A stretch of DNA of 37,911 bases, from positions 1-37,911 of the IMG/VR virus record IMGVR_UViG_3300046691_000158. One strand, written 5' to 3'. This DNA comes from a virus. The notes below the pieces were generated by a model. The model ran no database searches. It saw nothing but the letters and a program-made list of their open reading frames with translations, and was not told the origin of the DNA. Each line of letters opens with the position of its first letter. The first letter of the stretch is position 1. Made by a program: the position numbers and the translations under genes. Shown piece after piece: positions 1-37,911 of this stretch.

Positions 1-127
1 TCAGCCCTTCTTCGAAAGCTGCGCGTTGCGGCGTTTCATCCACTCTTCAGCCGAAAGACGATCATCGAGGCCCGTTGCTGGCGGGTTTGCTCGTGCCGTG
101 ACCTTGGTGAGGGGCTGTGTTGCCTGT
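1..127. repeat. Terminal direct repeat, left copy
   Basis: Bases 1-127 are identical to 37785-37911. The repeat lies inside the scaffold gene and has no mobile-element features, so it marks a circular or circularly permuted molecule closed on itself. A length of exactly 127 is a common maximum k-mer of short-read assemblers, which points to an assembly overlap rather than a biological terminal repeat. Confidence 0.95.
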
Positions 128-909
128 TGCGTAGTCTTCGGAGGGGCACTCGTGCGCTTGATGGCTTCGGCGCCGATCATTGCGAGATGCAATGTCTTGT
201 AGACTGCCGGGTTGATCTGGTGGAGGAGTTGCTCGCGCGAGAAGCCGAGTTCCTTTTCCGCAAATCCAACGAGTTTGGCGTCTACCTCTGGCGACCAGCC
301 GGGGATTTCCTTCTCCGCAAACGCTCGTGTTTCCCGTAGGCGCTTGTCAGTTTCCTGGGCGACCTTTTCGGACATTTCGGCCTGCGTCTTGTCGAGGTAT
401 TGAGCGACCTGACCGCGCTGTTCCTTGAGCATCTGGAACTGACGCCAGTGCGACATAGCCGCCATGGGGTCTTCGTTCTCAAGCTGAGCCCAGTTTACGG
501 CCTCATACTGCTTGAGCTGCGAATCGACGTTGTGGATCACGGCCCGCGCTTCGATGACCTCCTGAGAAGTCTGATAGGCGCGATCAACTTCTGCCTGGCG
601 GGCTTCGGTTGCCTTGCGGAGTTCCGAGACTTCCTGCGTCTTGCGTGTGTAATCCGCGTTGCGAAGGAGTGCATCCTTCAGTTCAGGCGGGATTTTGTAC
701 GTCTTCCCTTCGTATTCAGCGTCGATTAGCTCGGGTTCGACAGGCAGTTGGTCGCCGTCTTCCTCGCTTCCGTCGCCTTCTACGACCTCGGATTCAGTCT
801 CCAGTTCGGCCGGTGCTGCGTCACTGGCATTCGGTGCTGTGTTTGGCTGCTGGTCTCCGCCTGCAGGCATAGCCTGTGCATCGGCAGCCGCCGTCAAAGC
901 CTCTTGCAT
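1..909 (-). CDS. Scaffolding protein (P22 gp8-like position)
   Basis: A 302-residue protein encoded between portal and coat genes, the position of the scaffold in P22-type phages and almost the same length as P22 gp8. The N-terminal 70 residues are very acidic, with runs of Glu and Asp. A long charged, helix-forming middle (about 85-190) looks like coiled coil, and the C-terminus is basic (RRNAQLSKKG), as in scaffolds that bind coat through a basic C-terminal helix. No enzymatic motif is visible. It would fill the procapsid and leave before or during DNA packaging. The stop codon is the first three bases of the window, so the gene is complete here; its last 42 codons are repeated at the right end of the window. 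Role inferred from position, charge pattern and length rather than recognised homology. Confidence 0.75.
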   Translation of the reverse strand: MQEALTAAADAQAMPAGGDQQPNTAPNASDAAPAELETESEVVEGDGSEEDGDQLPVEPELIDAEYEGKTYKIPPELKDALLRNADYTRKTQEVSELRKATEARQAEVDRAYQTSQEVIEARAVIHNVDSQLKQYEAVNWAQLENEDPMAAMSHWRQFQMLKEQRGQVAQYLDKTQAEMSEKVAQETDKRLRETRAFAEKEIPGWSPEVDAKLVGFAEKELGFSREQLLHQINPAVYKTLHLAMIGAEAIKRTSAPPKTTQQATQPLTKVTARANPPATGLDDRLSAEEWMKRRNAQLSKKG

Positions 910-953
910 CGAGGTTCACTCCATCGCTGGTTGGTGAGAGAAAAGAGCGCCGC

Positions 954-2981
954 TTACCCTTGGCGCGCGGGATAGTTGTGGGGAGCCTGCCCCGGTTGAT
1001 CATCGAGCTTCACAAGCTGCGAAACGCCGCTGATGGCTGTCTTCGCCTTGTCGTTGGCTATGTCGCCCTGAACCTTCATTCGCTGCGTCTCGGCGTTGAA
1101 CTGGTCGATGGACTTATCGGCCTTCAGCGCTTCGACTTCCTGCGTAAGCTGCTGGATTGCCTGCTGGCCCTGCTGGATCATCTGCTGCACTTCAGGCGGT
1201 AGGCCCTTGTTCTGCAGCGCGGGGTTGATCGACTTCAGGCGCTCGGCAATCTCGTCGGCTCCGGGCCAATCGAGGTTCTGAGCCAGAAGGTCGCCAATCA
1301 CAGGGGCGGCAGCCGGGAAGGCTCGGACGAACTCCGTCATCTGCATGGCCGCTTCCTCACGGCGTGTCGTAAAGCTCGGGCCGGTCGTGACGGTCAGGTC
1401 GTACTTGCCGACCGTGAGATCATGCATGGCCATCATGACCTGGCCCTGCTCGTCTTCCTGCGGCTTGCCATCGGGGTCGAGAACAGGCTGCTGCTGTCCG
1501 CTGTTGACCTGCACAGACCGAGGTGTGCCGTCCTCACCAAGGACGCGGATCACGCGCTCTGTGCTGTAGACCTTCGGGATCAAGTCGATAAGGATTCGGC
1601 CAGTGTGGCGAATGGCGCGAGCAAGGTTGTCGATGAAGTGGAATGTCGCGACATCCCCTTCCCGCTGGCGGGCCATGATGGCTCGTCCGCTGGTCTCGTT
1701 CGATCGAGCGCCAAGGGAAGCGTCATAGATGCCGATGATGGCCTTCATGTCGTCGGAGGCGTTCAGGGCCTCTTGCAAGGCTCCTGCAGCCGGTCCAACG
1801 TCGAGAGGCTGGCGAATTGGTGCTTCGCCGTCGAACTCCAGATAGGCGTGGCTTTGCGTGTTCGCTGTCGCCCAACGATCCGCATCTGTATTGAACGTGC
1901 CAACGCGGCCGATGAACGGTACACGAGGCGCGAGGGCGACAAGCTCCGTCGATGTCGTTCGCCAGTAGTTGAACATGCGCTGCGCATCTTTGGCGCTGTG
2001 AATAAGGCTCTGGAAGTAGCGTTTGCCTTCCACCACGATCTCGTCACCGTAAACCGGGATGATCGGGATGTAGCAACCGGGCCAGTCGTTCTTCTCCAGA
2101 ACGTCGGCGCCGCTCATGATGATCTGTGTGACCTTGTGCGAACGTGTATTGCGAGTTCCGACGACCTGAAGCATCCCAGCTTCCATCATGGCCTGAAGAT
2201 CGGGGTCCTTCTCAAGATCCTCGGCGGCGTAGGTGTGGCCGTTGGAGAGCTTGACGATTTCCTTCTCGACAGGCTCGCGCTTCCACCATTCGGCAACCAT
2301 GACGGTCTCGTCTTCGACCCAGATGCCGGCGTTGGCCCATGCATCGCTTTCGAAGTCACAATCAACCGAATCGCCGTCTGCGTTGGTCTTGTCACCGTAC
2401 TTGGCTTTGAACTCAGCCTTTCGCATCGGCTCGACGACAAACGCCACATTCCAATCAGAGGAATCGGCGCACATGCTGTCAGGGTCGCCATAGACCGAGA
2501 ACTGGTTGGCAACCCGCTCGATCGACAGATCCATCTCGAAAGAGTCGTCGTAGGCGTAGTCCATACCCACGCGCCAGTAGCCGAATCCACCCGAGACACT
2601 GGCCTCGATGGCCGTATCGTAGGCAACGTCGGCATTCGACGTGTATTCGATGTTGCGGATAAGCCCGTTGATGACCTCTGCCGTCTTCGGGTCTGCGTTG
2701 CTATCGACAGGGTGAACCTTGATCGACGGCTTGTTCTGGCGGCTGTCGTTGACGACCTGGCGGATGAATGCCGGCATCTTGTTGATGGTCAGGCATGGGC
2801 GGAATTCATCACGGCGCTGTTTCTCGATATCCCGCGGCCACTGCTCACCGAGGCGAGAAAACCGGATGTCGTCGAGCGCGGTCTGGCGATTGTCTGACTC
2901 GGCATCCTGGCAACGCTCGAACGCAGTGCGGCCTTGTGCGAGCAGATCAGCCTTGTCTGTGCTCTTCTTCTCGTCAGCCAT
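954..2981 (-). CDS. Portal protein (P22-like)
   Basis: A 675-residue portal, the dodecameric ring at the head vertex through which DNA is packaged and ejected. Length and overall pattern fit the P22-like portal family (P22 gp1 is about 725 residues). It has a polar N-terminus with CLTINKMPAFIRQVVND around 80-100, a mixed alpha/beta core, and a Gln-rich C-terminal helix (QMIQQGQQAIQQLTQEVEAL) suited to the barrel that extends into the head of such portals. It starts 8 bases after the large terminase stop and is followed after 44 bases by the scaffold gene, so terminase, portal and scaffold form one packaging block. The long plus-strand frame antisense to it is a shadow. Confidence 0.9.
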   Translation of the reverse strand: MADEKKSTDKADLLAQGRTAFERCQDAESDNRQTALDDIRFSRLGEQWPRDIEKQRRDEFRPCLTINKMPAFIRQVVNDSRQNKPSIKVHPVDSNADPKTAEVINGLIRNIEYTSNADVAYDTAIEASVSGGFGYWRVGMDYAYDDSFEMDLSIERVANQFSVYGDPDSMCADSSDWNVAFVVEPMRKAEFKAKYGDKTNADGDSVDCDFESDAWANAGIWVEDETVMVAEWWKREPVEKEIVKLSNGHTYAAEDLEKDPDLQAMMEAGMLQVVGTRNTRSHKVTQIIMSGADVLEKNDWPGCYIPIIPVYGDEIVVEGKRYFQSLIHSAKDAQRMFNYWRTTSTELVALAPRVPFIGRVGTFNTDADRWATANTQSHAYLEFDGEAPIRQPLDVGPAAGALQEALNASDDMKAIIGIYDASLGARSNETSGRAIMARQREGDVATFHFIDNLARAIRHTGRILIDLIPKVYSTERVIRVLGEDGTPRSVQVNSGQQQPVLDPDGKPQEDEQGQVMMAMHDLTVGKYDLTVTTGPSFTTRREEAAMQMTEFVRAFPAAAPVIGDLLAQNLDWPGADEIAERLKSINPALQNKGLPPEVQQMIQQGQQAIQQLTQEVEALKADKSIDQFNAETQRMKVQGDIANDKAKTAISGVSQLVKLDDQPGQAPHNYPARQG

Positions 2982-2989
2982 TCAAACCT

Positions 2990-4291
2990 CTACGACATCC
3001 AAGCGCCTGCGCCGGCATGGCCGCGCGGGTCTTTCTTTCGTGGTGCATGCGGTTCGTCATAGACGACACAGCCAAGCCCGAAGGCATCAGCACCGTGTGA
3101 AGCCCAGTCATGCTCTGGACCAAGGCCGATACCGCGGGCGTCGTCTTTCTTCTCGTGATACCAGCCGATGGCGCCACGACCGCCTTCGGTCGTCGCCTCG
3201 TTGAACCACATGTTTGGAAACAGTCGTCTTGCAGCCTCGATGCGGGCGGCTGCAGCGCCTTTCCCCTGATTGGGAACGACCGTCACCCGATAGCCTGCCT
3301 CACGAAGAGCGCTTTCGTAGGAAACGTCGTAGACCTTGTCGTTGGTCGAACCATCGTGCGGCAGCCAGAACTGCGCCTTGTCCGACGTGTAGCCTTTTGA
3401 CCTGCACCAGTTGAGATGCGATGCCAGAGGTTGCCCAACCGCCTCGTAGTAATCGAGCCACCGGATCTCCTTACCGATGAATTGACAGGCCCAGATCGTG
3501 AAGGCGTCTGCTCGAGCGCCAGTACCGCCGATATCGCAGATGAGCCGGATGGTCATGAGCGGGTCAGCCGCTACTCTTCCGATGCGGCCTTCGTTCTTGG
3601 CGTCCGCGAGGTGCTTGGCGAAGTAAGCGCCTGATGCAACGCTCAAATACCCGCCCTCCCAGATGTGGTCATACTGGTCTGGCTGCATTCGAAGGCAGTC
3701 GAGACGTTCCTGCTCCAGCTCTGGAGTGAGCCAAGGATTGTCCCGCCAATTGGCAGTAACGAGAACCGAACCGGTCGGCCGTTCGTCCCCACACATCATC
3801 AGGTCAACAGGATCGACCTTGCGGCGTGGGTTCCAGCTAAACCAGATCTCCGAACCTGGAGCGCGGATCGTCGGACGAAGCAGGTTGAGCGACCGCATGG
3901 AGGCAGTCTGCGCTTCTTCCCACCAAGCCCGCTTGAAACCTTCCAGCGACTTGATTGATTCCGCTGTGTGGTCCTGCATGCCCTGAAAGATGATCGCGCC
4001 ATCTCCTGGCGTTTCGATCGTGTCCCGAAAGATCTTGAACCCGTCCGCTTCACCTAAACCGAAATCGGCCAGCTTCCCTTCAAGCAAACGCTTCGAAGAG
4101 TCGGCCAGCGTCTTCTGAACTTCGCGGATACAGACCGAGAGCATCCCGCGTTCGGCCAGATGGTCCTCGATCATCAGCCCGCCGAAGAAATGCGACTTGC
4201 CAGAGCCTCGCCCGCCCTTTGCGCCTTTGTATCGAGATGGAGGGAGAAGAGGCTCGAAAGCCTCAGCTGTTTCGATCTGGAGTGTTCGCAC
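2990..4291 (-). CDS. terL: Terminase large subunit (ATPase and nuclease)
   Basis: A 433-residue DNA-packaging motor of the Terminase_3/6 type. The ATPase domain has a clear Walker A, GGRGSGKS (about 26-33), a Walker B region ending RAWWEEA (about 121-127, with the paired acidic residues), and a WNP motif near 153. The C-terminal RNase H-like nuclease domain shows acidic residues in ICDIGG (D253), LPHDG (D313) and HDWASHGADAFG (D395, D402). It pumps DNA into the head through the portal and cuts the concatemer. It starts at GTG 4291, overlapping the small terminase by 29 bases, which is usual for terminase pairs. The circular, apparently permuted genome fits headful (pac) packaging, but that is an inference. 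Confidence 0.95.
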   Translation of the reverse strand: MRTLQIETAEAFEPLLPPSRYKGAKGGRGSGKSHFFGGLMIEDHLAERGMLSVCIREVQKTLADSSKRLLEGKLADFGLGEADGFKIFRDTIETPGDGAIIFQGMQDHTAESIKSLEGFKRAWWEEAQTASMRSLNLLRPTIRAPGSEIWFSWNPRRKVDPVDLMMCGDERPTGSVLVTANWRDNPWLTPELEQERLDCLRMQPDQYDHIWEGGYLSVASGAYFAKHLADAKNEGRIGRVAADPLMTIRLICDIGGTGARADAFTIWACQFIGKEIRWLDYYEAVGQPLASHLNWCRSKGYTSDKAQFWLPHDGSTNDKVYDVSYESALREAGYRVTVVPNQGKGAAAARIEAARRLFPNMWFNEATTEGGRGAIGWYHEKKDDARGIGLGPEHDWASHGADAFGLGCVVYDEPHAPRKKDPRGHAGAGAWMS

Positions 4292-4577
4292 GGACTATGT
4301 GGCGTTCGATACGGTGAATGACATTGACAGGGTTGTCGTCCTCGTCGCCGCCAATGACCCCTTGCGGAACCTTGCCGTCGAGGCGATCAGCCAGCTCTCT
4401 GATTGCCGGCACGTCGCCTTGCGTGAGAAGCTGACGGGCGTTCCAGCGAAGCGAGCCGGGAGGAGCCAAACACTCTTCGCCGCGCTCGGCCGAAAGGGCC
4501 TCCATCATGAGGGCGTCTTTGAATGGCTTGGTCTTTGGGCGACCGCCTGGGTTGCCGCTCTTTCCGCTCTCGAACAT
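4263..4577 (-). CDS. Terminase small subunit candidate
   Basis: A 104-residue protein directly upstream of, and overlapping, the large terminase. The N-terminus carries GKSGNPGGRPK, a short Gly/Arg/Pro motif seen at the start of many phage terminase-associated proteins of the DUF5681 type; the rest is helical and charged (for example AIRELADRLDGKVPQ). Small terminases recognise the packaging site and regulate the motor. No classical helix-turn-helix is obvious, so the assignment rests on position, size and the GNPGGRPK motif. The start is ATG 4577. Confidence 0.7.
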   Translation of the reverse strand: MFESGKSGNPGGRPKTKPFKDALMMEALSAERGEECLAPPGSLRWNARQLLTQGDVPAIRELADRLDGKVPQGVIGGDEDDNPVNVIHRIERHIVRANTPDRNS

Positions 4578-4701
4578 CAGAATTTGTTCTCAACGGCTAA
4601 CGTATTGATTTTCATTGTCTCGCTCCACTCCGTTTCGGGTTGGTGGAAATACTATTTCTATCCAGCCGATAGGTCGGCGGAGAATTTTCTACTGGATTGG
4701 C

Positions 4702-4890
4702 TTAATTCGTCTGAACGACTATCAGCTCGTGCGCTGCGGCATAGAAGAACACGTCGCGGCGGCTCTCTGCGAAGACTTCAAGCTCTCCGTCTGAGTCTAT
4801 GAGCGCCCAGCCCCTAGTGCCGTCCTCGGTCGTAGCTTCTCTGAGGTAGCAATGGGTATCGAGAGGCGAGAATGCGTCTGTGTCGCTCAT
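4702..4890 (-). CDS. Small protein of unknown function
   Basis: A 62-residue protein (MSDTDAFSPLDTHCYLRE... ending AAAHELIVVQTN). I do not recognise it. The ATG at 4890 is chosen because an AGGGATTGAG stretch sits just upstream; the frame stays open further upstream but the extension looks non-coding (odd Cys/Trp/His composition). It lies alone between the packaging genes and the replication/regulation genes, with about 240 bases of non-coding sequence upstream and about 120 downstream. It is compact, acidic and has no membrane segment, so it is probably cytoplasmic. Confidence 0.55.
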   Translation of the reverse strand: MSDTDAFSPLDTHCYLREATTEDGTRGWALIDSDGELEVFAESRRDVFFYAAAHELIVVQTN

Positions 4891-5132
4891 CTCAATCCCT
4901 GATGGTGGTCGGGAAGAATGCCAGCTTTTAGGAGATTTCATCCAGGGTGTTTGCAATACGTCCGTGCTCATGAGGCAGTGACGCAAGCGGCATTCCGCAC
5001 CAGCTTCCCGATGTCGTTGAGGCAAGGCCTCGAATTGTTTGCCCTAGTCGGACCCGAAGGCGAGGCTCTCACAAGGTCTTTGCGCCACCCTTAACCGACT
5101 ACGGCTATCTTCGGCGGCCGCCGCCTACTCGA
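4891..5132. other. Non-coding gap upstream of the packaging block
   Basis: About 240 bases with no convincing gene on either strand, lying between the 5133-5780 gene and the genes that lead into packaging. It contains a perfect 10-base palindrome, GGCGGCCGCC at 5113-5122, just after the stop codon of the upstream gene. It is the natural place for a late promoter or a packaging (pac) signal, but I see no strong -35/-10 pair, so this is position-based only. Confidence 0.4.
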
Positions 5133-5780
5133 TCATGAGGAAGCCGAAACTTCCAATCGTGTAATATCGGTAGCATTCCGGTTATGATTTGGCAAGATGC
5201 CGCTGTCTCGCAAAGCGCTCAATCCCCTACGAAGCCAAAGGTTTTGCTGGGCCGGCATGTCGCGAAGGTGATCCAGATCCATAACTGCCACGTTAATCAC
5301 CGTCGTCCGAACCTGCGGGCCGTCCACACACTGCAGAAGGACACCCTGAAGCGCCATCATCTTGTTGCTGGCGTCTCGGGCGCTCTTTGCCATGCTCTCG
5401 CTCACTTCGCCGTCATGGCCCTTAATGCTGAAGAGCGATTGAGCACGGGCGCTGGGGAATGGAATGCCGGTCAGCCGGTGATACCTGGCGATGGCGAGCG
5501 CGAACTCGTTCCCGGCCTCTAGCTGGTCCTTGCTGATCTTGCCGTCGAGGTAAATCCGACCGAGGGTGTAGCCGACGTGATCGGACTTTACCTCTGTGTC
5601 GCTCATGTCCTGAAGGCCGTGAATGCGCCGCCGCGCCTCGATTGCCACGCTCTGGTTTTCCTTCTCCGTTTCGAAAGGCTTGATCTTGCCGCTTGGGAAG
5701 CGCTCCATGTTCTCCTTGCGTGGCCTTCCTGACTTGCTCGTTGATCTCTTGGCTCTCAGTTTTGCCGCCTTCGATGCCAT
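5133..5780 (-). CDS. Basic protein of unknown function, possible regulator
   Basis: A 215-residue protein. The N-terminal 40 residues are strongly basic (KAAKLRAKRSTSKSGRPRK), suggesting nucleic-acid binding. The rest is helical, with the landmark ARYHRLTGIPFPSARAQSL near the middle. ATG 5780 follows a GAGGG ribosome site 7 bases upstream; the frame is open further upstream but that part is the antisense of the preceding gene. As the last gene before the packaging block it sits where phages often keep late-gene activators or antiterminators, but I recognise no specific family. The 13 bases before its start repeat the junction of the previous gene pair. Confidence 0.65.
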   Translation of the reverse strand: MASKAAKLRAKRSTSKSGRPRKENMERFPSGKIKPFETEKENQSVAIEARRRIHGLQDMSDTEVKSDHVGYTLGRIYLDGKISKDQLEAGNEFALAIARYHRLTGIPFPSARAQSLFSIKGHDGEVSESMAKSARDASNKMMALQGVLLQCVDGPQVRTTVINVAVMDLDHLRDMPAQQNLWLRRGLSALRDSGILPNHNRNATDITRLEVSASS

Positions 5781-5783
5781 GTA

Positions 5784-5796
5784 GTTGCCCTCGTTA
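5784..5796 (-). repeat. Repeated gene-junction sequence, copy 1
   Basis: On the minus strand this reads TAACGAGGGCAAC: it begins with the stop codon of the 5794-6150 gene, contains the ribosome binding site of the 5133-5780 gene, and ends 3 bases before that ATG. The same 13 bases occur in the same layout at 6154-6166. Confidence 0.8.
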
Positions 5797-6150
5797 CTCT
5801 TCGTCTGCGATGGATTTGGCGACGTTTTGCTCAAGCGCGTCGAGATCGATGAAATCGTCGTCAGGGTCACCGCGGCCGTCATAGCGAGAGATGAACTTGA
5901 GAGGCGCTGCGTTGCCGTTCTTGCGTTCATTCCAAGCCATGTACTCAGGGATGCCCCGCAGCAGCTCACACAGGTACTTGCGAACATCGCCTTCGTAGAT
6001 CTCACGAAAGCCGAACTCGGCGTTTGGCTCGAACCGGTCCTGAACCGCCACGACGACCTTTTCTAGATTGGCTGGGGCTTGGTATGGGGACTGCCGCACC
6101 GCCCACATTGCAACGGCTCCAGCTAATTGCTTTGCGCTAAGGTAAATCAT
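5794..6150 (-). CDS. Protein of unknown function
   Basis: A 118-residue, mostly helical protein (MIYLSAKQLAGAVAMWAV...) ending in a very acidic tail (DPDDDFIDLDALEQNVAKSIADEE). It is not recognised. The start is ATG 6150 with a GAGGG site 7 bases upstream; the upstream gene stops 13 bases before it. It follows the DnaA-domain protein and precedes the basic 215-residue protein, so a role with replication or the shift to late expression is possible, but nothing in the sequence shows this. No membrane or secretion signal. Confidence 0.6.
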   Translation of the reverse strand: MIYLSAKQLAGAVAMWAVRQSPYQAPANLEKVVVAVQDRFEPNAEFGFREIYEGDVRKYLCELLRGIPEYMAWNERKNGNAAPLKFISRYDGRGDPDDDFIDLDALEQNVAKSIADEE

Positions 6151-6153
6151 GCT

Positions 6154-6166
6154 GTTGCCCTCGTTA
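6154..6166 (-). repeat. Repeated gene-junction sequence, copy 2
   Basis: On the minus strand this reads TAACGAGGGCAAC: the stop codon of the DnaA-domain gene followed by the ribosome binding site of the 5794-6150 gene, identical to 5784-5796 in sequence and layout. Confidence 0.8.
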
Positions 6167-6838
6167 GCCGATCGTCGCCTGTAATTCAGTAATGCGTGTC
6201 GTTGCGTAGATGCTTGCCTTCGTCATGGGCCTGCGCCTGGGTAGTTCTTGCCACCTGACTTCTGCCGACCGTCTCTCCTCTGGTGTCATAGCCTTGATTT
6301 TGCGGACAGAATGAAGTGCAGTGGTATGGTCCCTTCCCCCAAATAGCCTGCCGATCTGCGGGTACGACATGTCCTTTCGTTGAGTGTGAACCTCGTACAT
6401 GCAGAGTTGGCGCGGGTAAGTGACGTCGAGCGTCCGGCTTTTGCTCTTGATGTCCTCCCAAGAGATCCCCGGAAAGTTCTCTAGAACCTCGGCTATGATT
6501 TGCTTGGTGGGCCGACGTGGCATGCAAGCCATTTCGAGATCGGCGCGATGCACCTGCAATGCGGCTCGGAGTGCCACGTTCTCATGTGCCAGGTCGGATA
6601 TCTGGCGCTCGACGGCTTCTCGCCATACCCTGACGTGCCAGTCGAAATAGAGATCCACGACGGCACATAGAGGGGTTACTACCGGTCCGCGCGGCTTCTC
6701 CACGATGCGCAATACCGGCGCTGCAACTGGTGCGGCAATGGCAACCGTCGTGATGTTCTTCGGCGCGGCCATACCCATACCGAGCCGCTTACGCACGTCG
6801 CTGTAGTGGGCCGTCAGTTCTTTCTGATGCACATTCAT
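6164..6838 (-). CDS. Protein with a DnaA domain IV-like DNA-binding domain
   Basis: A 224-residue protein whose C-terminal half (about 108-185) closely resembles domain IV of the bacterial initiator DnaA: TKQIIAEVLENF...W.DIKS.SR, then PRQLCMYEVH, then the signature GGRDHTTALHSVRKI (about 167-181), which in DnaA contacts the DnaA box. The DnaA AAA+ ATPase domain is absent; the N-terminal part is Ala/Pro-rich followed by a short helical stretch. It probably binds DnaA boxes in the phage or host origin, either as part of phage replication initiation or to steer or block the host initiator. ATG 6838 overlaps the upstream stop by ATGA; an in-frame GTG lies three codons earlier. Domain call strong, role inferred. 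Confidence 0.85.
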   Translation of the reverse strand: MNVHQKELTAHYSDVRKRLGMGMAAPKNITTVAIAAPVAAPVLRIVEKPRGPVVTPLCAVVDLYFDWHVRVWREAVERQISDLAHENVALRAALQVHRADLEMACMPRRPTKQIIAEVLENFPGISWEDIKSKSRTLDVTYPRQLCMYEVHTQRKDMSYPQIGRLFGGRDHTTALHSVRKIKAMTPEERRSAEVRWQELPRRRPMTKASIYATTRITELQATIG

Positions 6839-7293
6839 GGCTGCCACTCGCTTTCCATGAGCTTAGACACCGGGAGATCGGCCATGCGCCACACCGGTAG
6901 GTCGGGGTACATTTTCTTGAGCGCTTCGGTCGCCGCGACGTTGCCTTGCAGAGCTTCATGGAGAAGCTTGAGCTTGAGAGGAGACACCTGCGGCGCTGGC
7001 GTGGGCTCCTGCTTCACCTCGATGCGTGGGCGGGCCGCTGCTTCGATGGCAGACTGCTGATACCGGCATTGATCGGCGAAGGAGGCGCACGACGGCGCGA
7101 AGTCCCGATTGTGGTCCTTCACCTGCCCTGTGATGAAGAGACGAGCAGCGCGGGCTATAGCCTCCTGCGCTATCCCTTCAACGGCCATTAGGTAGGCTCT
7201 GATCTGCATATCTGGGTCAGTGGCGCTGGAGCTGGGGAAGCCCGAAAGCAAAGCTGCGATTATCTGCACCGTTGATGAGGTCGATTGCTGCAT
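6835..7293 (-). CDS. Protein of unknown function, possible replication accessory
   Basis: A 152-residue protein, soluble, not confidently recognised. The first half is helical and Ala-rich, with QEAIARAARLFITGQV and DFAPSCASFADQCR, a pattern met in phage proteins encoded near replication initiators. The second half has a Pro-rich linker followed by a helical end (LKLLHEALQGNVAATEALKK). It is coupled by ATGA to the downstream DnaA-domain gene, which suggests joint use, perhaps as a partner or helicase-loading factor; that is a guess from position. Its start at 7293 overlaps the upstream gene by about 77 bases, a longer overlap than its neighbours, so a later start is possible. Confidence 0.6.
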   Translation of the reverse strand: MQQSTSSTVQIIAALLSGFPSSSATDPDMQIRAYLMAVEGIAQEAIARAARLFITGQVKDHNRDFAPSCASFADQCRYQQSAIEAAARPRIEVKQEPTPAPQVSPLKLKLLHEALQGNVAATEALKKMYPDLPVWRMADLPVSKLMESEWQP

Positions 7294-7567
7294 CGGTCAC
7301 CGTCCTGCGGCCCGAGCCGCGCTGCTGTTGACGTTCTTGCTTCTGCACTTCGTTGAAGTACCAATCCGCTCGTATCGACTGCCAACCGCGGAGGATCTGC
7401 ATCTCTGCGGCTGCCAGCGGGTCTCCGGTCTTGAGGTACTCCTTGACCTGGAGCTTGGCGGCGTAGGCTGTGAGGGGCTTCTTCACCGTGCGCTTGCGAT
7501 GCTCTATGACCGCCTCGGCCAGTTCGTCGCCCAGCACGGGGCTGAGGATCTCCATAAGCTCTTTCAT
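7217..7567 (-). CDS. Protein of unknown function
   Basis: A 116-residue helical protein (MKELMEILSPVLGDELAEAVIEH...) with the stretch KKPLTAYAAKLQVKEYL and an Arg/Gln-rich section (QKQERQQQRGSGRR) that could bind nucleic acid. I do not recognise a family with confidence. ATG 7567 has a GTGGAG site 8 bases upstream; an in-frame TTG two codons earlier is less likely. It follows the DUF1064 nuclease gene by two bases and lies in the block that leads to the DnaA-domain protein, so a role in phage DNA metabolism is plausible but not shown. Confidence 0.6.
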   Translation of the reverse strand: MKELMEILSPVLGDELAEAVIEHRKRTVKKPLTAYAAKLQVKEYLKTGDPLAAAEMQILRGWQSIRADWYFNEVQKQERQQQRGSGRRTVTDAAIDLINGADNRSFAFGLPQLQRH

Positions 7568-7569
7568 TT

Positions 7570-7911
7570 TCAAATCTCCACGATCTTGACGGCTGGATAG
7601 ATGGCCTCAACAAGGGCGCGCTTGAGCTTGTAGAGCGGCGTTCTCGTCGCGGGGCTCTTCACATCCTCGACAATCCGCCGTTCTCGTGACGGATCAAAAT
7701 ACGCAAAGTCCGCGATGTAGACCGCCTGTCGTCCGCTCTCGTATTTCAGCGCGGAACCGTTCACGAGGAGCTTGAACCGTGGCTGGATCTCGAGGTGCGA
7801 TATCTCACCGGCCCTCTGCAGAAGCTTCAGCTCGCAGTAGCGGTTGGCTTCCTTCTTGCTGGCGAAGCGATGGCCGTCTATCTCTACTGGCTGGTTGCGG
7901 TACTTGTTCAT
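7570..7911 (-). CDS. DUF1064-type nuclease
   Basis: A 113-residue protein matching the DUF1064 family of small phage nucleases: an opening KYRNQPVEIDGHRFASKKEANRY, Y.ADFAYFDP near 65-73 and VEDVKS near 81-86. The spaced acidic residues E21, D68 and the E82-D83-x-K85 group fit a PD-(D/E)xK nuclease core. Members are thought to act on branched or recombining DNA. It starts at ATG 7911, overlapping the upstream gene by ATGA. It is the only obvious DNA-processing enzyme in the leftward early operon apart from the HNH protein, and would fit resolution of replication or recombination intermediates before packaging. Confidence 0.8.
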   Translation of the reverse strand: MNKYRNQPVEIDGHRFASKKEANRYCELKLLQRAGEISHLEIQPRFKLLVNGSALKYESGRQAVYIADFAYFDPSRERRIVEDVKSPATRTPLYKLKRALVEAIYPAVKIVEI

Positions 7912-8120
7912 GCCGACGCCCTCAACCGTGCCATTTCCTCGCGGTGCTTGCGGTTCCAGTTCTGCTGGTAGACGCGGCGCTGCTCTCGCTTGACGGCCTT
8001 GCGGTGCTCTTCCTCGCGGAGATGGTGAATTGCCTTCTCTACCTCGGCCTCTGTGGTCTTGAGGAGGATGGCGATTTCTACTGTGTCGTAGCCGCGGCGA
8101 AGGAGGTCGATGGGGTTCAT
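7908..8120 (-). CDS. Small protein with HTH-like N-terminus
   Basis: A 70-residue protein. The N-terminal 30 residues (DLLRRGYDTVEIAILLKTTEA) look like a short helix-turn-helix of the type that scans for repeated use (hydrophobic helix, RxGxDTxEIA, then a second helix). The C-terminal half is highly charged and basic (REEEHRKAVKREQRR, NRKHREEMARLR), which fits nucleic-acid binding. The N-terminus resembles that of the adjacent HNH gene product (LLELFRSGLDTMQISARL). It starts at ATG 8120, overlapping the HNH stop by ATGA. Function unknown; DNA binding inferred. Confidence 0.6.
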   Translation of the reverse strand: MNPIDLLRRGYDTVEIAILLKTTEAEVEKAIHHLREEEHRKAVKREQRRVYQQNWNRKHREEMARLRASA

Positions 8121-8818
8121 AGCTTCACCTCGGCGACGGGGCTTTCACTAAAAAGCCAAGACCATCTTCTGCCATGGTGTATTTCTGAGACAGTTTTCTG
8201 CGAAACACCGAACCTCTTAGCCAATTCGTACTGAGACTCCACGCCCTTCATTGCCATAATCTGTAGGGCATTCGCGTCAGTGAGCTTGGCTTTGCCGTGG
8301 CGCTCTCCACGATTGTGCGTATCGTGAATTAGCTTATCTGCCTTGTTCTCAACGGATGTCTTCCATTCCAAATGACCTGGAGTAATACATCCGAGATGGC
8401 CTTTGCCGCAGTTATGCGCCGCTTCATGTCCGGCAGTCGGGGGCGTGCCGCGCACCAGCGTGCAGATGTACCGGCTAACACGCACAGTCTTGCCTTTGAT
8501 CTTGAGGCATCCGTATCCATGGCCATCATCGCTGAACGGCCACGTGAGGCAGTCGTCGCCAGTGTGTAGTATGGCAACTTCGTGGATGAATCTCAGCGGC
8601 TCTCCAGGCGTAGTGCGGCCAGCTAGAGGGTCTCCGTGCCGTCTTAGGCGCCGATAGTGAGCATCGCAGTAGCCCTTGGCCAAATGCGGATTGCCGCAGT
8701 TAGGAATTGAGCAAATTGGTTGGGCCTCAGTCCAGCCTGCAGCTTCTCCGCCGAGACGGGCTGAGATCTGCATGGTATCGAGACCGGATCTGAAGAGTTC
8801 TAGGAGTTTCTGCGTCAT
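8117..8818 (-). CDS. HNH endonuclease with N-terminal zinc motif and C-terminal HTH
   Basis: A 233-residue homing-type HNH protein with three recognisable parts: an N-terminal HTH-like segment (about 3-24); a zinc-binding motif with C36, C41, C51 and H54, followed by basic RRLRRHGDP; and an HNH core around 125-165 with H131, H135, C137, C144, H149 and the SVENKADK stretch typical of HNH_3 proteins. A C-terminal helix-turn-helix follows (about 180-217, ELAKRFGVSQKTVSEIHHG). Such enzymes nick or cut specific DNA and are often free-standing homing endonucleases in phages. It is preceded by a terminator-like hairpin and coupled by ATGA to the next gene. Its N-terminus resembles that of the next gene, which may reflect insertion by a homing event. 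Confidence 0.85.
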   Translation of the reverse strand: MTQKLLELFRSGLDTMQISARLGGEAAGWTEAQPICSIPNCGNPHLAKGYCDAHYRRLRRHGDPLAGRTTPGEPLRFIHEVAILHTGDDCLTWPFSDDGHGYGCLKIKGKTVRVSRYICTLVRGTPPTAGHEAAHNCGKGHLGCITPGHLEWKTSVENKADKLIHDTHNRGERHGKAKLTDANALQIMAMKGVESQYELAKRFGVSQKTVSEIHHGRRWSWLFSESPVAEVKL

Positions 8819-8832
8819 CTCTGCCTCGTCTT

Positions 8833-8874
8833 GGAAAGAAAGAGCCGCCTAGGACGGCTTGAGTTGGGCGGCTC
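8833..8874 (-). terminator. Terminator-like hairpin upstream of the HNH gene
   Basis: Inverted repeat GAGCCGCC (8842-8849) and GGCGGCTC (8867-8874) with a 17-base loop. Read on the minus strand, the stem is followed by a T-rich tract, TTTCTTTCC (8841-8833). This is the pattern of a rho-independent terminator for transcripts arriving from the 8905-9255 gene. It must be leaky or antiterminated if the downstream genes depend on the same promoter. Confidence 0.6.
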
Positions 8875-8904
8875 CTTGGGAGGTCGAGCGCGCCTTGGGG
8901 AACG

Positions 8905-9255
8905 CTATGGGAGTTCGCGATCTAGCCGGTTGAGGGCGGTCTGGGCCTGCCGGATAGTCTCAAGCGTCTCGCCTGATGCGTTGCGCAATTGTGGGAAGAC
9001 GCCGTAGGAATCGTTGTCGTTGGCTTTGCCGCATTCTTGGTTTGTTGGGCCGCAAAGCCTGTCGACAAGTGCCATGACGCGAGCCGCTAGGCTTCGAGCC
9101 TCGCCCATAGCCCCATGCACATCGTCTAGCGTGGTTCTATCGATCTCCGCTCTAGTTGCGCCTATGAAGGACCCGCTCAGCGTTGACGGACGATCTGGCG
9201 CCCACGCTGCTGCTTCGGCCTTTGCGTATTCTCGTTGGTCTGGGTAGGTAGGCAT
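8905..9255 (-). CDS. Protein of unknown function
   Basis: A 116-residue soluble protein. The first part is Ala-rich (REYAKAEAAAWAPDRPS). The second half has helical segments (ARSLAARVMALVDRLCG and TIRQAQTALNRLDREL). I recognise no domain; the overall pattern resembles small early proteins of other rhizobial phages. ATG 9255 overlaps the TGA of a 31-codon frame upstream (ATGA) and has a GAAGAAGGAC purine run before it; an in-frame GTG 11 codons earlier is less likely. A hairpin terminator lies just downstream. Confidence 0.55.
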   Translation of the reverse strand: MPTYPDQREYAKAEAAAWAPDRPSTLSGSFIGATRAEIDRTTLDDVHGAMGEARSLAARVMALVDRLCGPTNQECGKANDNDSYGVFPQLRNASGETLETIRQAQTALNRLDRELP

Positions 9256-9350
9256 CACTCGTCGTCCTTCTTCTCGTCCAAAATCCACTCTGCCCAGTTG
9301 GCGCGTTTACCGGCGACCTTCCGCCAATGCTTCGCGAGAGATGCGCGCAT
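9255..9350 (-). CDS. Possible 31-residue basic peptide
   Basis: A short frame, MRASLAKHWRKVAGKRANWA... ending DEKKDDE, 31 residues. It starts at ATG 9350 inside the end of the 9307-9636 gene in another frame and ends with an ATGA overlap onto the next gene, the coupling pattern used throughout this operon. The composition (Trp, Lys, Arg, then acidic end) looks protein-like rather than random. No strong ribosome site is visible, so translation could depend on the upstream gene. Function unknown. Confidence 0.35.
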   Translation of the reverse strand: MRASLAKHWRKVAGKRANWAEWILDEKKDDE

Positions 9351-9636
9351 CGAAAGCGGCAATCTTCTCATCCAGCGAAGCCAGACGGGTACGGAGTTCT
9401 CTTTGTTCACGCATATGCTCCTCGATAAGCGCAGCCTTTAAGGCTTCCATTTCCTCGTTATCGATCCGGCGGGCTGTTCCCTCCCAGATCGAGCGAACAC
9501 GCCGAAGCGTGAATTGCTTGTGAACGCGACGGCTGATGAACTTGTGAGCCTCATAGAAAGCGCTTTCTACTTTCCCATACCGCCGCGGTGGGAACGCGTC
9601 TCTCAAGAGGCCTTGGGCCAAACAGACGTCACTCAT
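9307..9636 (-). CDS. Basic helical protein of unknown function
   Basis: A 109-residue protein, MSDVCLAQGLLRDAFPPRRYG..., strongly basic in its middle (FISRRVHKQFTLRRVRSIWEG) and ending in a long helical, coiled-coil-like region (EALKAALIEEHMREQRELRTRLASLDEKIAAFDARI). The layout of a basic DNA-contacting part plus coiled coil suggests a DNA-binding dimer, possibly a regulator. ATG 9636 is chosen for its AGGAAGAAGGGC ribosome site; the open frame continues upstream to a TTG at 9786 but without a ribosome site and with unconvincing composition. Not assigned to a family. Confidence 0.6.
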   Translation of the reverse strand: MSDVCLAQGLLRDAFPPRRYGKVESAFYEAHKFISRRVHKQFTLRRVRSIWEGTARRIDNEEMEALKAALIEEHMREQRELRTRLASLDEKIAAFDARISREALAEGRR

Positions 9637-10027
9637 GCCCTTCTTCCTGTTTCGTTTTTCCTTGTCGTTGTTCGACAAGCTCGTGTTCGTGTTTCCCAGC
9701 ACCTTGACGTTCTCCTGTGCGAAGTTGCCCTTGTTCAAGGAGCCCACACAGTCATGTCGAAGCGCGATAAAGTCGGAGATGATCAAAACAAGATCCTGCC
9801 AGGGATTAAGTCTCAGTCATCTCCGATGGTCCGCCGCTCGGGCCAACCAGTCATTTCAGTTCACCAGCACCCTTCCGCCGCCGCCTCGGATGCTGGTGAT
9901 GCAACCGCGCTTGAGGGCTTTGAGCCTTTAGGCGTGGTTGCGGTTAAGCTTATGGCGCGCTGGACGCTGCCTAGAATGAGGTTGGAGCCGAGGCGCTTGG
10001 GAGGAGAAGACCCCGGCTCCGTTCCCG
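9637..10027. other. 391-base non-coding stretch with an inverted repeat
   Basis: No gene is well supported here. Overlapping open frames on both strands (for example 9514-10047 plus and 9861-10115 minus) have no ribosome site and shadow-like composition. A 9-base inverted repeat, CGGAGATGA (9774-9782) and TCATCTCCG (9817-9825), is separated by 34 bases. On the minus strand the region is the leader of the 9307-9636 gene, so it may carry a promoter, attenuator or operator. I see no clear -35/-10 pair. Confidence 0.45.
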
Positions 10028-10198
10028 TCACGGGAGAGGACCGTTGACGGAATTGGTGATTGGAACCCACGTCGTTACTAACTTGCAGGTGAAAACGTTG
10101 TGCATCTGAGCGCATTCACTGCGCTCGCTTTCCATGGAGACTCCAACGAAAGCAAAAATGCCGGCCACCCCGAACGCCACACCGATAAAGAAACCCAT
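10028..10198 (-). CDS. Small membrane protein
   Basis: A 56-residue protein. It opens with a hydrophobic helix (MGFFIGVAFGVAGIFAFVGV, about 2-21) and has a short polar tail containing two Cys (SERSECAQMHNVFTCK). It probably sits in the inner membrane with the tail on one side. ATG 10198 overlaps the stop of the upstream membrane-protein gene by ATGA and has a GGAGAGG ribosome site. Two adjacent single-pass membrane proteins in the early operon suggest effects on the host envelope or superinfection, but no homologous function is recognised. Confidence 0.55.
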   Translation of the reverse strand: MGFFIGVAFGVAGIFAFVGVSMESERSECAQMHNVFTCKLVTTWVPITNSVNGPLP

Positions 10199-10389
10199 CA
10201 CGCCACCTCTCCTTTATTCAGAGAGCGGATGTAGTGGGTCAAATCGCCTTCAAGCGCGGCTTGGTCGACAGCTTCTTCTTCCTCGCGGCTGCACTGCCCG
10301 CTTTTCACGCAGAGGCAGTAGACGAGGGCCGCAATGCCAATGGCAGGTACGCCAACGATGAGGAACATGGTGTAGAGGTCGAAGGTCAT
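10198..10389 (-). CDS. Small membrane protein
   Basis: A 63-residue protein with one N-terminal membrane helix (LYTMFLIVGVPAIGIAALVY, about 5-24), a Cys-containing segment (CLCVKSGQC) and an acidic cytoplasm-type tail (SREEEEAVDQAALEGDLTHYIRSLNKGEVA). ATG 10389 is preceded by AGAAGGA at a good distance; the frame is open upstream, with another possible ATG at 10434, but that extension overlaps a 32-codon gene in another frame. It is coupled to the next small membrane protein by ATGA. Function unknown; a holin-like or exclusion role is possible but not shown. Confidence 0.55.
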   Translation of the reverse strand: MTFDLYTMFLIVGVPAIGIAALVYCLCVKSGQCSREEEEAVDQAALEGDLTHYIRSLNKGEVA

Positions 10390-10391
10390 TG

Positions 10392-10490
10392 CTAAATCCT
10401 TCTGGTGTACCGGCTCTGTGGCGTTCTGTTCCATGACTGGAAGTGTTCGATATCCAGTTGGGCTAGGAGGTCGGTGAGTTCTTCGGTCAT
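10392..10490 (-). CDS. Possible 32-residue peptide
   Basis: A short frame, MTEELTDLLAQLDIEHFQSW... ending QSRYTRRI, 32 residues. It begins with an ATGA overlap on the stop of the 10487-10738 gene and stops two bases before the start of the next gene, so it exactly fills an otherwise empty gap in a tightly packed operon. The amphipathic N-terminal helix is protein-like. No function can be given. Confidence 0.45.
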   Translation of the reverse strand: MTEELTDLLAQLDIEHFQSWNRTPQSRYTRRI

Positions 10491-10738
10491 GCTGCGATCT
10501 GGGACCTGGAAGGCTTGGGCCATTCCTGCCACGCAATCGGCTCTTCACCTGTCGCCAGACCAGCCCAACGCTCTTCATCGGGGATCCAGTATGATTTCAG
10601 CACCTTCCCGCACTTCGTTTCGAGAATGAGGTATTCGTGCTGAATCTCGTTGTAGGCTCGCTCGCCCTTGGTGGTGCTGATAACCCTGCGCTGGCTCTTG
10701 CTGTGCGGGGCTGCTTTGATGTTGTGGTTCCAGGTCAT
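10487..10738 (-). CDS. Protein of unknown function
   Basis: An 83-residue protein. The first third is basic (KAAPHSKSQRRVISTTKGERAY); the middle is aromatic and beta-like (IQHEYLILETKCGKVLKSYWIPDEERWAG), ending PIAWQEWPKPSRSQIAA. Soluble, with no recognised domain. It starts at ATG 10738 with an ATGA overlap on the tandem-HTH gene, so it is translated with that regulator. It may be a small DNA- or protein-binding accessory factor of the early operon. Confidence 0.55.
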   Translation of the reverse strand: MTWNHNIKAAPHSKSQRRVISTTKGERAYNEIQHEYLILETKCGKVLKSYWIPDEERWAGLATGEEPIAWQEWPKPSRSQIAA

Positions 10739-11523
10739 GCTGCCACCCTTTCTCTAGATCCGAAGAGGTGCCGCAGATGGTTGTAGGCCCACGCAATCAC
10801 CCCTTGTGGAGTGATCTCTCGCCCGTCATGCTTGGACAGCAGTTCAGCACAGGACGACCACGTGCGCCCTTCTGCTCGCCAGCGCTCAATAAGCTCTTTG
10901 CGATGACTGAAGTCGTCATGACGGCTTCGGCCCCTGGCCTCTATCCCGTTCTTGATGAGGTGACGACGCAGCCGCTCAGCTTTGGCATGCTCGTAGCCCG
11001 CAGCCTGCCTGATGCTTTTCCCCGCTTTGACTTCATCAGCCAAAGCAGAAAGCTCAGCGTCCTCGGCTGCCGTCCTACTCATCGGCGTAACGCCGTGCTT
11101 TCGGCAGTAATTGTAGACATTCATCTTGGAAGTTCCAAAATATTCGGATGCTTCCAAAAGCGTGAAACGCTTTCTGAAGACCGTCCCGGCTACTACAGCC
11201 ACATAGTCGTCGTGGCGCTTGGTTTCCGAAACGAGACCCGCTCGCTCAATAAGCTGACGTACTCGTTCCCGCGTTATTCCAAATTCCCTGGCAAGGTCAG
11301 CCTGCTTTTCACCGTTCAAATACCGGTCGCAGATAGCGTTATTACGATTGCTGGACCGGCCACCGGTGCCCATCTTCCGATTAAACTCTATGCCGTGGTT
11401 CAATGCGTGCTTGACCACCGTTTGATAGGAAAGACCGAGCATGGATGCAGTATCGTCGCGAGTAAGACCCCGCGAAGCGCAGTCCTCGATTTTGTCGATG
11501 AGAAGTTTAGTTGCGGCCCTCAC
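10735..11523 (-). CDS. Tandem helix-turn-helix DNA-binding protein
   Basis: A 262-residue protein built almost wholly of helix-turn-helix-like units, about five: 12-45 (DDTASMLGLSYQTVVKHALNHGI), 64-97, 119-144, 162-194 and 211-250. Four of them end in a similar turn: LNHGI, IERAGL, RKHGV, IKNGI. The second unit (QADLAREFGITRERVRQLIERA) matches region 4 of sigma-70 factors, which binds the -35 element. It is probably an array-like DNA-binding regulator of the phage switch or of late expression. It starts at GTG 11523 with a GTGA overlap on the cro-like gene, so it is made at once when the leftward promoter fires. No catalytic motif. The DNA site and the direction of regulation are unknown. Confidence 0.75.
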   Translation of the reverse strand: MRAATKLLIDKIEDCASRGLTRDDTASMLGLSYQTVVKHALNHGIEFNRKMGTGGRSSNRNNAICDRYLNGEKQADLAREFGITRERVRQLIERAGLVSETKRHDDYVAVVAGTVFRKRFTLLEASEYFGTSKMNVYNYCRKHGVTPMSRTAAEDAELSALADEVKAGKSIRQAAGYEHAKAERLRRHLIKNGIEARGRSRHDDFSHRKELIERWRAEGRTWSSCAELLSKHDGREITPQGVIAWAYNHLRHLFGSRERVAA

Positions 11524-11726
11524 GCTGCTGACTCCGTCGCTGCCTTGAACAGGTCTGGGCGAAGCTTCTCGAACGAGATGCCGGTTACGCGGCTGACGTC
11601 GCCAAGACGTTCAGCAGGAACCTTGTCCCACTGGGCCACCGCTCCGCGTGTGATGCCGATCTCTCGTGCCAGGCGTGCCAGTGGCATCCTGTCTCGTACG
11701 GCATCCATTCCTTCCAGCTTCTGCAC
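11520..11726 (-). CDS. Cro-like repressor
   Basis: A 68-residue HTH protein (LARLAREIGITRGAVAQWDKVPAERLGDVSRVTGISFEKLRPDLF) of the Cro/YdaS type, transcribed away from the CI-like gene across a 107-base operator region. In lambdoid phages Cro shuts off repressor synthesis and commits to lysis. The recognition helix TRGAVAQW is nearly the same as that of the CI-like protein (TRGAVAQW), so both probably read the same operators. GTG 11726 has GGAG 7 bases upstream; the ATG at 11708 has its purine run too close. It is the first gene of the long leftward operon. Confidence 0.8.
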   Translation of the reverse strand: MQKLEGMDAVRDRMPLARLAREIGITRGAVAQWDKVPAERLGDVSRVTGISFEKLRPDLFKAATESAA

Positions 11727-11833
11727 CTCAGCACTCCCTGTTAGCGAGAATGATAAAGTTGTACAGTTTAACTAACGGCGCGTCAAGCGAGACTATCGAA
11801 GATTTTGTACAGTCCGACGTTTATGTTCCCGAA
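11727..11833. promoter_or_regulatory. Divergent cro/cI operator and promoter region
   Basis: The region holds two copies of TTGTACAG, at 11759-11766 and 11805-11812, each centred on the palindrome TGTACA: operator candidates for CI and Cro. On the minus strand, TTGACG (-35), a 17-base spacer and TACAAC (-10) lie so that the -10 overlaps the first operator, giving a leftward promoter for cro that CI would block. The plus-strand promoter for cI is less clear. An in-frame ATG for cI at 11750 lies before the operators; the ATG at 11834 after them is preferred. Confidence 0.65.
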
Positions 11834-12502
11834 ATGGAACTAAACCAACGAATCTTCAAAGCTCGGTCAGACGCGAAGATGACTCAGGAGCAGCTTGCGG
11901 CCGCAGTCGGGAAAACCCGCGGCGCTGTTGCCCAGTGGGAATCTGGAGACGTCAGGCCACGTCACTCAACCCTGCAGGCAATCGCGGAAGCGACTAACAA
12001 ACCGTTAAATTGGCTCGTCAACGGAGCTGGAGACACCGACCAACCAACCCCGAATCTGGGTCTTCAGGTTGTTGGCGAAGTAGCGGCCGGAATGTGGAAG
12101 GAAGGATCTGTTCGCTTCGAACGAACTTACGAGCCAGTCGCTCCCCATCCTGAATATCCTGGCTATGGGCAGAGGCTCTATAAGGTTTCCGGGAACAGCA
12201 TCAACAAGGTGGCTGCGAACGGAGAGTACTTGCATGCGGTCGAACTTCATGCGGGTGGGATGCAGCCAGAGCATGGTGATCTGGTCATTGTTCGACGCCT
12301 CCAGCATGGCCTTGCCGAATACACGGCCAAGACACTGATCATGGAAGACGATCATTGGGTTCTACGCCCAGAGAGTACGGACCCTGAGTGGCAGACCGAT
12401 ATTGAGGTTTCGGGCGATGAGGATACCGAGATCACAATCACTGATATCGTGATTGCCAAGTGGTCTCCGATCGATCGGCGGCGGCGAGTGCCTAAGCCGT
12501 AG
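11834..12502 (+). CDS. CI-like repressor with S24 (LexA-type) self-cleavage domain
   Basis: A 222-residue repressor. The N-terminal HTH (about 16-45: MTQEQLAAAVGKTRGAVAQWESG) binds operator DNA. The C-terminal S24 peptidase domain has the Ala85-Gly86 cleavage site (GEVAAGMW), the catalytic Ser122 in SGNSINK and the catalytic Lys166 in YTAKTLIM, so RecA-stimulated self-cleavage, and thus SOS induction of the prophage, is expected. ATG 11834 lies just after the two operators and gives the usual CI length; an upstream ATG at 11750 would add 28 residues and place the operators inside the gene. It maintains lysogeny by blocking the leftward cro operon. The 3' end overlaps the convergent 12492-12830 gene by 11 bases. 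Confidence 0.9.
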   Translation: MELNQRIFKARSDAKMTQEQLAAAVGKTRGAVAQWESGDVRPRHSTLQAIAEATNKPLNWLVNGAGDTDQPTPNLGLQVVGEVAAGMWKEGSVRFERTYEPVAPHPEYPGYGQRLYKVSGNSINKVAANGEYLHAVELHAGGMQPEHGDLVIVRRLQHGLAEYTAKTLIMEDDHWVLRPESTDPEWQTDIEVSGDEDTEITITDIVIAKWSPIDRRRRVPKP

Positions 12503-12830
12503 TCGTCAGATTTGCTTCGAAATACCCGAGAGCCGCGCGAAGCATGGCGCTCACCACTTCGGCGTCGTCATTGTCGTCGGCTTCGGCTGCCATTCTAAGA
12601 GCAAAAACGGCCCCGTAGAGTGTCTTTGCCGGATCTTTCCAACATTGGAGAGCGGTCCTCGGGGTTCGATATGACCTCTCCGCGTACGCTGCGGCAGAGA
12701 CCGCATCCTCTGGTGCGTTCTTTGCATAATCCGCGATTCCGTCGCGGTATGCGTCAATCATCTTCATTAAAGGTTCCCGATCATCGCCGGCTGAAGATAG
12801 CTCTTTAAAATTGCTTTTACTGTTAGGCAT
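12492..12830 (-). CDS. Protein of unknown function, convergent to cI
   Basis: A 112-residue helical protein on the minus strand (MPNSKSNFKELSSAGDD...), Ala-rich, with a helical repeat-like middle (DAVSAAAYAERSYRTPRTALQCW, YGAVFALRMAAEADDNDDAEVVSAMLRAALGYFEANL). It has no membrane or HTH motif. Being transcribed toward the repressor gene, it may be expressed in the lysogen or in a separate early unit starting from the 12831-13017 control region. Its transcript would be antisense to the 3' end of cI. The start is ATG 12830 with GGAG about 11 bases upstream. Not recognised. Confidence 0.55.
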   Translation of the reverse strand: MPNSKSNFKELSSAGDDREPLMKMIDAYRDGIADYAKNAPEDAVSAAAYAERSYRTPRTALQCWKDPAKTLYGAVFALRMAAEADDNDDAEVVSAMLRAALGYFEANLTTTA

Positions 12831-12941
12831 TACTCGAACACTCCGTGCTTCCCCGGAAATATAGACTCATCTTTTTGTCATTGATTCCGTACGGTTACGA
12901 ACAAAAGCCCAACCCCCTAGGCCATCCCTTACTAACCACTA

Positions 12942-12995
12942 ACCACACCACCTCAAAGAGAATGTGGTAGGTCGGTGGTGCATATAAGCCTACCA
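12942..12995 (+). promoter_or_regulatory. Nested inverted repeats before the first Arc-like gene
   Basis: Three inverted repeats interleave: ACCACA (12942-12947)/TGTGGT (12963-12968), CACCACC (12946-12952)/GGTGGTG (12974-12980) and TGGTAGG (12965-12971)/CCTACCA (12989-12995). A TATAAG -10-like hexamer (12983-12988) lies between the arms of the last, about 30 bases before ATG 13018. This is the layout of an operator over a promoter; the Arc-like protein encoded next is the natural binder, giving autoregulation. Confidence 0.5.
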
Positions 12996-13017
12996 AGTTT
13001 TATGTCATCTGTTCACT

Positions 13018-13230
13018 ATGGCGAAGGATGACCCACAGTTCAATTTACGGATTCCGCTGGATCTCCGAAGGAAAATTTCGGCCGCGGCCAAGGCGAACAG
13101 TCGTTCCGTTACCGCTGAAATTAATCACCGCCTGGAATCGACGTTTCTTGCCGACGAGCCTTCAGAAGTTGCTGCGCTCCACGAAATCATCGATCGCGCA
13201 AATTTGCTGTTGAGGCATTTCAAAGCCTGA
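13018..13230 (+). CDS. Arc-like ribbon-helix-helix DNA-binding protein
   Basis: A 70-residue Arc-type regulator: a beta strand PQFNLRIPLDLRRKI, then helix AAAKANSRSVTAEINHRLEST, the classic ribbon-helix-helix order in which the strand enters the DNA major groove of a dimer. A C-terminal helix (EVAALHEIIDRANLLLRHF) may mediate oligomerisation. It probably represses its own promoter, whose region holds nested inverted repeats. In P22, Arc represses the antirepressor in an immunity locus, so a role in the lysis-lysogeny choice is plausible. A second member of the family lies at 13872-14129. The start is ATG 13018. Confidence 0.8.
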   Translation: MAKDDPQFNLRIPLDLRRKISAAAKANSRSVTAEINHRLESTFLADEPSEVAALHEIIDRANLLLRHFKA

Positions 13231-13677
13231 ACGCGCTTAATCACTACATATTATCTCTCTCAGTTCTCTAATCTTTCTTGGTCTTGAACCAGAGAGAAGG
13301 GAGGGAGTAAAGCAAAGCTCCCCCTTCCCCTCAAAGCCGTAAAGCCCTGAAGAGAAAGGGAAGCACTTGCTTAAGCTTGAACCGTCGTTCGGTCGGTCGC
13401 TATAGCAGGACGCCTCTCGGCAATCCGTCCTCATTTTCTGGCAGCACAGTAGGACTTACGCTCCCCGCGCTTCGGGCTTCACCAGCTCGGGAATTGCCCC
13501 CGGTCGCCCATCAACTGCCGACATGTGTACGCTTGCTGATATTTTCTGTCTAGTCTCGCTAAACTTTTTTCTCAGCGCCTCTTGTGTAATGTATAGTTTG
13601 CCTGTACGTTAGTCCTCAGTCGAACAACACCCGCCGATCTCCTTCGGGACGAAGAAGTGGGAAACGAGGAGCGGCAG
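13231..13677. other. 447-base non-coding control region
   Basis: No convincing gene. It holds a bulged hairpin, GAAGG-GA-GGGAG (13296-13307) with CTCCC-CCTTC (13318-13327); a direct repeat of AAAGCC in the following bases; the palindrome GCTTAAGC; an A/T-rich run (AAACTTTTTT near 13561); a promoter-like pair at 13569-13597; and a small leader hairpin CTTCG-GGA-CGAAG (13642-13654). It separates the first Arc-like gene from the plus-strand early operon and is a candidate for a main early promoter and possibly the replication origin. Confidence 0.45.
13569..13597 (+). promoter_or_regulatory. Candidate early rightward promoter
   Basis: TTCTCA (13569-13574) and TATAGT (13592-13597) are spaced 17 bases apart, each close to the sigma-70 hexamers, about 80 bases upstream of the first gene of the plus-strand operon. 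It is the best promoter match I see in this gap. Confidence 0.4.
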
Positions 13678-13872
13678 ATGGCAATAGATAACGAGAACCC
13701 GATGGGGCTTCTTTGGGAAGTTAAGAACATCGCAGCATTCATCGGCCTCAGCGAGCGGTCGACCTACCACTTGCTATCCCAAGGACTGCTCCCGGCCAAA
13801 AAGATTGGTGACAAGTGGGTCGCTCAAAAGGACGAGCTTCGCCGGTTCTTCACGGAAAAGGCAGGTGAGTGA
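13678..13872 (+). CDS. Excisionase/AlpA-type HTH protein
   Basis: A 64-residue winged-HTH protein of the small MerR/AlpA/excisionase-like class: LLWEVKNIAAFIGLSERSTYHLLSQGLLPAKKIGDKWVAQKDEL, with the usual order of helix-turn-helix, then a wing that carries Gly and a Trp, then a helix. Such proteins act as transcription factors or directionality factors for integrases. ATG 13678 has a strong GAGGAG site; an in-frame GTG seven codons earlier is less likely. It is the first gene of the plus-strand early operon and overlaps the next by TGATG. Because a second excisionase-like gene precedes the integrase, this one is more likely a regulator. Confidence 0.7.
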   Translation: MAIDNENPMGLLWEVKNIAAFIGLSERSTYHLLSQGLLPAKKIGDKWVAQKDELRRFFTEKAGE

Positions 13873-14129
13873 TGGCCAGCATATCCGAAGTAGGACGACA
13901 TTCTCAGCAGATTAATCTCAGGGCTCCTGAAGATATTCATCAGCGCCTCAAGGAGGCTGCTGTCAGAAATGGGCGCTCCGTAAACGCTGAAATACTCCAT
14001 CGTATTGAGGCTTCATTTGGCCCCTCGTCAGAGCTTTCGCCCATAGTTGCCAAGGCAATCGAAAGCCACATCGAAAACGAAATTGCCGCTCGCCTCAAAG
14101 CGATTGCGGCTCGGATTGGAGGTGCGTGA
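13872..14129 (+). CDS. Second Arc-like ribbon-helix-helix protein
   Basis: An 85-residue regulator with the Arc pattern: strand QQINLRAPEDIHQRL, then helix EAAVRNGRSVNAEILHRIEAS, very similar in layout to the 13018-13230 protein (RSVTAEINHRLEST). A longer C-terminal helical part (AIESHIENEIAARLKAIAARI) may change oligomerisation. ATG 13872 shares its A with the upstream TGA (TGATG). With two Arc-like proteins, an AlpA-type protein, CI, Cro and the tandem-HTH protein, the phage encodes an unusually rich regulatory set in 3 kb. Targets unknown. Confidence 0.75.
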   Translation: MASISEVGRHSQQINLRAPEDIHQRLKEAAVRNGRSVNAEILHRIEASFGPSSELSPIVAKAIESHIENEIAARLKAIAARIGGA

Positions 14130-14524
14130 TGGCATTCCATACCACATTTGACTTCGAAGAGCTGAAGCTTCCCGGTCTCGGTGAAGGCGTCCTGATCTAC
14201 GGACGGGCCAAGCTTGAGGACAACGGCGACGGCGACTTCGCCATTACCTCAATCGTCCTCGACGGTCGCCGCACGCTTCCAGCGCCAAGCGTCACTGGCT
14301 CGAACACCTTCGACCAGATGCTCTGCCGGATGATCATGGACGTGCTCTACGACGACAAGACGGTTGACGGCCGCCACTGCGCTCAGGAATGGGCAGATGC
14401 CGTCACGCAGTCTCGGGAGCGCGACCCAGACGACGCCCGCGACCAGCGGATAAATGATGCTGCGTTCTTCGGCCATTCGTCGGCTGCTCGTCTTGAGCGT
14501 CATTTCTCGACGGCTGCGGAGTAA
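14129..14524 (+). CDS. Protein of unknown function
   Basis: A 131-residue acidic protein (MAFHTTFDFEELKLPGLGEGV...). The first half has a beta-rich look (GVLIYGRAKLEDNGDGDFAITSIVLDGRR). The second is helical and Asp-rich (MIMDVLYDDKT, DAVTQSRERDPDDARDQRINDAAFFG). No known motif or membrane segment. ATG 14129 overlaps the upstream TGA as TGATG. It belongs to the string of small early genes, most of which in related phages are of unknown function and non-essential. Confidence 0.6.
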   Translation: MAFHTTFDFEELKLPGLGEGVLIYGRAKLEDNGDGDFAITSIVLDGRRTLPAPSVTGSNTFDQMLCRMIMDVLYDDKTVDGRHCAQEWADAVTQSRERDPDDARDQRINDAAFFGHSSAARLERHFSTAAE

Positions 14525-14529
14525 GGGTG

Positions 14530-14847
14530 ATGAGCAAACACACGCCGGGACCTTGGGAGCTGGTATCTCTCTCGGGATATGGGTCCCCTTTCTCAATTCG
14601 CATGCCTTACCTGAGTGAAAGTAAGGACGTTCCACCAACGCACTATGGCGTCCAGTCAGTTCGCAGGCGGGAAGACGCTCGCCTGATTGTCGCCGCTCCA
14701 GAGCTGCTGGAAGCGCTGCAGGAATGCGAAGAGTATTTCGACAACCGCGCCGACGCTGACCACGATGAAACCGGCTTCGTTCCTAACGAGGAAATGAAGC
14801 TTCTGACCACCGTGCGCGCCGCTCTGGCCAAGGCAGGTGCAGCATGA
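14530..14847 (+). CDS. Phage protein with HTPGPW motif
   Basis: A 105-residue protein of a type widespread in phages and prophages: it opens KHTPGPWELV and later has REDARLIVAAPELLEALQECEEYF, the usual ARLIAAAPELLEAL signature. Function is unknown in all families I know with this motif. ATG 14530 follows a short AAGGGTG stretch, with an in-frame GTG one codon earlier. It is coupled by ATGA to the following membrane-protein gene. Confidence 0.7.
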   Translation: MSKHTPGPWELVSLSGYGSPFSIRMPYLSESKDVPPTHYGVQSVRRREDARLIVAAPELLEALQECEEYFDNRADADHDETGFVPNEEMKLLTTVRAALAKAGAA

Positions 14848-15059
14848 CCCGCTGTGACTTCAAGGCTCATGGCGAGTGCGCTTGCGCCCCCGGCTCCTGC
14901 CGAGTGCAACCAGCTCCGGTCGAAATCATCCACCAGCCCTCCAAGCGGTTCACGCTCGAGGTGATCGCCTTCTGGGTGGTCATGGCTCTGATCGCTGGCG
15001 GCGTGTGGCAGGCCGTCCAGAGCCAAGAGCATCAATACCAGCTTAACCGGAGGGTCTGA
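14844..15059 (+). CDS. Small Cys-rich single-pass membrane protein
   Basis: A 71-residue protein with four Cys near its start (C4, C12, C14, C19, in MTRCDFKAHGECACAPGSC), a short Pro-rich linker, one membrane helix (EVIAFWVVMALIAGGVWQAV, about 39-58) and a polar C-terminus. The Cys cluster could bind a metal. ATG 14844 overlaps the upstream stop by ATGA. Small early membrane proteins often alter host envelope or block superinfection, but no specific role can be read here. Confidence 0.6.
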   Translation: MTRCDFKAHGECACAPGSCRVQPAPVEIIHQPSKRFTLEVIAFWVVMALIAGGVWQAVQSQEHQYQLNRRV

Positions 15060-15060
15060 G

Positions 15061-15276
15061 ATGTTGTCCGCCGATAATTACCGAGCATACGCCGACACGG
15101 CTTTCGAGAGTGCGCAGCAGTACCGGGACAATGCCGAGAATGAGCCAGAGCCGAGACGGTCAAGGCTGCTGAAGTGGGCAGATATCCGCGAGGACGATGC
15201 AGAATTTTATCTGTCCAGAGCCTCGCTCATCGAGGAATACGAAGACCGCCATGCGCGGCAGGAGGCAGCGGAATGA
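15061..15276 (+). CDS. Small acidic protein of unknown function
   Basis: A 71-residue charged helical protein (MLSADNYRAYADTAFESAQQYRDNAE...; later LIEEYEDRHARQEAAE). No recognised motif. It starts one base after the previous gene's stop and overlaps the next gene, a recombination protein candidate, by ATGA. It could be a small partner of that protein, but only the position suggests it. Confidence 0.6.
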   Translation: MLSADNYRAYADTAFESAQQYRDNAENEPEPRRSRLLKWADIREDDAEFYLSRASLIEEYEDRHARQEAAE

Positions 15277-16004
15277 CCGACGCAATGAGAAAGACAGAGC
15301 TTTGGGATCGTCTTGGTAAGACCGACCCAGAGCACACGAAGAGCTTCACGCGCGGCGGCGGGTTCAGAGGGACCGCCATCAAGCCGATGTGGTCTTTCCG
15401 GCGCATGACCGAAGAGTTTGGGGCTTGCGGAACAGGCTGGGGAATTGATCAGCCGTCGTTCCAGGTCGTTCCTGCTGGGGAAGAGATCCTCGTCTACTGC
15501 ACAGCCGTAGTTTGGCACGGAGAGACTCGCCAGCGCGTTTTTGGTGTCGGTGGCGATAAGGTACTCGCCAAGAACAAAAACGGCCTACAGAGCGACGACG
15601 AGGCTTTCAAGAAGGCATTCACCGACGCGGTTACGAACGCCCTCAAGCTGATTGGCGTTGGCGCTGACGTTCACATGGGCCGCTTCGATGACAGCAAGTA
15701 TGTCTCGGAGATGCGCAAGGAATTTGCCGACCATAGCGAAGCGCAGACACCAGTTCTTGCACCATCCCCAGCGAAATCGTCTGCGGCTCTGAAGCGTGCC
15801 AATTCATGGGAATCCCTTCAGAGCGAATTGTCTCAGGACATGATCGATGTCAGGTCGCTGCCAGCTCTGGAGCAACTGAAAATCTCATACCGCAAGCGGG
15901 CTGTATCCGAAAGCTGGACGCGAACCTGGCTCGACGCTCTGGCCGATGAGTTTGCCTACTACGAAGAGCAACTGAAGCCAAACGTACTGATGGCAGGGGA
16001 GTAA
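15273..16004 (+). CDS. Candidate single-strand DNA-annealing recombinase
   Basis: A 243-residue protein with a conserved N-terminal two-thirds: LWDRLGKTDPEHTKSF, GGGFRGTAIKPMW, TEEFGACGTGWGI, then DDEAFKKAFTDAVTNALKLIGVGADVHMGRFDDSKY. The last block, a helix followed by a Gly-rich turn and an acidic loop, is reminiscent of Rad52/Sak-type phage annealing proteins, and the gene sits directly before a protein with an SSB-type acidic tail, a common pairing. The C-terminal third is helical and probably variable. It would anneal complementary strands during phage recombination. ATG 15273 overlaps the upstream stop by ATGA. Family membership is inferred by eye and not certain; it could be an unrelated conserved protein. 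Confidence 0.5.
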   Translation: MTDAMRKTELWDRLGKTDPEHTKSFTRGGGFRGTAIKPMWSFRRMTEEFGACGTGWGIDQPSFQVVPAGEEILVYCTAVVWHGETRQRVFGVGGDKVLAKNKNGLQSDDEAFKKAFTDAVTNALKLIGVGADVHMGRFDDSKYVSEMRKEFADHSEAQTPVLAPSPAKSSAALKRANSWESLQSELSQDMIDVRSLPALEQLKISYRKRAVSESWTRTWLDALADEFAYYEEQLKPNVLMAGE

Positions 16005-16009
16005 GTAAG

Positions 16010-16273
16010 ATGGCCTACGAAATTCGCGAGAATACTGGCACCATTTTTCGCAACGACAAACGGGACAAGGAAACGCAGCCAAACGCTCGCGGCACTGCCC
16101 TGATCGATGGTGTCAATTACGAAATTTCCTCCTGGACCAAAGAGGGGAAGAACGGGAAGTTCCAGTCTCTTTCCTTCAAACGCAAGGACGACAGACCGGC
16201 TCAGGATGCCCGCCCAGCGAAGGACGACCGCAATTCGTATGGTGATAGCCATACCGATGAGATTCCGTTTTAG
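16010..16273 (+). CDS. Small protein with SSB-like DEIPF tail
   Basis: An 87-residue protein. The core has a beta-rich pattern (GTIFRNDKRDKE, GTALIDGVNYEISSWTKEG, GKFQSLSFKRKD) that could form a small OB-like barrel. A disordered, charged linker (RPAQDARPAKDDRN) follows and the protein ends HTDEIPF, closely matching the acidic C-terminal tip (DDDIPF) by which bacterial SSB recruits partners. It probably binds single-stranded DNA or mimics the SSB tail to recruit host repair or replication proteins. It follows the annealing-protein candidate by 5 bases. Confidence 0.6.
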   Translation: MAYEIRENTGTIFRNDKRDKETQPNARGTALIDGVNYEISSWTKEGKNGKFQSLSFKRKDDRPAQDARPAKDDRNSYGDSHTDEIPF

Positions 16274-16284
16274 GAGGCGATGAG

Positions 16285-16704
16285 ATGAGCAAGAAATCCT
16301 CAGAATCTCCATCGATTTACGTTGTCAGATACGGGTCGAACCTCGTTGGCGAGATGGCCGCCGACCGTGAGCGCATAGCCGAAATCAAGGAAGGTGAGCG
16401 CGTCCGCGTTGACGTGCGCACCGGGAGAGTGCCGAAAAGGCTGCGGTTCTACTTCGCGTTCATTCGTGAGGTGAGGTTGGCCACCGGCTGCGCGCCGACC
16501 GACAAGGCGTTTCACTCTCTGATCAAGCTGCACACCGGGTTTACCGAAGACGTGATCTTCGGCGGGTACGTCGTCAAGGTTCCGGCCTCTGTCGCTTTCG
16601 AAGCGATGGACGAGCAAACGTTCGGCGCCTTCCTGCAAGAGGCGTTGGCCTTCATCGCGCGGGAGTACGGAATCGTTCCGGAAGATGTGGAGAAAGCAGC
16701 ATGA
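16285..16704 (+). CDS. DUF1367-like phage protein
   Basis: A 139-residue protein. It has a short N-terminal beta part (YVVRYGSNLVGEM), a basic stretch (RVRVDVRTGRVPKRLRFYFAFIREVR), then HSLIKLHTGFTEDVIFGGYVVKVPASVAFEAMDEQTFGAFLQEAL. This order and the RFYFAFIREV segment resemble the DUF1367 family found beside recombination genes of lambdoid phages. The precise activity is unknown. It lies after the SSB-like gene and is coupled by ATGA to the next, so it probably belongs to the recombination and replication group. Confidence 0.6.
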   Translation: MSKKSSESPSIYVVRYGSNLVGEMAADRERIAEIKEGERVRVDVRTGRVPKRLRFYFAFIREVRLATGCAPTDKAFHSLIKLHTGFTEDVIFGGYVVKVPASVAFEAMDEQTFGAFLQEALAFIAREYGIVPEDVEKAA

Positions 16705-16928
16705 GCGATACCCTTGCTTTGAAAGTCGTAGGGCTCCCACGATCTGAATGGTTCCGCGCTCACCAAGCAGCGAACAGCTTCATAGAGCAATTTCCTGATC
16801 GCATCGGCATGCGGCATGGGTGCGTCTACTCGCCGGCCTTCGGTGACTATCGCCCGATCTACGTCTACCGCACGAAGACATCCATCGTCGTGCGCGCCAG
16901 CTTCGAACTCACTGAGGTGTCCGCATGA
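16701..16928 (+). CDS. Small protein of unknown function
   Basis: A 75-residue soluble protein (MSDTLALKVVGLPRSEWFRAHQ... ending RASFELTEVSA). It appears to have an alpha helix followed by a beta-rich end (DYRPIYVYRTKTSIVVRASFEL). No family recognised. The ATGA overlaps at both ends place it firmly in the early operon. Confidence 0.6.
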   Translation: MSDTLALKVVGLPRSEWFRAHQAANSFIEQFPDRIGMRHGCVYSPAFGDYRPIYVYRTKTSIVVRASFELTEVSA

Positions 16929-17218
16929 ACGGAAGTATTATGAGGGTCGCCATCGGCGAAATCGAGCAGTGCCAGGCAGCGCTTGAATGGCTCGAAACCT
17001 ACGGGAGAAACCTGACTGGACGTAGCGACGACGATAACGCCTTCGTCACGATCCACCTCAATTTTGCCGGCTCCTGCACTGGAGCAAAGGAAGCGACGAA
17101 GCTCATGGAAGCTTACGGTCGGTCCCTGTTCCCCGAGATTGTGGAAGCCACCATCCGAGGCTGCAAAAACACGGTCGAAATACGGCGCGAACAGTTGTTG
17201 AAGGAGATCGGAGCATGA
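16925..17218 (+). CDS. Protein of unknown function
   Basis: A 97-residue protein, soluble and helical at both ends (EIEQCQAALEWLETYGRNL; EIRREQLLKEIGA), with a short beta-like middle (NAFVTIHLNFAGSC). I recognise no motif. It is linked by ATGA overlaps to its neighbours in the early operon. Confidence 0.6.
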   Translation: MNGSIMRVAIGEIEQCQAALEWLETYGRNLTGRSDDDNAFVTIHLNFAGSCTGAKEATKLMEAYGRSLFPEIVEATIRGCKNTVEIRREQLLKEIGA

Positions 17219-17418
17219 CCCGCCTCGACAGACTCATCCGCCGCGCAGTCGCATCATGGCAATCCTGGCAGACACGTAGAAGGCTGTACCGAGCCCTTCC
17301 GGAACTCCGCTATCTCGACCAAGCCGAGAGGGAGGCAAGGAACCGCCACGGACGCGTGAACGAGATTCGCCGTGCCAAATCCGCGTACATGCTTCAGGCC
17401 CTGAGAGGTGAGGCATGA
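17215..17418 (+). CDS. Small basic protein of unknown function
   Basis: A 67-residue, strongly basic helical protein (MTRLDRLIRRAVASWQSWQTRRRLYRAL; REARNRHGRVNEIRRAKSAY). It is probably nucleic-acid binding by charge. It directly precedes, and overlaps by ATGA, the small HNH nuclease gene, so it may help that enzyme or a transcript; this is inference from position only. Confidence 0.6.
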   Translation: MTRLDRLIRRAVASWQSWQTRRRLYRALPELRYLDQAEREARNRHGRVNEIRRAKSAYMLQALRGEA

Positions 17419-17771
17419 AGCGCGATGAGTTCACCAAGAAGGTCCGCGCCGAAGCTTTCGCCCGTTGTGGTGGGCGCTGCGAAAAGTGCGCCGCCAAGCT
17501 CAAGGCCGGCGAAGGAGAGTACGACCACGAAATTCCGTACTTCCTCACCCAAGATTCCACGCTCTCGAACTGCCAGGTCCTGTGCGTTCCTTGCCATCGC
17601 GGCGTCGGAGCCAAGACGGCTGACGATCAGCGCATGATCGCGAAGGTGAAGCGCATAAAGGCCAAGTTCGAAGGCACGTTTCACAAGGCATCCGGTTTCC
17701 AGAGCAGATTTAAGCGGAAGGTCAACGGCGACGTGATCGACACCAGAACCGGCGAGGTTGTAGGCCAATGA
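17415..17771 (+). CDS. HNH endonuclease
   Basis: A 118-residue HNH nuclease with the full signature: a zinc knuckle with C22 and C25 (GGRCEKC), the catalytic D37-H38 pair in EYDHEIP, N52 in SNCQVLC, and C57, C60, H61 closing the metal site (CVPCHRG). The C-terminal tail is basic (KVKRIKAKF; SRFKRKVNG). Such small HNH proteins nick or cut DNA; some help phage terminases, but this one is far from the terminase and sits in the early operon, so recombination, replication or host DNA damage are equally possible. ATGA overlaps at both ends. Confidence 0.9.
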   Translation: MKRDEFTKKVRAEAFARCGGRCEKCAAKLKAGEGEYDHEIPYFLTQDSTLSNCQVLCVPCHRGVGAKTADDQRMIAKVKRIKAKFEGTFHKASGFQSRFKRKVNGDVIDTRTGEVVGQ

Positions 17772-18076
17772 TAGACATCATCAAGGATTTAGACCGTGCT
17801 GACTACGTCATGTTCCACGACGGCTTTCACAGTGACGACCTGGCACGGAGGGCGGCAGCGGAAATCATCGGCTTGCGCGACAGGCTGAAGAAGGCAGAGA
17901 CGCCGCCACAGGTAGACGCGGACGCCCTGATCCGCGAACTGGTGGCGGCGCTGGGAGAAATTGAGGCCGCACCCGCTTGGGGCGCACCAGATCGGTGGGA
18001 GCCTACTCCGTTCGAAGTGCGCCAGCTTGCCCGCGATATCCTCGCCAAGGCCAAGGCAGAAGGATTTGAACCATGA
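17768..18076 (+). CDS. Protein of unknown function
   Basis: A 102-residue acidic helical protein (DIIKDLDRADYVMFHDGFHSDD...), with a Pro-containing linker in the middle (KAETPPQVDADALI) and a helical end (VRQLARDILAKAKAEGFE). No motif recognised. ATGA overlaps with the HNH gene upstream and the next gene downstream. Confidence 0.6.
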   Translation: MIDIIKDLDRADYVMFHDGFHSDDLARRAAAEIIGLRDRLKKAETPPQVDADALIRELVAALGEIEAAPAWGAPDRWEPTPFEVRQLARDILAKAKAEGFEP

Positions 18077-18573
18077 GCGGGAATGAATTGAACGTGTCGG
18101 TGAAGGCGCTGGAGTGGGAATACCACGAACGGCCTATGCTTACCTATGTCGCGTCGGACGAGCGCGGGATGATGTATCACGTCAATCAAGCCTTTGGATC
18201 GGACAGCTACTATTTCGCCACTGTCAGGTTTGATGGTGCACTACTGTACGACGGCGATGATCTTCCGTCAGCGCAAGCCGCCGCCCAGTCCGACTACGAG
18301 CAGCGCATCCTCTCCGCTCTCTCCCCTCAACCTGTGACCAAGCCCGCGATGGGTGGAGGGTGGATGCCGATAGAGACGGCCCCGAGAGATGGGACAGACA
18401 TTCTCGTATGCGACAGCAAGGTATGTGGAGGCCACATAAATGTCGTGTCCTATACCGAGGAAGACTATCCGAACGTCTGGGAAACCCAGGAATTCTTGGC
18501 TTACCACAAGGACGCATTCACGCACTGGCATCCGCTCCCTGCCGCTCCCACTACCGGAGGGGAAGAGCTATGA
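18073..18573 (+). CDS. DUF551-like protein
   Basis: A 166-residue protein with two parts. The C-terminal half matches the DUF551 pattern common in phages: GGWMPIETAPRDGTDILVC, then a beta-rich stretch and a closing THWHPLPAAP. The N-terminal half (NVSVKALEWEYH..., RGMMYHVNQAFGSDSYYFATVRFDG) is like the short extension seen before such domains in rhizobial phages. Biological role unknown. It is coupled by ATGA at both ends. Confidence 0.7.
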   Translation: MSGNELNVSVKALEWEYHERPMLTYVASDERGMMYHVNQAFGSDSYYFATVRFDGALLYDGDDLPSAQAAAQSDYEQRILSALSPQPVTKPAMGGGWMPIETAPRDGTDILVCDSKVCGGHINVVSYTEEDYPNVWETQEFLAYHKDAFTHWHPLPAAPTTGGEEL

Positions 18574-18905
18574 CGGAACCCCGAGACATCTACGAGGCGG
18601 CAGACAACGCTCGCAATGCTTGGCTCACCCAAGATGAAAACGACCAGATTGGCGCTCTTAACTGCGCTGTTGATGCTGCCGTCGCCTTTCTCAGAGAAGA
18701 GAACGACAGGCTGAAGGGGGAGAGAGACGAGGCCCGCTCCGCCGCGCTTGAGGAAGCTGCGAAGCTCATCGAGGAGGGCTACCCACGCCCCGGAATAACC
18801 AATGCCCACGGTCGTTGCCCTCATGGGCTATTTGGCTGGGAAGACTGCGAGTCTTGCGCCGTGGCTGCCGTACGAGCGCTCAAGGCTGCTGGAGAAGAGC
18901 CATGA
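18570..18905 (+). CDS. Protein of unknown function with helical coil
   Basis: A 111-residue protein with a coiled-coil-like middle (FLREENDRLKGERDEARSA) and a C-terminal Cys-containing part (HGRCPHGLFGWEDCESCAVAAVRAL) whose Cys/His spacing could bind a metal. ATG 18570 overlaps the upstream stop by ATGA; the longer frame upstream of it is antisense-like. Not recognised. Confidence 0.6.
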   Translation: MTEPRDIYEAADNARNAWLTQDENDQIGALNCAVDAAVAFLREENDRLKGERDEARSAALEEAAKLIEEGYPRPGITNAHGRCPHGLFGWEDCESCAVAAVRALKAAGEEP

Positions 18906-18979
18906 TCGCGCCGAAGCTGATGTATACGATGTTCGCCCTGCAGATCGTCGTCCTGCTAATTTATCTGGTGCTGCTATGA
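18902..18979 (+). CDS. 25-residue membrane microprotein
   Basis: A tiny frame, MIAPKLMYTMFALQIVVLLI followed by YLVLL, that is almost entirely one membrane helix. It begins with an ATGA overlap on the previous stop and ends with an ATGA overlap on the next start, exactly bridging two genes that would otherwise be 70 bases apart. The double coupling and the uninterrupted hydrophobic composition argue that it is translated. It may insert in the inner membrane; function unknown. Confidence 0.6.
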   Translation: MIAPKLMYTMFALQIVVLLIYLVLL

Positions 18980-19350
18980 CAATCCTCGATGACGACGAGC
19001 CGATTTCTCTTGCCGAAGCCTGCAACCTGTTCTTTCGTGGGCGGCTGACGAAATCCTCTCTACGAACGGAGGCCCGCAAGGGTAATCTGGAGATCATTCA
19101 GATCGCCAACAAGGATTTCGTCACCAAGAACGGGATCAAGAGGATGATCGAAAAATGCCGCAAAAACGCAGACCAGCCAGATTATGGCTCAGACCGGACA
19201 CCCGAACATGGGTCATCAAGGACGGAACCCAGCGCATCAGCACAGAATGCGCTGAGAGTGAGGTTGCAGCAGCGCAAGCAGCCCTCGCCAAGCACATCGC
19301 AGAGCAATACCAGCCACAACGCGGCGGTAGTTCTGCTAAAGTCTCGATAG
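18976..19350 (+). CDS. Excisionase-like DNA-binding protein
   Basis: A 124-residue protein. The N-terminal 60 residues form a winged-helix excisionase-like unit: ISLAEACNLFFRGRLTKSSLRTEARKGNLEIIQIANKDFVTKNGIKRM. The C-terminal half (polar, Ser/Gln/Arg-rich) looks disordered and coincides with a 196-base overlap with the integrase gene in another frame, so it may be tolerated rather than structured. Placed just before integrase, it is the best candidate for the recombination directionality factor that drives excision. ATG 18976 overlaps the microprotein stop by ATGA. Confidence 0.65.
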   Translation: MTILDDDEPISLAEACNLFFRGRLTKSSLRTEARKGNLEIIQIANKDFVTKNGIKRMIEKCRKNADQPDYGSDRTPEHGSSRTEPSASAQNALRVRLQQRKQPSPSTSQSNTSHNAAVVLLKSR

Positions 19351-20213
19351 GCGACGTTCTTCTGGTCTACCTGGAGGAGAAATGCCCGAAGACGGCGAGG
19401 CCAAAAGAGACCGAATCCATGATCGGCAGGCTGAACGAGTTCTTTGGCGATATGGTAGTGGCTGACATCAGGGGGAAATTGTGCCGGGAGTACGCCGACG
19501 ATCGTGGCAACGAGGGTGGCGCTCGTCGTGACCTTGAGGTGTTGCGGGCTGCCGTGAACTACTATCACGGCGAACACACTCTCGACATGGTGCCGAAGAT
19601 CACCCTTCCCGAAAAGGGAAGCCCTCGGCAGCGCTGGCTTACGAGGCAGGAAGTTGCACGGCTACTCAGAGCCGCTAGGAATGAGAAGCAGTGCGGTCAT
19701 CTCGTTCGGCTGATCATGATCGGCCTATACACCGGAACGCGCCTGACGGCTGTCCTGAACCTGCAATGGATGCCGAACGTCAACGGCGGTCATATCGATC
19801 TTGACAAGGGCGTCATCTATCGCAAGGCCGAAGGTGAGCGGGTGGCGCACAACAAGCGCAAGACACCGGTCAAGGTTCCGCCTCGCCTGCTCCGCTTCCT
19901 GCGCTACTGGAACGTGGCAGATACGCATGTTGATGGCGAGGGAAGAGAAACCCGTCTTCGATATGTAGTGACCTATGCCGGGGAGAAGATCACGAAGCCG
20001 CACAAGGCATTCAGGACCGTTCGCGCCGCAGCAAAATTCAACGACGACGTGACCCCGCACGTGCTTCGGCACACGCGGGCGACATGGCTTGCACACGCCG
20101 GAATCGACGCTCACGAGGCCGCGTCGTCTCTCGGCCTGACGGTCGAAGAGTTCGAGCGGACCTACTCACATTCGAGCCCAGATTTTCAGCAAGCTGCGGC
20201 GAATGCGTTCTAA
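19155..20213 (+). CDS. int: Tyrosine integrase
   Basis: A 352-residue site-specific recombinase. The N-terminal arm-binding part and a SAM-like core-binding domain (about 64-145) are followed by the catalytic domain: R196 in YTGTR, a Lys candidate around 236-240, H302-x-x-R305 in HVLRHTR, and the nucleophile Y337 in FERTYSHSSPD. The usual LGH histidine near 328 is replaced by Leu (SLGLT), as also happens in some integrases whose tails read YxHxxPD. It inserts the phage at a tRNA-Pro gene; the attP core lies about 90 bases downstream. ATG 19155 lies inside the excisionase-like gene, overlapping it by 196 bases. Confidence 0.95.
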   Translation: MPQKRRPARLWLRPDTRTWVIKDGTQRISTECAESEVAAAQAALAKHIAEQYQPQRGGSSAKVSIGDVLLVYLEEKCPKTARPKETESMIGRLNEFFGDMVVADIRGKLCREYADDRGNEGGARRDLEVLRAAVNYYHGEHTLDMVPKITLPEKGSPRQRWLTRQEVARLLRAARNEKQCGHLVRLIMIGLYTGTRLTAVLNLQWMPNVNGGHIDLDKGVIYRKAEGERVAHNKRKTPVKVPPRLLRFLRYWNVADTHVDGEGRETRLRYVVTYAGEKITKPHKAFRTVRAAAKFNDDVTPHVLRHTRATWLAHAGIDAHEAASSLGLTVEEFERTYSHSSPDFQQAAANAF

Positions 20214-20219
20214 TCGGTC

Positions 20220-20232
20220 CGCAAACGGTCCG
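20220..20232. repeat. Arm-type repeat, left of attP core
   Basis: CGCAAACGGTCCG occurs here, 7 bases after the integrase stop, and again at 20440-20452 on the other side of the attP core. A shorter related unit, CGGTCCG, precedes it (20215-20221). These are likely arm-type binding sites for the integrase N-terminal domain. Confidence 0.65.
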
Positions 20233-20305
20233 TTAGGGTTTTATGGGGTTTGATTAGCTTTCGGGAATGTGCTAAATTACTGCAATAAATACAGTAGCTT
20301 AGATC

Positions 20306-20352
20306 TGGTCGGAGTGGAGTGATTCGAACACTCGACCCCCACGTCCCGAACG
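20306..20352 (-). other. attP: attP core: 3' half of tRNA-Pro(CGG)
   Basis: On the minus strand these 47 bases read as the 3' half of a tRNA: end of the anticodon stem, anticodon loop TTCGGGA (CGG anticodon; 20350-20344), stem CGTGG (20343-20339), variable loop, T arm GAGTG-TTCGAAT-CACTC (20333-20317), acceptor strand CACTCCG (20316-20310), discriminator A and CCA (20309-20306). Upstream of 20352 the match to a tRNA stops, so this is not a whole tRNA. Integration would rebuild the host gene on the integrase side. Confidence 0.9.
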
Positions 20353-20439
20353 GAGTAGGCTTCGCGAAAACCCATCATCTCTGGGGCAGGCGGATACGAT
20401 TTGTTCTCGCCTGTTCCCTTTTAGTCCAATGAAACGGTA

Positions 20440-20452
20440 CGCAAACGGTCCG
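20440..20452. repeat. Arm-type repeat, right of attP core
   Basis: A second copy of CGCAAACGGTCCG, preceded by the related AAACGGTACG (20432-20441), about 88 bases beyond the core. It also abuts the ribosome binding site of the 20464 gene, so integrase binding might affect that gene. Confidence 0.65.
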
Positions 20453-20463
20453 CTGGAGGTGGA

Positions 20464-20979
20464 ATGATCGATCCGAAGAACATCGCAGATCTTGAAAAAG
20501 TCAATGGGCGCTGGAAGCTTTCTTTCTTCGTCGCAGCCACCCAAGCGTTCATGTATGACGACATAGAAGATCGGACCGGTATACTCTACGCCATCAAGTG
20601 CGAGGACTATTGCAAGATCGGGATGACTACGAACCTTGAAAAGCGGTTCTGGGACCTATCTGCCGGTACGCCGTTCGACATTTATCTCGTCGAGAAGAAG
20701 ACTGTGCCGTTCGCCGGGCTGGCCTACGCCGAAGCTTGGATGCATAAGCAGTTTGCCGATCGGCGCGTGAAGAACGAATGGTTCAAGGTAACGCCGTCTG
20801 ACGCTGCCGGTAAGCTGCGACGTGCCGAGAAGGTTGCCGAGCTTTATGCCCGGCATTGCCGAGACTGGTTCATCGCAGACCGCGACCGGAAGGCAAACGA
20901 CCCCAAGTATCAGGAGCGGATGCGCCAGGGATACACGGAGTTCTTGCTGCGACAACGTGAATCGATTTCGATGGACTGA
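20464..20979 (+). CDS. GIY-YIG/T5orf172-type nuclease domain protein
   Basis: A 171-residue protein with a T5orf172 (MUG113) domain, a branch of the GIY-YIG nucleases: TGILYAIKCEDYCKIGMTTNLEKRF (about 38-62), a middle AYAEAWMHKQFADRRVK with catalytic-type E90, and NEWFKVTP near 104-111. The C-terminal 50 residues are helical and charged. It has a GGAGGTGG ribosome site. As the first gene beyond attP it would sit at the extreme end of the prophage, a place where phages carry accessory genes, including defence against other phages. Its target is unknown: DNA cutting is inferred from the domain. Confidence 0.8.
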   Translation: MIDPKNIADLEKVNGRWKLSFFVAATQAFMYDDIEDRTGILYAIKCEDYCKIGMTTNLEKRFWDLSAGTPFDIYLVEKKTVPFAGLAYAEAWMHKQFADRRVKNEWFKVTPSDAAGKLRRAEKVAELYARHCRDWFIADRDRKANDPKYQERMRQGYTEFLLRQRESISMD

Positions 20980-20991
20980 TGAGAAGCCGGA

Positions 20992-21285
20992 ATGATGACC
21001 GAATACCAGCCCCGCTACAAGTGGCGTCCAACCTGGCCCGGCGAGACCGGCATGGACGGCAAGCCGCTACAGGACTTCGCCGCATGGGATGGGGAATTGC
21101 AGTTCGGGAGGATCTCGCTCGATGAAACCAGCCTCAAGAAGGGCCAGTGGATCTGGGCGATCAGCTATATCCCATGGACGAGGAAAGCGGTGTTCCCGCA
21201 TCACGGATGGGCGCTGAATGCCAGAGAGGCCTCTCGATTGGTCGAAGAGACCTATGATAAGCTGAAGCAGATGCATGCAAGGTGA
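20992..21285 (+). CDS. Protein of unknown function
   Basis: A 97-residue protein rich in Trp and Pro (YKWRPTWPGETGMDGKPLQDFAAWDGE, KGQWIWAISYIPWTRKAVFPHHGWA), ending in a helix (ARLVEETYDKLKQMHAR-like). The pattern of WRPTWP and repeated aromatic residues is compact and beta-like. I recognise no family. It follows the GIY-YIG gene by 12 bases and may form a unit with it. ATG 20992 is chosen; a second ATG is the next codon. Confidence 0.55.
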   Translation: MMTEYQPRYKWRPTWPGETGMDGKPLQDFAAWDGELQFGRISLDETSLKKGQWIWAISYIPWTRKAVFPHHGWALNAREASRLVEETYDKLKQMHAR

Positions 21286-21381
21286 AGTCGTTGTGAAAAC
21301 TCACTGAATCATACATATTGACGAGCGCGCCGACGGTTTGCAGACCGACGCCGCCCTCAAGAAGCAAGAGGAGAAGCAGGC

Positions 21382-21735
21382 ATGAGCAAGACCGCAACGG
21401 AAATTTCTATGTCATGCCAGATAGACGCGCGCCGCCGCCGTGCCGACGTCATGACGGCAGAAATCATGAACAGGCTCCGACCTTATCTTCAGGAAGATAG
21501 TCTGCGTGACGCCCACTATGCCTTGCTGGAGTTCTTCCACAAGGAGGGGATCGACGTCGTTACGGACGATTACCGCAGGCAGGTTGGCCTCCCGCCACGT
21601 GGGGAGACAGGCTGGACAGCGCAGGAACTACACGCGATGGAAATGGTTCGCCTTCAATCGATGCTCCAGCCGATCTCGATGCGCCTACCGGACGACTTCA
21701 TCACCAGTGCGCGCCCTACCGCAACGCCTGAATAA
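21382..21735 (+). CDS. Protein of unknown function at the end of the plus-strand unit
   Basis: A 117-residue helical protein (MSKTATEISMSCQIDARRRRADVM...) with a basic N-terminal segment, a helical middle (MNRLRPYLQEDSLRDAHYALLEFFHKEGIDVV) and a short end (MLQPISMRLPDDFITSARP). No motif recognised. It is separated from the previous gene by 96 bases, so it may have its own promoter. Its 3' end overlaps the convergent 21716-22249 gene by 20 bases. Confidence 0.55.
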   Translation: MSKTATEISMSCQIDARRRRADVMTAEIMNRLRPYLQEDSLRDAHYALLEFFHKEGIDVVTDDYRRQVGLPPRGETGWTAQELHAMEMVRLQSMLQPISMRLPDDFITSARPTATPE

Positions 21736-22249
21736 CGTCCGATGGCGACCCAGACCGGCAATACGACCGAACCTGTATCGGCCTGTCCTCTGGGCAGCCG
21801 AAGCCCTCCAGATCGGCCCGCTTCGGCCTTGACTGCAGATCATCGAGCTTGCTGTTGAGCACCTGAACCTGAGTGGACACCTTGTTGATGGTGTCTATGA
21901 CGGCATCGAGCTTGCCCCCGAAGGATTCCACCACCCGATCGATCCGCTTGTTTGTCTCGGCAATCCCGGCCTTGTTCTCCGCGACGAGCTGCTGCTGCTG
22001 ATCCTGCTTGAACTGGATGCCCGGGATTTGCGCAATCTGGACGTTGACGCCGTTCATGGTCACTTGGCGCTCGTCGGCCTCTTTGTCGAGGCGGGCTGAT
22101 AGTTCATCGTATTTCTCATCAATACCCTCGATGCTGTTGCCGAGGTTTACCCACACGCCGCCGAGGATGAAGGCATTGATGGCGATCCCCCCGATGATGG
22201 CTATGAAGTGTGCGGGATTTATCCGTGGCTTCTCGATGGCTATGTGCAT
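21716..22249 (-). CDS. Membrane-anchored coiled-coil protein
   Basis: A 177-residue protein with one N-terminal membrane helix (INPAHFIAIIGGIAINAFILGGVWVNL, about 10-34), then a long heptad-rich part (IDEKYDELSARLDKEADERQ; AENKAGIAETNKRIDRVVESF; LDAVIDTINKVSTQVQVLNSKLDDLQ) and a short Cys-containing tail (FGCPEDRPIQVRSYCRSGSP) that could form a disulfide. It probably sits in the inner membrane with its coil in the periplasm, and follows the lysis genes, so an accessory lysis or exclusion role is likely. ATG 22249 has GAGGA 6 bases upstream; the TTG at 22264 is weaker. Confidence 0.6.
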   Translation of the reverse strand: MHIAIEKPRINPAHFIAIIGGIAINAFILGGVWVNLGNSIEGIDEKYDELSARLDKEADERQVTMNGVNVQIAQIPGIQFKQDQQQQLVAENKAGIAETNKRIDRVVESFGGKLDAVIDTINKVSTQVQVLNSKLDDLQSRPKRADLEGFGCPEDRPIQVRSYCRSGSPSDVIQALR

Positions 22250-22421
22250 GACGTCCTCGCTCAATCCCCTTGCCCCTTCAATGCTCTGCCTGCTGGTGCC
22301 TGCCTGGTTAAGAAAATGGGAATGATTGACGGGTCATAAAGGTGTCAGCCATTTCCGATGTTAGGTATCGTTGATGGTCAGGCTCGACATCCCGTTGGCG
22401 CGGGGTTGTCGGGCCGCTATG

Positions 22422-22640
22422 CTATTTCCTGCACGCCGCATCCGCGCGGCACTGCTTATTGTTCGATGAGATGGCCGGTCCTGCTAGCGCGTCCTGTGAC
22501 GCCGCCCTTGCCGCCTCTGGGCTTTGGAAGCGGACGAACTGATACCCGCTGCCATTAATCGCAGGCTTCGTCTGGCAGCCCGCTATCACGCATGAAAACA
22601 AGGCAACGATCGCGATCCGATAGCTTGCGGAAATTCGCAT
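22422..22640 (-). CDS. Rz1-like outer-membrane spanin (nested)
   Basis: A 72-residue lipoprotein: signal region YRIAIVALFSCVIAGC with lipobox I-A-G-C (Cys 22 would be lipidated), then a polar mature part of about 50 residues ending CRADAACRK. Its start, ATG 22640, lies within the i-spanin gene in another frame (86 bases shared), the classical Rz/Rz1 arrangement. It has a GGAGA site 8 bases upstream. It would anchor in the outer membrane and bind the inner-membrane spanin across the periplasm to fuse the membranes at lysis. Less Pro-rich than lambda Rz1; otherwise convincing. Confidence 0.85.
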   Translation of the reverse strand: MRISASYRIAIVALFSCVIAGCQTKPAINGSGYQFVRFQSPEAARAASQDALAGPAISSNNKQCRADAACRK

Positions 22641-22812
22641 TGTTCTTCTCCAAATTGTCGATGCGCGCGAGGGCTTCCTTGGCTGCCTCTGCCTGAACCG
22701 CCGCGCGCCCCTCGCTGCGGCCGATCCATTTGGCAGGGTAGAAGACGAGGACAGCGCCAATCGCCGCCCCTGCCCCGAGCTTGACGAGATCAAAGACGCC
22801 GAGCCCGAACAT
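22555..22812 (-). CDS. Rz-like inner-membrane spanin
   Basis: An 85-residue protein with an N-terminal membrane helix (LVKLGAGAAIGAVLVFYPAKWI, about 8-29) followed by a periplasmic coil (EGRAAVQAEAAKEALARIDNLEKNNANFRKL) and a short Cys-bearing end (DRCLVFMRDSGLPDEACD). It is encoded directly after the holin candidate, with the o-spanin nested in its end. The pair completes lysis by disrupting the outer membrane. ATG 22812 shares its A with the upstream TGA; an in-frame GTG one codon earlier is possible. Confidence 0.85.
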   Translation of the reverse strand: MFGLGVFDLVKLGAGAAIGAVLVFYPAKWIGRSEGRAAVQAEAAKEALARIDNLEKNNANFRKLSDRDRCLVFMRDSGLPDEACD

Positions 22813-23024
22813 CACTTCGCCGCCATGTTCTTGGCCATCGTTTCGGCCGTCAGCATCCAGCTCTTCACGAGGAGCCCGAGGAGGTTGAGACCGCCGACAA
22901 TCTTGAGAGCCTGCTCGGCAGTGAAAAATGTCAGCCAGTCAAAGCCGATGAGACCGGCGATCAGCACGCCGACGAAGGTCGCGAGGTAGTTCAGGCCGTT
23001 GGTGAGTGTCGAAGCGGATGGCAT
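22812..23024 (-). CDS. Holin candidate
   Basis: A 70-residue hydrophobic protein: polar start (MPSASTLTNGLN), a first membrane helix (YLATFVGVLIAGLIGFDWLTFF, about 13-34), a short turn (TAEQALK) and a second helix (IVGGLNLLGLLVKSWML, about 42-58), ending in a polar tail. Size, two membrane helices and position between endolysin and spanins fit a class II-type holin that would open the inner membrane for the endolysin. ATG 23024 overlaps the endolysin stop by ATGA. The long frame upstream is antisense-like and rejected. Confidence 0.75.
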   Translation of the reverse strand: MPSASTLTNGLNYLATFVGVLIAGLIGFDWLTFFTAEQALKIVGGLNLLGLLVKSWMLTAETMAKNMAAK

Positions 23025-23872
23025 CAGGTGGTAGCCTCCGCGATACTGGCCTTCTTGCGACGGGCATAGAAGCCATAGGCCAACCCACCGACCGTAAGGA
23101 GAGCTGAGAGGATGACCAGACCGGCCACCACGCGGCCCACAAGCTCGCTGGAGTAGCTGAGAGGCATAAGCTGGTCCTGCACCTGCTGAAGCGTGACAGC
23201 GAGGCCACCAGAGGCAACGCCGCCGCCTGTCGCCGCGTCTGCTACTGCCGGCGATGGAGCGGCCTTGATGTCGGAAGCATATGCCTTGTGTGCTGGCGGC
23301 GGCTCGCCAAACCCGGCGAATGGCAATGGCGCGGGTTGCCCGGTTGCCCACGCCTGCCCCGTCGCCTTCACGTCAGCGATGCGATATGCCCAGCCTCGAC
23401 CAAACGTCGGCCACGTCTTCAGCTTCTTCATGAAGGCCAGACGATGCGCCAGGATATCGGCAATGAGCTGATCGTGGTTCGGGTGGTTGTTCGCCGCGGC
23501 GATGGTCGCAGGGCCGACGATCCCATCTGCATTGACGCCGAGCGCGCGCTGCAGCCAGAGGACCGACTGCTTGACACCAGAGTTCACGTTGCCATCGAAG
23601 ACGACGTAGGAGACGCCAGCCGGGAACTTGTCGAGGCGTGCCGTGTTCCAGTAGCTGGAGCGGTAGATGTCCTCAAGCTCGGACTGGTCGATGTAGCGGA
23701 CGCTGCGCTTCTGTTTGCCTTGGCGCTCCCGGTAGGCATCATAGACGCGCTGGGTTACACCCTTCATCGTGGCTCCACCGGGGTCGGCCGGGTGATTGCT
23801 ATAGCCGCCTTCGCTCTTCAGCACCTTGGCGAGAGAACGCGCAAATTCCTTTGCTGGGTCGATGACCGGCAT
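23024..23872 (-). CDS. Endolysin (GH108 muramidase with C-terminal membrane helix)
   Basis: A 282-residue peptidoglycan hydrolase. The N-terminal GH108 domain has the family motif SEGGYSNHPADPGGATMKGVTQ-type start (catalytic E21), then SYWNTARLDKFPAGVSYVVFDGNVNSG. A peptidoglycan-binding-3 like part follows (LQRALGVNADGIVGPATI, then MKKLKTWPTFGRGW). After a Pro/Ala-rich linker the protein ends in a membrane helix (about 247-269, VAGLVILSALLTVGGLAYGFYARRKK). The C-terminal anchor is uncommon and could keep the enzyme at the inner membrane until the holin acts. ATG 23872 is complete; the gene follows the spike by 42 bases. Confidence 0.9.
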   Translation of the reverse strand: MPVIDPAKEFARSLAKVLKSEGGYSNHPADPGGATMKGVTQRVYDAYRERQGKQKRSVRYIDQSELEDIYRSSYWNTARLDKFPAGVSYVVFDGNVNSGVKQSVLWLQRALGVNADGIVGPATIAAANNHPNHDQLIADILAHRLAFMKKLKTWPTFGRGWAYRIADVKATGQAWATGQPAPLPFAGFGEPPPAHKAYASDIKAAPSPAVADAATGGGVASGGLAVTLQQVQDQLMPLSYSSELVGRVVAGLVILSALLTVGGLAYGFYARRKKASIAEATT

Positions 23873-23914
23873 TGATAGGCTCCAGATTGTGATTGATTGC
23901 GGGTGTGGAAAAGG

Positions 23915-25030
23915 TCAGCCGATGTTGTTGGCTGCGACCTTATATGCTGACGCCGAGTGGCCGGTGATCGTGCCGTAGCCGTTGCCGATGATGCGGTTGC
24001 CGAAAATCGCATAGAGATTGGAATCGGGTGCCAGCACAATTCCCCATCCGGTATTGGCTGTCTCGCCCGCGTGCATGCCGATCTGCATGTTCGAAATTCC
24101 TACGTCGCTCACACCAGAAGTGAAGTAGACGCCGTGGTCATTGTGGGCGATACGACCACCCGTGAACGTGATCCCTCGGCAGTTTCCAAGGTCGATCCCG
24201 ACATTTGCATTTCTCAGGAAATCGCAGTTGTTGAACGAAATCCCCTCGCAGAGGCCACTACCGGAATTGTTGATCGAAACTCCGTTGCTGGAACTGTTGC
24301 CAAACCAGCAATTTGTGAAATCCAGGCGCGAGGCGCTACCCCCGGCAGGGCGAATGAGCGCTCCGACCGTGGAGCTGTCAAAGAAGCAGTTGCTGGCCTT
24401 AAGGCTACTGACGATCTCGCCGGCGCCCGGGTTGATGAGGAGCGCTCGTCCTGCCGTCAAAACGCTCGTGTTGTCGATCACAAGCGCACAACTGTTGTGC
24501 ACTACAATCCCGGCATAAGGCATCGGAGCGTTCTGAGCCCCGATGAGGCAGTCCGAGATGATCTGTGATGTATCCCCGCCGGAAACGTCGATTCTCGTGC
24601 TGTTTGCCGCTCCAGTCTGCAGAAAGCATCTCAGGATACGGCTCGCAGTCCCGCTCATCTTTATCCCGACCATGTCCTTGTTTATAAGGATATCTTCGGC
24701 AATCGACCTGACGCCGGAAAGGACGAGATTAGCCCCTGACGTTCGGAAAGTGTCGGAAACGATGGACAGGCTTTTTATTGCGGTGTCCCACGCGCTCAAC
24801 GTCACCACGTCGCCAGTCGGTACGGTCGATTTCAGAACGGATGAATACCTCGATGCGCCACGCAGCTCGACGCCTCGTTGACAGACATCGATGTTCGTGA
24901 TCTCGAATGTCCCTTCCGGTATCGCGACAATACCTCCGCCAGACTGGCAATCGATGGCTGCCTGGATGGCCATATCGTTGATGGAAGCGGGAGCGCAAGG
25001 CGATGCGCCGAACATGGTGATATCGGTCAT
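23915..25030 (-). CDS. Tailspike with right-handed beta-helix
   Basis: A 371-residue protein of the pectate-lyase-like beta-helix type. It opens with the Pectate_lyase_3-type pattern AIQAAIDCQSGGGIVAIPEG, then repeated short strands with stacked Asn and Ser (CFFDSSTVGALI, FTNCWFGNSSSNGVSINNSG, FNNCDFLRNANVGIDLGNCRGITFTGGRIAHN). Such proteins form trimers that bind and often cut surface polysaccharide. There is no obvious N-terminal tail-binding domain, so it may attach through the 26531-27430 fibre. It is the tail gene nearest the plus-strand methyltransferase insertion. ATG 25030 overlaps the stop of a 12-codon upstream frame. Confidence 0.85.
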   Translation of the reverse strand: MTDITMFGASPCAPASINDMAIQAAIDCQSGGGIVAIPEGTFEITNIDVCQRGVELRGASRYSSVLKSTVPTGDVVTLSAWDTAIKSLSIVSDTFRTSGANLVLSGVRSIAEDILINKDMVGIKMSGTASRILRCFLQTGAANSTRIDVSGGDTSQIISDCLIGAQNAPMPYAGIVVHNSCALVIDNTSVLTAGRALLINPGAGEIVSSLKASNCFFDSSTVGALIRPAGGSASRLDFTNCWFGNSSSNGVSINNSGSGLCEGISFNNCDFLRNANVGIDLGNCRGITFTGGRIAHNDHGVYFTSGVSDVGISNMQIGMHAGETANTGWGIVLAPDSNLYAIFGNRIIGNGYGTITGHSASAYKVAANNIG

Positions 25031-25065
25031 GCTGCGCCCGCAGCGCTGGTGCGCATCGTGGTCAT
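25027..25065 (-). CDS. Possible 12-residue leader peptide before the spike
   Basis: A tiny frame MTTMRTSAAGAA with a strong GGAG ribosome site 6 bases upstream, ending in an ATGA overlap with the spike start. The spike's own start has no good ribosome site, so ribosomes may load here and reinitiate. It could also be what remains of a longer gene after a recombination event. Confidence 0.4.
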   Translation of the reverse strand: MTTMRTSAAGAA

Positions 25066-25173
25066 GGAAAGCTCCAGTGGAACGATTGATTGCAAAGGCG
25101 CTGCATCACGCTTGATGCGGGCGCCGTGGCTCTGCTAGAACCCCGCCATAGACATTAAGAAGGGCTGCCTAGA

Positions 25174-26154
25174 ATGACATTCCCAATGAAGACTGTGCTG
25201 GTTGCAAACAAAACATATGAAATCAGCGGTCTAAGTGAGACTGACGTCTATTTCAGCATGATATCCGATCATTTCGAGGCTGATTTCCCGAGGCTGGCCC
25301 GTCGTCTCATCCGAGAAGACTATGTCTGCCTCGACATCGGCGCGAACATCGGCATGAAAAGCTTGGTGATGGCGCAGGTGGCCCATGCGGGCAAGGTTAT
25401 TGCCGTTGAAGCGGCCCCGAACGTTTCGGCTATCTTGGAGATGAACATTAAGGCAAGCGGCGAGACAAACATCTCAGTCGCCAAATGCGCGATCAGTGAT
25501 ACTGATGGTGAGGTCGCGTTTGTGGAAGATTCCGCATTCGGCCATATCGGCGGCGATGGGGGGAAAGTAACCGCAAAGACCATTAAGACGCTGCTAGAGG
25601 ACCATGACTTGAGCCGGCTTGACTTTGTCAAGATCGATGTCGAGGGGTTCGAGTATCCAATCCTCAAGAATGCTATCGCGACGATTAACCAGCACCGAGC
25701 ACTGCTACTGCTGGAGTTCAATTCGCTGTGTCAGATGGTGCACGCCGATGTTTCACCGAAAGAATTCGCACAATGGCTCCTAGCGTCGTTCGAGTTCGTT
25801 TTTGTTGCTCGGACTGCGCCGGACGGGCACACAGAACTCGAACGTATTCACGCTGACGGGACGACACGCCTCCTCTATCTGAACTTGGCCAAAGATGGGT
25901 CAGTTACCGACATCATCGCCACCAATGCTCCGGAACGATTTATTCCATACATGGATGATATGGAACGCGGCATCAAGGAAAGGGAAGCAGAGGCGAAACG
26001 GAATTTTGACTCGGATATCGCCGTCGCCCGCACGGAGATCGCCGTTGCCCGCGCGGAAATCGAGAGCTTGAAATCAGAACTACAGGCCTTTCAGAACACG
26101 ACATCCTGGCGGCTTACCGCCCCGCTTCGCGCCATAAAGAAAGCGTTTCGATAA
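25174..26154 (+). CDS. FkbM-type methyltransferase with O-antigen-type C-terminal tail
   Basis: A 326-residue SAM-dependent methyltransferase. The motifs are CLDIGANIG (about 52-60, SAM-binding), VIAVEAAPN (75-83) and FVKIDVEGFE (about 151-160), the FkbM/Methyltransf_21 set that methylates sugar hydroxyls. A coiled coil (about 270-306, EIAVARAEIESLKSELQAF) and the ending NTTSWRLTAPLRAIKKAFR follow, a tail common in bacterial O-antigen and polysaccharide assembly enzymes. It lies against the direction of the late operon, with 143 bases of upstream space and a hairpin at its end, so it is probably expressed on its own from the prophage and alters host surface polysaccharide. ATG 25174 has AGAAGGG upstream. 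Confidence 0.85.
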   Translation: MTFPMKTVLVANKTYEISGLSETDVYFSMISDHFEADFPRLARRLIREDYVCLDIGANIGMKSLVMAQVAHAGKVIAVEAAPNVSAILEMNIKASGETNISVAKCAISDTDGEVAFVEDSAFGHIGGDGGKVTAKTIKTLLEDHDLSRLDFVKIDVEGFEYPILKNAIATINQHRALLLLEFNSLCQMVHADVSPKEFAQWLLASFEFVFVARTAPDGHTELERIHADGTTRLLYLNLAKDGSVTDIIATNAPERFIPYMDDMERGIKEREAEAKRNFDSDIAVARTEIAVARAEIESLKSELQAFQNTTSWRLTAPLRAIKKAFR

Positions 26155-26163
26155 GCGAGCCAG

Positions 26164-26191
26164 CCGCTGTTAGCCTAAAGGCTGGAAGCGG
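26164..26191. terminator. Bidirectional hairpin between convergent genes
   Basis: Inner stem AGCC (26172-26175)/GGCT (26180-26183) with loop TAAA and outer stem CCGCT (26164-26168)/AGCGG (26187-26191), lying 10 bases after the methyltransferase stop and over the end of the 26175-26531 gene. No long T-run follows on either strand, so it may be a weak or rho-assisted terminator. Confidence 0.5.
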
Positions 26192-26531
26192 TCTCAAAGA
26201 AGGCGTCAATCTGCTCTTCGGTGAAGCCAATCACGGAAAAGAACGCCATTGTTGGCTCCGACCTGACGAACGTGCCGCTATATTCGAAGGCGTCTTGCGT
26301 TTCCCCGTCCTGTTGTGCAACCCACGCTTTGACGGTATCGAGCAGGCCGGCCCGTCGTAGCTGAATACGGAATTGGCGCGCTGAAATGCTGTCCACCGGT
26401 GGCGGCGTTGGGTTCAGGAAGGCGATAACCTGCGGGTCGTTGTCTTCGAGGAATTCTTCCGCCACGTCAGGCGTAAACCACTTGGCAATGCCGTGGACGT
26501 TTCCATTTTCGTCACGCTGAACGTAAGGCAT
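26175..26531 (-). CDS. Tail fibre-associated protein (possible chaperone)
   Basis: A 118-residue protein that follows the fibre gene with a one-base junction. It opens MPYVQRDENGNVHGIAKWF, an N-terminus often seen in small proteins encoded after phage fibres, and ends in an acidic helical part (GFTEEQIDAFFETASS). The middle contains SISARQFRIQLRRAGLLDTVKAWV, an EF-like helical segment found in many tail-associated proteins. It probably helps fibre folding or assembly or caps the fibre. Not assigned to a named family. Confidence 0.6.
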   Translation of the reverse strand: MPYVQRDENGNVHGIAKWFTPDVAEEFLEDNDPQVIAFLNPTPPPVDSISARQFRIQLRRAGLLDTVKAWVAQQDGETQDAFEYSGTFVRSEPTMAFFSVIGFTEEQIDAFFETASSL

Positions 26532-27430
26532 TATATTCTCCCGCGCGTATCGACATAGCCAGTCGTGTAGTTATGAATGATGGTGTTGGCATTAGACGTC
26601 GTGATAACGTTCGTGCGGATCTGCGATGATGCGTCTACCTTTATCTGCCTGGGGATAAAGACGTTGGTCGCGCGCCCTGTCGCCGCACTCGCATTCATCG
26701 ACTGCAATTCTCGGGTCACAACGTCGGTGCGATATACGAAGTAGCCTGATAACGTCGCAGCGTCGTTGTGCTGGAAAAATACCAGTATGTTGGCATACAT
26801 GTTCGGGGGGACGGTGACGGTGCGATTTACCGGTACGACACCCGGATTGGTGACCGCGAAATCCTGCGGGATGTTCAGCCAGTCGAAATTGTCGCCCGTC
26901 TGGACGAACGCCTGAATCGAGGCAGCCGAGCGGAGAATGGACCCGATACGGCGCTTGCGGTCGTAGTTCGTCGGCATCGTCGGGGCGGTTGCTGATAGCG
27001 AGAAGAGAGCGTCAACGACACCTGTATCAGACCGCTGGATGAGCCACATATAGTACCAGGCATTGGCTATGGCCCCGGTATCGAGGCCCCCGGCGTTTGT
27101 CCCTACCGCCCACGCTGCATCGAGGCGCTTGGTGAGGGCAGAGGCGAGCACCATTGTTCGCGGGTCGGTCGTGCTGTCTGTTGCCGCCATACCCACGGCG
27201 ATGTCGATATCGTTGACCGCGTCACCAACGTTGTTTGACAGCGTCAGGCCGTAAATCCCGCCTTGGATGGAAAACCGTCGAGGCGATACGTCCGTGGCGA
27301 TCTGCGCCATGATCGTGCGGAATGCATCGTCGAAATTGTTGACAGCATTCGTTCCGAGGATGCCGATTCCGGCAATATCTGTGTTGCTGCCGACCGACGT
27401 GCTGTAGTCGTAGATGCTGTTCTTCGCCAT
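26531..27430 (-). CDS. Tail fibre with N-terminal virion anchor
   Basis: A 299-residue protein. The start, NSIYDYSTSVGSNTDIAGIG followed by NNFDDAFRTIMAQIA, matches the common N-terminal anchor of podovirus fibres (NSVYDWST... VNNSARAMMAAI). The middle and C-terminus are beta-rich (RTVTVPPNMYANILVFFQHND, SGYFVYRTDVV, QIRTNVITTSNANTIIHNYTTGYVDTRGRI), as in shaft and receptor-binding domains. It likely attaches to the tail nozzle and either contacts the host itself or links the beta-helix spike. ATG 27430 follows the upstream stop with no gap. Confidence 0.75.
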   Translation of the reverse strand: MAKNSIYDYSTSVGSNTDIAGIGILGTNAVNNFDDAFRTIMAQIATDVSPRRFSIQGGIYGLTLSNNVGDAVNDIDIAVGMAATDSTTDPRTMVLASALTKRLDAAWAVGTNAGGLDTGAIANAWYYMWLIQRSDTGVVDALFSLSATAPTMPTNYDRKRRIGSILRSAASIQAFVQTGDNFDWLNIPQDFAVTNPGVVPVNRTVTVPPNMYANILVFFQHNDAATLSGYFVYRTDVVTRELQSMNASAATGRATNVFIPRQIKVDASSQIRTNVITTSNANTIIHNYTTGYVDTRGRI

Positions 27431-28729
27431 TTAGTATAAACCTTTCCCACCCGATGCCATAGCGCGGGAGAATTGACTGGATTGGTTGGAAACGGATCGC
27501 CCGTAATCCGTTAGTTCCCCATTGCCGCGTGACTGGCTCTGCGGCTTTTCGGGAAACTGGCCACCGAACAGGCCTCCGGGTTTGGTGACAGCAGGGCCAA
27601 GAAGGCCACCGAGAACAGCGCCACCGGGGCCGAGCGCAAGACCGCCGAGGACTGCGCCAAGGATGCCAGCGCCGAGCTGCTTGCCCTTCCCGCCGAATGC
27701 CGGGGCCTTGTTGAATGGCTGCTGGTCGAGGTAGGCGCGCTGCGCGGATACCGCCTGCTGCTCTTGCGGGGATAGGAGCCCGCCAGGTTGCCCCATCGAA
27801 GGCTGTGCGTTGAATGCTGGAGGCTGGACGGCTGCGGTATTGATCGATGCAGGCTCGGCAGCCCCAGTTACCATTGGGTCTGGCTGCTGCATTGCCGCAT
27901 AGGCCGGATTGTCGATCGACGGGAGGATGCCAGCATTTAGCTGCTGGTCTAGCAAGCCACGGCGAAGGGCGTTCTGACCCGCAGCCGCTTGCGTTGGATC
28001 TGCAAAGCGGGACTGGTCAAACGGGGTTGCGAACCTGTCGTATTTCAGATCGGGGACGGTCTGCATATTGGGTTTAGCTGATGCCATGTCTACGTCCTTC
28101 AGGGGAGAGCGCTGGACGGAAGTGAGAGGAGAGCTGTAGGCGGCGTATTCCTGCGGGCTCACCGGTTGGGGAGCGTTCAGGATGCCCGCGATGTCAGGGG
28201 CTGGCGTCGGGGTCGGGACATTCGGAATGTCCGCCATCGGGGTGTAGCTGTTCAGCAGGCCCGCACTGACAGGGTTCCCGTAGGCATCCGTCACCTTGCC
28301 GGGGCGATAGCCTTCGACGCGCTGCATCGAGTCAAGCAGCGTGCCGCGCTGGTCTTCATTTAGGGCTGACAGAGGCGTATCGGGGGTGACACCAGCATCT
28401 CGCGCTATGCGGCTGTAATAACCCTGAGTGTTGTTCTCAAAGCTTGGGGCATATTGGCTGATGGCGCCGGAAATGGTTTTGTCCGCATATTTCGGGCTTT
28501 CGAACAGAAGGCTTTGCTGCGCCTGACGTCCAGCGTCATAGGACGGGAAAACAGCAAAGCGCCCATCGGTCCCGACAGCCCCCTTTGACTTGGCGAAATC
28601 ACGATACTCAAGATTACCTGGGTTGTTATTCCGCCAGTTTCTTGTGCCACTCAGGGTATACGTGTTACCATCTGCCGCGCGCACCTGTGTCCATCCCGGA
28701 CCAGCCGCGACTACCTCACGGATTTCCAT
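27431..28729 (-). CDS. Virion-associated muralytic ejection protein
   Basis: A 432-residue protein. The N-terminal domain has RNNNPGN (33-39) and GTDGRFAVFPS (53-63), then QQSLLFESPKY, the signature of phage structural transglycosylase-like domains (PRD1 P5/P7-like annotation). It would cut peptidoglycan during DNA entry. A long Pro/Gln-rich middle follows, then a glycine-zipper membrane stretch (GAGILGAVLGGLALGPGGAVLGGLLG, about 348-373) for a trans-envelope channel. ATG 28729 shares a CATG palindrome with the divergent 28728 plus-strand gene. It is one of several ejection proteins in the region. Confidence 0.75.
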   Translation of the reverse strand: MEIREVVAAGPGWTQVRAADGNTYTLSGTRNWRNNNPGNLEYRDFAKSKGAVGTDGRFAVFPSYDAGRQAQQSLLFESPKYADKTISGAISQYAPSFENNTQGYYSRIARDAGVTPDTPLSALNEDQRGTLLDSMQRVEGYRPGKVTDAYGNPVSAGLLNSYTPMADIPNVPTPTPAPDIAGILNAPQPVSPQEYAAYSSPLTSVQRSPLKDVDMASAKPNMQTVPDLKYDRFATPFDQSRFADPTQAAAGQNALRRGLLDQQLNAGILPSIDNPAYAAMQQPDPMVTGAAEPASINTAAVQPPAFNAQPSMGQPGGLLSPQEQQAVSAQRAYLDQQPFNKAPAFGGKGKQLGAGILGAVLGGLALGPGGAVLGGLLGPAVTKPGGLFGGQFPEKPQSQSRGNGELTDYGRSVSNQSSQFSRAMASGGKGLY

Positions 28730-28970
28730 GCGCTACCTCGTTGCTTTTCTGATGATTTCGTCCGCCGCAATGGCCGATGATCTAGACGCTCTCAAAGAGC
28801 GTTATTATGAGAACCGGCAGGCTTGCCGAGAAGGTTATGCGGGCGACAAGCAATTGAGCCCCGCCGAGTCAGACAAGGCTTGCGGCCAGCTTGAGCGGCT
28901 TTCTGTCGTGCTCAAGAAGTCCCACCAGTGCTGGGATAAGTCGGAACTCGTTTGGAGCCCTTGCAAGTGA
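28728..28970 (+). CDS. Secreted four-cysteine protein
   Basis: An 80-residue protein with a signal peptide (MRYLVAFLMISSAAMA, cleavage expected after AMA) and a mature part of about 64 residues with four Cys (ACREGY, KACGQL, QCWDKS, SPCK) able to form two disulfides in the periplasm. ATG 28728 is the middle of a CATG whose other strand starts the muralytic gene. It overlaps the next gene by GTGA. Oriented against the late operon, this is probably a lysogeny-expressed accessory gene acting in the envelope, possibly against superinfection. No family recognised. Confidence 0.65.
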   Translation: MRYLVAFLMISSAAMADDLDALKERYYENRQACREGYAGDKQLSPAESDKACGQLERLSVVLKKSHQCWDKSELVWSPCK

Positions 28971-29155
28971 ACGATCACAAATTCTCTAAGAACGTTGACC
29001 TTCACGAAAGCGAATGGGCCAAGGCCGGGAAGAAAGAGCCTATCTTTGGCCCCGGCGCCTACTGGTTCTTCAACGTGACGTTGCCGACTTTGGCTGTTGC
29101 CGTTGTTCTAGGACTCATCTCGAAGTTTATCTGGCGCGCTGTGCTTGGCTACTGA
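28967..29155 (+). CDS. Single-pass membrane protein, partner of the four-Cys protein
   Basis: A 62-residue protein. The polar N-terminus (HKFSKNVDLHESEWAKAGKKEPIFGPG) is followed by a membrane helix (YWFFNVTLPTLAVAVVLGLISKFIWRAVLGY, about 31-57). GTG 28967 overlaps the preceding TGA; a TTG five codons earlier is possible. Two coupled genes, one exported and one in the inner membrane, suggest an envelope unit such as superinfection exclusion. The 3' end overlaps the convergent 29127-30791 gene by 29 bases. Confidence 0.6.
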   Translation: MNDHKFSKNVDLHESEWAKAGKKEPIFGPGAYWFFNVTLPTLAVAVVLGLISKFIWRAVLGY

Positions 29156-30791
29156 GAGCGCTGGATAGAGACCCGATCAGCGGAACAGTCTTGTTGGTGA
29201 TGGCCTTCAAGACGGGCGCCTGACCCGTCGCGGCAGCGTTTCGAAGAGCGCTGAAGCCGCCAACTGCCGCACGGTCAGCTATGTTAGCCGCTCCGAACCC
29301 GACAATGCCTGGAGTGGCCATCCCCACGGCAGTGCCGACCGGCCCGAAGGCGGAGCCAAGGAGCCCACCAACTGCCGATCCAGCTCCAGTAGAGACAACG
29401 CCACGTGGGGCGAACTTTCCAAGCCAGTTTACGACCTTTGGCGTCATTTGGCCTTTGGCGAGCTGGCGGATAAGGGAAACCTCCTCCCCCGTAAAGCTCT
29501 TCTCCTTGCCCTTCACAATCTGGGTATAGAGTTGAGACGCCTTTTCGCGGATCGCGTTCTGCATGCCCGATTGAGAGTATTTGGCCGATTTCACGTCTGC
29601 CAGGTCGAACAGATCTTCAATCTTTTGAGCCTTGGCACGCTTCGCCCAAAGGGAATTTGCATCTTTGAATGTCTGGAAGCCGCCGACGTTGCCCGTCACA
29701 TCTGCCTGTGAGGCGTTATCGGAAAACCCATCGAGGATCTTCTTGACGTTCATCAGCGCGCGCTCGTCTTGCGGCTGCGCATTCTTCATGGCGAGGCCAA
29801 TCTCTTGGCGAATCTCATGGAAGCGCTGCAGCGTCAAGGGCTGACCTTTGAGAGCCTGCACATCCTCAATTATGCCCATGGTATTTGGGCGAAGACGCTC
29901 ATTCGGCCGGCCAGCCGCAAACGTCATGTTATTGATGAGCTTGTCTGTGGTCTGCGGCTTGATGACGATGCCTGCCTGGTCGGCCTGCTGGTAGAGAGCC
30001 TGTGCAGAGGTTGTCAGATCGTCGATGCTTGGAGCGTTCGCAACAGATGCCTTGCGGGCCGCTCTCGATGCAAGAGAGTCACCGACTTTTGACGCAAGAG
30101 CGCCTGTTCCGAACCCAAGAGCGCCGCCGACGAGAGCGCCAGTTGTGCGATCACCTGGCTTTGCCTCGCCTGCGCCAGTCAAGCCACCGTAGGCCATACC
30201 TTCAAGCGCGGCCCCACCTGTGCGTCCGATGACTGGGATTGAACGACCGGCAAGCGTTGCGCCTGTTCCTGCAATAGTTCCGCCCGTCGCAAGCCCACCA
30301 GCAAGCTCGCCGCTAGTCGACGCTATCGGGTTTTGCTGGCGCATGGCCGTCTTTTTGGCGTCTTCCTGCTGCTGGGCTGTCGCATAGTCGGTATTGCCCG
30401 CAAGACTACGAGCACCAGCAACCGCCTCATCATCCCAGCCGAATAGTGGAGCACGCTGAGCACCGGAGGCGAAAGCATCGATCGACTTCGCGACAGGCCC
30501 GAGCGGGTTCATGCTGCCGGCGTAGATGCCACGGCTATAGAAGTCGTCTCGTTTGGCCTTGGCGTCTTCCACCTGCTTGGCATCGAGCGCCGTGGCTGGG
30601 TTCTGCGTCATGTTTGACAGGCTGGCGGCAAGATCCTGAGTGTCGGCGCTTGTGGTGCGCAGATCCTGCGTAGCAGGACTGTCCGTAGGGCCTCCGAAGG
30701 TTTCGCGCATGGCATTGGCCATAACGTCGTCTGGCGTCCCGTCAGGAAACTCAACGATTGAACCGTCTGGCGCAGCGATCTGAACCGGCAT
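29127..30791 (-). CDS. DNA ejection (internal virion) protein
   Basis: A 554-residue protein with a short beta-like N-terminus (VQIAAPDGSIVEFPDGTPDDVMANAMRET, as in many phage internal proteins), a charged middle, and glycine-zipper hydrophobic stretches (GELAGGLATGGTIAGTGATLAG; GALVGGALGFGTGALASKVG; VVSTGAGSAVGGLLGSAFGPVG) that can insert in membranes. Long helices separate them. It is encoded with the 30791-31936 and 31937-32761 genes, matching the cluster of ejection proteins (P22 gp7, gp20, gp16) by position. It probably leaves the head with the DNA and forms the channel through the host envelope. Confidence 0.7.
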   Translation of the reverse strand: MPVQIAAPDGSIVEFPDGTPDDVMANAMRETFGGPTDSPATQDLRTTSADTQDLAASLSNMTQNPATALDAKQVEDAKAKRDDFYSRGIYAGSMNPLGPVAKSIDAFASGAQRAPLFGWDDEAVAGARSLAGNTDYATAQQQEDAKKTAMRQQNPIASTSGELAGGLATGGTIAGTGATLAGRSIPVIGRTGGAALEGMAYGGLTGAGEAKPGDRTTGALVGGALGFGTGALASKVGDSLASRAARKASVANAPSIDDLTTSAQALYQQADQAGIVIKPQTTDKLINNMTFAAGRPNERLRPNTMGIIEDVQALKGQPLTLQRFHEIRQEIGLAMKNAQPQDERALMNVKKILDGFSDNASQADVTGNVGGFQTFKDANSLWAKRAKAQKIEDLFDLADVKSAKYSQSGMQNAIREKASQLYTQIVKGKEKSFTGEEVSLIRQLAKGQMTPKVVNWLGKFAPRGVVSTGAGSAVGGLLGSAFGPVGTAVGMATPGIVGFGAANIADRAAVGGFSALRNAAATGQAPVLKAITNKTVPLIGSLSSALSSQAQRAR

Positions 30792-31936
30792 TATTCAATC
30801 CTTCCAGTTGCGGGATTGTACTTGCGGATGCCCGCGGCACCTGCCGGGGCGGTCGTAGCGGGACCACCGGATGGTGCCGATGCGCCGACGCCGAAGTTAC
30901 CCTGCGCCTGCATCTGAAGCTTCTGAACGCCTGACTGAACAGCGTCGTTGAAATCATCGAGGGCGTCGTTGAAGTCTTTGACGTCCTGCGCCTGCTCCAT
31001 GCGTGCAACGGCTGCGTCGGCTTTCTTGCCTTCGAAATCCGTGATCGGGCCACCGCCCTTGAGCATCTGACGAGCGCTCAGGAACGAGCCGCCCTTAAGC
31101 TGATCGATCTTCGCTTGAGCCCGGATAGGCCCGGATCGGAAATTCGGCGTTCTGGAATCGATAGGTCCAAGAACGTCGGGCAAGGATGGGTCTGCCTTGA
31201 GTTCTGCAATCTGCTGGTCAATCTGGCCCGCGATCTGCTGCGCGGGCAGGAGAGCCGTCGCAGCTTCTGCCTGGGACTTTCCAAGACCAGTCAGGTTAGC
31301 TGCACCCGTGAGATCCTTCGGCTGCGAGTAGACAGGGTTCCCGAACTTATCTCGGCCTTGGATAGACGTGCCGAGATCCACGCCCGTTACCGTTGGCGTA
31401 GGCGTTATGCCATCCGGGAATTTCATTTGATTGACGGAACCGTCCTTCCCAGGCTGGAAGAGAACCGGGTTGCCTTGGGCATCCCTCGTCCAGATCGGTT
31501 GAAGGCCATATTCTCCGCCGCCTGGGCCAACAGGCTTTGCGGCCTTCCCAAGTGGCGTGAATTGCTGAGTATCTGGATCAGCAAACCCATAGGTGCCGTC
31601 AGCCAAGCTTTGGAACTGTGCCGGGTGATCTGCCTTTAGTTTCTGCTGGTATGCCAGCTTGAAGGCGTCTCCCGGTCCCATAGCGCCGCTTGATACCGCT
31701 TCGGCAAGATCGGGGTTGTTCTGCTGCAGATATTGCAGGGTCTTGTTGTAGGTCTTGGCGTCTGTTCGGTTATTGGCAAAGTTGGCCGCAGCCTGCCCAA
31801 CCTGATCTTGTGCGTTTTTGCCGCTGAGAAGGCCGAGGCCCACGCCGAGGAGAGCGCTTGAGTTGTTGAACGGCGTGTCGTTGCCGGCGAAGAATGAGGG
31901 CAGCGTTTTGTTGCCGAAGGTCGGGAAAATAGCCAT
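30791..31936 (-). CDS. DNA ejection (internal virion) protein
   Basis: A 381-residue protein. Near the N-terminus is a hydrophobic Gly/Leu stretch (SALLGVGLGLLSG), followed by an Asn/Gln-rich helical part (AANFANNRTDAKTYNKTLQYLQQNNPDLAEAV), a Pro-rich middle and a helical C-terminal half (AQQIAGQIDQQIAELKADPS; VARMEQAQDVKDFNDALDDFNDAV). The low-complexity composition is typical of proteins packed in the head and ejected. Its start follows the upstream stop directly and its stop shares a base with the next start. The role comes from position in the ejection block. Confidence 0.65.
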   Translation of the reverse strand: MAIFPTFGNKTLPSFFAGNDTPFNNSSALLGVGLGLLSGKNAQDQVGQAAANFANNRTDAKTYNKTLQYLQQNNPDLAEAVSSGAMGPGDAFKLAYQQKLKADHPAQFQSLADGTYGFADPDTQQFTPLGKAAKPVGPGGGEYGLQPIWTRDAQGNPVLFQPGKDGSVNQMKFPDGITPTPTVTGVDLGTSIQGRDKFGNPVYSQPKDLTGAANLTGLGKSQAEAATALLPAQQIAGQIDQQIAELKADPSLPDVLGPIDSRTPNFRSGPIRAQAKIDQLKGGSFLSARQMLKGGGPITDFEGKKADAAVARMEQAQDVKDFNDALDDFNDAVQSGVQKLQMQAQGNFGVGASAPSGGPATTAPAGAAGIRKYNPATGRIE

Positions 31937-32761
31937 TTAGAAACTCCCCAAGAGACCAAGGCCGGTAGTCCCATATCCCAGCGCAGTGAGGAAGGGATTT
32001 TGTCCAGGCTGTGACGTTGTCTGCGTAGAACCAAGCTGGCCTGCACCTGACGCAATGGCATTCAGGCGAGAAAGATTCTCCCAGGGGCGTGTCTGCTGGT
32101 CGTTGAAAATGCGGAGACGGTCGTTGAGCTGCTGCGTCGACCAGTTGTCATGGAACGCACCGGCTTTCGCGAGATCGTTGACGGGTGCCGACATCCCTTG
32201 ATACGCAGCCCCAAGATTGCCGATGCCTGTTTGGCCCATGTTGAACAGGTTTGAGTTCGCCGCATCCTTGCGGCTCTGCCATGCCTGATACTGGCGCGCT
32301 CCCAGATCACCGATCGTATTGCCGAGTAGCTGCTGATTGGTTCCAGAGCCATATCTGCCAGCGGCAGACGCGTTCCCGTTGACGGAATTCGTCGCCTGAT
32401 CGATGACTTGCTTGAAACCGGGGTCTTCGTTGATGTTGAACGAGCTGTTCGCAACATTCTGCGTATTCTTGAGGGCAGCAAGTTGGGCAGGATTGTAACC
32501 GCCGCTGTTGATGACGCTCTGATATTGACCGGAGAGGCCGCGGCCACCAATGTTTTGATACCCGATCCTGTTCGACTCATCAGCGGCGGCGCGGGAATCC
32601 CATGACGGGTCTGCAAATGTCTGCCCCGTATAGATCTGCGCACCGGTGCCATTGTTGTATAGCCTCGTGGCCTCAGATATGCCCTGCTGTAGCGCTGGCT
32701 GTGCACCGGGCCATGGCCCCGAGTTGGTTGTCTGTGTCGTCTGCTTCGAACTGCCGGTCAT
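31937..32761 (-). CDS. Structural/ejection protein, Asn/Gln-rich
   Basis: A 274-residue protein. It opens with a polar, Thr/Gln-rich stretch (MTGSSKQTTQTTNSGPWPGAQPALQQGI), then repeated Asn/Gly segments (RLYNNGTGAQIYTGQTFADPSWDSR; YGSGTNQQLLGNTIGDLGARQYQAW) and a short hydrophobic end (FLTALGYGTTGLGLLGSF). It is likely part of the internal or tail-tip complex. ATG 32761 overlaps the preceding stop by ATGA; the long upstream frame is rejected because its first 47 residues are Arg-rich and antisense-like. Confidence 0.6.
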   Translation of the reverse strand: MTGSSKQTTQTTNSGPWPGAQPALQQGISEATRLYNNGTGAQIYTGQTFADPSWDSRAAADESNRIGYQNIGGRGLSGQYQSVINSGGYNPAQLAALKNTQNVANSSFNINEDPGFKQVIDQATNSVNGNASAAGRYGSGTNQQLLGNTIGDLGARQYQAWQSRKDAANSNLFNMGQTGIGNLGAAYQGMSAPVNDLAKAGAFHDNWSTQQLNDRLRIFNDQQTRPWENLSRLNAIASGAGQLGSTQTTSQPGQNPFLTALGYGTTGLGLLGSF

Positions 32762-33162
32762 ATGCTCACCTCGTACGTGGTGCGTAGTTTCTTCGCGTCG
32801 GGGAAAAGCTTCGCCCAGCCGTCTCGTCCTTCGGCGACGAAGCTCGTCGCGCCGCCTTCTCTCGCCATGTTCGCGATGTATTCCCGTGCTGCCGGCAGCC
32901 ATTCGTTGACGCCGTCACCGACGATTCCGAGGCAGCGCATCACCGTTTTCGCTGTCCACTTCTGGAACTGCATGATCAGGATCGCCTTCGGGCCTTCGTC
33001 ATTGAAGGCGACCACGCAGAAGGCGCTCCCAGACCGGCAAATCTGCCAAAGCTCGCCGGACGAGATATCGCCGCCCGTCCGGTCGCAAGCCGCTTGCAGG
33101 CGTGCGGAGAACCGAGGCCAGAGCGCATCGACCTCCGCCGCATTCGCTATGCCTATCTTCAT
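32758..33162 (-). CDS. GNAT-like small virion protein (T7 gp13-type)
   Basis: A 134-residue protein with an acetyltransferase-like fold pattern: KIGIANAAEVDALWPRFSARL (first helix), CVVAFNDEGPKAILIMQFQKW (central strands), a helical part (AAREYIANMAREGGATSFVAEGR) and a closing beta segment (KLFPDAKKLRTTYEVSI). Small proteins of this type, like T7 gp13, lie among podovirus structural genes and are needed for virion assembly rather than for catalysis. I do not see a clear acetyl-CoA loop (Q/RxxGxG/A). ATG 33162 overlaps the previous stop by ATGA and the next gene by ATGA; the upstream frame extension is rejected. Confidence 0.6.
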   Translation of the reverse strand: MKIGIANAAEVDALWPRFSARLQAACDRTGGDISSGELWQICRSGSAFCVVAFNDEGPKAILIMQFQKWTAKTVMRCLGIVGDGVNEWLPAAREYIANMAREGGATSFVAEGRDGWAKLFPDAKKLRTTYEVSI

Positions 33163-33509
33163 CTGGTTCCGAGCGCGAAATTCATCATATTCACTGCCGT
33201 AGCGCGAACGTTCAAAGCCCCTACAACCTTGATCTTGTCGCCCTCGCGAAGCCTGATCGGGATGTCTGAGATCGTCGTCGTGGTCTTCGTCGTGACGCTT
33301 CCAACCCAGACCATGAAGTCGGTCGAGGTACTGGCCTGGAACCAGTAGACGTAACAAGTGACCGTGCCGGCCGTGTCATTGGCGAACGAAACCGAAGCAG
33401 TAGTCAGAGAATCGTCGGTCGCGACGACGAGATCCGTGGTGGAGGTTCCTGCCAGGTTGAGCGAGACCGGCAGCGAGACATTGCCGACGTATGTACCGAG
33501 GACCGCCAT
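33159..33509 (-). CDS. Beta-rich small virion protein
   Basis: A 116-residue protein composed of short strands with many Thr, Val and Ser (LAGTSTTDLVVATDDSL, ASVSFANDTAGTVTCYVYWF, TTKTTTTISDIPIRL, IKVVGALNVRATAVNMM), suggesting a beta-sandwich that could decorate the tail or head. It follows the gp10-like gene after one base. I recognise no family. It probably belongs to the virion, because it is embedded in the structural block. Confidence 0.55.
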   Translation of the reverse strand: MAVLGTYVGNVSLPVSLNLAGTSTTDLVVATDDSLTTASVSFANDTAGTVTCYVYWFQASTSTDFMVWVGSVTTKTTTTISDIPIRLREGDKIKVVGALNVRATAVNMMNFALGTR

Positions 33510-33510
33510 A

Positions 33511-34968
33511 TCACTGTTCCCCGCTCGCTGTTCCGTGGGCGTTGACGGCGCTGGCGATAGACCAGACAGCGCCTTCGGCCACGATCAGACGAAACTTGTG
33601 CAGCCGACCGTCAGAACGAAACGGAATGAGGCCGGCTCGATTGGCGCTGTTGGCCGTTGACCATGTGATGCTGTCGCCGTGATAGCCCGATGTCCCGTCC
33701 GAGAGCGTGAACTGGTCGCGCGGGGCATCGGTAATCACCCGAGCTTCGTTGACGAAGGTTCGGACGGTCTGATCAATCTCGACATCTGCGGTATCAATTG
33801 TTGCTTGCAGGTTCGGGCCGCTGAACCATGCCAGCTTGTTGTCGCTGGTGAAGGTCGCAAATGTTGGACGCCCACCGGCAAAGAGGCGGCTGTCGAAAGG
33901 CTCTGTCACGTCGTCAATTTGGGAATAGAGCAGCGACAGGCCGTCCCAAGTGACGCCGGGAGTGGCAAGCGCCATCATTTCGCCAACTGCGATGTCTGTC
34001 GTACACCAGCGGTCAAGCTGCCAGTCGTAGCCGAGACGGTAAAAGCTGCCGTTCAGGGCGCGATACTTCCACCAGACGATCTTCTCGAATGGGTCCGCCG
34101 AACCTTGCACGTCGCCAAGATAGGTCTGGTCAACCTGCTCGAGGAACCAGCGGTCGACGCGCTCCGCACCGATGGGCTGGCGATCGACGCCACCGAAGAA
34201 TCCGTCTTCCGATAGATAGAAGAACCGGCCCGGGCCGATGGAGACGATGGATCGAGGCGCGAGTGTTCCCTGCTTCGGGTTGAGAACCGTTCTCGTGAAG
34301 GTGAAGCCCGACGATGGTGCGAACGGGAAGAATTGCATGGCCGATCGCTGGACGACAGTGAAACCGCCTTGTTCTGCGAACCCACCTTGAACCTCGTCGC
34401 CTTCTGGCAACTCTTGAAAATCTGCGCCTTTATTCCCGATTGTCCAGAATTCGATATCGTTGTTGCCAGACCAGCGAACCGTCTTCTGGCCTGCCGTGCC
34501 TTCGAGATAGCCAAGGACCAGAAAGTCCCCCGCTACCCACGAATACTTTGCTTTCGGAGGGCTGCCGGCCAGATTGGCGAACACCCCGACTGCCTCGATG
34601 TCATACACCTGAATGGCGTCGGAGATGTTGTGAGCAACGAGCTTGTCGCCGTAGCGGGTGAACGTCCATGCGTCCTGCAGAGGCACGTTATACGGCGCAC
34701 TCGGGCCGCTGATGTCATCCCAGCTATAATCCGTCGTGTCGAGCCGGTAGAGACGCGTGGCCGTCCCTGCGATGATGACATAGTTGCCGGCTGCCGTGCG
34801 GACGTAGACAGCGCCGCGGCATTCTCCAGGCAATGCGTCAGTGATCTCGGATAGGCCAGCCATCGGCCCCCAGCCATTGGCGACCGGCTGCGCGTTGACG
34901 ACGTTCGCGCTGCTGGTGCCTTCGAATGGAGATTTATCCGGTTCGAAGGGAGAAAACGGGATCATCAT
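33511..34968 (-). CDS. Tail nozzle/stabilisation protein (P22 gp10-like)
   Basis: A 485-residue protein, close in length to P22 gp10 (472). It is beta-rich with repeated aromatic and Gly residues, such as VYVRTAAGNYVIIAGTATRLY, DYSWDDISGP, WTFTRYGDKLVAHN and FFYLSEDGFFGGVDRQPIG, the pattern of beta-propeller nozzle proteins that close the short tail. It would seat under the adaptor and keep packaged DNA in the head. It overlaps the adaptor stop by ATGA. Family by length, fold pattern and gene order (after the adaptor, before ejection genes). Confidence 0.75.
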   Translation of the reverse strand: MMIPFSPFEPDKSPFEGTSSANVVNAQPVANGWGPMAGLSEITDALPGECRGAVYVRTAAGNYVIIAGTATRLYRLDTTDYSWDDISGPSAPYNVPLQDAWTFTRYGDKLVAHNISDAIQVYDIEAVGVFANLAGSPPKAKYSWVAGDFLVLGYLEGTAGQKTVRWSGNNDIEFWTIGNKGADFQELPEGDEVQGGFAEQGGFTVVQRSAMQFFPFAPSSGFTFTRTVLNPKQGTLAPRSIVSIGPGRFFYLSEDGFFGGVDRQPIGAERVDRWFLEQVDQTYLGDVQGSADPFEKIVWWKYRALNGSFYRLGYDWQLDRWCTTDIAVGEMMALATPGVTWDGLSLLYSQIDDVTEPFDSRLFAGGRPTFATFTSDNKLAWFSGPNLQATIDTADVEIDQTVRTFVNEARVITDAPRDQFTLSDGTSGYHGDSITWSTANSANRAGLIPFRSDGRLHKFRLIVAEGAVWSIASAVNAHGTASGEQ

Positions 34969-35609
34969 AGCGAGGTGTCAACCGTGCTATTGTAGCGGTA
35001 GCGGCCGATCGTCCCGAGGCCAGGATCGACGGTGAGCTGTGAGCGCTTCCTGCGGGCGTTGTCGTGTGCGACCTCTGCGGTGAACTCGTCGAGCATCTGC
35101 TTCCACACCGTTCCGGATTGATCCTTGACGTAGGCGCAGCCCCAGACGATGGACGCAGCGAGGTAGAGATCCGGGTGGTTGGTGAGGAATTCGTTGGTCG
35201 GGGCCAGATCCGACAGGGCAAAGCGGCCGAGATAGACAAAACGGAACGGATAGGCCGAGATCATCGGGCGATCAAAGGTGATCGTGTCGCCCTCAATGGC
35301 CCAGATCGTTGGACGTCCTTGCACCGAAGTCGTGGAATAGGTGCCGAGAGGGCGTGGAACCACGAAGTATTCGGAGACGCCCTCCGTGACGTAGAGGTTC
35401 TGTGGCTCCTGCACGGCCAAGGACGCGATGCTGACGCTCTGATCACCGATAACACCGGTCAGCGTTGCAGTCGTGCCGACAGGTCCAAGCAGGCGGTTCA
35501 GCCGCGCCTCCGCCAGCGAGATGAAGTCAGCCACGTTGCCGGTGATGTCGGAACGGGCCATCCAGTCGGAGACTGCGGCCTTCAGCTCCGTGTAATTCGT
35601 GATGCTCAT
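34965..35609 (-). CDS. Head-tail adaptor protein
   Basis: A 214-residue protein with the typical start of podovirus adaptors: NYTELKAAVSDWMARSDITGNVADFISLAEARLNRLLG. Its later part includes PTNEFLTNHPDLYLAASIVWGCAYVKD, a helix of the kind that lines the adaptor ring, and a charged C-terminal helix. Position (portal to nozzle side) and size match the gp4/SU10-type adaptor, which joins the portal to the tail nozzle. The start overlaps the glycosyltransferase stop by ATGA. Confidence 0.8.
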   Translation of the reverse strand: MSITNYTELKAAVSDWMARSDITGNVADFISLAEARLNRLLGPVGTTATLTGVIGDQSVSIASLAVQEPQNLYVTEGVSEYFVVPRPLGTYSTTSVQGRPTIWAIEGDTITFDRPMISAYPFRFVYLGRFALSDLAPTNEFLTNHPDLYLAASIVWGCAYVKDQSGTVWKQMLDEFTAEVAHDNARRKRSQLTVDPGLGTIGRYRYNSTVDTSL

Positions 35610-36304
35610 GCTTTTGAGCCTCCAGGCTGCCGCATCAGGTACTCATGAAGGTTTCCCGGGAAATCGCGGTCTTTGGTGTGGTGTCCGATGTTGAGGTCAG
35701 GGACGAGCCAGATATGGCCACCCTTGTCCGTCCAGCGCTTGGAAAAGGCGTAATCCTCGCCGTACCAGACGCGATCGATCGCACCATGGTTGAAAAGGTC
35801 GATTGCCGGGGCATAGCGTGGGCCGTAGACGAGTTCCGGGTAATCACCCATGAACTTCTCGACCGCGTCCTTGGTGACCTTCAGGAAGCCCGCTGGAACC
35901 TTGTTGGCGTCGAGGCATCCGTCGTCGCGCAAGACCGGCCGGCCATCGGCGTCCGTATACCAGCCGCCCATGTATTCGATTTTCTCATCGGTCTTGAAGC
36001 GATAGGTTCCGGCGCAGACATCACCTTCCGTCTCCAGAAGGGTCACGAGGTCCTGCGGGTCCCAGCTTAGATCGTAGTCGAGGAAGATGACGACATCCGC
36101 CTTGGCGTCCATCGCATGGCGCAGCATGGTTGCCCTTGCTGCAGAAATATAAACGTTGCCTATTTCCTGAGAAAGCTTGTGCTCCCATCCCGCCGCTTCA
36201 ATCAGCGGGACAGAAGCCTCAAGCGATGCGATGAATTGCGGTAGAGGGCCGGCCAAGGAAGGCACACAGAACACGACGAGCTTCTTCTTGGCCGGTTCAT
36301 TCAT
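35606..36304 (-). CDS. GT-A-type glycosyltransferase in the head operon
   Basis: A 232-residue protein with a GT2-like fold pattern: KLVVFCVPSLAG start strand, IEAAGWEHKL helix, then VVIFLDYDLSW with the DxD motif (D76-x-D78) that binds the metal and nucleotide sugar, and a C-terminal YGEDYAFSKRW acidic segment. It lacks signal or membrane helices, so it is cytoplasmic. It lies between a small virion gene and the adaptor in a block of structural genes, all coupled, so it may glycosylate virion proteins or modify the host's cell-surface sugar precursor. ATG 36304 is preferred over a TTG upstream (shared TGA with the preceding gene, RBS GGAAGG). Confidence 0.75.
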   Translation of the reverse strand: MNEPAKKKLVVFCVPSLAGPLPQFIASLEASVPLIEAAGWEHKLSQEIGNVYISAARATMLRHAMDAKADVVIFLDYDLSWDPQDLVTLLETEGDVCAGTYRFKTDEKIEYMGGWYTDADGRPVLRDDGCLDANKVPAGFLKVTKDAVEKFMGDYPELVYGPRYAPAIDLFNHGAIDRVWYGEDYAFSKRWTDKGGHIWLVPDLNIGHHTKDRDFPGNLHEYLMRQPGGSKA

Positions 36305-36540
36305 CAGGCAGCACCCTTCCAAGCGCCAAGACCAATGAGCGTGTTGGCGATCTCAAGCACGATGGCTGTGAGGTTCGCCGGCACGGTGACGTTGGTCGAG
36401 AGCGAGAGGAACGAGGTTGCCTGGTTGGAAGATGCACGCTGTGTTACCGGCGTGACACCATACAGGCCAACCTTGTCGGTGACGCTGCGGCCGAGCTGAG
36501 TCCCGTCTGGGGAGCCCGAGCCTAGATATTCTACTGCCAT
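36304..36540 (-). CDS. Small virion protein (possible head decoration)
   Basis: A 78-residue protein that follows the coat gene by 24 bases. It opens with a beta-like stretch (VEYLGSGSPDGTQLGRSVTDKVGLYGVTPVTQ), and ends with a short hydrophobic helix (LTAIVLEIANTLIGLGAW). Proteins with a GTQLG...DK.G.YG.TPV pattern are common after phage coat genes, where they may decorate the head. ATG 36540 has GGAG 8 bases upstream; the ATG at 36546 is too near that site. It shares its last base with the glycosyltransferase start. Confidence 0.6.
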   Translation of the reverse strand: MAVEYLGSGSPDGTQLGRSVTDKVGLYGVTPVTQRASSNQATSFLSLSTNVTVPANLTAIVLEIANTLIGLGAWKGAA

Positions 36541-36564
36541 GTCCATACTCCTTTCTGGGAGCCC

Positions 36565-37755
36565 TTAGTTGAAGTGCAGACGTGTCGCCAACTGCGGGCG
36601 AAGCGTCTTGTAGCCGTAGAGAACGTCAATACGGCAGGGGAGGTTGTCGTTGTTGATGTCGTACTGACGGACGATACGCAGCGAGATCCCGTCCTGAACT
36701 TCGCGACGTGCGAAATCGACGCCGTTTGGCATTATCAGGTCGGCCGTTGCGAAGGTGAACGCGTCTTCCTGGTAGAGGAGAGACGTGCTGTCCTGACCGG
36801 ATGCAGTACCAAGGAAGACCATGGCCTTGCCGGCGCCAGCCGAGTTGATGACGACGTTCTGCTTCGCGCCCGAGGTGATCGGGGTTGGCGAAACAGTGAT
36901 GTTACCCGCGCCGCCAGCATTTGCCGCCGTGACGACGAACTGCTGAAGAACGCCGGTATCTACCTTCGTTTCAGGGTGAACCGAGTTGACGCCGACGATG
37001 GTGAAGACATCGCCCTTGACCATGGCACCGGTGCCAGCAGTGACGGCAACGGTAGCCGAACCGGAGGTGATGCCGGTCGAGGTGTTGACGACGTAGTTGG
37101 CGTCTTCAGCACCGCGCGTATTCCCCGGCCAAAGGGTGTTTTCCACGAAGTCGTAGCCAGCGGCGCGACCCATGTAGCCTTCACGGTACTGCTTGGAGAG
37201 CTGAGCCTGATCGTTGAACAAGGTCTTGGTGTCCTTGATCAGGTCGGACATGTCCTGGGAGTTCAGGTTAGCCGTGCGGTTCGGCAGCGGCGCCAGAGCG
37301 TTGTTCATCAGAACGCGGCCGGACAGGACGCTGTTGTAGGCGATGGCAGAACCAGAGGTCCAGATCGCGTTATAGACATCCTTGTACATGCTCATGGCGT
37401 CGTACTCGATGTTTGCAGCGAGAACGGCCATTGCAGGGTCGAGGATACGCTTGGAGAAGTCGTCCAGCGAAAGAGTGAGTTCCGCCGACGAGAAGTTGAC
37501 GTCAACACCCTTCTGGGTGGCGACCTGAAGCGAAACGCTGTCTTCTGCGACGTCCTGCGTGGCGATCGTCTTGCCGGTACGAACGGTGTACTGGTTCGGC
37601 AAGCGGATCTTCAGGGTATCGCCGATCTTCGCGCCCGACTTGGCAAAGCTGTCGTCGTACTGGCGATTGATCGAGCCGACGAAGTTGAGCTTCTGGTGGA
37701 GGATGCGGAGCGCTTCACGCGTCACCGCGGTAGGGGTCAGAATTGTATTGGACAT
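36565..37755 (-). CDS. Major coat protein (P22 gp5-like)
   Basis: A 396-residue HK97-fold coat protein of the P22 type: an N-terminal helical arm (TPTAVTREALRILHQKLNFVGSINRQYDD), core strands (GAKIGDTLKIRLPNQYTVRTG, QDVAEDSVSLQVATQ), a long spine helix, and an inserted beta-rich domain (ITSGSATVAVTAGTGAMVKGD, GVLQQFVVTAANAGGAGNITVSP) similar in place to the P22 I-domain. The C-terminus closes with RIDVLYGYKTLRPQLATRL. P22 gp5 is 430 residues. ATG 37755 follows a good AGGAG. On the circle the gene lies 29 bases after the scaffold stop. Confidence 0.9.
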   Translation of the reverse strand: MSNTILTPTAVTREALRILHQKLNFVGSINRQYDDSFAKSGAKIGDTLKIRLPNQYTVRTGKTIATQDVAEDSVSLQVATQKGVDVNFSSAELTLSLDDFSKRILDPAMAVLAANIEYDAMSMYKDVYNAIWTSGSAIAYNSVLSGRVLMNNALAPLPNRTANLNSQDMSDLIKDTKTLFNDQAQLSKQYREGYMGRAAGYDFVENTLWPGNTRGAEDANYVVNTSTGITSGSATVAVTAGTGAMVKGDVFTIVGVNSVHPETKVDTGVLQQFVVTAANAGGAGNITVSPTPITSGAKQNVVINSAGAGKAMVFLGTASGQDSTSLLYQEDAFTFATADLIMPNGVDFARREVQDGISLRIVRQYDINNDNLPCRIDVLYGYKTLRPQLATRLHFN

Positions 37756-37784
37756 TCAAATGGCTCCTATGGCCGATGTTGGGG

Positions 37785-37911
37785 TCAGCCCTTCTTCGAA
37801 AGCTGCGCGTTGCGGCGTTTCATCCACTCTTCAGCCGAAAGACGATCATCGAGGCCCGTTGCTGGCGGGTTTGCTCGTGCCGTGACCTTGGTGAGGGGCT
37901 GTGTTGCCTGT
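37785..37911. repeat. Terminal direct repeat, right copy
   Basis: Identical to bases 1-127, and holding a cut-off copy of the scaffold gene (its last 41 codons and stop). It should be removed when joining the ends: the circle is 37,784 bp. Confidence 0.95.

What the first reader, a model, noticed from the sequence alone, without database searches (positions are those of the whole stretch)
28728..29155. Two-gene envelope cassette on the opposite strand of the late operon, with a CATG-shared start
A signal-peptide protein with four Cys (28728-28970) and a membrane protein (28967-29155) run against the late operon. The first start codon and that of the muralytic ejection gene are the two strands of one CATG, so there is no intergenic space; the promoter must lie inside the neighbouring coding sequence. 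Plus-strand genes inside a minus late operon are usually lysogeny-expressed morons. A secreted disulfide protein plus a membrane partner suggests superinfection exclusion or envelope modification. I recognise no family.
Basis: partly seen in the sequence, partly recalled or inferred. Interest (0 to 1): 0.75.

Follow-up and report, generated by a model that had tools for sequence, protein, structure and literature searches.

The report
Antisense envelope genes beside phage-ejection genes
Two small genes for cell-envelope proteins, read against the phage's virion genes, sit exactly where Salmonella phage P22 keeps its gene for blocking rival phages; relatives carry different small envelope genes in the same spot, so this is probably a new set of proteins with which a dormant phage shuts out its competitors.

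Summary
Both plus-strand ORFs exist at the stated coordinates, the first start shares one CATG with the muralytic gene, and both evolve as real genes. The 62-aa membrane protein (P0002) has 12 close relatives, including an unannotated copy in Rhizobium phage RHph_N3_2, plus four remote ones. The secreted four-Cys protein (P0001) has six phage or prophage relatives lying head-to-head with a muralytic virion gene.

Among 33 loci with this ejection gene, 30 carry an antisense hydrophobic ORF at its 3' end: P0002 (17), an unrelated membrane family 'TM2' (12) or a third type (1). None carries one at the 5' junction. P22 sieA occupies the same place and strand, and three relatives also have P22-like Arc/Mnt and antirepressor genes there.

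Best explanation: a prophage-expressed superinfection-exclusion slot. P0002 would act like SieA or T4 Imm at the inner membrane (inferred). P0001 may act like T4 Spackle on the incoming virion muramidase (inferred, weaker). None of the proteins is detectably homologous to SieA, Imm or Spackle, and no function was measured. The two genes are separable: window and L014 share P0001 but have different membrane partners. Lysis and random-ORF readings are unlikely.

The parts
28728..28970 (+). P0001: 80-aa secreted four-Cys protein; proposed periplasmic half of the exclusion cassette
   Evidence: homologs in L014, L032, L121, L148, L149, L123, L170
28967..29155 (+). P0002: 62-aa membrane protein with the DLHESEW...KKEPxxGPGAYWFFNVTLP motif; proposed inner-membrane exclusion protein in the sieA position
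28727..28730 (.). CATG shared by the start codons of P0001 (+) and the muralytic gene (-)
28640..28727 (+). Possible overlapping regulatory region: 5' codons 1-30 of the muralytic gene with reduced synonymous change between window and L014
   Evidence: p 0.004; no sigma-70 match in the scan
27431..28729 (-). Muralytic virion (ejection) protein, N-terminal RNWRNNNPGN lysozyme-like domain; proposed target of P0001
   Evidence: PHROG 873 'endolysin' E 6e-22; PDB 7q47 Enc34 endolysin E 1e-11 by profile, Z 9.7 by fold
29127..30791 (-). Ejection/structural protein whose 3' end defines the antisense slot
   Evidence: PHROG 21712; census of relatives
30791..32902 (-). Two further ejection genes (30791-31936 PHROG 2534, 31937-32902 PHROG 4287)

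Best explanation
The pair is a lysogeny-type superinfection-exclusion cassette in the P22 'sieA slot', antisense to the 3' end of an ejection-protein gene of a temperate phage. P0002 sits in the inner membrane and blocks DNA delivery by related phages at the stage of the ejection-protein conduit, as SieA does. P0001 is exported to the periplasm, folds as a small disulfide-bonded helical-hairpin protein and, in the more specific part of the hypothesis, binds and inhibits the muralytic domain of the incoming ejection protein, as Spackle does to T4 gp5. Shown here: both are conserved genes; the slot recurs; its content is variable but envelope-directed; P0001 pairs with muralytic genes. Inferred: expression in the lysogen, the exclusion phenotype and both molecular targets.
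For: Coding and conservation. Slot census: antisense hydrophobic ORF in 30/33 loci at the ejection gene's 3' end, 0/33 at its 5' junction; families P0002 (17) and TM2 (12) were found only there. P22 has 7-20-16, then sieA antisense 22 bp after 16, then mnt, arc, ant; relatives L171, L170 and L032 have Arc-like repressors and ORF6N/AntA antirepressors in the same region. SieA is a single inner-membrane protein whose escape mutations map to the gene 16 and 20 ejection proteins and which exists as three types under 30% identical (PMC10883804). P0001 lies head-to-head with RNWRNNNPGN-type muralytic genes in window, L014, L032, L121, L148 and with SleB-type ones in L149 and L123. In slot loci, 3/3 of this muralytic type versus 1/29 others carry P0001 (p 8e-4). 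Spackle is a 75-aa helical disulfide periplasmic inhibitor of the T4 tail lysozyme, acting beside Imm (PMC7677548).
Against: No expression or exclusion data. No detectable homology of P0002 or TM2 to SieA, of P0002 to T4 Imm, or of P0001 to Spackle. P0001 belongs to a wide family of periplasmic domains also found in bacterial genomes, many in no evident phage context, so inhibiting phage muramidases cannot be the role of all members. P0001-muralytic pairing could be physical linkage. In L170 a P0001 relative is about 6 kb from the slot and not beside a muralytic gene.
Confidence: 0.6

Rival explanations
1. Lysogenic conversion without exclusion: the proteins change the envelope of the lysogen (stress tolerance, surface properties) and merely occupy a tolerated antisense insertion point.
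For: P0001 has relatives in bacterial genomes in no evident phage context; slot content is variable.
Against: The slot is tied to the ejection module in all loci; two membrane families were found nowhere else in the searches; the sieA/immI architecture is matched.
Confidence: 0.22
2. Lysis or virion-related function: P0002 is a holin or antiholin, P0001 a spanin-like or virion-packaged protein.
For: Small membrane plus secreted protein near late genes.
Against: A lysis set is already present on the late strand: endolysin 23024-23872 (PHROG 315), with a holin-like ORF and Rz/Rz1-like ORFs (read from the sequence) at 22422-23351. The pair is on the opposite strand; no lysis family match.
Confidence: 0.06
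3. P0001 is a protective partner of the neighbouring muralytic protein (immunity for the producing cell or a folding aid), not an exclusion factor.
For: Head-to-head linkage with muralytic genes.
Against: Antisense to the late operon, so probably not co-expressed with it (inference); the muralytic protein is packaged rather than exported (family knowledge); P0002 would remain unexplained.
Confidence: 0.08
4. Chance open frames on the antisense strand.
For: Small ORFs; none annotated in RHph_N3_2.
Against: Purifying selection in the gene frame, positional conservation in more than 20 loci.
Confidence: 0.01

Closest known systems
Phage P22 sieA / immI region
   Same: Antisense gene directly 3' of the last ejection gene of a temperate phage; inner-membrane product; in relatives accompanied by Arc/Mnt-like repressors and an antirepressor.
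   Different: No homology of P0002 or TM2 to SieA; 62 aa with one hydrophobic segment instead of about 160 aa with three TM domains; a secreted partner precedes it; in the window the slot lies between ejection genes, with no mnt/arc/ant between them.
Phage T4 sp (Spackle) and imm
   Same: A small exported, disulfide-bonded protein plus a small membrane protein; a virion muramidase is available as target (PMC7677548).
   Different: No homology; AF2 model is a helical hairpin plus beta-hairpin with no significant fold match; T4 sp and imm are about 6 kb apart in a lytic phage.
HK97 gp15, Tuc2009 Sie2009 and TP-J34 Ltp exclusion proteins
   Same: Small prophage-encoded envelope proteins thought to block DNA injection (as cited in PMC10883804).
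   Different: Known only from that citation here; long-tailed phages; homology not tested.

Membership tests
P22 SieA-type superinfection exclusion | Sequence homology to SieA | tested here: not met
   hhalign of A1 and A7 against P22 SieA: probabilities below 1%
P22 SieA-type superinfection exclusion | Gene antisense at the 3' end of an ejection gene in a temperate phage | tested here: met
P22 SieA-type superinfection exclusion | Inner-membrane protein | tested here: inconclusive
   One hydrophobic segment by hydropathy only; location not measured
P22 SieA-type superinfection exclusion | Blocks DNA injection; escape mutations in ejection genes | not testable with these tools
   needs a plating assay
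T4 Spackle | Sequence homology | tested here: not met
   hhalign of A6 against T4 Sp: probability 1%; no PDB sequence match
T4 Spackle | Spackle fold (compact helical bundle) | tested here: inconclusive
   AF2 model from 3 sequences (pLDDT 84) is helical hairpin plus beta-hairpin; no significant Foldseek match, best VIA Z 5.8 to unrelated proteins
T4 Spackle | Exported small disulfide protein | tested here: inconclusive
   Signal-peptide-like N-terminus and four Cys conserved in six phage/prophage sequences, as expected; export and disulfides not measured
T4 Spackle | Inhibits the virion muramidase | not testable with these tools
   needs binding and activity assays; linkage to muralytic genes is circumstantial
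T4 Imm | Sequence homology | tested here: not met
   hhalign of A1 against T4 Imm: probability below 1%
Phage lysis proteins (holin, spanin) | Match to a lysis family or membership of the lysis cassette | tested here: not met
   No family match for P0001/P0002; separate lysis cassette at 22422-23872
Known anti-phage defence families (PADLOC) | Match to a PADLOC model | tested here: not met

The most novel reading that the evidence does not exclude
A family of temperate phages of rhizobia and their relatives keeps an exchangeable exclusion slot inside its ejection operon. Several unrelated inner-membrane blockers (P0002, TM2 and others) pair with periplasmic inhibitors (P0001) matched to the muralytic domain of the adjacent ejection protein, so that exclusion specificity is inherited and swapped together with its target.
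Probability: 0.3. Interest if true: 0.8.

Novelty: new variant of a known kind. Interest (0 to 1): 0.58.

Why it matters
If right, it adds at least three unnamed protein families (P0002, TM2, P0001; no match in the family libraries where tested) to superinfection exclusion, which for short-tailed phages is characterised mainly for P22 SieA. It also gives a positional rule: small antisense genes at the 3' end of ejection genes, sometimes missed in annotation. The P0001-muralytic pairing makes a concrete prediction, a prophage inhibitor of the incoming virion muramidase, testable with two purified proteins.

Tried and rejected
Rejected: random ORFs (selection and synteny); lysis genes; homology to SieA, Imm or Spackle. 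Strict one-to-one pairing of P0001 with the RNWRNNNPGN domain was dropped because L149 and L123 pair it with SleB-type genes. Fold searches with the P0001 model gave no significant PDB or BFVD match; the Foldseek list for the muralytic domain was noise and only VIA-align brought up 7q47. The tblastn hit of the L032 protein in MF417929 is chance. tblastn of P0001 in phage records found nothing. A relation of the ejection protein to P22 gp16 was not significant, nor was P0002 to TM2. The sigma-70 scan found no promoter. An A6 scan of viral contigs was not possible. Literature searches for a description of this slot found none in the held library.

Full report
OBSERVATION. P0001 (28728-28970, ATG, 80 aa) has a signal-peptide-like N-terminus and four Cys. 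P0002 (28967-29155, GTG, 62 aa) has a hydrophilic N-terminal half and one hydrophobic segment. CATG 28727-28730 gives the ATG of P0001 and, on the other strand, the ATG of the gene 27431-28729. P0001 ends and P0002 starts in one GTGA, and P0002 runs 29 nt into the 3' end of the minus gene 29127-30791. The neighbours are ejection-module genes: 27431-28729 matches PHROG endolysin/virion families, and 29127-30791, 30791-31936 and 31937-32902 match virion or DNA-ejection families. The phage is temperate (integrase) and has an endolysin elsewhere on the late strand, next to ORFs that look like holin, Rz and Rz1 (read from sequence).

REAL GENES. tblastn of P0002 finds a 63% identical copy in Rhizobium phage RHph_N3_2 (MN988526 13014-13199 minus), in the same slot and not annotated. 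IMG/VR gave 11 loci, with 30 invariant residues among 12 aligned sequences, and a Rhizobium ecuadorense contig carries one. Over ten phages mean pS is 0.56 and pN 0.10 in the gene frame, a contrast no other frame shows to that degree. P0001 has a 78% identical relative in L014 (dS 0.55, dN 0.17; p 6e-4) and a 34% identical one in L032. Others are in L121, L148, L149, L123 and L170. The four Cys are shared by the six aligned.

THE SLOT. Taking the ejection gene as anchor (alignment A4), 33 loci were examined. At its 3' end 30 have an antisense ORF with a strongly hydrophobic stretch; at its 5' junction none does, the genes there usually being butt-joined. The loci are related, so the Fisher p (2e-15) overstates independence. 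All 30 fall into recognisable kinds: P0002 family (17, including remote members in L152, L170, L171 and L172 that keep D-L-x-x-[ST]-E-[WYF]...EP[FI]), a family named here TM2 (12; alignment A7) and the distinct 44-49 aa ORF of L014 (assignments). A separate collection scan with TM2 returned 15 loci, every one antisense at the ejection gene's 3' end. Additional signal-peptide or lipoprotein ORFs occur in the slot of L143, L144, L146, L148 and L153 (by eye).

MODULES. In window and L014 the DNA is alike through P0001 and diverges right after the GTGA overlap (90% identity in 28900-28949, then 64, 36, 39 and 16%), so one P0001 is joined to two unrelated membrane proteins. In L121, L148 and L149 the membrane gene beside the ejection gene is TM2. 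The usual order is ejection gene, membrane protein (antisense), secreted protein (antisense), muralytic gene.

P0001 AND THE MURALYTIC GENE. The N-terminal domain of 27431-28729 is related to the Enc34 endolysin catalytic domain 7q47 (profile E 1e-11; Z 9.7, 113 residues, rmsd 2.5; model pLDDT 89). P0001 relatives are head-to-head with genes carrying this domain in five phages (window, L014, L032, L121, L148) and with SleB-type genes (PF07486) in two (L149, L123). Within the slot census 3 of 3 independent loci with this domain have P0001, against 1 of 29 others (p 8e-4). Linkage alone could cause this. L170 has a P0001 relative elsewhere in the prophage. Many members of the wider family lie in bacterial genomes in no evident phage context, and those scanned have no Pfam model.

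STRUCTURE. The AF2 model of P0001 (three sequences, pLDDT 83.6) is two helices and a beta-hairpin. No significant match was found in PDB or BFVD. This neither supports nor excludes a Spackle-like fold.

COMPARISON WITH P22 AND T4. In P22 the order is 7-20-16, sieA antisense 22 bp after 16, mnt antisense, arc and ant sense, then gene 9. In L171 the ejection gene is followed by an antisense P0002 relative, further small membrane ORFs, an antisense Arc-family gene, and a sense Arc-family gene and ORF6N antirepressor. L170 has two Arc-family genes and an AntA antirepressor, and L032 an ORF6N/KilAC antirepressor with RHH-like ORFs. So the slot corresponds in position and company to P22 immI. SieA blocks DNA injection at the ejection conduit and has three dissimilar sequence types (PMC10883804). 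T4 pairs membrane Imm with periplasmic Spackle, an inhibitor of the tail lysozyme (PMC7677548). No sequence homology to any of these was found, so the claim is 'works like', not 'is a'.

MECHANISM AND CONFIDENCE. Shown: genes, slot, variability, association with the ejection module. Inferred: lysogenic expression, inner-membrane location of P0002 and interference with the ejection conduit (about 0.6 for exclusion by at least one of the two); P0001 as inhibitor of the incoming muralytic domain (about 0.35). Reduced synonymous change in the first 30 codons of the muralytic gene (p 0.004) fits overlapping start signals for P0001; no sigma-70 match was found, which means little for an alphaproteobacterial host.

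VERDICT. A real, conserved and hitherto unnamed antisense envelope locus; new variant of a known kind.

Noticed in passing
window 25174-26154 (+): FkbM-type methyltransferase gene (PF05050, E 1e-16) with a C-terminal coiled-coil-like tail, also antisense to the late operon; a candidate surface-polysaccharide-modifying moron.
   Followed up: no
L002 (MN988526) 13014-13199 (-): P0002 homolog in Rhizobium phage RHph_N3_2 that is not annotated in GenBank.
   Followed up: yes
L110-L119, L155-L164: Wide alphaproteobacterial periplasmic four-Cys family (AC...L...G(W/Y)C(Y/W)...W..C) related to P0001, without a Pfam model where tested.
   Followed up: partly
L003-L013, 5' part of the muralytic genes: The N-terminal part of the muralytic ejection gene next to P0002 is exchanged between phages (several unrelated N-termini) while P0002 stays.
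   Followed up: partly
L034 3559-3897 (-): A different secreted Cys-containing protein opposite an RNWRNNNPGN-type muralytic gene, possibly an unrelated counterpart of P0001.
   Followed up: no
L142, L146, L153 slot ORFs: TM2 proteins begin with an (I/E)EHDP(D/G)EFRR-like motif reminiscent of the P0002 motif, and their conserved C-terminus overlaps the ejection gene's 3' coding end on the other strand.
   Followed up: no
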